NCBI GenBank assembly: GCA_022711655.1
Contig: JAKLEM010000016.1
Location: forward strand, 1-38,584
Direction: 5' to 3'
DNA: 38,584 bases
Origin: Candidatus Auribacterota bacterium
GTDB taxonomy: Bacteria; Auribacterota; Ancaeobacteria; Ancaeobacterales; Ancaeobacteraceae
Both the position numbers and the translations under genes were made by a program. Position 1 is the stretch's first letter; each line of letters starts with the position of its first letter. Shown piece after piece: positions 1 through 38,584 of this stretch. The notes beneath the pieces were generated by a model. The model worked only from the letters and a program-made list of their open reading frames with translations. It was not told the origin of the DNA and searched no databases.

Positions 1-2718
1 GGCAATGGCCAGGACGCAATCTACAGCGGTTCGCTGAGCGGCAGCGGAGGGGTGACCAAGGTCGGCGACGGCACATGGACGATATCGGGTTCGAACGCAT
101 GGACCGGGGCGACGGCTATCACCCAGGGGATGCTGGTGCTGGGCGGCTCGGAAAGGCTCGCAGACAGCGTGGCGGTGACGGTATCGTCCAGTGCGGCATT
201 CGACCTGGGAGGCTACAACGAGACGATCGGCTCAATTGGCGGAGCGGGCGAGGTTGTATTGGGTGCCGGGCGCCTGACCGCCGGGGGCAACAACACGAAT
301 ACCGATTACAGCGGGACGATGAGCGGTACCGGAGGGCTCACCAAGGCAGGTACGGGGTATTTAACTTTGTCGGGGATGAATACGTATACGGGCAACACGG
401 CGGTTAACGTCGGGACGCTGCGGCTGAGCAGGGCTGAGGCGTTGAGCGATGTGACAGCGGTTACCGTGGATGCGGGAGCGGCTCTGGACGTGTACAATGT
501 GGCAGTCCGGGTGGGGTCTCTTGACGGAGATGGCGCCGTAACGCTCAGCTACGGGGCGGCCTCGCTTCTGGTCGGCGGGCACGATGCTGACATGAGTTAC
601 GACGGCGTCATGAGCGGCGGCGGATCCCTGACCAAGGAAGGGGCCGGGACGATGACGTTGAGCGGTTCGAACACTTATTCGGGGACGACGTCGATAACCG
701 GAGGGACGCTGAAGCTGGAGGTGTCGGAAGCGATCGGGAACTCGAGCGCGGTGAGTGTCGGTGAGGGGGCGGTTCTTGACCTGAACAATAACACCGAGAC
801 TCTGGCGTCTTTGTCGGGACGCGGAACGGTTAGGATAGGAAGCGGAGCTCTGACGGCTAATGGAGGGACGTTTGAAGGAGAGATCGGCGGGGCTGGAGCG
901 GTAGCGTTGAACGGCGCGAAGCTGCGGATGACGGGTGATGAGGTTGTCGGCGACTCTATCTCTCTGACGATGGGCAGCCTGGCGGTGTTTGATATGGATA
1001 TCTACAGCGAGACCGTCGGTTCGCTGGCGGGCAGCGGGAATGTGCTGACGAATTCAGGGACGCTGACGGCGGGCGGCAACGGGGCGAGCACGACATACAG
1101 CGGTGCGATCAGCGGGACTGGCGGGCTTTCGAAGACGGGCAGCGGCACGATGACGCTCTCCGGGGCGAACACCTACACGGGAGATACGGAGGTAACCGCG
1201 GGGACGATCCTGTTGGGGAGGGCAAATGCGCTGAGTTCGCAGACGGCGGTTACGGTGGCGTCCGGCGCGGCGGTTGATTTTAGCGGCAATAACGAGGTGA
1301 TGGGATCTCTTGGCGGCGCCGGGAACGTGTCCATGGGCGCGGGGTATCTCACGGTCGGCGGTAACGGACAGGACAGCGTGTACAGCGGATCGCTCAGCGG
1401 AAGCGGAGATCTGACCAAAGTCGGCGACGGCACCTGGACATTATCGGGCTCGAACAGTTTCACCGGCGCTGCGAAAATTACGGCCGGGATGCTGCTATTG
1501 GGGGGCTCGGAGCGGATCGTGGACAGCGTGACGTTGACGGTGTCGTCCGGCGCGGCGTTCGACCTGGGAGGGCATAACGAAACGATAGGAGCGCTCAACG
1601 GCGCAGGTGACGTGGTGCTGGGCGCCGGAAGGCTGACGGCCGGCGGCAACCATACGAACGCCGGGTTCAGCGGGGCGATAAGCGGCATAGGAGGGCTGAC
1701 CAAGGCGGGAACGGGATATTTGACGTTGTCGGGGACGAACACGTATACGGGGAGCACGCTGGTGAGCGGCGGGACGCTGCGGGTGAGCACCGCGGATTCG
1801 CTCAGCGATATGACAGAAGTTACCGTGGAAACGGGGGCGGCCCTGGATGTGTACAACGTGGCAGTACGGGTTGCGTCACTTGACGGCGACGGCGCCGTGG
1901 CGCTCAGCTACGGGTCGGCGGCCCTATCGGTCGGCGGGTACGATGCCGACATGAGTTTCGATGGCGTCATGGTCGGCGCCGGTTCTCTGATCAAAGAAGG
2001 TGTCGGGACGATGCTCCTGTCGGGTTCGAACAGCTATTCGGGCGCTACGTCGATAACCGGCGGGACGCTGAAGCTGGGTGTGTCGGAAGCGATCGGTAAC
2101 TGGAGCGCGGTGAGCGTCGGGGAAAACGCGGTGCTTGACCTGAACAGCAACACTGAGACGCTGGCGTCGCTGTCGGGCGCCGGCCTGGTCAATATCGGGA
2201 ATGGGGCTCTGACGGTGAATGGCGGCACGTTCGAGGGTTCGATCGTTGGTACGGGCGCGGTGACGCTGTACAACGTGACGCTCCGCCTCACAGACGGCGC
2301 TTCGATCTCCGACAGTATCGCCCTGACGCTTGGCAGCGGAAGCCTGTTCGACATGGACATCAACAGCGAGGCCATCGGTTCTTTGTCAGGCAGCGTGAAC
2401 GTCACCACGAACGAAGGGATCTTGACCGCCGGCGGTAACAACGCGGATACGACATATAGCGGCGCGATCACCGGGACTGGCGGTTTTAAGAAGGCGGGCA
2501 GCGGCACGATGACGATTTCTGGGGGGAACTCGTATACGGGAGAGACGGTGGTTTCAGGCGGCACGCTGGCGCTCGGCGGTTCGAACAGGATCAACGATCT
2601 GAGCGACGTGACGGTTGACGCGGGTGCGGTGCTTGACCTGCTGTCGTTTACCGAGACGATAGGTTCGCTCAGCGGCGAAGGGACAGTAGACTTCGACGGC
2701 ACCTTTACGGTGAAATCT
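1..2718 (+). repeat. Tandem 1,359-bp (453-residue) in-frame super-repeat inside the surface-protein gene
   Basis: Bases 1-1359 align with 1360-2718 at a constant offset of 1,359 bp. The offset was checked at five landmarks: 52/1411 (TK repeat), 484/1843 (LDVYNVAVRV), 721/2080 (SEAIGN), 1084/2443 (TTYSGAI) and the GNGQD at 1/1360. No insertion or deletion is visible between the copies, although many substitutions are. Similarity fades after about 2560. Each unit holds four consensus beta-strand repeats plus one degenerate module lacking the TK-LSG-NTYTG core. Window base 1 falls inside a unit, so more copies may lie upstream. Confidence 0.85.
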
Positions 2719-3516
2719 GATCTGACGTCGACATTCTCCGGTACGCTGCAAGGTTCGGGTGCGCTGAACAAATCCGGCGCAGGAACGCTGATACTGTCCG
2801 GAAATAACACCTATGACGGGATCACGTCGGTCCAGCAGGGTAAGCTGCTCGTGACCGGCAGCGCGGAAGGGAGCTCCTTTACTATTTCGTCGGGCGCCAC
2901 GCTCGGCGGTACGGGCACCGTCGGCGATGTGACCGTCAGGTCCGGAGCGTATGTCGCGCCGGGCAACAGCCCGGGGACACTGTCCGTCGAGGACATGCTC
3001 TGGCAGAGCGGCGGGCATTACCTCTGGGAGATCGACGACGCCGGCGGAGTAGCCGGGGTTGACTCGGACCTGATCGAGATATCGGGAGACCTGAGTATAA
3101 CGGCGTCTGCCACCGCACCGTTCATTATAGACATGCGGACGCTCGATCCGTTGAGCGGACTGATCGGATACGCGGATAACTTTGATGTGGATACGTCGTA
3201 CGAGTGGGAGATCGTGCGGGTCGCGGCTGGGCATACCATAACCGGATTTGCCGAGAATAAATTCTCGATGGATGTGACGGATTTCATAAACTATTTCGGC
3301 AGCGGGTCGTTCAAGCTTTCCCAGGCGGGTAATTCTCTCTATATGGGCTATACCCCGGGGCCGTGCGAGAACGACAATCCGGTTCCGATGCCTCCCGAGT
3401 GGCCGGTAACACCCGGACAGGAGGATGAAGTTCCGGAGCCGTCGACCTTGATCCTAGCTCTGGCCCTCTTTGCGGCGGGTGCGCTCCGGCTGAGAAAGGC
3501 GGTAAAACGCGCATAA
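1..3516 (+). CDS. PEP-CTERM surface protein with autotransporter-associated beta-strand repeats (5' partial)
   Basis: The reading frame is open from base 1, so the true start lies upstream; at least 1,171 residues are visible. The protein is Gly/Ser/Thr/Asn-rich and carries nine copies of the passenger-associated repeat of the form TK-G-GT-TLSG-NTYTG-T-V--GTL. Such repeats build a beta-helix in secreted or surface proteins. After the repeats comes a non-repetitive domain (APGNSPGTL, then a YLWEI region). The C-terminus is a PEP-CTERM tail: VPEPS at 3430-3444, a hydrophobic stretch, then an Arg/Lys-rich end. This tail is the signal for exosortase/archaeosortase-type processing. There is no autotransporter beta-barrel, so export is probably Sec plus exosortase, but no exosortase gene is in the window. 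A polysaccharide export cluster follows, which is a usual setting for PEP-CTERM proteins. Role inferred: surface or matrix protein. No enzymatic motif is seen. Confidence 0.9.
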   Translation, partial: GNGQDAIYSGSLSGSGGVTKVGDGTWTISGSNAWTGATAITQGMLVLGGSERLADSVAVTVSSSAAFDLGGYNETIGSIGGAGEVVLGAGRLTAGGNNTNTDYSGTMSGTGGLTKAGTGYLTLSGMNTYTGNTAVNVGTLRLSRAEALSDVTAVTVDAGAALDVYNVAVRVGSLDGDGAVTLSYGAASLLVGGHDADMSYDGVMSGGGSLTKEGAGTMTLSGSNTYSGTTSITGGTLKLEVSEAIGNSSAVSVGEGAVLDLNNNTETLASLSGRGTVRIGSGALTANGGTFEGEIGGAGAVALNGAKLRMTGDEVVGDSISLTMGSLAVFDMDIYSETVGSLAGSGNVLTNSGTLTAGGNGASTTYSGAISGTGGLSKTGSGTMTLSGANTYTGDTEVTAGTILLGRANALSSQTAVTVASGAAVDFSGNNEVMGSLGGAGNVSMGAGYLTVGGNGQDSVYSGSLSGSGDLTKVGDGTWTLSGSNSFTGAAKITAGMLLLGGSERIVDSVTLTVSSGAAFDLGGHNETIGALNGAGDVVLGAGRLTAGGNHTNAGFSGAISGIGGLTKAGTGYLTLSGTNTYTGSTLVSGGTLRVSTADSLSDMTEVTVETGAALDVYNVAVRVASLDGDGAVALSYGSAALSVGGYDADMSFDGVMVGAGSLIKEGVGTMLLSGSNSYSGATSITGGTLKLGVSEAIGNWSAVSVGENAVLDLNSNTETLASLSGAGLVNIGNGALTVNGGTFEGSIVGTGAVTLYNVTLRLTDGASISDSIALTLGSGSLFDMDINSEAIGSLSGSVNVTTNEGILTAGGNNADTTYSGAITGTGGFKKAGSGTMTISGGNSYTGETVVSGGTLALGGSNRINDLSDVTVDAGAVLDLLSFTETIGSLSGEGTVDFDGTFTVKSDLTSTFSGTLQGSGALNKSGAGTLILSGNNTYDGITSVQQGKLLVTGSAEGSSFTISSGATLGGTGTVGDVTVRSGAYVAPGNSPGTLSVEDMLWQSGGHYLWEIDDAGGVAGVDSDLIEISGDLSITASATAPFIIDMRTLDPLSGLIGYADNFDVDTSYEWEIVRVAAGHTITGFAENKFSMDVTDFINYFGSGSFKLSQAGNSLYMGYTPGPCENDNPVPMPPEWPVTPGQEDEVPEPSTLILALALFAAGALRLRKAVKRA

Positions 3517-3541
3517 TACACCGGTTTTGAGAAGCACCGCG

Positions 3542-3588
3542 AAAAACCGTGGCGAGTAACGTTATGCACCCGCCACGGTTTTTTTTAT
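3542..3588 (+). terminator. Rho-independent terminator after the surface-protein gene
   Basis: A 13-bp perfect stem pairs 3542-3554 with 3571-3583 across a 16-nt loop and runs into a T tract. The A run on the 5' side would let it work on the other strand too. It separates the PEP-CTERM gene from the polysaccharide cluster. Confidence 0.9.
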
Positions 3589-3765
3589 CTGTGAAGGGAT
3601 CCATGCCCGCTCTCTTTGTCAATGTGCTCACAGGGACACCCGCACTGTCTGCCATTCAGCAAATCACCCCTTCAACTGTTACTGTGCCGTCTGTTTTGCG
3701 TGTACACCGGTCGCGTAATGTGATAAAATCACCTTATTGTTTGTTGGCGCGCGTATTTATCTTGA

Positions 3766-4725
<960 letters not shown>

Positions 4726-4749
4726 TCGCGCGATCAACAAGGAGCGAGC

Positions 4750-5604
4750 GTGTCCTTTAAGCAGGCGAACGGATGGACGGCGATCATCCAGCCGAGCAGG
4801 GGCTGGTTTGACGTAAAGATCTCAGACCTCTGGTCGTATCGCGACCTTATCCTGCTGTTTGTCCGGCGCGATTTCGTCGCGAACTATAAGCAGACGGTCC
4901 TGGGCCCGCTGTGGTTTATCCTCCAGCCGCTCTTCTCAACTCTCGTTTTTACGGTCGTCTTCGGCAACATCGCGAAGATCCCTACGGATGGCGTGCCGCA
5001 CGTGCTTTTCTACATGTCGGGGATCGTGATGTGGAACTATTTCGCCGATTGCCTGACGAAGACATCGAACACCTTTGTGAACAACGCGGCGATATTCGGG
5101 AAGGTCTATTTCCCCCGGCTCGCCGTTCCCGTCTCCGTTGTGCTGACCAATCTGCTGACGTTCATGATACAGTTCTGTCTTCTGGCTTTCTTTCTCGTCT
5201 ATTTCTCTGTGCGCGGAGCGGATGTCCGGATGCATCCCCTGATCGGTATGCTCCCGCTGCTGCTGGCGCAGATGGCGGCCCTCGGGCTCGGCGTCGGCAT
5301 CCTGGTCTCTTCGTTAACTACCCGGTATCGCGACCTGACGTTCGTTATGGGGTTTGGTGTCCAGCTCTGGATGTACGCAACGCCGATCGTTTACCCGCTC
5401 AGCCAGATCCCCGAGCGCTGGCGCTGGGTCAGCGCGCTCAATCCGATGACGGCGGTGGTGGAGACCTTCAGATACATGCTGCTCGGGACAGGGACCTTCT
5501 TGCCGGCGTATTACGCCGTCAGCGTGACGATGACATGTGTCCTGCTGGTCATTGGGTTGTGCATGTTCAGCCGGGTCGAGAAAACGTTCATGGATACCAT
5601 CTGA
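4750..5604 (+). CDS. wzm: Polysaccharide ABC exporter, permease subunit (Wzm/TagG type)
   Basis: 284 aa, an ABC-2 type membrane protein with about six hydrophobic segments. It contains the family's typical amphipathic start (YRDLILLFVRRDFVANYKQT) and LGPLWFILQPL. It should form the inner-membrane channel that exports a lipid-linked O-antigen-like or capsule-like chain, together with the ATPase encoded 12 bp downstream. The start is GTG at 4750 with AAGGAG just upstream, 24 bp after the fcl stop. The paired ATPase and following glycosyltransferases make the polysaccharide assignment firm; the exact glycan is unknown. Confidence 0.9.
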   Translation: MSFKQANGWTAIIQPSRGWFDVKISDLWSYRDLILLFVRRDFVANYKQTVLGPLWFILQPLFSTLVFTVVFGNIAKIPTDGVPHVLFYMSGIVMWNYFADCLTKTSNTFVNNAAIFGKVYFPRLAVPVSVVLTNLLTFMIQFCLLAFFLVYFSVRGADVRMHPLIGMLPLLLAQMAALGLGVGILVSSLTTRYRDLTFVMGFGVQLWMYATPIVYPLSQIPERWRWVSALNPMTAVVETFRYMLLGTGTFLPAYYAVSVTMTCVLLVIGLCMFSRVEKTFMDTI

Positions 5605-5616
5605 TCGGGACAGTTC

Positions 5617-6861
5617 ATGGGTGACGTCGTTATTTCAGTCGAGCATCTGTTCAAGGAGTACCGTCTCGGGGTCCTCAACTACGGGACGCTGCGCCAGGAC
5701 CTTCAGAGCTGGTGGGCGCGGATGCGGGGGGAAGATGACCCGAACGCGCTGGTATCCGCGCATCACGCCGCTGCCGATGTGATGGGGCATATCCTTGCGC
5801 TGAACGACGTCAGCTTCGACGTCCGTCAGGGCGAGGTCGTCGGTATTATCGGCAGGAACGGCGCGGGCAAGTCGACGCTTTTAAAGATCCTCTCGCGGGT
5901 GACCGCTCCGTCGAAAGGGTTGGTGAAACTCAGGGGGAGGGTCGGCTCCCTGCTCGAAGTGGGGACAGGGTTCCATCCGGAACTCACCGGCCGCGAGAAC
6001 ATCTACCTGAACGGCGCGATACTCGGGATGACGCGGCGGGAGATCGCGAAGAAGTTCGATGAGATCGTCGATTTTGCTGAGCTCGGTCGGTTCATCGATA
6101 CGCCGGTAAAGCGGTATTCGTCCGGGATGTATGTGCGGCTTGCGTTCGCCGTCGCGGCCCATCTTGAGCCGGAGATATTGCTGGTGGATGAAGTGCTCGC
6201 CGTAGGCGATGCGCAATTTCAGAAGAAATGCCTGGGGAAGATGGGCGAAGTGGCGAAAGGCGGAAGAACGGTGCTTTTTGTGAGCCATAATATGGGGGCG
6301 GTAAAAAATTTATGTCCGCATGCCGTTCTTATCAGGAACGGCGAGATCGCTTGTATCGGCAGAAGCGAGGAATGTATCCGCCAGTATCTGAACGAAGGCA
6401 GGGAAACCGCGAGTTCTCATCCGCGCTACCGATCCCCGGAAAGGAAGACGCACCCGTATATTACGACTGCGGCGATCACTACCCTTCGGGGGAGGGATGA
6501 CGTTTTTAGCTGCGAGGACGATATCGTCCTGGATGTGTGCTTTGAAGATTTTGGCCTGAAGAATTTAGCTGTAGGGCTAGCCGTGAAGAATGACGAGGGA
6601 GTGTACATCCATCACAGCTCCGACGAATATACGCAGTCACTCCGGAGTAAGAACAGCAGGAGATGCACTATTCCTGCGCAATCGTTGCTTCCGGGGAAGT
6701 ACTTTATCGATCTGTTCCTGATGGTGAGAAATATCGAGCTGTATGATTCTGTCATCGACACGCTCGACGTGACGCTCGGCGGCGATTCTTTAGAGGCGGT
6801 TCAGTTGTCGGCCAATATGTGGAAGGGCGTCTCGTCACCGAAATTAATAAAATGGGAATAA
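5617..6861 (+). CDS. wzt: Polysaccharide ABC exporter, ATPase with C-terminal glycan-recognition domain (Wzt type)
   Basis: 414 aa. The nucleotide-binding domain covers roughly residues 1-245: Walker A GRNGAGKST at 79-87, signature YSSGMY starting at 167, Walker B ILLVDE with D191/E192, then a SHNM switch-histidine segment. Residues from about 270 to 414 form an extra beta-rich domain like the Wzt C-terminal domain, which in well-studied O-antigen systems binds the non-reducing end of the finished chain. A long N-terminal segment (residues 1-60) precedes the usual ABC start, as in Wzt/TagH. It follows wzm by 12 bp with only a weak ribosome site. Odd point: base composition falls from about 58% GC in the ATPase half to about 45-52% in the C-terminal half (hand counts of single 60-base lines), suggesting a mosaic gene. 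Confidence 0.9.
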   Translation: MGDVVISVEHLFKEYRLGVLNYGTLRQDLQSWWARMRGEDDPNALVSAHHAAADVMGHILALNDVSFDVRQGEVVGIIGRNGAGKSTLLKILSRVTAPSKGLVKLRGRVGSLLEVGTGFHPELTGRENIYLNGAILGMTRREIAKKFDEIVDFAELGRFIDTPVKRYSSGMYVRLAFAVAAHLEPEILLVDEVLAVGDAQFQKKCLGKMGEVAKGGRTVLFVSHNMGAVKNLCPHAVLIRNGEIACIGRSEECIRQYLNEGRETASSHPRYRSPERKTHPYITTAAITTLRGRDDVFSCEDDIVLDVCFEDFGLKNLAVGLAVKNDEGVYIHHSSDEYTQSLRSKNSRRCTIPAQSLLPGKYFIDLFLMVRNIELYDSVIDTLDVTLGGDSLEAVQLSANMWKGVSSPKLIKWE

Positions 6862-6948
6862 CCTTATTCGGAACACCAGGGATTTTCGCCTGTCTTGTCA
6901 GCGACTCCGGTCTCCGAGCGTATTTTTGATGGCAATTACTCGAGGGGT

Positions 6949-8235
6949 ATGAAGATACTTCATGTAAGTACAAACGACTTTGGCGGTGCGGCCATTGCTT
7001 GTATTCGGCTGCACCGCGGACTGCTTGAGCGGGGCGTCGATTCCAGGCTTTTGCTTCTCAGGCAGACTGATAAGCTGTTGCCGCGCGCGAAAAGGCACAT
7101 GCCACCCGCTCCAAGCCTCGTAGAGCGGGTGTCCAGGAAAACCAGGAGGCTGTTAGGTGAATTCAGGATCTGTAGCCCCGCCGGGGTGGAGAAACACCTT
7201 GTTGGGCGGCCGGACGGATACGAGATATTTACGTTTCCTTTTTCTTCCTGCGATATCAGGCAAGACGAGTGGTTCCGCGATGCGGATATTGTCAACGTCC
7301 ATTGGGCGGTTGGCCTTATCGACTATCCGACATTTTTCCGCGGCCACTCAAAAAATGTTGTGTGGACGCTGCACGATATGAACCCTTTTACGGGAGGGTG
7401 CCACTATTCCAGCGGATGCGTGAAATTCCGCGATCGATGCGAGGACTGCCCGCAATTGCAGGGGACGGTCGATCCGGATTTTTCTTCCGTGATCCTGGCC
7501 GCCAAGTGCAAGGCGCTGTCGCATGCCCGCGGCCTAACCGTTGTTGCCCCGTCTGTGTGGTTGCGGGATCTGTCAAAAAGCAGTAAGGCGTTCGGGCGGT
7601 TTAATAACGTGCATATCCCGAACGGCGCGGACAGCGGGATATTCCAGCCGCGTGACAAACAGTACTCGCGCCAAGTCCTGGGGTTGCCGCCCGACAAGAA
7701 GGTGATATTGTTTGTCGCTGATTCCATATCCAATAAGAGGAAAGGATATCAGTATCTGATAGACGCATTCCAATCAATAGCGCGAAAAAACGAGGTTGTG
7801 TTGTGTTCAGTCGGCTCTAAGGATGCGCACGCCGGGGCTTTCGAAAATCACTACGAAATGGGAGTCGTGACCAATGAAAGGCTCATGAGCGTTGTTTACT
7901 CCGCAGCGGACCTGTTTGTCATTCCTTCGCTCGAAGACAATTTACCGAATACACTTCTAGAGTCGCTCCTGTGCGGGGTTCCCGCGATTGGGTTTCCCGC
8001 CGGAGGTGTCAAGGATGTCATAGAGCACGGGGTGAACGGTTTTCTGACAGAGGATATCAGCGTGCCCGCATTGACCGCAGAGATCGATCGTTTTGTGAGC
8101 GATCCGCAGAAGTTCGATGCATCTCGTATAAGGAATGATGCGGTAAGGAAATACAGCAGTGCCGTTCAGGCTGATGCATACATCGCGCAGTATACAGTGA
8201 TGCTTCGCAACGAGAAGGCAACTCAAAAAGTCTGA
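6949..8235 (+). CDS. Glycosyltransferase family 4 (WcaC-like)
   Basis: 428 aa from ATG 6949. The frame is open from a TTG at 6895, but MKILHVSTNDFGGAA is the usual beginning of this family, so I choose the ATG, even though GAGGGG lies unusually close to it. It is a retaining GT-B enzyme that should add one sugar to the polysaccharide in the cytoplasm. The C-terminal half has the nucleotide-sugar region with SLEDNLPNTLLESLLCGVP, the E-x7-E type motif. A cysteine cluster C151-x5-C157-x6-C164-x2-C167 in the N-terminal half looks metal-binding and recurs, as I recall, in this GT4 branch. The gene is lower in GC than the flanking regions, as O-antigen genes often are. Donor and acceptor cannot be told. 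Confidence 0.85.
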   Translation: MKILHVSTNDFGGAAIACIRLHRGLLERGVDSRLLLLRQTDKLLPRAKRHMPPAPSLVERVSRKTRRLLGEFRICSPAGVEKHLVGRPDGYEIFTFPFSSCDIRQDEWFRDADIVNVHWAVGLIDYPTFFRGHSKNVVWTLHDMNPFTGGCHYSSGCVKFRDRCEDCPQLQGTVDPDFSSVILAAKCKALSHARGLTVVAPSVWLRDLSKSSKAFGRFNNVHIPNGADSGIFQPRDKQYSRQVLGLPPDKKVILFVADSISNKRKGYQYLIDAFQSIARKNEVVLCSVGSKDAHAGAFENHYEMGVVTNERLMSVVYSAADLFVIPSLEDNLPNTLLESLLCGVPAIGFPAGGVKDVIEHGVNGFLTEDISVPALTAEIDRFVSDPQKFDASRIRNDAVRKYSSAVQADAYIAQYTVMLRNEKATQKV

Positions 8236-8284
8236 GAGCGGCATAGCGCAGTGTCCCGAATAATATCCTTGAGGGGAGGCGAAA

Positions 8285-9061
8285 GTGATATCTGGCATTA
8301 AGACCGCAATAAATAGAATAGTCGAAACGCTCGGGTATAAGGTGGTTCCGGTACATGCTTCCGGCGCGGCCCCTGCGGTGTATCCTAACGATATGGAAGG
8401 CGATTTCAGGATAATATCCGGCAAATGCAGGGATTTTACCATGACGTCACTGGAGCGATTATATGCTTTGTACCAGTCAGTCAGGTATATAACGCAGTCA
8501 AACGTGCCGGGCGATCTTGTGGAGTGCGGGGTGTGGAAGGGCGGGAGCTCGATGCTGATGGCGCATACGCTGCTGGCGTCCGGTCCGGCGACGAGGAAGA
8601 TCTATCTGTATGATACTTTTGCTGGGATGTCAAAACCGACGGAAAAAGACAAGGCTGCAGTCGATGGCGGATCGGCGCTTGAGACGTGGGGGAACTGCCG
8701 CAGGCAGAACCACGTCGACTGGTGCTACGCGTCAGTCGAAGAGGTGAGGAAAAATATGCATGCGACCGGGTACCCTCAGGAAAAACTGGTTTTTGTGCAG
8801 GGCAAGGTCGAGGATACGATCCCGAAGGTGCTTCCGGACGCTATCTCGCTGCTGAGGCTGGACACGGACTGGTACGAATCAACGTATCATGAGCTGAAAC
8901 ATCTTTTTCCGTTATTATCAAAAGGTGGCGTGATAATACTCGATGACTACGGGCATTGGGCGGGTGCTAAAGAGGCGACAGACACATTTATCTCCGAAAA
9001 CAATATCCCTATTCTGTTGAATCGGATCGATTACACCTGCAGACTTGGCATTAAGCGGTAG
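8285..9061 (+). CDS. TylF/MycF-type SAM-dependent sugar O-methyltransferase
   Basis: 258 aa. It matches the macrocin-O-methyltransferase (TylF) family: the SAM-binding region VECGVWKGGSS, DTFAGM, then LRLDTDWYEST and IILDDYGHW, whose acidic residues bind the divalent metal in TylF/MycF. It probably methylates a hydroxyl of a sugar in the exported glycan. The GTG start at 8285 has GGGGAGG about 7 nt upstream, which supports it over later starts. It sits between glycosyltransferase and methyltransferase genes. GC is low here: 28 of 60 bases at 8461-8520. Confidence 0.85.
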   Translation: MISGIKTAINRIVETLGYKVVPVHASGAAPAVYPNDMEGDFRIISGKCRDFTMTSLERLYALYQSVRYITQSNVPGDLVECGVWKGGSSMLMAHTLLASGPATRKIYLYDTFAGMSKPTEKDKAAVDGGSALETWGNCRRQNHVDWCYASVEEVRKNMHATGYPQEKLVFVQGKVEDTIPKVLPDAISLLRLDTDWYESTYHELKHLFPLLSKGGVIILDDYGHWAGAKEATDTFISENNIPILLNRIDYTCRLGIKR

Positions 9062-9106
9062 GACCGGAATTGCCGGCGTAATGCGAGATCGTATCGGTGA
9101 TTGCTG

Positions 9107-9961
9107 ATGAGTAAACTCAACTATCTCAATGTCGGTTGCGGCAGCAAATGGCACCGGGATTGGACGAACATCGATCTCAATCCCAGCAGCCCGGAGGTCA
9201 TTGCCTGCGATTTGTCCCGCAGTATTCCCTTCGAAGATAATCGCTTTCAGGCCGTCTATCTTTCCCAGGTGTTGGAACACTTTCCGAAGAACGACGCGCC
9301 ACGCTTGATCGGTGAATGCCGCAGGGTGCTGCAGCCGGAAGGGATCATTCGCATCGTCGTTCCCGATCTGGAAGACATAGCAAAGAACTATCTCCGGTTC
9401 CTGGATATGAATGTCAACGATCCTTCAGAACAGAGCCGGGCAAATTATGACTGGATGCTGTTGGAGTTGTATGACCAGACGGTCAGGAATGCCGGCGGCG
9501 GAGAGATGGCGGAGTTCCTGAGGAGGAAGCTCGTTGTCAATGAGCGGTTTGTTCTCGACAGGATAGGATTGGTCGGCAGGGAGATCAGGGATGGCTGTCT
9601 CCGGGAGCTTGGAGGCCAACGCCAATTGTCGATCAAAGAGAAGCTGTACGGATCGATGCGCCACGGAAAGTGGATCAAAGAGGCGCTGTGCGTATTGCGT
9701 TCATTACCCGCAAGGATAGTGCTGACGAGAAAACAAAAAGAATGCTTGAAGATCGGCGAATTCCGGTTGAGCGGAGAGATCCATTATTGGATGTATGACC
9801 GGTATTCACTGGCCCGTCTGCTGGAGAACTGCAGATTCCGGGATGTCAAGATCAAGACCCCTTTCGACAGCGACATCCCTGAATGGAATAAATACGAGCT
9901 GGACGTAAAGAACGGTCAGATAAACGACCCGACGTCGCTTTTTGTGGAAGCGAGAAAATAA
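9107..9961 (+). CDS. Class I SAM-dependent methyltransferase
   Basis: 284 aa from ATG 9107. A TTG two codons earlier is also in frame, but the ATG gives the usual start MSKLNYLNVGCG. Motif I is LNVGCGSKWH, followed by the acidic WTNIDLN, then LSQVLEHFP and a RVLQPEGIIRIVVPDLE segment, the order seen in Methyltransf_11-type enzymes. The second half (about residues 130-284) is specific to this group, with no function I can name. Placed in a glycan cluster, it probably modifies the chain or its end. The Shine-Dalgarno sequence is poor. Confidence 0.75.
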   Translation: MSKLNYLNVGCGSKWHRDWTNIDLNPSSPEVIACDLSRSIPFEDNRFQAVYLSQVLEHFPKNDAPRLIGECRRVLQPEGIIRIVVPDLEDIAKNYLRFLDMNVNDPSEQSRANYDWMLLELYDQTVRNAGGGEMAEFLRRKLVVNERFVLDRIGLVGREIRDGCLRELGGQRQLSIKEKLYGSMRHGKWIKEALCVLRSLPARIVLTRKQKECLKIGEFRLSGEIHYWMYDRYSLARLLENCRFRDVKIKTPFDSDIPEWNKYELDVKNGQINDPTSLFVEARK

Positions 9962-10004
9962 CGGCGTATCATTGCCGAACGTACCCCGATGAAAGACGTG
10001 TAAC

Positions 10005-11072
10005 GTGCAGACAATTTCGGTAATCACGCCGTCATACAACCAGGGCGAATATCTCGAACAGACGATCGCGAGTGTCCTTTCCCAGGAAGGCGAATTCCGC
10101 GTTGATTACGTTATCATGGATGGCGGCTCGACAGATGCGTCGGTGGATGTGATCAAAAAGTATGATGCCATGCTGAAAAACGGCGAGCGGCAGGTTGGAT
10201 GCAGAGGGATTTCATTCCGTTGGTCTTCGGAGAAAGACAAGGGGCAGGTTGACGCGATCAATAAGGGGTTTCGCGAGGCGTCCGGCAGCGTCGTGGCATG
10301 GCTCAATTCGGACGATTGTTATGTCCCCGGAGCGTTGCAGGCGGTCGCGGATCTGTTCGCGGGCCATCCTGAGATCGATGTCGTGTACGGTGACACGCAG
10401 TATGTCGATTCGGCGGGCGAGCCGCTCTTTGACAGGCGGTCTGTTCCTTTTGTGCGTATGTATCTTCTGCGGGGGCTCGGCGTTCAGCAGCCGAGCGTGT
10501 TTTTCCGGAAGAGCGTCATCGAGCGGATAGGCTTCCTTGACGAATCGCTGTCTTTTGTGTTCGACAACGATTACTGGATCAGGATGGTGCAGGCGGGCTG
10601 CCGCTGCCACCATATCGAGAAAATCCTCTCTCGATACCGCTTCCATGACAAGGCAAAAACGTATGATTCGAGCGCGCTGCTGCCTGAGATGCTGACGGTT
10701 GTCAAACGATACGGCGATAGGGACGACCTGGCCGCGGCATACGGGAAGGCCTGTTACGATTATGCCCGTGCATGCGGCATGGGGCCGCTCAGGGCCCATG
10801 AGACGCTCCTGGATAAGGCCCGTTTTAACGTAGACGGCTTCACCCGGGAGGACGTAGCCGCGTTGTTCGAAGGTATGTGCGGGGCGGTGTATCAGTATGC
10901 CGACCACAGCTATGCCCGGGCGCAGTTCCGGACGGCGCGGCATGTCATCAGGGCTGCATTCAAGCGTTATCCGCGGTGCATAACGCATGCCCGTCTGCTG
11001 GGTTTGTACATGAAGTGCATGCTCGGCCCGCAGAGCGTTGCGCTCTTAAAGAATCTGAAGCGAAGGGGTTGA
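10005..11072 (+). CDS. Glycosyltransferase family 2
   Basis: 355 aa. The GT-A fold N-terminal domain shows ISVITPSYNQGEYLEQTIASV, DYVIMDGGSTDAS, then EKDKGQVDAINKG and the DxD-like AWLNSDD, all standard GT2 features. Residues from about 240 to 355 form an extra alpha-helical tail of unknown role. It should transfer a sugar from a nucleotide donor during repeat-unit assembly on the cytoplasmic side. GTG at 10005 is the best start because MQTISVITPSYN is the family N-terminus; the ribosome site (GAAAGA) is weak. Two bases separate its stop from the next gene. Confidence 0.85.
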   Translation: MQTISVITPSYNQGEYLEQTIASVLSQEGEFRVDYVIMDGGSTDASVDVIKKYDAMLKNGERQVGCRGISFRWSSEKDKGQVDAINKGFREASGSVVAWLNSDDCYVPGALQAVADLFAGHPEIDVVYGDTQYVDSAGEPLFDRRSVPFVRMYLLRGLGVQQPSVFFRKSVIERIGFLDESLSFVFDNDYWIRMVQAGCRCHHIEKILSRYRFHDKAKTYDSSALLPEMLTVVKRYGDRDDLAAAYGKACYDYARACGMGPLRAHETLLDKARFNVDGFTREDVAALFEGMCGAVYQYADHSYARAQFRTARHVIRAAFKRYPRCITHARLLGLYMKCMLGPQSVALLKNLKRRG

Positions 11073-11074
11073 AT

Positions 11075-11944
11075 ATGTCCGGGCAACGATACATCCTGAT
11101 CCGCGACGATGACGTCAGCTTTTTTACCCGTCCGCAGGTGCTGCAGCGCGTTCACGGGCCGCTCTTTTCGGGGAGGCTTCCGCTGAATCTTGCGGTAATA
11201 CCGAATGTTCGCGGCGACATTCGGGGGACGAATGCCAATAGGATCTACTTACGGGAGGAAGGCCTCGAGTACGAGCCGTTCATCCCGCCGCACATGCGGG
11301 GCAAGGCGGAATCTTTCCCGGTCGGGCGAAACGGGGAGTTATGCAATTTTATCCGTGCGAACCCCCAGATCGAAGTGGTCCAGCACGGCTACAGCCACGA
11401 GTGGGCGGGCGGAACAGCGGAGTGCGCAGGTCGGTATTCCAAGGAGCTGGCCGCGCAGCTGCGGGTCGGCAGGAAAATCATCCAGCGCGAGACTAGGCAA
11501 GACACCCGTTTTTTTGTCCCTCCGTGGGATGCGCTTTCACGCGACCTCGTCGAAACGATACGTGAGGTGTTTGACGGAGTGTCAATGAAGGATGCGAGCC
11601 GCGAAATGCTGCCTTTCGGGCAGAGGCTGTTCGCCCGGCGGCCGCGGTTGTCAAAGCGTTGCCTGCTGAGCGGTGATTTTCTGTGTGTCGGGCATCCCGG
11701 GTATATCGTAAGCAGGTTCAATCAGCATGACGATATGCGCAGGGGGGTTATGGATATTGTTGCGGCGGAACGGGTCGTGGTTCTCGTGACTCATCACTGG
11801 GAATTTTTCTTTGATTGGGGCGCAGCGGACGAAGCGCTTTTGAAAGCATGGCATGAGATCCTTGAAGAGCTGATCGCGCGGCCGGATGTCGAGTTCCTTA
11901 CATTCTCGCACTTGTACTCTTTATTGAAGGATGAAGCAGGATGA
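11075..11944 (+). CDS. Polysaccharide deacetylase-like (NodB/DUF2334-like) protein
   Basis: 289 aa from ATG 11075. A longer frame reaches back to 10877 but overlaps the previous gene; AAGGGG seven bases before 11075 fixes the start. The sequence has the metal-site layout of NodB-like enzymes: IRDDDVSFF near residue 10, VVQHGYSHEW (H-x3-H type) in the middle and FFVPPWD. No signal peptide is visible, so it would act in the cytoplasm, perhaps removing an acetyl group from a sugar or lipid-linked intermediate. It is sandwiched between glycosyltransferases and shares a 4-bp ATGA overlap with the next gene. The substrate is unknown. Confidence 0.75.
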   Translation: MSGQRYILIRDDDVSFFTRPQVLQRVHGPLFSGRLPLNLAVIPNVRGDIRGTNANRIYLREEGLEYEPFIPPHMRGKAESFPVGRNGELCNFIRANPQIEVVQHGYSHEWAGGTAECAGRYSKELAAQLRVGRKIIQRETRQDTRFFVPPWDALSRDLVETIREVFDGVSMKDASREMLPFGQRLFARRPRLSKRCLLSGDFLCVGHPGYIVSRFNQHDDMRRGVMDIVAAERVVVLVTHHWEFFFDWGAADEALLKAWHEILEELIARPDVEFLTFSHLYSLLKDEAG

Positions 11945-13101
11945 AGATATGTTTCGTTGATTCGACCACCGGCACGTTGACCGGCGGTTCCGAAAGCATT
12001 ATCTATAATCTTGCCTGCGAGCTGTCGAAGAGGCATGAAGTGAGCATCTTGACAGGACGCATGCAGGGGCTGGAGATCCTGTCTCACATACAAAACGGCC
12101 CCTTTAAGACGATCACCGTGCCTTACCTGAGCCGTGTTGCACCGATGAACGAAGTGTGGCGCGCCAGGCTGCGGCTCCCGCTTCGCTTCGATTTCGAGGC
12201 CGTTTCTTTTTTTATCGGATTTTTGTTCAGCAGAAATGCGCGACGGCATTTGAGCGGGTGTGATGTCGTATCCTTCCATTATCCGATGACAAGCCTGCTG
12301 TTCTCGTGGTATCTCAAGCTGAAAGGTATCCCCAGCGTCTTTCATACCCCGGGGCATGTTAACGGCAAAAGGTTTTTCCGCTTTAACCGTTCCACGCTGT
12401 ATCTCGGCAACAGTTACGATACGGAGCGAAAGATCTTTCTCCAGACCGATCATCATGCCGATGGCGTTGTCACACCGGGCGTTCTGCCGGAGTCGTCAGT
12501 GCCTCGCAGGGCGTTCGATCCTGATAAGCCCATATTGGTCGCGGTCTCCCGTTTTACGAGGGCGAAAGGGGTGTTTCGCCTCTTGGAGATATTTGCTCTT
12601 GTTCGTGAGTCTGTGCCAGGAGCCAGGCTTGTTATGCTGGGATTGAATTATGAAGGGACTGCGCTGCATGATGCGATCGTCAGGCTTGGCCTTGAAGATG
12701 CCGTGCAGGTCGTCGGTCGCGTGCCTTTCTCTGAAGTCGGGGGGTATTACAGCAACGCGGACATGCTGCTTCATCCCTCTTATCCCGAAAGCTTTGGCAT
12801 GGTGGTCCTCGAGGCGATGTCCTACGGCATACCGGTAGCGGCGACAAACATCTCCAGTTTCCGCGAAGCGAGTGATGGTATCGCCCTGCTGCTTCCCGGC
12901 GCCTCAGGCGTCGAATGGCCCCGTTCCACCTATCAACTGTGGGCGCGTGAGATCGCCTCTCTCTTTAGAGATCCAGAGCGTATGGCATGGTACTCAGCAG
13001 AGGGGAGAAAACACGCGCTCAGGAACACCTGGGATAAGAAAGCTGTCGAGTACGAAGGGTATCTTGCAAAAGCGGTAGCCATGCGCGGACGGACGCCGTG
13101 A
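11941..13101 (+). CDS. Glycosyltransferase family 4
   Basis: 386 aa, GT-B fold. MKICFVDSTTGTLTGGSE opens the acceptor-side domain; the donor domain has PILVAVSRFTRAKGV and the E-x7-E motif in YPESFGMVVLEAMSYGIPVAAT. It is expected to add a hexose or deoxyhexose during glycan assembly. It overlaps the deacetylase-like gene by ATGA and the next gene by GTGA, a sign of translational coupling in one operon. Sugar specificity cannot be read from the sequence. Confidence 0.87.
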   Translation: MKICFVDSTTGTLTGGSESIIYNLACELSKRHEVSILTGRMQGLEILSHIQNGPFKTITVPYLSRVAPMNEVWRARLRLPLRFDFEAVSFFIGFLFSRNARRHLSGCDVVSFHYPMTSLLFSWYLKLKGIPSVFHTPGHVNGKRFFRFNRSTLYLGNSYDTERKIFLQTDHHADGVVTPGVLPESSVPRRAFDPDKPILVAVSRFTRAKGVFRLLEIFALVRESVPGARLVMLGLNYEGTALHDAIVRLGLEDAVQVVGRVPFSEVGGYYSNADMLLHPSYPESFGMVVLEAMSYGIPVAATNISSFREASDGIALLLPGASGVEWPRSTYQLWAREIASLFRDPERMAWYSAEGRKHALRNTWDKKAVEYEGYLAKAVAMRGRTP

Positions 13102-14012
13102 TCGGCAATAGAATCCTCATCTGTGTTCTGACGTATAACAGCGCTCAGGAAACGCTGGCGTGCGTCGCGTCTTTGAAGGCGCTCCGCGAGGATCCTATCG
13201 ACATCGTGGTGATCGATAACGGTTCGACCGATGATACGGAGCGGCATATAAGAAATGCCTATTCCGATATAACGTATGTCAAAAATGCCGTGAACTCCGG
13301 CGCGGCGGGGGGCAGGAATATCGGTCTTGCACGGGTATTAAAGGGTGGATGGGATTACGTTTTTTTCGTTGATAACGATGCAGTCGTTGATCCTGAAGCC
13401 CTCGGCGAGCTGATCCGGTGTGCCGATGAAGACCGGTCTCTCGCCGCCGTCGGCGCGATCACGTATTACGCAGGCGAGAAGACGAAGATCTGGAACTTCG
13501 GCGGCAGGATCGACTGGCTGCGCGGCCGTTTCTACGATGGGTGTCAGGGAGCGGACGATGCGGGGCAATTTGCCGACGTGAAGGAATGCGATTCGTTCCC
13601 GATAGGTTTCGGCATCGTCAGGACCGAGGCGATCAGGAAGGTGGGGCTTCTTGACGAGCGGTATTTCATCTACCACGAAGAGGCGGACTGGCATGCCCGG
13701 ATGAAGCGGGCGGGATACCGGCTCGCCGTGACGCCGCGGGCGAAGATATACCACAAGGTGTCGCAGTCAATCGGGATGGAAACGCCGGCGTTCCATTATT
13801 ACCGCACGCGAAACCGCCTCCTCTTTATGCAAAAGAACGCGCCGCGGCTTGCGCTGGCGGGTTTCTGCTTCTTCTTCCTGTACGATTTCCTCTTCAATAC
13901 GATGCTGACGCTCTATCTCAACGGCAAGCGGCCGCATATGCGCGCGGCGCTGAGGGGCGTGGCTGATTTCCTTCGGAGGAGGTTCGGGAAGTGCGCGTAT
14001 GAGAGTTTCTGA
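13098..14012 (+). CDS. Glycosyltransferase family 2, rhamnosyltransferase-like
   Basis: 304 aa. GT-A domain with ILICVLTYNSAQETLACVASL, VVIDNGSTDDT, the NSGAAGGRNIGL loop and the DxD motif in FFVDNDA. The motif YFIYHEEADWHARMKRAGYR is typical of WbbL/RfbF-like rhamnosyltransferases. A hydrophobic C-terminal stretch (LALAGFCFFFLYDFLF) suggests membrane association. The GTG start overlaps the preceding stop (GTGA). It is the last gene of the polysaccharide cluster and is followed by a shared terminator. The rhamnosyl assignment is by resemblance only. Confidence 0.85.
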   Translation: MIGNRILICVLTYNSAQETLACVASLKALREDPIDIVVIDNGSTDDTERHIRNAYSDITYVKNAVNSGAAGGRNIGLARVLKGGWDYVFFVDNDAVVDPEALGELIRCADEDRSLAAVGAITYYAGEKTKIWNFGGRIDWLRGRFYDGCQGADDAGQFADVKECDSFPIGFGIVRTEAIRKVGLLDERYFIYHEEADWHARMKRAGYRLAVTPRAKIYHKVSQSIGMETPAFHYYRTRNRLLFMQKNAPRLALAGFCFFFLYDFLFNTMLTLYLNGKRPHMRAALRGVADFLRRRFGKCAYESF

Positions 14013-14033
14013 AGTAGAAGTAACTGAGAGAAA

Positions 14034-14080
14034 AAAACTGCCGGAAGAGCCATCGGTCAGGCTCATCCGGCAGTTTTGTG
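14034..14080. terminator. Bidirectional terminator between convergent genes
   Basis: Stem 14034-14044 pairs with 14067-14077 (11 bp), then an AA/AT internal mismatch, then GAGCC 14047-14051 with GGCTC 14060-14064 around an 8-nt loop. An A run leads in and a T run leads out, so it can end both the glycan operon (plus) and the tlpA-like gene (minus). Confidence 0.88.
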
Positions 14081-14092
14081 TTTAACGGGAGA

Positions 14093-14560
14093 TCACTTAA
14101 GCAGTTCGCTGATGTCCTTTTCGAATTCCGCTTTTTCCGCGAACCCCATTTGCCGCTTGTGCAGCCTGCCGCCGGGGGCGAAGATCCGCGTATCGGGGAT
14201 GCCTCTGATCCCGTATGCTGCCGCGATGTCGCTGTCGGCAAGGAAGACAGGGTAGTCTATCTGCTTCGTTCTCACGAAATCCTGTACCGCAGCGATGCCG
14301 CCGGTGTCGACCGACACGCCGATGATCTCAACGCCTTTATCCTTATAGGCTTTGTTCAGCTCGATGAAGCCGGGTATCTCCGCCTGACAGGGGGGGCACC
14401 AGGTCGCGAAAAATGCGACGACAAGGGCCTTGCCCGTGTTATTCTTGATCTTCGCTTCCAGGTCCTTGGCGCTGATCGGTTTCACTTCCTGCGAGATGGC
14501 GGTTCCGGCGAGCCCGATCGTCAGCGCCGCTATTGCCGCAATTGCACCTAATCTCTTCAT
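14093..14560 (-). CDS. TlpA/ResA-like periplasmic thioredoxin
   Basis: 155 aa. An N-terminal signal peptide (about residues 1-23, ending AGTAIS) is followed by a thioredoxin-fold domain with the redox motif WCPPC (C55 and C58) and the cis-Pro region GIRGIPDTRIF. Proteins of this type reduce disulfides in envelope proteins, for example in cytochrome c maturation; no cytochrome genes are near, so the partner is unknown. The start has AAAGGAGGT upstream. It is a single-gene unit with its own promoter and terminators on both sides. Confidence 0.88.
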   Translation of the reverse strand: MKRLGAIAAIAALTIGLAGTAISQEVKPISAKDLEAKIKNNTGKALVVAFFATWCPPCQAEIPGFIELNKAYKDKGVEIIGVSVDTGGIAAVQDFVRTKQIDYPVFLADSDIAAAYGIRGIPDTRIFAPGGRLHKRQMGFAEKAEFEKDISELLK

Positions 14561-14589
14561 GCCGACCTCCTTTGTTTACTGTTTTGACG

Positions 14590-14620
14590 ATTATACCATC
14601 ATAATGTTCGAATTCGTCAA
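14590..14620 (-). promoter_or_regulatory. Promoter of the tlpA-like gene
   Basis: On the minus strand: -35 TTGACG (14615-14620), 19-nt spacer, -10 TATAAT (14590-14595) preceded by TG one base upstream (extended -10). The start codon is 29 nt beyond the -10 box, leaving room for the Shine-Dalgarno sequence. Confidence 0.7.
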
Positions 14621-14621
14621 A

Positions 14622-14656
14622 AAAAAAGGGGGCTCTCATCGAGAGCCCCCTTTTTT
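14622..14656 (-). terminator. Terminator of the membrane pyrophosphatase gene
   Basis: A perfect 16-bp stem including the A/T tracts (14622-14637 with 14641-14656) with a 3-nt ATC loop. It directly follows the stop of the minus-strand pyrophosphatase gene, and the T run is in the correct place for that strand. It is symmetrical, so it could also stop plus-strand readthrough. Confidence 0.92.
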
Positions 14657-14668
14657 ACTTACTTGCCG

Positions 14669-17074
14669 CTATTTCACCGAAACGGTGACTTTGGCTGTTT
14701 CCTTCGGAGCATCCGCCTGAGAAGAGAGCTCCTCGGGGATCTCCTTTTTGGAGACGGCGATGGCTATGCCGACGATAAGGATCGCGGTGCCCATGAGCGC
14801 CCAGATGACCATGCCGGTCACTTCGTATTTCACGATAAGAGGCACGATCAGGAGCGCGACCATGTTCATGACCTTGATAAGCGGGTTCAACGCCGGGCCG
14901 GCCGTATCCTTGAGGGGATCGCCGACCGTGTCGCCGGTCACCGACGCCTTGTGAGCGTCGGAGCCTTTGCCGCCGAAGAGGCCGTCTTCGATCGCTTTCT
15001 TTGCGTTATCCCACGCGCCGCCGGCGTTCGACATGAAGACCGCCAACAGCTGGCCGGAAAGAATCATGCCTGCCAGGAATCCGCCGAGCGCTTCCTTGTG
15101 GAGGAGGAAGCCGACGATGATCGGCGAGAGGATCGCAAGGAGCCCCGGCCCGATCAGCTCTTTCTGAGCAGCCGCCGTGCAGATCGATACGACGCGTCCG
15201 TAGTTCGGCAGCTTCGTGCCGGCCCAGATCGCCTTGTCCTGGAACTGGAGGCGTACTTCCTTGACGATGAGGAACGCCGCCCGTCCAACCGCCCTGATCA
15301 GCAGCGAGCCGAAGAGGAAGGGGATCGCGCCTCCGATAAGGAGCCCGATGAAGACCGGCGGGTTCGAGACCGACAGCATCGCAGCGATCTCGTCATACGT
15401 TTTGCCTGCGACGAGCGCGATGTCGGTGATATATGCGTTGAACAACGAAACTGCGGCGACGACCGCGGAACCGATCGCGATGCCTTTGGTGATCGCCTTG
15501 GTCGTGTTGCCGACGGCGTCGAGGTCGGCGAGTGTCTGGCGCGCGCCCTTATCGAGATGCGCCATTTCGCCGATGCCGTTCGCGTTGTCGGCGACCGGGC
15601 CGAAGACGTCCATCGAGATGTTGTTGCCGGTCAGCGTCAGCATGCCGATACCGCACATGGCGACGCCGTAGGCGACGAACGTCGGGTTCGAGCCGGCGTA
15701 GATGAGGACCGACGCGAAGATCGACGCGGCGATGATCAGGATGGCCCACACCGAGCTCTCGAGCCCGACGGAAATACCGGTGATGATCGTCGTCGCGTGT
15801 CCGGTCTGCGTCGACTTGACTATCGACTGCACCGGCGAGCCTTCGGTCTTGGTGAAGTGCTCGGTGACCCTGTTCACGGTTATCGCAAGCACAATGCCGA
15901 CCATCGTCGTCCAGACCGGCCGCATGTCGAGGCCCTGGATTCCGAGGTTGACCCATGTCGGGAGGCTCGTCCAGTTCGGGTCGCGCAGGTAGAAATACCC
16001 GACGATCGTGAAGCCGACGATCGAGATTATCGCGGAAAGGACGAAGCCGACGTTGATGGCGCGCATCGCGTTCCTGACCTGGTCGCTGGTGCGCACCGCG
16101 TATGTCCCGACTATGGAGCTCAGGACGCCGATCGCGCGGACGAGCAGCGGGAAGATGACGCCTTTGTGGCCGAACGACGCCCAGCCGAGGATCATCGCCG
16201 ATACTATCGTGACCTCGTACGACTCGAAGATGTCCGCCGCCATGCCGGCGCAGTCGCCGACGTTGTCGCCGACGTTATCAGCGATCGTGGCCGCGTTGCG
16301 CGGATCGTCTTCGGGGATGTCTTTTTCGATCTTGCCGACGAGGTCGGCGCCGACGTCCGCGGCCTTGGTGAAGATGCCGCCGCCGACTCTCATGAAGAGC
16401 GCGAGCAGGGTGCCGCCGAAGCCGAAGCCGAGCAGCACTTCGTAGGCCCGTTCGCCGTAGAGCATGAAGATGATCGTGCCGCCCAAGAGCCCGAGGCCGT
16501 CGGTCAGCATGCCGGTGATCGTCCCGGTGCGGTAGGCGATCTGGAGCGCCTTGCCGAAGCTTGTCCGGCTGGCAGCCGCGACGCGGACGTTGCCGCGGAC
16601 CGCGAGGTTCATGCCGACGAAGCCGACGGTCGCGGAGAAGATCGAGCCGGCGAGGAACGCGAGCGCCCTGCCGAGAGCGACATGCTTTTCACCGGCCGTG
16701 AAGTAGAGGGCCGCCGTGAGGATCAATATAAGGAACGCGATCGCCTTGAACTGCTGTTGCAGGTAGGCCGTCGATCCCTGGCGGATGGCGCCGGCGATCT
16801 TTTTCATCGCGTCGGTGCCCTCGTTCTCGCCGAGGACCTGCTTCATCAAGAAACCGGCGTACAGGAGGCCGAGGACGGCGACGCCGAGGATCGACCAGAG
16901 GGAGAATTTTTCAACAAGGGTGAAAATGGGGCTTTTCATGAACGAGAAATACTGGAACGAAGCGCTTGAATCGACGCCGGAAATGCTGTTCGCGAACGCA
17001 ACGCAGGGAAACACGAACAGGAAACCAACGGCCAAGCTCAATATAAAACTTTTTATTCCTTTTGCGCTACTCAT
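14669..17074 (-). CDS. hppA: Membrane-bound ion-pumping pyrophosphatase, K+-independent type
   Basis: 801 aa, with many membrane segments. It hydrolyses pyrophosphate and pumps H+ across the membrane. The active-site motif region GGGIFTKAADVGADLVGK, then IPEDDPRNAATIADNVGDN and GDCAGMAADIFESYE, is intact. K526 and T529 in GNTTKAITKG correspond to the positions (A/K460 and G/T463 in Carboxydothermus numbering) that separate K+-dependent from K+-independent enzymes; Lys/Thr marks the K+-independent, H+-pumping class. An extra N-terminal hydrophobic segment (FILSLAVGFLFVFPCVAFA) could be a signal peptide or an added helix. The ATG has AAAGGAG 11 nt upstream. Single-gene unit with its own promoter and terminator. 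Confidence 0.95.
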   Translation of the reverse strand: MSSAKGIKSFILSLAVGFLFVFPCVAFANSISGVDSSASFQYFSFMKSPIFTLVEKFSLWSILGVAVLGLLYAGFLMKQVLGENEGTDAMKKIAGAIRQGSTAYLQQQFKAIAFLILILTAALYFTAGEKHVALGRALAFLAGSIFSATVGFVGMNLAVRGNVRVAAASRTSFGKALQIAYRTGTITGMLTDGLGLLGGTIIFMLYGERAYEVLLGFGFGGTLLALFMRVGGGIFTKAADVGADLVGKIEKDIPEDDPRNAATIADNVGDNVGDCAGMAADIFESYEVTIVSAMILGWASFGHKGVIFPLLVRAIGVLSSIVGTYAVRTSDQVRNAMRAINVGFVLSAIISIVGFTIVGYFYLRDPNWTSLPTWVNLGIQGLDMRPVWTTMVGIVLAITVNRVTEHFTKTEGSPVQSIVKSTQTGHATTIITGISVGLESSVWAILIIAASIFASVLIYAGSNPTFVAYGVAMCGIGMLTLTGNNISMDVFGPVADNANGIGEMAHLDKGARQTLADLDAVGNTTKAITKGIAIGSAVVAAVSLFNAYITDIALVAGKTYDEIAAMLSVSNPPVFIGLLIGGAIPFLFGSLLIRAVGRAAFLIVKEVRLQFQDKAIWAGTKLPNYGRVVSICTAAAQKELIGPGLLAILSPIIVGFLLHKEALGGFLAGMILSGQLLAVFMSNAGGAWDNAKKAIEDGLFGGKGSDAHKASVTGDTVGDPLKDTAGPALNPLIKVMNMVALLIVPLIVKYEVTGMVIWALMGTAILIVGIAIAVSKKEIPEELSSQADAPKETAKVTVSVK

Positions 17075-17119
17075 ACGCTGACAAACTCCTTTCTGTTACG
17101 GGTTACGGTTAAAACGGTA

Positions 17120-17148
17120 ATTTTAGGGAAATCGAACGGTACGGTCAA
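17120..17148 (-). promoter_or_regulatory. Promoter of the pyrophosphatase gene
   Basis: Minus strand: -35 TTGACC (17143-17148), 17-nt spacer, -10 TAAAAT (17120-17125). The expected transcript start is about 40 nt before the ATG, with a Shine-Dalgarno sequence in between. Four ACGGT pentamers (starting at 17105, 17114, 17136 and 17141) lie on and around it. Confidence 0.7.
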
Positions 17149-17171
17149 TATATTTTTGAGAATCAAAACTG

Positions 17172-17200
17172 TTGATGAGGCGGCGCCGATAACGTATGAT
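17172..17200 (+). promoter_or_regulatory. Promoter of the HEAT-repeat gene, abutting the start codon
   Basis: -35 TTGATG (17172-17177), 17-nt spacer, -10 TATGAT (17195-17200). Only 8 nt separate the -10 box from ATG 17209, and no Shine-Dalgarno sequence fits, so the mRNA would be leaderless or nearly so. Confidence 0.65.
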
Positions 17201-17208
17201 GCTCTGCT

Positions 17209-18912
17209 ATGGAAAAATGCTATCGGCTGACAGCGGTGTGTGCGGTGCTCCTGTGTCTTGCCGGCTCTGCGCAGGGCGTTTTCGCGCAGGACGAGGCGGC
17301 GACAGCGGAGGCGGGCTCTCCCCGGCAGAAGCTGATCGAACTGCAGGAACGTATCAACTCCGTGCGCCTCTCCATCGAGGACATCCAGCACCGATTGAGC
17401 TGCCTAAGCGCGGCGCCGGGTAAAGGCGAGCCCCGGGAGCAGGCGGCTGCGCTCAAAGGGCCTCTCGTGGAGATGCTGTCATCCGGCGACCCTGCAGAGC
17501 GCGTGTCGGCCGCCGAGAGCCTTATCGCGATCGGCCTTCCGTGGGCCGAAGCCAAAGAACCGCTGATAAAGCTGTTCGCCGACGAGATACCGGAAGTGCG
17601 TGCGGCGGCCGCCGAAGGCATGCGCACAGCCGGCGCTCCTCTTGATGAGGTCAAAGACCATTTGCTGAGGCTGCTGCGGGATACCGACGACGAGGTCCGC
17701 GTGCAGGCGCTTCGTTCGCTGGTCGCGCTCCGCGTACCGCCGGAGGACATAGAGCGGCGTCTGTGGACGGAATATGACCGGCAGACGCTCCTGCCGCCGA
17801 TCGATATCATCAAGGCTTTCGCCGAGCTGAAGATCCCCGCCGAGCGCGTCAAGCGCGACCTGATGAGGGAGCTCTCCAACCGGGACTGGCTGATCCAGAA
17901 GTTCGCCATGAGGGGGCTCGCGATCCTCAAGGTCCCGTACCATGAGGTGAAGAATTTCCTCGAAAAGAAGCTCGACGACCGCAACGTGCAGGTCAGGCTT
18001 TCCGCGATCAGGTCGGTGATCGCGCTGGGGCCTCCCGGAGAGATTGCGGGTATCATACAGGCCCGCTTGAACGACCGTTTCGAAGAGGTCCGGATGGAGG
18101 CGATCGACGGCCTGCCCCGGCTCGGCCTCGATCCGGAGCTCGTCAAGAAGAGCCTTGTCGAGAAGCTTGAAGACAAAAGCGAAACCGTCCAGCGCGCGGC
18201 GATCGCCGCGCTGAACAATCTCGACGTATCGCTTGACGATGTCCGCGAGACGCTGATGGGCAAGCTCGAAAGCAAGTCGTCGCTGATGCGGCTCGAGATC
18301 GTTCGGTGCCTGCTCGGCCACAATATTTCAGACCCCCGGATGCGCGATATCCTCATGAAGCTGCTGGCCGAAGGGGCCGAAGAATCGATACGCTTTCTGA
18401 CCGAGATGGGCGTCGCAGACGATGCGTTCCGGGAGAAACTCATTTCCGAACTTGGCAGCGACGATCTGTTCATGAGGATCGAGGCGGTGCGGGCGCTCAA
18501 GGCTTTGGGGGCGTCCGTCGACGGGCTCGACGCGATGCTGGCAGGCTTTTTGAAGGAAGACAATCAGATCGTCCAGGAGTTGGCGATAGAGGTCATGATC
18601 GAGTCGGGAACGCCGTTCGATCAGATCGTCGGGTCTCTGCCGGTGAAGTCTGATGTCATTAACATCGTCGATGCGTTGGACAAGGTTTCGACACGGCGGT
18701 CTGACCGTGAACTCCGCCGGCTGAGGTCCGAATGCCTGCGTCAGCGGGCTGAGCTCGAGGCGTTGCTGACGGAGGAGAAAGAGCTGGTCGAGGAGGCCGG
18801 CCGGGAGGCTGCCGCCGCGCCTGCGCCGGTGCCAGCACCTGCATCTGATGCCGCAGAGCCTTCGCCTGCCGTGCCATCTCAGGACACCGGTGCCGAAACA
18901 GCGGCCGAGTGA
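17209..18912 (+). CDS. Secreted HEAT-repeat protein
   Basis: 567 aa. A signal peptide covers about residues 1-26 (VCAVLLCLAGSAQGVFAQ). Residues about 40-65 look like a short coiled coil (KLIELQERINSVRLSIEDI). Residues about 80-480 are a series of roughly 35-residue helical repeats of HEAT type, with recurring patterns such as EVRAAAAEGM, EVRVQALRSLVAL, QVRLSAIRSVIAL and TVQRAAIAALNNL. A second coiled-coil stretch (LRRLRSECLRQRAELEALL) and an Ala/Pro-rich low-complexity tail end the protein. HEAT solenoids bind other proteins; no catalytic motif is visible. Likely a periplasmic scaffold, partner unknown. It is transcribed divergently from hppA and has no leader for a ribosome site. Confidence 0.85.
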   Translation: MEKCYRLTAVCAVLLCLAGSAQGVFAQDEAATAEAGSPRQKLIELQERINSVRLSIEDIQHRLSCLSAAPGKGEPREQAAALKGPLVEMLSSGDPAERVSAAESLIAIGLPWAEAKEPLIKLFADEIPEVRAAAAEGMRTAGAPLDEVKDHLLRLLRDTDDEVRVQALRSLVALRVPPEDIERRLWTEYDRQTLLPPIDIIKAFAELKIPAERVKRDLMRELSNRDWLIQKFAMRGLAILKVPYHEVKNFLEKKLDDRNVQVRLSAIRSVIALGPPGEIAGIIQARLNDRFEEVRMEAIDGLPRLGLDPELVKKSLVEKLEDKSETVQRAAIAALNNLDVSLDDVRETLMGKLESKSSLMRLEIVRCLLGHNISDPRMRDILMKLLAEGAEESIRFLTEMGVADDAFREKLISELGSDDLFMRIEAVRALKALGASVDGLDAMLAGFLKEDNQIVQELAIEVMIESGTPFDQIVGSLPVKSDVINIVDALDKVSTRRSDRELRRLRSECLRQRAELEALLTEEKELVEEAGREAAAAPAPVPAPASDAAEPSPAVPSQDTGAETAAE

Positions 18913-18925
18913 TCGCTGTTTTCGC

Positions 18926-18953
18926 TTGAATTATTCGCTGGTTCTGCTAGAGT
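18926..18953 (+). promoter_or_regulatory. Promoter of efp
   Basis: -35 TTGAAT (18926-18931), 16-nt spacer, -10 TAGAGT (18948-18953) with TG one base upstream (extended -10). A normal leader of about 20 nt holds the AGGAGG ribosome site. Confidence 0.55.
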
Positions 18954-18979
18954 ATCGCCCACTTCAGGAGGTTATCATT

Positions 18980-19534
18980 ATGGCAAACGCAGTAGATCTG
19001 AGAAAAGGGATGGCGATCATGCTCGAAGGCGAGCTGTGCGTGGTCACCGACCGCTTGCATGTGACGCCGGGTAACTGGCGGGCCTACATCCAGGTGACGA
19101 TGAAGAGCGTCCGCACGGGCAAGCAGATCGAGCGCCGGTTCCGCTCGACCGAAACGGTCGATGTCGTCCAGCTCGAGCCGAAAGAGATGCAGTTCATGTA
19201 CAAGGACCAGGAAGGCTTCCATTTCATGGATCCCGACTACAATACGATCACCTTCAGCGAAGAGGTTGTCGGCGACGCGAAGAACTACCTTATCGAGAAC
19301 GGCAAGTGCGAAGTGCTGTTCTTCGGCGAGAAGGCGATCGAGATCGAGCTTCCCGCCAGCGTCGAGCTGAAGGTCGTCGAGACGGTCCCCGGGTTCAAGG
19401 GCGATTCGGTGACGAACCTCCAAAAACCGGCGACGCTCGAGACGGGATACAGGGTGAACGTACCTCTCTTCATGAAAGAAGGGGACGTCGTCAAGATCGA
19501 TACGCGCACGGGAGAATATATCGGGCGAGGCTGA
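18980..19534 (+). CDS. efp: Translation elongation factor P with Asn at the tip position
   Basis: 184 aa. EF-P binds ribosomes stalled at proline runs and helps peptide-bond formation. All three domains are present: an N-terminal KOW-like domain, the OB domain and the C-terminal OB domain ending in DTRTGEYIGRG. The start at 18980 is set by CAGGAGG eight bases upstream; an open frame extends further back but is not needed. In the tip loop the sequence is TPGNWRAY, so the residue aligned with the modified Lys34 of E. coli (KPGKGQAF) is Asn32. Lys modification by EpmA or Arg rhamnosylation by EarP therefore cannot apply. As I recall, PVC-group EF-Ps share a similar PGN loop. Confidence 0.93.
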   Translation: MANAVDLRKGMAIMLEGELCVVTDRLHVTPGNWRAYIQVTMKSVRTGKQIERRFRSTETVDVVQLEPKEMQFMYKDQEGFHFMDPDYNTITFSEEVVGDAKNYLIENGKCEVLFFGEKAIEIELPASVELKVVETVPGFKGDSVTNLQKPATLETGYRVNVPLFMKEGDVVKIDTRTGEYIGRG

Positions 19535-19588
19535 CGGCGTCGACGTGCCGCGCCGGTCGTCCTGTTCACTGTCATCAAGGGGGTGTGT

Positions 19589-19978
19589 GTGAAAAGAGCT
19601 CTTATATCCGTTTTGGCGGCGGTCAGCCTGCTCTCCCAGGGCGGCTGCGCGCTCGTCCTGATCGGCGGCGGGGCGCTCGCCGGCTATTCGTTGAGCAAAG
19701 ACAGCATTGAGGGGTATACCGACAGTTCGGTGGATTACATATGGAATAATTCGATCGCAGTGATGAGGCAGCGCGGCGCGCTGACCAAGACCGACCGGAC
19801 GCACGGCAAGTTCGAAGGCGTCGTCAACGGCGTCACGGTGAAAGGCGAGATCACCCCGATATCCGACAAGACCGTCAAGCTGCGGATCAGCGGTCGCAAA
19901 GGCCTGCTGCCGTCGGTCGAGGTGCCTCAGGAGCTGTTCATCAAGATCACGGAGAACGTTTCGCGCGCAAAACAGTAG
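19589..19978 (+). CDS. Small DUF3568-like envelope protein
   Basis: 129 aa from GTG 19589, preceded by AAGGGGG at a good distance; a GTG two codons earlier is less well placed. The N-terminus is a signal sequence ending in QGGC; the cysteine suggests a lipoprotein, but Gln at -3 is a poor lipobox. A glycine-rich hydrophobic stretch (LVLIGGGALAGYSL) follows, then a compact domain with WNNSIAVMRQRGAL and GKFEGVVNGVTVKGEITPIS, resembling DUF3568. Function unknown. It lies 54 bp after efp, probably on the same transcript, and is followed by a terminator. Confidence 0.7.
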   Translation: MKRALISVLAAVSLLSQGGCALVLIGGGALAGYSLSKDSIEGYTDSSVDYIWNNSIAVMRQRGALTKTDRTHGKFEGVVNGVTVKGEITPISDKTVKLRISGRKGLLPSVEVPQELFIKITENVSRAKQ

Positions 19979-20005
19979 CAAGTTGCGCGGCGGCGGAAAT
20001 GCGAG

Positions 20006-20045
20006 CGTCCCTCTTCCGGGTGTGCGGAAGGGGGACGTTTTTTTT
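20006..20045 (+). terminator. Rho-independent terminator after the DUF3568-like gene
   Basis: A 13-bp stem (20006-20018 with 20025-20037, one G-T pair) with a 6-nt loop, followed by eight Ts. Oriented for plus-strand transcripts. Confidence 0.92.
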
Positions 20046-20068
20046 ATGCCCGGCAACCGCGGCGGAAG

Positions 20069-21262
20069 CTATTTCCGGATCAGCCGGACGATGACCTCGG
20101 AGTGCTTGGTTTGCGGGAACATGTCGACGAAGACGGTTTCGGTGAGAGTATATGCGCCCAGCAGCGATTTGACGTCGCGCGCGAGCGTCGGGGGGTTGCA
20201 CGAGATGTAGACGATCGTTTCCGGCCTCGACTTGCCGATCGCCTTGAGGACGGCGGGGGCGCAGCCGTCGCGCGGGGGGTCGAGGATGAGCGTGACCGGT
20301 TTCCCCGCTTGTGACTTAAGAACGTCTCCCAGCGCGGACTCCGCGGTGCGCGCGATGAACTCGGCCTGTTCCGCGCCGGTGATCCTGACGTTGTTCACGG
20401 CGCAGGCGATCGAGGCCTTGTCGCTGTCTATCCCGATAAGCGACTGCCCCGGACGCAGCGCGGCCAGCCCGATGACGCCGGCCCCGCAATAGCTGTCGAC
20501 GATGACCGACCCTTCCGCGACCAGCGACGACGCGTGGCCGAGCAGCGCCGCCATCATCTCGCTGTTGACCTGAAAGAAAGACTCCGCCGGTATCTCGAAA
20601 AGCTTTTGCCCGATCCTTTCCATGACTGTCCTGGGGCGCCCCGCCATGCGGTGCGGCGCGTCGAAGAAATGAGACACGGTTCCCTGCGACGAGCGGCGGA
20701 TCGTGACCGATTCCGGAAGGGGGCCTTTCCACGCCGCGAGCTCTTGGCGCGCCGTCGCGATGTGCGCGTTGATGTCGTCGTGCGCGATAAGGCAGGCGCC
20801 GACCGGCACGATCTCTATATTATTGTTCCCGACGAACCCCAGCACGATCTCGCCGCCGGCGCGTCCGATGTTGAGCTTGATCTTGTTCCGGTAGTTGAGC
20901 GGATGCTCGCTCGCCGCTGCCGCAACGTTCTCGACTACGCAGCCGCCGATGCGGCGGAGCGCGTCCTTGATCTGCTGCGTCTTGCAGCGGACCTGCGCGT
21001 CATAGCGCATATGCATGTACTGGCAGCCGCCGCAGGCTCCGTAGTAGGGGCAGGGCGGGGCGACACGTTCAGGTGACGGCGTGAGGATTTCCGTGATCCG
21101 TCCCCTGAAAAAGTTCTTTTTCGCCTCGATGATCGTGATGCTCACCCTTTCGCCCTCGAGCCCCCCGGGGACGAAGATCACCGCGCCCTCGACTCGGGCG
21201 ACGCCGTCGCCGCCGAAAGCGACCGATTCGATGGTGACCGTGAGCGTATCGTTAAAGTTCAT
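20069..21262 (-). CDS. rlmD: 23S rRNA (uracil-5-)-methyltransferase, RlmD/RumA type
   Basis: 397 aa from the ATG at 21262; a longer open frame upstream lacks family similarity. An N-terminal TRAM domain (residues about 5-60) binds RNA. The [4Fe-4S] cysteines are C71, C77 and C80 in CPYYGACGGC, with C157 in VGACLIAH as the likely fourth ligand. The SAM site is DSYCGAGVIGLAA, followed by DPPRDGC, and the catalytic cysteine is C355 in VYISCNPPTLARD. The Fe-S cluster favours rRNA methylation (RlmD or RlmC) over the tRNA enzyme TrmA, but the exact target base is inferred. Transcribed alone, divergent from the DUF2914 gene. Confidence 0.9.
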   Translation of the reverse strand: MNFNDTLTVTIESVAFGGDGVARVEGAVIFVPGGLEGERVSITIIEAKKNFFRGRITEILTPSPERVAPPCPYYGACGGCQYMHMRYDAQVRCKTQQIKDALRRIGGCVVENVAAAASEHPLNYRNKIKLNIGRAGGEIVLGFVGNNNIEIVPVGACLIAHDDINAHIATARQELAAWKGPLPESVTIRRSSQGTVSHFFDAPHRMAGRPRTVMERIGQKLFEIPAESFFQVNSEMMAALLGHASSLVAEGSVIVDSYCGAGVIGLAALRPGQSLIGIDSDKASIACAVNNVRITGAEQAEFIARTAESALGDVLKSQAGKPVTLILDPPRDGCAPAVLKAIGKSRPETIVYISCNPPTLARDVKSLLGAYTLTETVFVDMFPQTKHSEVIVRLIRK

Positions 21263-21283
21263 GCGTGCATGATATCCTTTTCT

Positions 21284-21340
21284 GTTTATGCCGGGAACAT
21301 CAATCTCTGAAATTCTTTTATTGCGGGAAGCGGCATAAAC
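21284..21340. repeat. 10-bp inverted repeat in the divergent promoter region
   Basis: GTTTATGCCG (21284-21293) is the exact reverse complement of CGGCATAAAC (21331-21340), with a 37-bp gap. The right arm lies between the -35 and -10 boxes of the plus-strand promoter, so a protein bound there would affect transcription. It may be an operator or a chance dyad. Confidence 0.5.
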
Positions 21341-21349
21341 GATTAGAAT
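21321..21349 (+). promoter_or_regulatory. Promoter of the DUF2914 lipoprotein gene
   Basis: -35 TTGCGG (21321-21326), 17-nt spacer, -10 TAGAAT (21344-21349). A GGAGG follows at 21361. It probably drives the run of plus-strand genes that starts here. Confidence 0.5.
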
Positions 21350-21378
21350 AACAAAAAGCGGGAGGATGCGGCGATACA

Positions 21379-21900
21379 ATGCAGGTCTTTTCAGGAAAAC
21401 CGATCGTTTCGAGTAGAACGGTGCCCGGCGCCATCGCCGCTGCGTTGTTGCTCCTGCTGTCATGCTCCGGTTGCGGCCCGAAGGCGAATGTCGCGGCGAT
21501 GCAACCGGCAGCCGTACCCGCAAGCTCGGCGGAGGCGCCGGCCGTTCCGCAGATGGTTGCAGCCCCCGCGATACAGGTTAAAGTCGAGCGTGCCGTGATC
21601 TGCGAGTCGGTCGTCGACCGCGTGCCGCAGGGCGCGGCCGACGCGTTCTATGACGATGTGAAGAAATTATGCTGTTTTACGTCGGTTGCCGGCGCGTTGA
21701 GGCCGATGACCGTCGAGCATGTATGGTCGTACAAGGGAGAGGAGATCGCCCGGGTCCCCTTGAAAGTATATTCCAGCCGCTGGCGGACGCACAGCAGCGT
21801 CAGGATCAGGCCGGGGCAGACCGGCGAGTGGAAGGTGCTCGTCACCGACAGTACGGGCGGAACGATGGCGGAGACCGTTTTTGAGATCCGGGGCAGGTAA
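21379..21900 (+). CDS. DUF2914-domain lipoprotein
   Basis: 173 aa. The N-terminus holds a hydrophobic stretch ending in LLLSCSGC, a lipobox-like site, followed by an Ala/Pro-rich linker. Residues about 75-172 match DUF2914: a cysteine-bearing CCFTSV, the HVWSYKGEE segment, SSRWRTHSSVRIRPGQTGEWKV and a final beta strand. The domain's function is not known to me. ATG 21379 is 13 nt from GGAGG, which is long; GTG 21421 is an alternative start that keeps the signal peptide. It lies 6 bp upstream of the ATP-grasp gene, so the two are co-transcribed. Confidence 0.75.
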   Translation: MQVFSGKPIVSSRTVPGAIAAALLLLLSCSGCGPKANVAAMQPAAVPASSAEAPAVPQMVAAPAIQVKVERAVICESVVDRVPQGAADAFYDDVKKLCCFTSVAGALRPMTVEHVWSYKGEEIARVPLKVYSSRWRTHSSVRIRPGQTGEWKVLVTDSTGGTMAETVFEIRGR

Positions 21901-21906
21901 GGGACG

Positions 21907-22938
21907 ATGAAGATCGCGATCGTGTACAACGAAATAACGGCGGAGAGCGCGGGGAACGGCTGTTTCGAAGCGGAAGCCGATGTGCTTGACGAGCGCGACG
22001 CCGTCGAGCGCGCCCTGAAAGAGCTCGGGCATGAGGTGTGCTGCGTGTCTGTCGGCTGCGATACGCGCACGATCATCGACACGCTGCAGACCTGGCGGCC
22101 CGACCTTGTCTTCAATCTCGCCGAAAGCGTTCTCGGCAACAGCCAGCTCGAGATGACCATCCCCGCGATCCTCGAGCTCATGGCGATCCCGTATACCGGC
22201 TCGAACCCGGCCGCGATCGCCGTTTCGCTCGACAAGGGGATAAGCAAAAAGCTGCTCGCGTTCCACGCGATACGGACCCCCGATTTCGCCGTCGTGCGCT
22301 CGATCGACGATGTCCCCTCGCTTTCCCTCGAGTATCCGCTGTTCGTGAAGCCGTTATGGGAAGACGGGAGCATCGGCATCACCGAGAACTGCGTGGTGCG
22401 TGACGCCGACTGCCTAATGCAGACGGCCTGCGCGATGCTTGAGCGCTTCCGCGGCCTGCTCGTCGAGGAATACGTCGAGGGGCGCGAGTTCAACGTCTCT
22501 ATCGTCGGCAACGGGGCGCTCGAGGTGCTCCCGGTCTCCGAGATCGATTACAGCGGCATGCCCGAGGGGATGACGAGGATATTGAGCTACAACGCGAAGT
22601 GGATCAAGGGCAGCGCCGAATACGCGCACACGAAGCCGGTCTGCCCCGCGCGCATTTCCGACGAGCTGCGGCGGACCCTTGTCGCCGCGGCGGAGAACGC
22701 CTATGCGTCTCTCGGCCTGTCGGGGTACGGGCGGATCGATTTTCGCGTCGACAGGCACGACAACGTGTTCGTGATCGACGTCAACCCGAACCCCTGTATC
22801 GCTCCCGACGCCGGGCTGGCGGTGGCGGCGCGTGCGGCGGGGATCTCGTTCGCCGGGCTTGTCAAAAAGATCGTGACTTATGCGGCGGAACAAAATGGTT
22901 GTTCCGCTTTTCATAACGAACAAGTGGCGCGCGTGTAG
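21907..22938 (+). CDS. D-alanine-D-alanine ligase-like ATP-grasp enzyme
   Basis: 343 aa. The N-terminal part (MKIAIVYNE, then PDLVFNLAES and PYTGSNPAAIAVSLDKG) resembles the Ddl N-terminal domain. The ATP-grasp region has PLFVKPLWEDGSIGI, LLVEEYVEGREFNVSIVG, LEVLPVSEIDY and GYGRIDFRVD. The metal-binding segment is DVNPNPCIAPDAGL rather than the EINTLPGFT of true Ddl. It is thus probably a paralogue joining a different pair of carboxylate and amine, not the cell-wall Ddl. Its substrate is unknown. It follows the DUF2914 gene by 6 bp. A terminator-like hairpin lies inside its last codons. Confidence 0.8.
   Translation: MKIAIVYNEITAESAGNGCFEAEADVLDERDAVERALKELGHEVCCVSVGCDTRTIIDTLQTWRPDLVFNLAESVLGNSQLEMTIPAILELMAIPYTGSNPAAIAVSLDKGISKKLLAFHAIRTPDFAVVRSIDDVPSLSLEYPLFVKPLWEDGSIGITENCVVRDADCLMQTACAMLERFRGLLVEEYVEGREFNVSIVGNGALEVLPVSEIDYSGMPEGMTRILSYNAKWIKGSAEYAHTKPVCPARISDELRRTLVAAAENAYASLGLSGYGRIDFRVDRHDNVFVIDVNPNPCIAPDAGLAVAARAAGISFAGLVKKIVTYAAEQNGCSAFHNEQVARV
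22885..22911 (+). terminator. Terminator-like hairpin inside the end of the ATP-grasp gene
   Basis: A 9-bp perfect stem (22885-22893 with 22899-22907) with a 5-nt loop is followed by TTTT at 22908-22911. It lies 25-50 bases before the stop codon, so termination here would give an mRNA without a stop. It may be an attenuator for downstream genes or simply weak. Confidence 0.45.
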
Positions 22939-22951
22939 GCTGCAGACGCGA

Positions 22952-22963
22952 CATGTATACATG
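22952..22963. promoter_or_regulatory. 12-bp palindrome before the EIIA-CBS gene
   Basis: CATGTATACATG is a perfect palindrome ending one base before the AAAGGAGGGG ribosome site of the next gene. It could be an operator. It is short enough to be chance. Confidence 0.25.
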
Positions 22964-22978
22964 CAAAGGAGGGGAGAG

Positions 22979-23890
22979 ATGCATTTTTCGGCGATACTCG
23001 ATGAAAAGGTTGTGATCCTCGACCTGAAGGCGAAGACCAAGGAGGAGGCGATCAAGGAGCTGATCCACCAGGTGGAGATCGCGAAGGACCGCGTCCCGTC
23101 GGCCCATGTGCTGGAGGACGCCGTGCTCGAGCGCGAGCGCAACGGCTCCACGGCGTTCGGGGCCGGCCTCTGTTTTCCCCACGCCCGTATCGACGGCCTG
23201 CGCGATATCGTGATCGCGATCGGCATATCCAAAAGCGGGATAGCGGTCGACGCGCCTGACCGGAAAAAGGGGAGCATCTTTTTCCTGATCCTCGCGCCCG
23301 CGACGAAGAATATCCTTATGCTTCAGGCGCTCGCCGCGCTTGCCGGGTTCGCGAAGGTCGCCGCCAACCGCACGGCGCTCCTCGAGGCCAAAAAGCCCGG
23401 CGATCTTGTCGATGCGATCGTCAAGAGCGGCGTTCGGATGAAGAAGGAGCTGGTCGCCGGAGATTTGATGAATACCAACGTCGTGTCGGTCTCTCCCGAA
23501 ATGACGATGAAAGAGGTCGTCACGCTCTTCTTTAAAAAGGGGATCGACAGCGCGCCGGTGCTTGGCCCGGGAGATAAGCTGATCGGCGACCTCAGCGGCA
23601 AAGAGCTTGTCTCGGTCGGTTTGCCGAGCCACGCGAGCCTGCTCGGCAATATTGCCTACCTCGCCGACTTCGAGCCGTTCGACGAGTTTTTCAAGAAGCA
23701 GAACACCATCAAGGTCAAGAACCTCTGCTCGATCTCTGTCGTTAAGGTGAAGCCCGATATGCCGCTGATCGAGGCGGCCTACCGGATGGTGAAAGAGGAT
23801 GCCCGGCGCGTCTACGTGGTCGACGACAGCGACAAGCTCCAGGGCGTCATCTACCGCAAAGATATCATCTGTCGAATTCTGTACAGTTAA
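22979..23890 (+). CDS. PTS EIIA (PtsN-like) domain fused to two CBS domains
   Basis: 303 aa from ATG 22979, with a strong AAAGGAGGGG upstream; a longer open frame to 22880 lacks similarity. Residues about 1-150 form an EIIA domain of the fructose/PtsN family, with the phosphorylatable His68 in GLCFPHAR. Residues about 160-303 hold two CBS motifs (MNTNVVSVSPEMTMKEVVTLF and ISVVKVKPDMPLIEAAYRMV), which usually bind adenine nucleotides. The pairing suggests a regulator that senses both phosphotransfer state and energy charge. No EI, HPr, EIIB or EIIC is nearby, so a sugar-transport role is unlikely. The next gene is an ion/anion permease, a plausible target. Confidence 0.85.
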   Translation: MHFSAILDEKVVILDLKAKTKEEAIKELIHQVEIAKDRVPSAHVLEDAVLERERNGSTAFGAGLCFPHARIDGLRDIVIAIGISKSGIAVDAPDRKKGSIFFLILAPATKNILMLQALAALAGFAKVAANRTALLEAKKPGDLVDAIVKSGVRMKKELVAGDLMNTNVVSVSPEMTMKEVVTLFFKKGIDSAPVLGPGDKLIGDLSGKELVSVGLPSHASLLGNIAYLADFEPFDEFFKKQNTIKVKNLCSISVVKVKPDMPLIEAAYRMVKEDARRVYVVDDSDKLQGVIYRKDIICRILYS

Positions 23891-23896
23891 GAGATA

Positions 23897-23948
23897 CCCC
23901 GCGCACGCTACGGGGAACGCGCGCAGCTCTATGTGAGCGCGTTCCCCG
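23897..23948 (+). promoter_or_regulatory. Mutually exclusive hairpins before the permease start codon
   Basis: Segment 1 (CCCCG, 23897-23901) can pair with the start of segment 2 (23911-23915). Segment 2 (23911-23922) can instead form a perfect 12-bp stem with segment 3 (23937-23948). The long stem ends 10 nt before ATG 23959 and would cover the ribosome-entry region; no T run follows, so it is not a standard terminator. Confidence 0.4.
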
Positions 23949-23958
23949 CACGATCGTT

Positions 23959-25203
23959 ATGATACAGCTGTTCAAGCCGCTGATAATTTTCTTGGTGACG
24001 TATTATCATATAGCAGCGCCGAAGATGAGCTTTCTGAAGCTCGACCGGCCGTCGTGGGCGCTTATCGGCGCCGTCCTCATGGTCGCGACCGGCGTCATGA
24101 CGCTTCAGGAGGCCTATAACGCGATCGATCTTAACACGATCGCGCTCCTGTTCGGCATGATGGTGCTCGTGTCGTACATGAAGCTCGGCGGTTTCTTCAA
24201 GGTCGTGTCGTTCTCCCTTCAGCGGTACGCCCGGCGGCCGGCGCTGTTGCTCGTGATGGTGATCCTGGCCGGGGGATCCCTGTCGGCGCTGTTCGTCAAC
24301 GATACCGTCTGTATCATGTTCACCCCGCTCCTGCTGCACCTGTTGACAGCGGTCGGCCTCCCGCCGGTGCCGTACCTTATCGCGCTTGCCATGTCCAGCA
24401 ATATAGGCAGCGCCTGCACGCTGACCGGTAACCCGCAGAACATGCTGGTCGGCATTTTCTCGGGATGGGGGTACGCCCGGTTCGCGGCCTATATGCTTCC
24501 GGTGGCGCTTGTCGGGCTGGCGATCAATTACGCGGTGGTATATCTCCTGTATCGGCGGCGTTTCCTCGGCTTGACGGTCAGGCAGATAAGCGAAAAGCCG
24601 GATATTGACGCGCCGCTGCTGCGCAAATCCCTATTCGTGCTAGCGGCGGTGCTGGCCGGGTTCTGTTTTCTGAAAAACATGCCGCTGGTCGCGGTCGCCG
24701 GCGCGGCGTTCATGATCGTTATCGCGGACCGCAAGCCGTCGGAGGCCTTTGAAAAGGTCGACTGGACGCTGCTCTTGTTCTTTACAGGGCTGTTCATCGT
24801 CACCAACGGGATGAACAAGGCGATCGCCGCGGCAGGGCTGCACGAGAAGGTCCTCGCGTGTATGGGCGGGACCGTCGCCATGCAGGCCGTCAGCCTCAGC
24901 GCTGTATCGGTCGTTGCGTCGAACGTCGTGTCGAACGTCCCGTTCGTGATGCTGTCCGCTCCGTGGATCGGCCGTCTTCTCGATCCCCGGATTATGTGGC
25001 TGGTCCTGGCGATGTCCAGCACCTTTGCGGGTAACCTGACGCTGGTCGGGTCGGTCGCGAACCTGATCGTCGCCGAATCGGCGAAAGAGACGGCGCATAT
25101 AGGTTTCCGCGAGTATCTCAAAGCGGGAACGGTCGTGACGCTCCTGACCGTCGCCGCCGGCCTCTGTTTTATCCTTTTCTACCGCCGCATCGGCATATTG
25201 TGA
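23959..25203 (+). CDS. SLC13/ArsB-NhaD-type membrane permease
   Basis: 414 aa, about 11 hydrophobic segments. It resembles the ion-transporter superfamily members annotated as ArsB, NhaD or SLC13 anion permeases: LDRPSWALIGAVLMVATGVMTLQEAYNAID, SALFVNDTVCIMFTPLLL, SSNIGSACTLTGNPQNMLVG and a second inverted-repeat half with ASNVVSNVPFVML and STFAGNLTLVGSVANLIV. The two matching SN/TGNPQN-like loops are the substrate and Na+ sites in this family. Substrate (anion, Na+/H+) is uncertain. No Shine-Dalgarno sequence precedes the ATG; a long hairpin does. It follows the EIIA-CBS gene by 68 bp. Confidence 0.85.
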   Translation: MIQLFKPLIIFLVTYYHIAAPKMSFLKLDRPSWALIGAVLMVATGVMTLQEAYNAIDLNTIALLFGMMVLVSYMKLGGFFKVVSFSLQRYARRPALLLVMVILAGGSLSALFVNDTVCIMFTPLLLHLLTAVGLPPVPYLIALAMSSNIGSACTLTGNPQNMLVGIFSGWGYARFAAYMLPVALVGLAINYAVVYLLYRRRFLGLTVRQISEKPDIDAPLLRKSLFVLAAVLAGFCFLKNMPLVAVAGAAFMIVIADRKPSEAFEKVDWTLLLFFTGLFIVTNGMNKAIAAAGLHEKVLACMGGTVAMQAVSLSAVSVVASNVVSNVPFVMLSAPWIGRLLDPRIMWLVLAMSSTFAGNLTLVGSVANLIVAESAKETAHIGFREYLKAGTVVTLLTVAAGLCFILFYRRIGIL

Positions 25204-25209
25204 GCTGAT

Positions 25210-26541
25210 ATGAAAAAAACGACAACACAGCGGTACCGCGAAGCGCTGGCGTCGCTGTACGCATCGGTCGATTACGAGAAGGTGTCCCCGAAAAGATACA
25301 GCGTCAAGTCGTACGACCTGGAGCGGTTCTGCCGGCTGCTGAACAGGCTCGGCGACCCGCATCTCCGCATCAGGTCGATCCTGGTCGCCGGCACCAAAGG
25401 GAAGGGGTCGACGGCCGCAATGATAGCCTCGATCCTGCAGGCAGCAGGCTGCAAGACCGGTCTCTATACGTCGCCGCATCTCGTATCTGTCCGGGAGCGG
25501 ATCCGCGTAGACGGAAGCCCGATCTCCAGGAGCGATTTTTGCCGCGCGATCGGCGCGGTCACGCGGGCGCGTGAGGGCGCCCCCGCCGGCGACTATCAGA
25601 CGGTGTTCGAGGCGCTGACGGCGGCGGCGTTCCTCCACTTCGAGCGGAAGCGGGTCGACATCGTCGTCTGCGAGGTCGGCCTCGGAGGCCGTCTCGACGC
25701 GACCAATCTGCTCAACCCCCTGATATCGGTGATCACCCCTGTCAGCCTCGACCATTGCGATATCCTCGGTAGGACCGTCAGGCGGATCGCCCAGGAGAAG
25801 GCCGGCATCATCCGGGACGGATGCGTCACGGTCGTCGCAGGACAGCCGGGCCCGGCGCTCGCCGTGATCCGCGAGGAGTGCGCGAGAAAAGGGTCGCGCA
25901 TCGTCGAGGCCGACGACCTTTTTGCTGGCGAACGCGTCCGACTGACGACGGGCGGGATAGCTTTCGACGCGACAGGGAGGAGCGGGGTCTTCAGGGACGT
26001 CAGCATCCCGCTGCTCGGCCGCCATCAGGTCTGCAACGCGCTGACGGCCCTGTCGGCGGTGACCAAGCTCCGCGATACCTACAACTATCATATCCCGGAT
26101 GAGGCGGTGTACGCGGGATTCAGGGCTGTATCGTGGCCGGGCAGGATGGAGGTCGTCAGAAGAAAACCGTTCGTGGTCCTCGACGGCGCTCACAACGTTT
26201 CGTCAGCGCGGGCGCTCCTGCTGGCGCTGCGAGAGACGTTCGCGTACCGTCAGCTCGTCCTTGTTCTCGGGATAAGTGCGAACAAGGATATCCCCGGGAT
26301 CGTCAGGGAGCTCGCGCCGTACGCATCGCGGATCGTCCTGACCAAAGCGGAGGCCGTGCGGGGCGCGGAGCCGTCGATCCTGCGAAAACAGTGCGTGAAG
26401 TATCTCCCGTCGGGGGTTACCGTCGCAAGAGATCCGAGAGCCGCCCTTCGCGCAGCGCTGGCGCTTGCCGGACCTTACGACCTTGTCTGCGCGACCGGTT
26501 CGCTCTACCTCGTCGGCGCTCTCAAGAGGCGGATCTCGTGA
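25210..26541 (+). CDS. folC: Folylpolyglutamate/dihydrofolate synthase
   Basis: 443 aa, Mur-ligase fold. It adds glutamate to folates and, in bifunctional forms, makes dihydrofolate. The P-loop is GTKGKGSTAA (usually GTNGKGS), followed by LYTSPHLVSVRERIRVDG, the FEALTAAAF region, EVGLGGRLDATN and SLDHCDILG. The C-terminal domain has RMEVV-VVLDGAHN. The start lies 6 bp after the permease stop. It overlaps the next gene by GTGA. Neighbours are unrelated to folate, so this is a housekeeping run rather than a pathway operon. Confidence 0.93.
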   Translation: MKKTTTQRYREALASLYASVDYEKVSPKRYSVKSYDLERFCRLLNRLGDPHLRIRSILVAGTKGKGSTAAMIASILQAAGCKTGLYTSPHLVSVRERIRVDGSPISRSDFCRAIGAVTRAREGAPAGDYQTVFEALTAAAFLHFERKRVDIVVCEVGLGGRLDATNLLNPLISVITPVSLDHCDILGRTVRRIAQEKAGIIRDGCVTVVAGQPGPALAVIREECARKGSRIVEADDLFAGERVRLTTGGIAFDATGRSGVFRDVSIPLLGRHQVCNALTALSAVTKLRDTYNYHIPDEAVYAGFRAVSWPGRMEVVRRKPFVVLDGAHNVSSARALLLALRETFAYRQLVLVLGISANKDIPGIVRELAPYASRIVLTKAEAVRGAEPSILRKQCVKYLPSGVTVARDPRAALRAALALAGPYDLVCATGSLYLVGALKRRIS

Positions 26542-27275
26542 GCGCGAGCCCGCGGCCATCTTTTTCAGTCCTGTATGAGGACGACCATTTTATCGCGGTC
26601 GACAAGCCGGCCGGGATGATCGTCGTCGAGGACCGCTGGGATAAGGGGAAGCAGACGCTCAGGGGGGCGGTCCAGGCGGCGCTGGGGACGGGAAAGGTGT
26701 GGACAGTCCATCGTATCGACAAGGACACGACCGGCGTTGTCCTGTTCGCGAAAGACGCCGAGGCCCACCGCTACGCCAACGGGCTTTTTATGGAGCGGCG
26801 CGTCACCAAGGAATATGAGGCCGTCGTCAGGGGCGTCATCGCGTGCGACAGCGGCGTCATCGATGAGCCGATCAAGGAAGACCTGTTCCAGCCGGGGCGC
26901 GTCATTATCCACCGGACCGGCAAGCCGTCGGTGACCTCGTTCACGGTCCTCGAGCGGTTCCGCTCTTTTACCTATATCTGCGCCTGTCCGCAGTCGGGCC
27001 GGATGCATCAGATACGGGCGCATATGACGTCGTACGGGCATCCGCTTGCGGTCGATCCGCTGTACGGCGGCGGCTCGATGATCCGGCTGTCGGAACTAAA
27101 AAAAGATTACAAGCGCAAGAAAGGCGGGCCTGAAAAGCCGCTGATCGAGCGGCTGACGCTCCACGCGGCGCGCCTCTCCTTTACCGGCATGGACGGCCGC
27201 GAGATCGCGATCTCGTCCGAACTGCCGCACGACATGGCGCTCCTGCTGAAATACCTCAGGAAGGGGTCGCAGTGA
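26538..27275 (+). CDS. RluA-family pseudouridine synthase
   Basis: 245 aa from GTG 26538, which overlaps the folC stop (GTGA); an upstream extension of the frame runs inside folC and is discarded. It converts uridine to pseudouridine in rRNA or tRNA. The catalytic motif is VHRIDKDTTGVVLFAKD with the active Asp, followed by RRVTKEYEAVVRG and SGRMHQIRAHM, as in RluA/RluC/RluD. There is no S4 domain at the N-terminus, which begins straight at VLYEDDHFIAVDKPAG. The target site cannot be told. Confidence 0.92.
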   Translation: MSASPRPSFSVLYEDDHFIAVDKPAGMIVVEDRWDKGKQTLRGAVQAALGTGKVWTVHRIDKDTTGVVLFAKDAEAHRYANGLFMERRVTKEYEAVVRGVIACDSGVIDEPIKEDLFQPGRVIIHRTGKPSVTSFTVLERFRSFTYICACPQSGRMHQIRAHMTSYGHPLAVDPLYGGGSMIRLSELKKDYKRKKGGPEKPLIERLTLHAARLSFTGMDGREIAISSELPHDMALLLKYLRKGSQ

Positions 27276-27667
27276 AAACGCTGCTTGCCGAGCTCCGCAA
27301 GACCCGTTCGGTGAAGGCCGCGTTCCTAATCTTCATCGGATGGATCCTCTCGCCGTTCACTTTCTGGAACGACGCGCTGGTCAATATTCCGATCGCGTAT
27401 TTCTGCGCCAGCGTGGTCGCGCTCCTTTCAGAGAAGCTGTTCTTCGTGTCGTTCCTGGCGGCCTACTGGCTGACGAACATTGTCGGCGTCGTCATGATGG
27501 GCGAGGGGATCAGGAGCCTGATGGCGGAAAAGAAGATCGGCCGGCATCCCGTCGTCGTTTCATTGATAACGACGGCTGTCTACACCGTGGCGGTTACCTG
27601 CCTGTTCTATGCCGGGATGCTCCGGCCGATAGACTTCTCAGTTGTCGGCCGGCTGTTTCATCGCTGA
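27272..27667 (+). CDS. Small membrane protein of unknown function
   Basis: 131 aa. Three or four hydrophobic segments are visible (AAFLIFIGWILSPF, IPIAYFCASVVALL, FFVSFLAAYWLTNIVGVVMM, VSLITTAVYTVAVTCLF). I do not recognise a family. GTG 27272 overlaps the previous stop (GTGA) and has AAGGGG at a good distance, so it is translated with the pseudouridine synthase gene. Its last 30 bases overlap the convergent murJ end. Confidence 0.7.
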   Translation: MKTLLAELRKTRSVKAAFLIFIGWILSPFTFWNDALVNIPIAYFCASVVALLSEKLFFVSFLAAYWLTNIVGVVMMGEGIRSLMAEKKIGRHPVVVSLITTAVYTVAVTCLFYAGMLRPIDFSVVGRLFHR

Positions 27668-29209
27668 GCGGAACCGCACGATCTCCCGCATTTCGCTGCA
27701 GCCGAAAATGTATGAACAAACGCCGAAGGTCGCGATGCCGGCCACGATCGCGCACAGCAGCGACCCGGCCTGCGCGACGAGCCGCGTATGGCCGTAGAAG
27801 CCCGTCAGCCTGATCACCGCGACGCTGACAAAGGCCATGATCAGCGACGCCGCGCCTATCTTCGCGATCGACACGAGGATGCTCCGCAACTCCAGCCTGC
27901 CGTAGCGCTTCCTGAAGATATAGAGCAGCTGTATAACGTTCACGGCCGACGCGACGGACATCGCGAGGGCGATGCCGCCCTGGCGCAGCGGCTTCATGAG
28001 GATGAGCGACAGGGCTATATTCACGCCGAGGGCGATCCATGCGGCCTTGACCGGCGTCTTCATATCGTGAAGCGAATAGAAGGCGGGCGCAACGACCTTG
28101 ATCGCGGCGATGAAGAAGAGCCCGAACGAGAAAAAGAGCAGCGCGAAAGCGGTGCTTTCGGTGTCAGCCGCGGTGAACTTTCCGTGCTGGAAGAGCACCT
28201 TGATGATCGGCACCCGCAGGGCGATCAGGCCCGCGGCCGCGGGGATCGTCTCGAACGACACCATCCGCAGAGAAAAAGAGAGCAGCCCCTTCAGCCCCCG
28301 CATGTCGTCGGCCGCGGCGCGTTTCGACATCTCGGGCAGGATGACGATAGACAGCGAGATCACGAACACTCCGAGCACCAGCTCCATCACGCGGTCGGAA
28401 TAATAGAGGCTCGATACGGCGCCCTGCGCGAGGAACGAGGCGAGCAGCGATCCGAAAAGCAGCTCTATCTGCGTGACGCCGATGCCGAAGATGCCCGGGA
28501 CGATGAGCTGGCCGACCTTCCTGACCGCCGGGTGCTTGAATGAGATGCCGAAGCGGAACGTCATCCCGTTCTTCCTGAGGAGCGGGATCTGGACGGCGAC
28601 CTGCAATACGCCGCCTGCCAGCGCGCCGATCGCGGTCGCGACCGCAGGTTCCTCGAAGAGAGGCGATAACAGCAGCGTGCAGCCGATGATCGAGAGGTTC
28701 AGCAGTACCGGCGTGAACGAGGGGATGCCGAAGTAGCCCAGGGAGTTCAGTATCGCCATCGCCAGCGCGGCAAGGCCGATACAGAGGATGTACGGCGCGA
28801 GTATCCGGTTCAGCAGCACGGTGAGGGCGGTCTTGCCCGCGACGCTGTCGAAGCCGGGCGCCATGACCTTCACGATCAACGGCGAGAAGACGATGCCGAC
28901 GACCGTGATGACGGCGAGGATCAGCGACAGGGTATAGAACATCTTATTGGCGAAGTCCCAGACCTCCTCTTTCGAGTGGTCGGTCTTGTATTTGGTGAAG
29001 ACGGGGATGAAGGCAGCGGTCATCGATCCCTCGGCGACGAGACGGCGCAGGAGGTTGGCGATCCGGAAGGCGACGGTGAAGGCGTCCATGCTGAACCCCG
29101 CGCCCAGTATGGCTGCCAGCGTCGCGTCTCGCACATACCCGCAGACGCGGGAAACCGCCGTCATAAGGCTGACCGTCAGCGCGGATCGTACGATCTTTTT
29201 CTTACTCAT
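27638..29209 (-). CDS. murJ: Lipid II flippase MurJ (MviN)
   Basis: 523 aa, about 14 membrane segments of the MOP superfamily. It flips the peptidoglycan precursor lipid II across the inner membrane. The N-terminus has the diagnostic SALTVSLMTAVSRVCGYVRDATLAAILGAG with the conserved Arg residues, then FRIANLLRRLVAEGSMTAAFIPVF. Later segments LYYSDRVMELVLGVFVISLSIVILPEMSK and FYSLHDMKTPVKAA also fit. The start overlaps the nudix gene by 8 bp, so the two form one operon. The 3' end overlaps the convergent membrane-protein gene by 30 bp with no terminator between them. Confidence 0.95.
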   Translation of the reverse strand: MSKKKIVRSALTVSLMTAVSRVCGYVRDATLAAILGAGFSMDAFTVAFRIANLLRRLVAEGSMTAAFIPVFTKYKTDHSKEEVWDFANKMFYTLSLILAVITVVGIVFSPLIVKVMAPGFDSVAGKTALTVLLNRILAPYILCIGLAALAMAILNSLGYFGIPSFTPVLLNLSIIGCTLLLSPLFEEPAVATAIGALAGGVLQVAVQIPLLRKNGMTFRFGISFKHPAVRKVGQLIVPGIFGIGVTQIELLFGSLLASFLAQGAVSSLYYSDRVMELVLGVFVISLSIVILPEMSKRAAADDMRGLKGLLSFSLRMVSFETIPAAAGLIALRVPIIKVLFQHGKFTAADTESTAFALLFFSFGLFFIAAIKVVAPAFYSLHDMKTPVKAAWIALGVNIALSLILMKPLRQGGIALAMSVASAVNVIQLLYIFRKRYGRLELRSILVSIAKIGAASLIMAFVSVAVIRLTGFYGHTRLVAQAGSLLCAIVAGIATFGVCSYIFGCSEMREIVRFRSAMKQPADN

Positions 29210-29738
29210 GGTGTTTTCCCAGGTAGCAGAGGATGCCGGCGATCGTTTTGCCGTCCTTGATGGTCCCGGATCGTATCATTTTCACGATCCTCTCCGGCTT
29301 CATCGGGACGACTTCGATCTGCTCGTCGGCTTCGGGGTTCGCCGCAGAGGCCGTGAGGCCGGTCGCGACGTAGATATCTATCATTTCAGACGAATAGCCG
29401 GGGACCGGATAAATCGTTACAAGCCGCTTGATCTTCCTCGCGCGGTAACCCGTTTCTTCCGCGAGCTCTCGCCTGACGCAGACGGCAAGCCTTTCGCCTT
29501 TCTCCCGGGTCCCGGCCGGTATTTCGCAGAGCACCTGCTCGATCGCCTTGCGGAATTGCCTGATCAGGACGATGCGCCCGTCGTCGAGCACCGGGACGAC
29601 AGCGACGGCGCCCGGGTGGCTGATCAGGTCCCGCACCGCCCGGCGTCCGCCGGGGAGGACCACCTGGTGTCGCTGGACGCCGAACACCTTCCCGCGGAAA
29701 ACCGTTCTCTTGCTGACTGTCCGTTCGTACATTGGCAT
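29202..29738 (-). CDS. Nudix hydrolase (ADP-ribose pyrophosphatase-like)
   Basis: 178 aa. The Nudix box spans residues 76-98 (G76-x5-E82-x7-R90-E91-L-x-E94-E95-x-G97), which binds Mg2+ for cleavage of nucleoside diphosphate-X compounds. Preceding sequence VPVLDDGRIVLIRQFR and the EIPAG segment are typical of ADP-ribose pyrophosphatases (NudF group). ATG 29738 or ATG 29732 could be the start; neither has a clear Shine-Dalgarno sequence. It overlaps murJ by 8 bp. A large folded element (29758-29919) lies just upstream in its probable leader. Confidence 0.9.
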   Translation of the reverse strand: MPMYERTVSKRTVFRGKVFGVQRHQVVLPGGRRAVRDLISHPGAVAVVPVLDDGRIVLIRQFRKAIEQVLCEIPAGTREKGERLAVCVRRELAEETGYRARKIKRLVTIYPVPGYSSEMIDIYVATGLTASAANPEADEQIEVVPMKPERIVKMIRSGTIKDGKTIAGILCYLGKHHE

Positions 29739-29757
29739 AGGTACATCGTCATTTGAG

Positions 29758-29919
29758 TTAGCGGCGGACGGGGAGTTCGTGTGTCAGCACGTTGACAATT
29801 CGAGCGGGCACGGTGTCCCACCCGAAGGGTGGGACGAGCGAGAATTGTCGCCGAGCGAGATTTTCCTCGCTGGGGAAAATCTCGCGATGCTGACGCACGA
29901 ATTCCCCGTCTGCCGCTAG
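29758..29919. other. 162-nt three-way-junction inverted-repeat element
   Basis: Closing stem: 29758-29789 pairs with 29888-29919, 32 consecutive pairs on the plus strand including four G-U pairs (at 29758, 29766, 29775, 29782) and no mismatch. Inside are two hairpins. Hairpin A pairs 29793-29801 with 29842-29850, then after an internal loop 29814-29823 with 29827-29836 around a GAA triloop. Hairpin B pairs 29855-29867 with 29873-29885. Only 2-4 nt link the arms. A TA dinucleotide sits at each end (29759-29760 and 29917-29918). No coding sequence is evident. It may be a structured leader RNA of the minus-strand nudix-murJ operon, a plus-strand RNA, or a MITE. No second copy is seen in the window. 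Confidence 0.85.
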
Positions 29920-29933
29920 AGCACGTTAAGCGA

Positions 29934-29977
29934 TGCTGAAAGAGTGCCGCCTTGGCACCCGCTGCCTGCACTCAGCA
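29934..29977. other. Second folded segment beside the three-way junction
   Basis: TGCTGA (29934-29939) pairs with TCAGCA (29972-29977) and GTGC (29944-29947) with GCAC (29968-29971). The interior offers two competing small hairpins, GTGCC/GGCAC (29944-29948 with 29954-29958) or GGCA/TGCC (29954-29957 with 29963-29966). It fills most of the gap between the larger element and the divergent promoters. Confidence 0.45.
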
Positions 29978-29988
29978 AATGCTCCAGG

Positions 29989-30017
29989 ACTATAGAGGAA
30001 TTATCTTGATTTTGCAA
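29989..30017 (-). promoter_or_regulatory. Candidate promoter of the nudix-murJ operon
   Basis: Minus strand: -35 TTGCAA (30012-30017), 17-nt spacer, -10 TATAGT (29989-29994). The transcript would start near 29982, giving a leader of about 244 nt that contains both folded elements. Its -35 box directly abuts the -35 box of the plus-strand promoter. Confidence 0.55.
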
Positions 30018-30034
30018 GGGATATGCGCTATAAA
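30006..30034 (+). promoter_or_regulatory. Promoter of the DUF1571 gene, abutting the start codon
   Basis: -35 TTGATT (30006-30011), 17-nt spacer, -10 TATAAA (30029-30034). ATG 30043 follows after only 8 nt, and no Shine-Dalgarno sequence fits in that space, implying a leaderless mRNA. Confidence 0.65.
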
Positions 30035-30042
30035 GCAGGGCT

Positions 30043-30708
30043 ATGAAGCACATGATTCGAGCAGTAGTTGTCGTCGGGATGCTCTGCGGCGGCGCGTTCT
30101 CACAGGACGCAGTCGACCCGATCGAACTTATCCGCCAGACAGACGCGCAGTTCCAGCAGGTGCGCTCCTATACCTGCAAGGCGACAAGTATCTGTAAGAC
30201 CTATCACGGCAAGAAAGTCTCGACCTATCAGGACGTCGTCGAATATTCGTTCCAGAAACCGAAAAGCATCAAGATGAAGTGGCTTGCCCCGTGGAACATC
30301 AGGGGGCAGGTGGCGATCTATTCCGACGAGCAGCTGAAGGTCCATCTGAATTTCCTGCCGATGCCGATGAGCATCGACCCGAACGGCAAGGTCGCGAAAG
30401 ACGCAGGCGGCAACCGCATCTACAACACCGACTTCGGCGCGGTGATCAGGCAGATCATGGATATCAAGAAGGATATCCCCGAAACGGAAGTGACCTATCT
30501 GGGTATCGTCCAGTCAAATGGCAGGCAGGTCGACAAGGTCTCGCTCAGGAACCATGAAGGGTTGGTCTACTATTTCGTGGACCGCGAGCTTCTTCTCCCC
30601 GTCGCGATCGAGCAGTATACGCCCGAGATGCAGCTCGTCACGGCCGCTTATTTCGAGGACCTCAAGGTGAACGTCGCGATGTCGCCGTACGAGTTTGTCC
30701 AGGATTGA
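30043..30708 (+). CDS. DUF1571-family secreted protein (LolA-like fold suspected)
   Basis: 221 aa. A signal peptide ends near residue 20 (VVVVGMLCGGAFSQ). The mature part has DPIELIRQTDAQFQQVRSYTCKATSI, then YSFQKPKSIKMKWLAPWNIRGQVAIY, DFGAVIRQIMDI and LLPVAIEQYTPEMQL, which match DUF1571 proteins. Their layout (a curved beta sheet lined by hydrophobic residues) resembles LolA/LppX-type lipid or lipoprotein carriers, so a periplasmic lipid-binding role is possible but unproven. It stands alone and is convergent with panD. Confidence 0.75.
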   Translation: MKHMIRAVVVVGMLCGGAFSQDAVDPIELIRQTDAQFQQVRSYTCKATSICKTYHGKKVSTYQDVVEYSFQKPKSIKMKWLAPWNIRGQVAIYSDEQLKVHLNFLPMPMSIDPNGKVAKDAGGNRIYNTDFGAVIRQIMDIKKDIPETEVTYLGIVQSNGRQVDKVSLRNHEGLVYYFVDRELLLPVAIEQYTPEMQLVTAAYFEDLKVNVAMSPYEFVQD

Positions 30709-30749
30709 TCCGGATCAGTACGCCGTTCTGAATTCCCGCCCTGTCCGCG

Positions 30750-31097
30750 CTACACGATATTGTTGTTCTTATCCATCCGGACGACGGTCGGCTTGAACTT
30801 CTTGTACTGCTGTTCGGTGAGATGGACGAACGTGAGGATGATCACGGGGTCGCCTTTTTGCCCGAGGTGCGCGGTGGCGCCGTTCAGGCAGAACGTCTTG
30901 GACCCTTTGGGCCCTTTGATCGCGTATGTCTCGAAGCGCTCGCCGTTCGCCAGGTTGGCCACGAGCACTTTCTCGTAGGGCAGTATCTTCGCAGCCCGCA
31001 TGATCTCTTCGTCGATCGTGATGCTACCGTCGTAGTCGATGTGCGAGTCGGTCACGATCGCGCGGTGAATCTTAGATTTAAGTATGGTCAATAGCAT
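30750..31097 (-). CDS. panD: Aspartate 1-decarboxylase (pyruvoyl-dependent)
   Basis: 115 aa from ATG 31097, with GGAGG upstream; a longer frame to 31127 is not needed. It makes beta-alanine for pantothenate and coenzyme A. The self-cleavage site Gly24-Ser25 (DYDGSITID) gives the pyruvoyl group. Lys9, Arg54, Thr57 and Tyr58 are at the positions expected from the E. coli enzyme. Asn-rich end KNNNIV is unremarkable. No other pantothenate gene is in the window, and no good promoter was found, so it may be read through from the upstream DUF3307 gene. Confidence 0.95.
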   Translation of the reverse strand: MLLTILKSKIHRAIVTDSHIDYDGSITIDEEIMRAAKILPYEKVLVANLANGERFETYAIKGPKGSKTFCLNGATAHLGQKGDPVIILTFVHLTEQQYKKFKPTVVRMDKNNNIV

Positions 31098-31175
31098 CGG
31101 TTCCTCCAGGCACGTATAGTAACACAATCGGAGGTTCGAGGAAAATATTTTTACGAGCGGCGGTTATCCGCCGTT

Positions 31176-31916
31176 TCATTGCAGGAAGAGGAAGGAGATG
31201 CCGCACGCCATCCCTATGACGACGTTCAGCGCGATGTCGGACACGGAAAGGAACTGGGCCCTGCCCCTCTCGTCGCTGATCGAAATCGCCGCGACCGGTT
31301 TTCTCAGGAGGACGACTGCGGGGATGAACAGCAGGGAAAGTCCGGAGATCAGCGTCGCGTTGAAAACGACGAAGCGTTCGAACAGCTTGTAATAAGCGGC
31401 CGTTTTTGATTTTTCCGCCTGGGCGAGGTCGGGGAGAAACGATATCCTGAAGGTGTCGACCGTATAACCTGACGCGAATATCGCGATGACGAAGAAGATC
31501 GCGTAGAGGATCGCGGCGTTGTCGCCGTACACCTGCGCCCACCAGTGCGGGGCGTGCGAGATGTACTGCGCGTTATGCAGCGATGGGATCAAAAAGCACG
31601 CAAAGGATATGGTCGCTATGTGGGCAACCTGATCGGCGATAAAACCGAAGAAGATCCATCTGCTGGTGATGCGATCATTCAGGAGTAATTTCGCGCAATC
31701 GATGATATAATGGCCGACGCCTATAAAGAGGAGGGCTGCCCAGGCCTCCGGTTTCCCGAGGAAAGGCGCGACGCAGGCAGCCGACACGCAGAAAATGACC
31801 AGCGCATGCAGCACCTGCCCCGACTGGCCTTTTATCTTCAGGCGGTAAATCTCGTCCGTCTGAAGCGGAAAGTCTGCTATAAAGTGAGCGAGGATCAACC
31901 GGAGAAAAATAAACAT
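31176..31916 (-). CDS. DUF3307 membrane protein
   Basis: 246 aa with about six hydrophobic segments. The N-terminal region ILAHFIADFPLQTDEIYRLK, LHALVIF and the HYIIDCAKLLL segment match DUF3307, a family of unknown function whose conserved His/Asp/Gln residues may bind metal. The start ATG 31916 has no Shine-Dalgarno sequence and lies 11 nt after a near-consensus -10 box. Divergent from the AEC transporter gene. It runs toward panD with a 78-bp gap that contains a 6-bp GC hairpin (31158-31173) but no T run. Confidence 0.75.
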   Translation of the reverse strand: MFIFLRLILAHFIADFPLQTDEIYRLKIKGQSGQVLHALVIFCVSAACVAPFLGKPEAWAALLFIGVGHYIIDCAKLLLNDRITSRWIFFGFIADQVAHIATISFACFLIPSLHNAQYISHAPHWWAQVYGDNAAILYAIFFVIAIFASGYTVDTFRISFLPDLAQAEKSKTAAYYKLFERFVVFNATLISGLSLLFIPAVVLLRKPVAAISISDERGRAQFLSVSDIALNVVIGMACGISFLFLQ

Positions 31917-31927
31917 AAGTTAGAGAT

Positions 31928-31956
31928 AGTATAGTTATAAGTTGCGTAATTGTCAA
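31928..31956 (-). promoter_or_regulatory. Near-consensus promoter of the DUF3307 gene
   Basis: Minus strand: -35 TTGACA (31951-31956), 17-nt spacer, -10 TATACT (31928-31933). The start codon follows after 11 nt, leaving a leader of only about 4 nt. This is the best sigma-70-type match in the window. Confidence 0.75.
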
Positions 31957-31981
31957 CATATAAAGATAAAGAGCACCGCAC

Positions 31982-32911
31982 ATGTTCTTGAATGTCATTT
32001 CCCGCCTCACGGTTGTTATCGCCCTCATCGGGGTCGGCTTCGTGCTTGATAAGCGCCGCATCGTATCGCGCGAGGCGCTGCAAAGCCTCGGCACCATAGT
32101 GATAAACGTCATGATGCCCGCGCTGATCTTTTCGGCGATGATGACGCAGATGAACCGGGAGAGCATCATGGCCGGATGGGCGCTGCCTCTCCTGGGCGCG
32201 ATGACGTTCGGCATGGGCGCGGTTGTCGGATGGGCGCTGTCGAAGGCGATGCGGATATCCGACCATGAGAAAAAGAACACGGTCATCTATCTGCTCACCA
32301 TAAACAACTACGGGTACCTGACGCTGCCGGTAGCCTATATGCTATTCGGCGAGCGCGGCATCGCTCTTCTGTTCCTGCACAACCTCGGCTGTCATCTGGT
32401 TTTCTGGACATACGGTGTCTGGTTGTTGTCCGGCGGGAAGTTCTCTCTGGAATCCCTCAGGCCGCTCGTTAATTTCCCGCTGATAACGCTGCTGGTAAGC
32501 ATTGCTCTTCCGCTGGCCGGCGCACAGCGGTATGTGCCGCAGCTCGTCGTCGAGATATGCGACATACTCGGTAAAGGAGCTATCCCGCTGATCATGCTCG
32601 TTATCGGGTCGACGCTCGCCGAGATCGAGTTTAGGCGGGACTTCTTCAACGCCGAACTCGCGTGGATTACCGTGTGCCGTTTGCTCGTGGTTCCCGTGAT
32701 CGTCATGCTGGTACTGGCCGTCCTGCCGATCAGCGCGCTGTACAGGAACATCGCCTGCGTTGTCGCTGTCATGCCCGCCGCATCGATCACGCCGCTCTTT
32801 ACCAAGACGTACGGCGGCGATACGTCGCTTGCCGTAAAGTGTGTCTTTATCACGACGCTGGCGAGCGCCGCTACCATGCCTGTTCTTTTATCGCTGTTTC
32901 TCAGCAAATGA
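31982..32911 (+). CDS. AEC-family (auxin efflux carrier/malate permease-like) transporter
   Basis: 309 aa, about ten membrane segments in two halves. Features of the AEC family: VVIALIGVGFVLDKRRIVSREALQSLGTIVINVMMPALIF at the start, the NNYGYLTLPVAYMLFGERG loop in the middle and MLVIGSTLAEIEF with a final VMPAASITPLFTKTYGGD segment. Members move small organic anions; the substrate here is unknown. Only a weak ribosome site (AAAGAG) precedes the ATG, and a poor promoter (TTGCGT, 17 nt, GATAAA ending at 31970) would leave a very short leader. Confidence 0.88.
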   Translation: MFLNVISRLTVVIALIGVGFVLDKRRIVSREALQSLGTIVINVMMPALIFSAMMTQMNRESIMAGWALPLLGAMTFGMGAVVGWALSKAMRISDHEKKNTVIYLLTINNYGYLTLPVAYMLFGERGIALLFLHNLGCHLVFWTYGVWLLSGGKFSLESLRPLVNFPLITLLVSIALPLAGAQRYVPQLVVEICDILGKGAIPLIMLVIGSTLAEIEFRRDFFNAELAWITVCRLLVVPVIVMLVLAVLPISALYRNIACVVAVMPAASITPLFTKTYGGDTSLAVKCVFITTLASAATMPVLLSLFLSK

Positions 32912-32927
32912 CGGAGGAGTTGTGCCT

Positions 32928-33059
32928 ATGCGATTCTACGCTCTGCTTGCGGTTCTTTTGTTCGGAATTGTATCGGCGTTCACGCTCTGCTCGTGCGACA
33001 GCATGGATACGATCAAGACGGATTCGGCTAGAAATCAGTACATAAGCCCTGCGTTCTGA
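32928..33059 (+). CDS. 43-residue lipoprotein
   Basis: A 43-aa frame with GGAGGAG eight bases before ATG 32928. The N-terminus MRFYALLAVLLFGIVSAFTLCSC is a signal peptide ending in a lipobox-like LCSC; the mature part would be only about 20 residues (DSMDTIKTDSARNQ). No family recognised. It follows the AEC transporter gene by 16 bp and precedes hisD. Small entericidin-like lipoproteins are comparable in size, but there is no sequence evidence linking them. Confidence 0.6.
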   Translation: MRFYALLAVLLFGIVSAFTLCSCDSMDTIKTDSARNQYISPAF

Positions 33060-33069
33060 TGGTTTTGTG

Positions 33070-33098
33070 TTGTTTAAGTCGCCGCATGGTGGTATAAA
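33070..33098 (+). promoter_or_regulatory. Promoter of the his operon, abutting the hisD start codon
   Basis: -35 TTGTTT (33070-33075), 17-nt spacer, -10 TATAAA (33093-33098) with TG one base upstream (extended -10). ATG 33106 follows after 7 nt, so transcription should begin at or next to the start codon. Confidence 0.65.
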
Positions 33099-33105
33099 TA
33101 CGTTC

Positions 33106-34407
33106 ATGGAAATCATACGATACACTGAAGAACAGGGAAGGGAACGCTTTGCCGCTTTTGTGCGGGACGTAGAGGCGGACACCGATATAGACTCGGTCGT
33201 CAAGGAGGTCATCGATAATGTCACGTTCGGCGGCGACCGGGCTCTTCTCGATTATACGAGAAAGTTCGACAGGGTCTCCCTGCGACCCGAGGAGATCAAG
33301 GTCGACGAGGTCGAGTTCATCGAGGCCCTCGCGGTCGTCACCAAGGAGTTCAAGGACGCCTTCAAGGAGGCGAAAGAGAATATCGCGAATTTCTACCGCG
33401 CGCAGAAACCTGCCGATCACGAGGCGCAGGGCGGAGCGGGAAAGTCTCTCAGCGTGCGGTACCATCCCGTCGATTCGGTCGGGATATATATCCCGGGGGG
33501 CACGGCGCCGCTGGTGTCGACGCTCCTGATGACGGTCGTCCCGGCGCAGGTGGCCGGCGTCCCGCAGATCGTGATCGCGACGCCGCCGAACATCGAGCGC
33601 AGGGTCAACCCGTATATCCTGTCGGCCGCTTATTTTCTCGGCGTGAAGAACGTCTATAAGGCGGGCGGAGCTCAGGCGATCGCCGCGATGGCCCGCGGCA
33701 CCGAGACCGTACCGAAGGTCGATAAGATCGTCGGCCCGGGAAACGCGTACGTCGCCAGCGCGAAGCGGCAGGTGTACGGCAGCGTCGGGATCGACATGGT
33801 CGCGGGGCCGAGCGAGATCGCGATCCTTGCCGACGATTCGGCCGACCCGGCCTTTATCGCCGCGGACATTATTTCCCAGGCGGAGCACGACGAGATGGCG
33901 CGCAGCGTCCTGGTCACGACGTCGTACGAACTGGCGCAGAAGGTGAAACGGGAGCTCATTACGCAGGTCCGGTGGGTCTCGCGCCGCGAGATAGCCGAGG
34001 AATCGCTGCGGAAGAACACCGTGATCGTGATCGTCGATACGCTCGACCGGGGCGCCGATGCCGTCAACCTGTTAGCGCCCGAGCATCTCGAGATACTGGT
34101 GAAGAAGGAAAAGGATGTTCTGAAAAAAATACGGCATGCGGGGACCGTCCTTGTCGGCGAGTATTCGCCGGTCGCGGTCGCCGATTTCATCGCCGGCCCG
34201 AGCCACGTCCTGCCGACGGGCGGGAGCGCGCGCGCCTTCTCTGGTCTGTCGGTCGACGACTTCATGAAGAAGGTAAACGTAGTGAAATATTCCAAGCAGG
34301 CGCTCAAGGGGGCGGAGCGTAACTTGCTGAAGTTCGCCGAGATCGAAGGGCTCGATGGGCACGGCCGGTCGGTCAGCATCCGGTTCCGGAAAAGGAGCAC
34401 GTCGTGA
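33106..34407 (+). CDS. hisD: Histidinol dehydrogenase
   Basis: 433 aa from ATG 33106; an open TTG-started frame from 33067 overlaps the promoter. It oxidises histidinol to histidine in the last two steps of the pathway. Recognisable segments are VDSVGIYIPGGTAPLVST, KAGGAQAIAAMARGTETVPKVDKIVGPGN, GIDMVAGPSEI, the catalytic EHDE (SQAEHDEMARS) and GPSHVLPTGGSARAFSGLSVDDF. There is no Shine-Dalgarno sequence. First gene of the his run, with a GTGA overlap to hisB. Confidence 0.96.
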   Translation: MEIIRYTEEQGRERFAAFVRDVEADTDIDSVVKEVIDNVTFGGDRALLDYTRKFDRVSLRPEEIKVDEVEFIEALAVVTKEFKDAFKEAKENIANFYRAQKPADHEAQGGAGKSLSVRYHPVDSVGIYIPGGTAPLVSTLLMTVVPAQVAGVPQIVIATPPNIERRVNPYILSAAYFLGVKNVYKAGGAQAIAAMARGTETVPKVDKIVGPGNAYVASAKRQVYGSVGIDMVAGPSEIAILADDSADPAFIAADIISQAEHDEMARSVLVTTSYELAQKVKRELITQVRWVSRREIAEESLRKNTVIVIVDTLDRGADAVNLLAPEHLEILVKKEKDVLKKIRHAGTVLVGEYSPVAVADFIAGPSHVLPTGGSARAFSGLSVDDFMKKVNVVKYSKQALKGAERNLLKFAEIEGLDGHGRSVSIRFRKRSTS

Positions 34408-34991
34408 AACGCACCGCATCGATGAAACGGCACACCAAGGAAACGCAGATCGACCTCTCGGTGAACCTCGACGGGACGGGAAAGGCGACGGTCTCGACCG
34501 GGATCGAGTTCTTTGACCATATGCTCGAGTTGTTCGCAAAACATGCGAAGGTCGATCTTACGCTGCGCGCGCGCGGCGACCTGAAGGTCGACTATCATCA
34601 CACGGTCGAGGATACCGGCATTGCATTAGGGACGGTTTTGAAGGAGGCACTTGGATCAAAGGCGGGGATCCGCCGGTACGGCTTCTGCCTCCTGCCGATG
34701 GACGAGGCGCTCGCGCAGGTCGCGCTCGATCTCAGCGGCCGTCCTTATCTGAAATACGACGTCGAATACGGCAGGAAGAAGATAGTCGACTTTGACCCGC
34801 AGCTTGTCGAGGAGTTCTTCTACGCTTTGGCGGTCAACGGGGGGATCACGCTGCACATCTCGTCGCTTGCCGGCAAGAACGTGCACCACATTTTCGAGGC
34901 GGTCTTCAAGGGGTTCGCGAAGTCGTTCGAGATGGCGGTCGCGATCGACGCTCGCGAAAAGGGGATCCCTTCGACGAAGGGCGTGCTGTAA
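34404..34991 (+). CDS. hisB: Imidazoleglycerol-phosphate dehydratase
   Basis: 195 aa, the monofunctional form without a HisB phosphatase domain. It removes water from imidazole glycerol phosphate, step six of histidine synthesis. Metal-binding motifs are present: GIEFFDHMLELFAKHA, the DYHHTVEDTGIALG block and NVHHIFEAVFKGFAK, ending in the usual STKGVL. GTG 34404 overlaps the hisD stop (GTGA). A terminator follows 49 bp downstream, before hisH. Confidence 0.96.
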   Translation: MKRTASMKRHTKETQIDLSVNLDGTGKATVSTGIEFFDHMLELFAKHAKVDLTLRARGDLKVDYHHTVEDTGIALGTVLKEALGSKAGIRRYGFCLLPMDEALAQVALDLSGRPYLKYDVEYGRKKIVDFDPQLVEEFFYALAVNGGITLHISSLAGKNVHHIFEAVFKGFAKSFEMAVAIDAREKGIPSTKGVL

Positions 34992-35040
34992 TCCGGCGCC
35001 GTTGAGGTTCTGATAGATACGCTCACCATATAGGGATTTT

Positions 35041-35065
35041 AGGGCGGCCGAGCCGCCCTTTTTTT
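35041..35065 (+). terminator. Rho-independent terminator within the his operon
   Basis: An 8-bp GC-rich stem (35041-35048 with 35052-35059), 3-nt CGA loop, then a run of Ts. It sits in the 90-bp gap between hisB and hisH. No leader peptide with His codons and a start codon precedes it. It may reduce, but need not stop, transcription of the later genes. Confidence 0.8.
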
Positions 35066-35081
35066 CGTTACGAGGTTTGGT

Positions 35082-35684
35082 ATGATCGCGATCATCGACT
35101 ACGGCATGGGGAACCTGCGCAGCGTGCAGAAGGCGGCCGAGCATCTCGGCTATGACGCGCGGGTGACGTCCGATCCGCGAGACGTCGAGGCAGCCGGCAA
35201 GGTGATCTTTCCGGGGGTCGGCGCATTCGGCGACGCGATGCGCGAGCTCGATGCGCGCGGTTTGCGCGACACCCTGACGAAGGTCATCCGGCAGGGCAAG
35301 CCGTTCCTCGGGATCTGCCTGGGATTGCAGCTGCTGTTCGAATCGAGCGAAGAGAGCCCCGGCGTTGCCGGGCTGGGCGTGTTCCGGGGGAGCGTCCCGC
35401 GTTTCCAGGGCGCCGTCAAGATACCTCACATGGGGTGGAACCAGATCGCGGTCCGCGACCGCGCGTGCCCGATCTTCAAGGGGATCCCGGACGGCTCGTT
35501 CATGTATTTCGTGCACTCGTATTACGTCTCGCCGAAGGACGCGTCGATCGTCGCCTGCGAGACGTCGTACTCGGGCGATTTCGCGTCGGCGGTCTGGAAA
35601 GACAATGTCTACGCGACGCAATTCCATCCCGAGAAGAGCCAGGCAACGGGGCTGAAGATCCTAAAAGCGTTTTGCGAACAATAA
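35082..35684 (+). CDS. hisH: Imidazole glycerol phosphate synthase, glutaminase subunit
   Basis: 200 aa, class I glutamine amidotransferase. It releases ammonia from glutamine and channels it to HisF. The nucleophile Cys is in GICLGLQLLFESSEE, and the His-Glu pair in FHPEKSQATG. The start MIAIIDYGMGNLRSV is the usual one, with GAGGT upstream. It lies just after the intra-operon terminator and 9 bp before hisA. Confidence 0.96.
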   Translation: MIAIIDYGMGNLRSVQKAAEHLGYDARVTSDPRDVEAAGKVIFPGVGAFGDAMRELDARGLRDTLTKVIRQGKPFLGICLGLQLLFESSEESPGVAGLGVFRGSVPRFQGAVKIPHMGWNQIAVRDRACPIFKGIPDGSFMYFVHSYYVSPKDASIVACETSYSGDFASAVWKDNVYATQFHPEKSQATGLKILKAFCEQ

Positions 35685-35693
35685 GGCGAAGCC

Positions 35694-36416
35694 ATGATCA
35701 TCATACCGGCAATAGATCTGAAAGACGGCAAGTGCGTCCGTCTGTTCCAGGGGAAGTTCGACCAGGTCAAGGAGTATTCCGCCGACCCGGTCGCTGTCGC
35801 GCGGAAATGGGAGGATGCGGGAGCGAAGATCATCCACGTCGTCGACCTCGACGGTGCGCTTACCGGCGAGCCGAAAAACCTGGAAGCGGTCCGCACGATA
35901 GCGGCGGCGGTCTCCGCCCGCATCGAGCTCGGCGGCGGCCTCCGCGATTTCGAGACGATACAGAGGGCGCTCGACATCGGCGTTGACCGGGTGGTCCTCG
36001 GGACCAAGGCGATCGAGGACATGGACTTCCTGCGGAAATGCGTGGCGAAGCATCGGGAGAAGATCGTCGTCGGTATCGACGCGAAGGACGGGGTCGTCTA
36101 CGCGAAGGGTTGGACCGAGAAAGGCGACAAGAGCGCGCTTAATCTTGCGCGCAACGTCGAGTTCATCGGCGTGCGCAATATCATCTGCACCGATATCGCC
36201 CGCGACGGCGCGCTGACCCGGCCTAATTTCGATTTTTTCAAACAGCTCAAGAAGACGGTGAAGATCAACGTCATCGCGTCCGGCGGCGTCTCGTCGCTGA
36301 AAGACATCGTCGACCTGCTCCCCCTGGGGCTTGCCGGGGTCATCGTCGGCAAGGCGCTGTACGAGGACCGGATCGACCTGGGAGAGGCGATACGCCTATG
36401 CTCGCAAAAAGAATAA
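35694..36416 (+). CDS. hisA: ProFAR isomerase
   Basis: 240 aa, a TIM barrel made of two half-barrels. It isomerises the ribosyl group of ProFAR (step four). The catalytic Asp residues lie in [15 protein letters not shown] and [15 protein letters not shown]; phosphate-binding loops ELGGGLRD and [10 protein letters not shown] are intact. It overlaps hisF by 19 bp, a longer overlap than at other junctions here. Confidence 0.96.
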
Positions 36417-37162
36417 TCCCGTGCCTCGACGTCAAGGACGGCCGCGTCGTGAAAGGGACGAAGTTCGTGGACCTGCGCGACGCCGGCGATCCGGTCGAGA
36501 TCGCCGCGCAGTACGACCGCGAGGGCGCGGACGAGCTGGTCTTTCTCGACATTACCGCGTCGCACGAGAAGCGGGGGATCATGCTCGACGTGGTCCGCAG
36601 GACCGCGGAGCGGGCGTTCATGCCGGTCACCGTCGGCGGCGGCATACGCACCGTCGACGACATGAATGAGCTGCTCGGATCCGGCGCCGACAAGGTGTCG
36701 ATCAACACGACCGCGGTGAACGATCCGGGCCTCATCGACCGGTCGTCGAAACGTTTCGGGGCCCAGTGTATCGTCGTCGCTATCGACGCGAAACGGAAAG
36801 CCGGAGGCGCCCCCGCATGGGAAGTCTTCACGCACGGCGGCAGGACGCCGGCGGGGAAGGACGCCGTCGAGTGGGCGCGCGAGGCCGAGCGGCGCGGCGC
36901 CGGAGAGATCCTGCTGACCAGCATGGATGCAGACGGCACGAAGGCGGGGTACGACATCGAGCTGACGAGAGCGGTCTCCGAGGCGGTGAACATACCGGTG
37001 ATCGCGTCCGGTGGCGCGGGGAGCCTCGATCACCTCTGGCATGTCCTCTCGGAGGGGAAGGCGGACGCGGTGCTGGCTGCCTCGATCTTTCATTACGGGC
37101 AATATACCATCAAACAGGCGAAAGAGTACCTACAGTCGAAAGGAGTGCAGGTGAGATTATGA
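36398..37162 (+). CDS. hisF: Imidazole glycerol phosphate synthase, cyclase subunit
   Basis: 254 aa, TIM barrel partner of HisH. It makes imidazole glycerol phosphate and AICAR. Catalytic Asp residues are in [15 protein letters not shown] and VVAIDAKRK; other family blocks are [19 protein letters not shown] and [13 protein letters not shown]. It begins inside the end of hisA and ends in an ATGA overlap with hisI, so these genes are tightly coupled. Confidence 0.97.
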
Positions 37163-37536
37163 AGATCCCGGAGAAACTCAAATACGACGAGCACGGCCTC
37201 ATGCCGGCGATCATCCAGGACTACCGGACGAAAGAGGTCCTGATGGTCGCATACATGAACGAAGAGGCGCTCAAGCGGACCCTCGAGACCAAGAAGACCC
37301 ATTTCTGGTCGCGCTCGCGGCAGAAGTTCTGGCTCAAGGGCGAATCCTCGGGCCATATCCAGATGGTGAAATCGGTTTTCTTCGACTGCGATAACGACAC
37401 GGTCCTTATCACGGTCAGCCAGAAGGGCGGCGCCTGCCACGACGGCTACCGGTCGTGCTTTTACAAGAAGCTGACCGACAAGGGCGATTTCAAGACTGTT
37501 GGCAAACTGGTGTTCGATCCGAAAAAGGTGTATTAG
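37159..37536 (+). CDS. hisI: Phosphoribosyl-AMP cyclohydrolase
   Basis: 125 aa from ATG 37159, overlapping the hisF stop. It opens the adenine ring of PR-AMP (step three). The zinc and substrate motifs are present: [24 protein letters not shown] and the [12 protein letters not shown] cysteine/histidine cluster. There is no fused HisE pyrophosphohydrolase domain, so that activity must be encoded elsewhere. Confidence 0.95.
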
Positions 37537-37582
37537 AGAAACGCTCGGAATTATGCGGCAGCCGTGATATAAGGAAATGCAT

Positions 37583-38584
37583 ATGTATACTCCGGACATC
37601 AAAACTTTCAAGGAGCTGGCCGGGAAGGGCAACCTGATCCCGGTCTATAAAGAGGTCCTGGCCGATATGGAGACGCCGGTCTCGGCGTTCCTCAAGCTTC
37701 AGAAGGCGAAACACGCCTTTCTGCTGGAGAGCGTCGAGGGCGGCGAGCGGATCGCACGCTACTCGTTTATCGGCGTAAACCCGCGTATCATTTTTAAGAG
37801 CTCCGGGCGTGATGTCGAGATCGTCGAGGACGGGAAGAGGCGGCGCTTTACGGCCGAACGGGGCCCGATCGAAGAGCTGAAAAGGATCATGGCCGGCTAC
37901 CGTGTGGTCGAGGACGGCAAGCTGCCCCGTTTCTTCGGCGGCGCGGTCGGCTATGTCGGGTACGACATGGTTCGGGACTTCGAGGATGTCGAGACGCTGA
38001 AGCGCGACGATATCGGCCTGCCGGAATGCTGCTTCATGATCACCGACACGATACTGATCTTCGACCATGTCAACCATACCATTAAGATAACGGCGCTGGC
38101 GCACGTCCCCAACCCGACGAAGCCGGCCGGTGCGTACCGCGACGCGGTGAAAAAGATCGATGCGCTGGCAGCGCTGCTGTCGAAACCGGTTTCGATGCCG
38201 CTCGTCGAGCGCGACCGTGATGCGGCGCCGCTCGCCGTACGTTCCAATATGCCGCAAGCGGCGTTCGAGGGGATGGTCAAGAAGGCGAAGGAATATATCC
38301 GCGCCGGCGACATCATACAGGTTGTGCTGTCGCAGCGCCTCGAGGCAGCCGCCCGCAGCTCTTCCTTCGACGTCTATCGCGCGCTGCGGTCGGTGAACCC
38401 GTCGCCCTACATGTATTACCTGCGTCTCGGCGATTTCGATGTCGTGGGCGCGTCGCCGGAGATACTGGTCAGGTGCGAGAGGGACGTGGTGACGGTGCGG
38501 CCGATCGCGGGGACCGCGAAGCGGGGTGCGTCCGAGGCGGAAGACGCCGCCAACGAGGCGAAACTGCTGAACGATCCGAAAGAG
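37583..38584 (+). CDS. trpE: Anthranilate synthase component I (3' end outside the window)
   Basis: 334 codons are visible and the frame is still open at the last base. TrpE turns chorismate into anthranilate, the first step of tryptophan synthesis. The N-terminal domain has HAFLLESVEGGER, whose LLES is the tryptophan feedback-binding motif, and IARYSFIGVNPR. The chorismate-binding domain begins with VKKAKEYIRAGDIIQVVLSQRL, NPSPYMYYLRLGDFDVVGASPEIL and RPIAGTAKRG. ATG 37583 is six bases after AAGGAA; an in-frame ATG at 37577 is too close to it. It follows hisI by 46 bp with no terminator between, so it is probably part of the his transcript. Confidence 0.94.
   Translation, partial: MYTPDIKTFKELAGKGNLIPVYKEVLADMETPVSAFLKLQKAKHAFLLESVEGGERIARYSFIGVNPRIIFKSSGRDVEIVEDGKRRRFTAERGPIEELKRIMAGYRVVEDGKLPRFFGGAVGYVGYDMVRDFEDVETLKRDDIGLPECCFMITDTILIFDHVNHTIKITALAHVPNPTKPAGAYRDAVKKIDALAALLSKPVSMPLVERDRDAAPLAVRSNMPQAAFEGMVKKAKEYIRAGDIIQVVLSQRLEAAARSSSFDVYRALRSVNPSPYMYYLRLGDFDVVGASPEILVRCERDVVTVRPIAGTAKRGASEAEDAANEAKLLNDPKE

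Follow-up and report, generated by a model that had tools for sequence, protein, structure and literature searches.

A dispersed family of three-way-junction repeats with strand-polar covariation in uncultured bacteria

Among described bacterial repeats, the ERIC and RU units of enterobacteria are MITE-like elements of 103–168 bp, non-coding and intergenic, whose terminal inverted repeats form stable stem-loops and for which TA termini and a TA target duplication have been reported (PMC2759123). REP sequences, which are linked to the Y1 transposase RAYT, are multicopy extragenic palindromes of 20–40 bp that end in a GTAG or CGTC tag and in which alternative complementary stem residues and frequent G·T pairing are found; the E. 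coli RAYT recognises them as single-stranded DNA (PMC3733652). Replication template switching at hairpins also yields compensatory changes, and this process is known to cause inversions and arm correction (PMC8794818). The repeat family analyzed here is likewise small, non-coding and intergenic, with terminal inverted repeats and stable stem-loops as in ERIC and RU, and with alternative complementary residues and wobble pairing as in REP. It differs from ERIC and RU in that TA termini or duplications are not seen, and in having a three-way junction, conserved loops, diverged but paired arms, strand polarity and distantly related hosts. It differs from REP in its length of about 160 nt, its three helices and the lack of a Y1 gene near the copies or in the host MAG, and no common tetranucleotide tag was present in the element ends inspected. 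Template switching accounts for compensatory changes and inversions, but leaves dispersal, conserved loops and the polarity of G·U over A·C unexplained. Thus, the family resembles ERIC-type MITEs and REP/RAYT in its dispersed extragenic habit, but cannot be filed in either class.

The copy from which the analysis started lies in the window, a stretch of 38,584 nt (contig JAKLEM010000016.1) from a Candidatus Auribacterota bacterium. Folding of the plus strand of the element with RNAfold gave a minimum free energy of −116.6 kcal/mol, compared to −59.6 ± 3.9 for dinucleotide shuffles (z = −14.7; 0 of 200 as good), in line with the claim of a sequence-only reading that the three-way-junction geometry is beyond chance. 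The fold of the minus strand is weaker (−98.2, z = −11.0). The closing stem is unbroken, and when the T29758–G29919 wobble is included it reaches the 32 pairs with four G-U that had been counted earlier; all of its imperfect pairs are G-U on the plus strand, also as described. Hairpin B comprises 2+9+2+9 bp with a 9-nt/2-nt internal loop, hairpin C has 14 bp, and the linkers are 1–2 nt long. A search of the window against Rfam 15 returned no family at its gathering threshold and nothing convincing over the element at E ≤ 10, so that the earlier statement that it belongs to no nameable RNA family is confirmed against this database.

Table 1. Features of the window element and its surroundings (coordinates of the window)
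Feature	Position	Strand	Evidence or remark
Whole element	29758..29919	+ (constrained strand)	R1 match 29759-29918, 174.6 bits
Closing stem, 5' arm	29759..29789	+	31 bp, 3 G-U; covaries between copies
Closing stem, 3' arm	29888..29918	+	22 own copies: 42 G·U vs 1 A·C
Hairpin B, stems and apical hairpin variable	29790..29853	+	Covariation
Hairpin B internal loop, conserved 5' side CGAGCGGGCACGGTGTCCC	29801..29819	+	Kept across genomes
Hairpin B internal loop, conserved 3' side GGGACGAGCGAG	29831..29842	+	Kept across genomes
Hairpin C	29855..29885	+	Conserved end CCTCGCTGGGG at 29865-29875
Arm remnant of a second family member (type 2)	29929..29965	+	33/37 identical to 3' arm of intact L137
Nudix gene, head of nudix-murJ; neighbour outside the element	29202..29738	-	PF00293

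On one side of the element is nudix-murJ (minus strand; identified by Pfam), on the other an unnamed plus-strand gene at 30043. The minus-strand promoter proposed at 29989-30017 is present (TTGCAA-17-TATAGT, graded fair) and is overlapped by a plus-strand promoter-like site, TTGATT...TATAAA (30006-30034), giving divergent promoter-like sites for nudix-murJ and the gene at 30043. The product of that gene (30043-30708, plus strand) is 221 aa long, appears to carry a signal sequence at its N-terminus and has no Pfam match at E ≤ 0.001. Elsewhere in the window, positions 1-2850 contain diverged tandem-like repeats with units of up to 300 nt that are 60–76% identical, probably encoding a repetitive surface protein.

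BLASTN of the element against its own genome, as the sequence-only reading had suggested, revealed many dispersed copies. Together with a covariance model built from 22 host copies (R1), the search identified about 24 full and about 10 diverged or truncated copies in the host genome, a 1.62-Mb MAG that is 75% complete. The repeats are non-coding and about 150–165 nt long. On refolding, every full host copy forms a closing stem that encloses hairpins, and most adopt this same three-way junction; the terminal inverted repeats form stems of 28–39 bp in 24 copies. All 29 host copies examined are intergenic according to a simple codon-usage gene caller, whose calls are approximate, and the orientation of neighbouring genes relative to the element is random (++ 13, −− 10, −+ 3, +− 2, one unknown; n = 29). 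No bias relative to replication was observed by GC skew (11 of 24 positive). There are no near-identical pairs among the host copies: divergence is at least 2% between cores and at least 14% between arms, for which the average is 39%. Between copies L002 and L010 the divergence is 4% for the core and 59% for the arms, indicating that core and arm histories are decoupled. In 354 kb of the host genome we found no separated halves of the kind expected for an autonomous split version, and the lone matches there are copies with altered or reverse-read hairpins.

A type-2 subfamily with arms GCAGCGGGTGACAGGGTGGC... was also observed. Its intact member L137 (G000:C4:15947-16100) lies 30 nt from the type-1 copy L120 (G000:C4:16130-16290), a type-2 arm remnant begins 10 nt downstream of the window element (Table 1), and a similar stretch is found in the 5' flank of L020. 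Adjacent insertion of family members looks recurrent.

To describe the distribution, an exact-pattern scan of 84,980 species genomes was performed, giving 76 loci, of which R1 confirmed about 45–50. Nearly all confirmed loci are in MAGs whose titles name Omnitrophota, one of the Patescibacteria groups (Uhrbacteria, Parcubacteria, Portnoybacteria, Liptonbacteria and others) or simply a 'bacterium'; many of the carriers are from groundwater, and all are uncultured. In a whole-genome search with a broader model (R2), 1–29 copies were found in each of 35 out of 35 MAGs, a result that represents confirmation rather than prevalence, as these MAGs were preselected by a pattern hit; G082, with 29 copies, and G080, with 11, are rich in the element. 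Four actinobacterial genomes with pattern hits had no R2 match (0/4), implying that their hits arose by chance. R2 matches were found in 8 of the 44 genomes from the phylum to which the window belongs and in 12 of 192 from that of an Uhrbacteria MAG (G059), both lower bounds, as few candidates were scored per genome; copy numbers outside the host are lower bounds as well, and the model E-values are rough. The viral contigs, phages and plasmids searched contained no match to the element, and in the papers searched on palindromic repeats, MITEs and structured RNA in these groups we found no description of the family.

We then turned to how the copies vary. Among the 22 own copies, 97.8% of pair cells hold standard pairs and 33 of the 58 pairs are changed on both sides; shuffles never reach these figures, and sliding the partner lowers pairing to 37–53%. 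For 41 sequences (the window copy plus 40 found in other genomes) the values are 89.2% standard pairs, 55 of 58 pairs with two-sided changes and 36–49% after sliding, in an alignment that was fitted to the model and leans towards structure. Covariation of the helices therefore exceeds both the shuffled and the slid controls, and the covariance search proposed earlier does find compensatory changes in other genomes. When the 22 own copies were aligned with MAFFT, without regard to pairing, their closing stem showed 423 Watson-Crick, 42 G·U, 1 A·C and 18 other combinations, compared to 294, 73, 40 and 76, respectively, when the 3' arms are permuted among the copies. The whole structure has 86 G·U vs 4 A·C, with 41 of the G·U contributed by two conserved wobble columns. 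In 65 copies from other genomes, using an arm alignment that scored G·U and A·C both as mismatches, we counted 84 G·U vs 18 A·C, with 41 copies leaning to G·U and 7 to A·C. Because a palindrome kept as double-stranded DNA has no reason for such a polarity, the sequence patterns indicate that the constraint is acting on one strand of fixed polarity folded on itself. The folded strand would be RNA or single-stranded DNA, as the sequence fits both.

From lineage to lineage, the stems are almost free to change. In hairpin B, CGAGCGGGCAYGGTGTCCC is retained across from GGGACGAGCGAG, related forms including GCGAGCATGGTACC and GAGCGGCCAYGGTGCCC, and the internal loop is conserved as CGAGCGGGCAYGGTG / CGAGCGAG; the CGAG/CGAG opposition in this hairpin could form tandem G·A pairs. 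Hairpin C keeps CWCGCYGGG or a near variant across lineages. The outer ends depend on the lineage: several Omnitrophota copies have GCGGGTGGC...CAGGACCCGC, and GCGAGG...CCGAGCG occurs in several of those listed under Patescibacteria.

The behaviour of the element at individual sites was followed by mapping flanks between species of one genus (G003, G018, G026). The site of L144 is occupied in one species and empty in G003; at that of L145, G018 retains a single arm and G003 is empty. The pair L152/L154 shows an in-place inversion of the entire element, which has kept its distinctive arm sequence, and G018 has one arm at this site. The pairs L158/L160 and L202/L218 occupy common intergenic regions in opposite orientation; as they disagree in position or in arms, they may have been inserted separately. 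L162/L157 share a region and orientation and have different arms. That some sites are common to several species implies that part of the set is vertically inherited. No exact target duplication could be defined, the congeneric intergenic sequence being too diverged. Different small repeats were seen nested in the element: a palindromic insert of about 62 nt (CCCGTGAAATTCGAAGAATTTCCGGGATTGAGTACCCG...) inside L202 (1357-1570) and within the remnant L222, both of G018, and a G+C-rich palindromic insert (GCCCTGCCTGCCGGCAGGCAGGG...), possibly a REP-like repeat, that breaks hairpin B of L218 and L228 in G003.

Candidate partner genes were examined separately. RAYT/Y1 was rejected: Y1 transposases are frequent in the phylum (33/44), but none was detected in the host MAG (75% complete) or in 13 of the 35 carriers, and none of the 55 Y1 loci scanned had a convincing element. 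A partner gene adjoining the element was rejected as well, as the families of the 60 proteins encoded near foreign copies are ordinary, and none of the 25 most frequent is a mobility or transposase family.

Considering these data together, we hold with moderate confidence that the repeats are a new family of non-autonomous, MITE/REP-like mobile elements, in which the unit that spreads would be a single strand of fixed polarity folded as a three-way junction. The dispersal and sporadic occurrence of the copies, their presence next to one another and the losses that left remnants speak for a non-autonomous mobile element, and polarity together with the conserved loops suggests that a folded single strand is the recognised form. 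The mobile intermediate, RNA or single-stranded DNA, would give rise to new copies by insertion, and a putative factor acting in trans would read the conserved loops, with the stems needing only to pair. We counted in favour of mobility the empty sites, the remnant sites and the one clear in-place inversion within one genus, and against it that no partner gene was found, the lack of near-identical copies (recent bursts) and of a definable duplication, and the sites common to several species. A more far-reaching proposal, which we regard as tentative, is that the family may constitute a new class of mobile element common to Omnitrophota and Patescibacteria, which would transpose as a folded single strand free of protein, possibly RNA, built as a fixed three-way junction, and whose CAYGGT internal loop and CWCGCYGGG hairpin end would be read by a putative recombinase or reverse transcriptase.

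Alternatively, the repeats could be a dispersed structured RNA functional in the host, with copies transcribed by read-through or from their own promoter and the plus-strand fold selected in place, e.g. for RNA processing, stability or protein binding. RNA-grade covariation with G·U tolerance, the conserved loops and the intergenic regions occupied in common speak for it. However, sigma70-like sites directed into the element are no more numerous than chance predicts on either side (1 vs 0.5 expected; 0 vs 0.5), those reading away, which belong to the neighbour genes, being above chance (6 vs 0.8; 4 vs 0.3). Furthermore, orientation to neighbour genes is random and varies between species, and the set of sites changes even inside one genus. 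We consider this explanation unlikely. The plus-strand RNA favoured in the sequence-only reading is borne out insofar as covariation and the G·U/A·C bias show a single-strand constraint; its RNA nature is not, with no promoter reading into the copies and single-stranded DNA equally compatible.

A passive DNA palindrome, in which template switching copies arm onto arm and flips the interior so that pairing persists without any function of the fold, would explain the faster replacement of arms than of cores (59% vs 4% in L002/L010) and the in-place inversion, and the mechanism is documented for hairpins (PMC8794818). Such a palindrome predicts neither core-linked polarity of G·U over A·C, so that the observed polarity largely refutes it, nor conserved loops over phylum-level distances, nor dispersal, and as a full account it is improbable, although template switching may contribute to arm turnover.

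Also at odds with the polarity is a classical MITE of double-stranded DNA, mobilised by a DDE transposase and duplicating a TA target, which we find very doubtful despite the terminal inverted repeats, dispersed copies and absent coding capacity. The flanks of host copies have no TA in common, and the edge TA of the window copy, earlier read as fitting a target duplication, is part of the complementary stem ends TTAGCGG / CCGCTAG rather than a duplication outside the element. The arms are more diverged than terminal repeats read by sequence would be, and no transposase family is among the most frequent near foreign copies. From the earlier MITE proposal, dispersal stands; TA duplications are not seen, and the strand bias is not what a plain double-stranded MITE would lead one to expect. 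Regulation of the murJ flippase through a leader of the nudix-murJ operon is hardly tenable and was rejected: the minus-strand promoter would put the element in that leader, but the constrained strand is antisense to it, and the setting is incidental since the other copies are intergenic, adjoin unrelated genes in random orientation and have no consistent downstream gene. The case is also a caution that a striking hairpin in a single leader may be a repeat.

The repeat, which we favour as a non-autonomous mobile family, is large, structured and strongly covarying, has no Rfam entry and is found in two groups of uncultured bacteria. It combines, unusually, dispersal in the manner of MITEs, covariation of RNA grade that is polar as to strand, and arms that are almost free to change yet remain paired. 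It offers a target for the search for a factor binding the conserved loops, and its covariance model is usable to trace genetic exchange between Omnitrophota and Patescibacteria.
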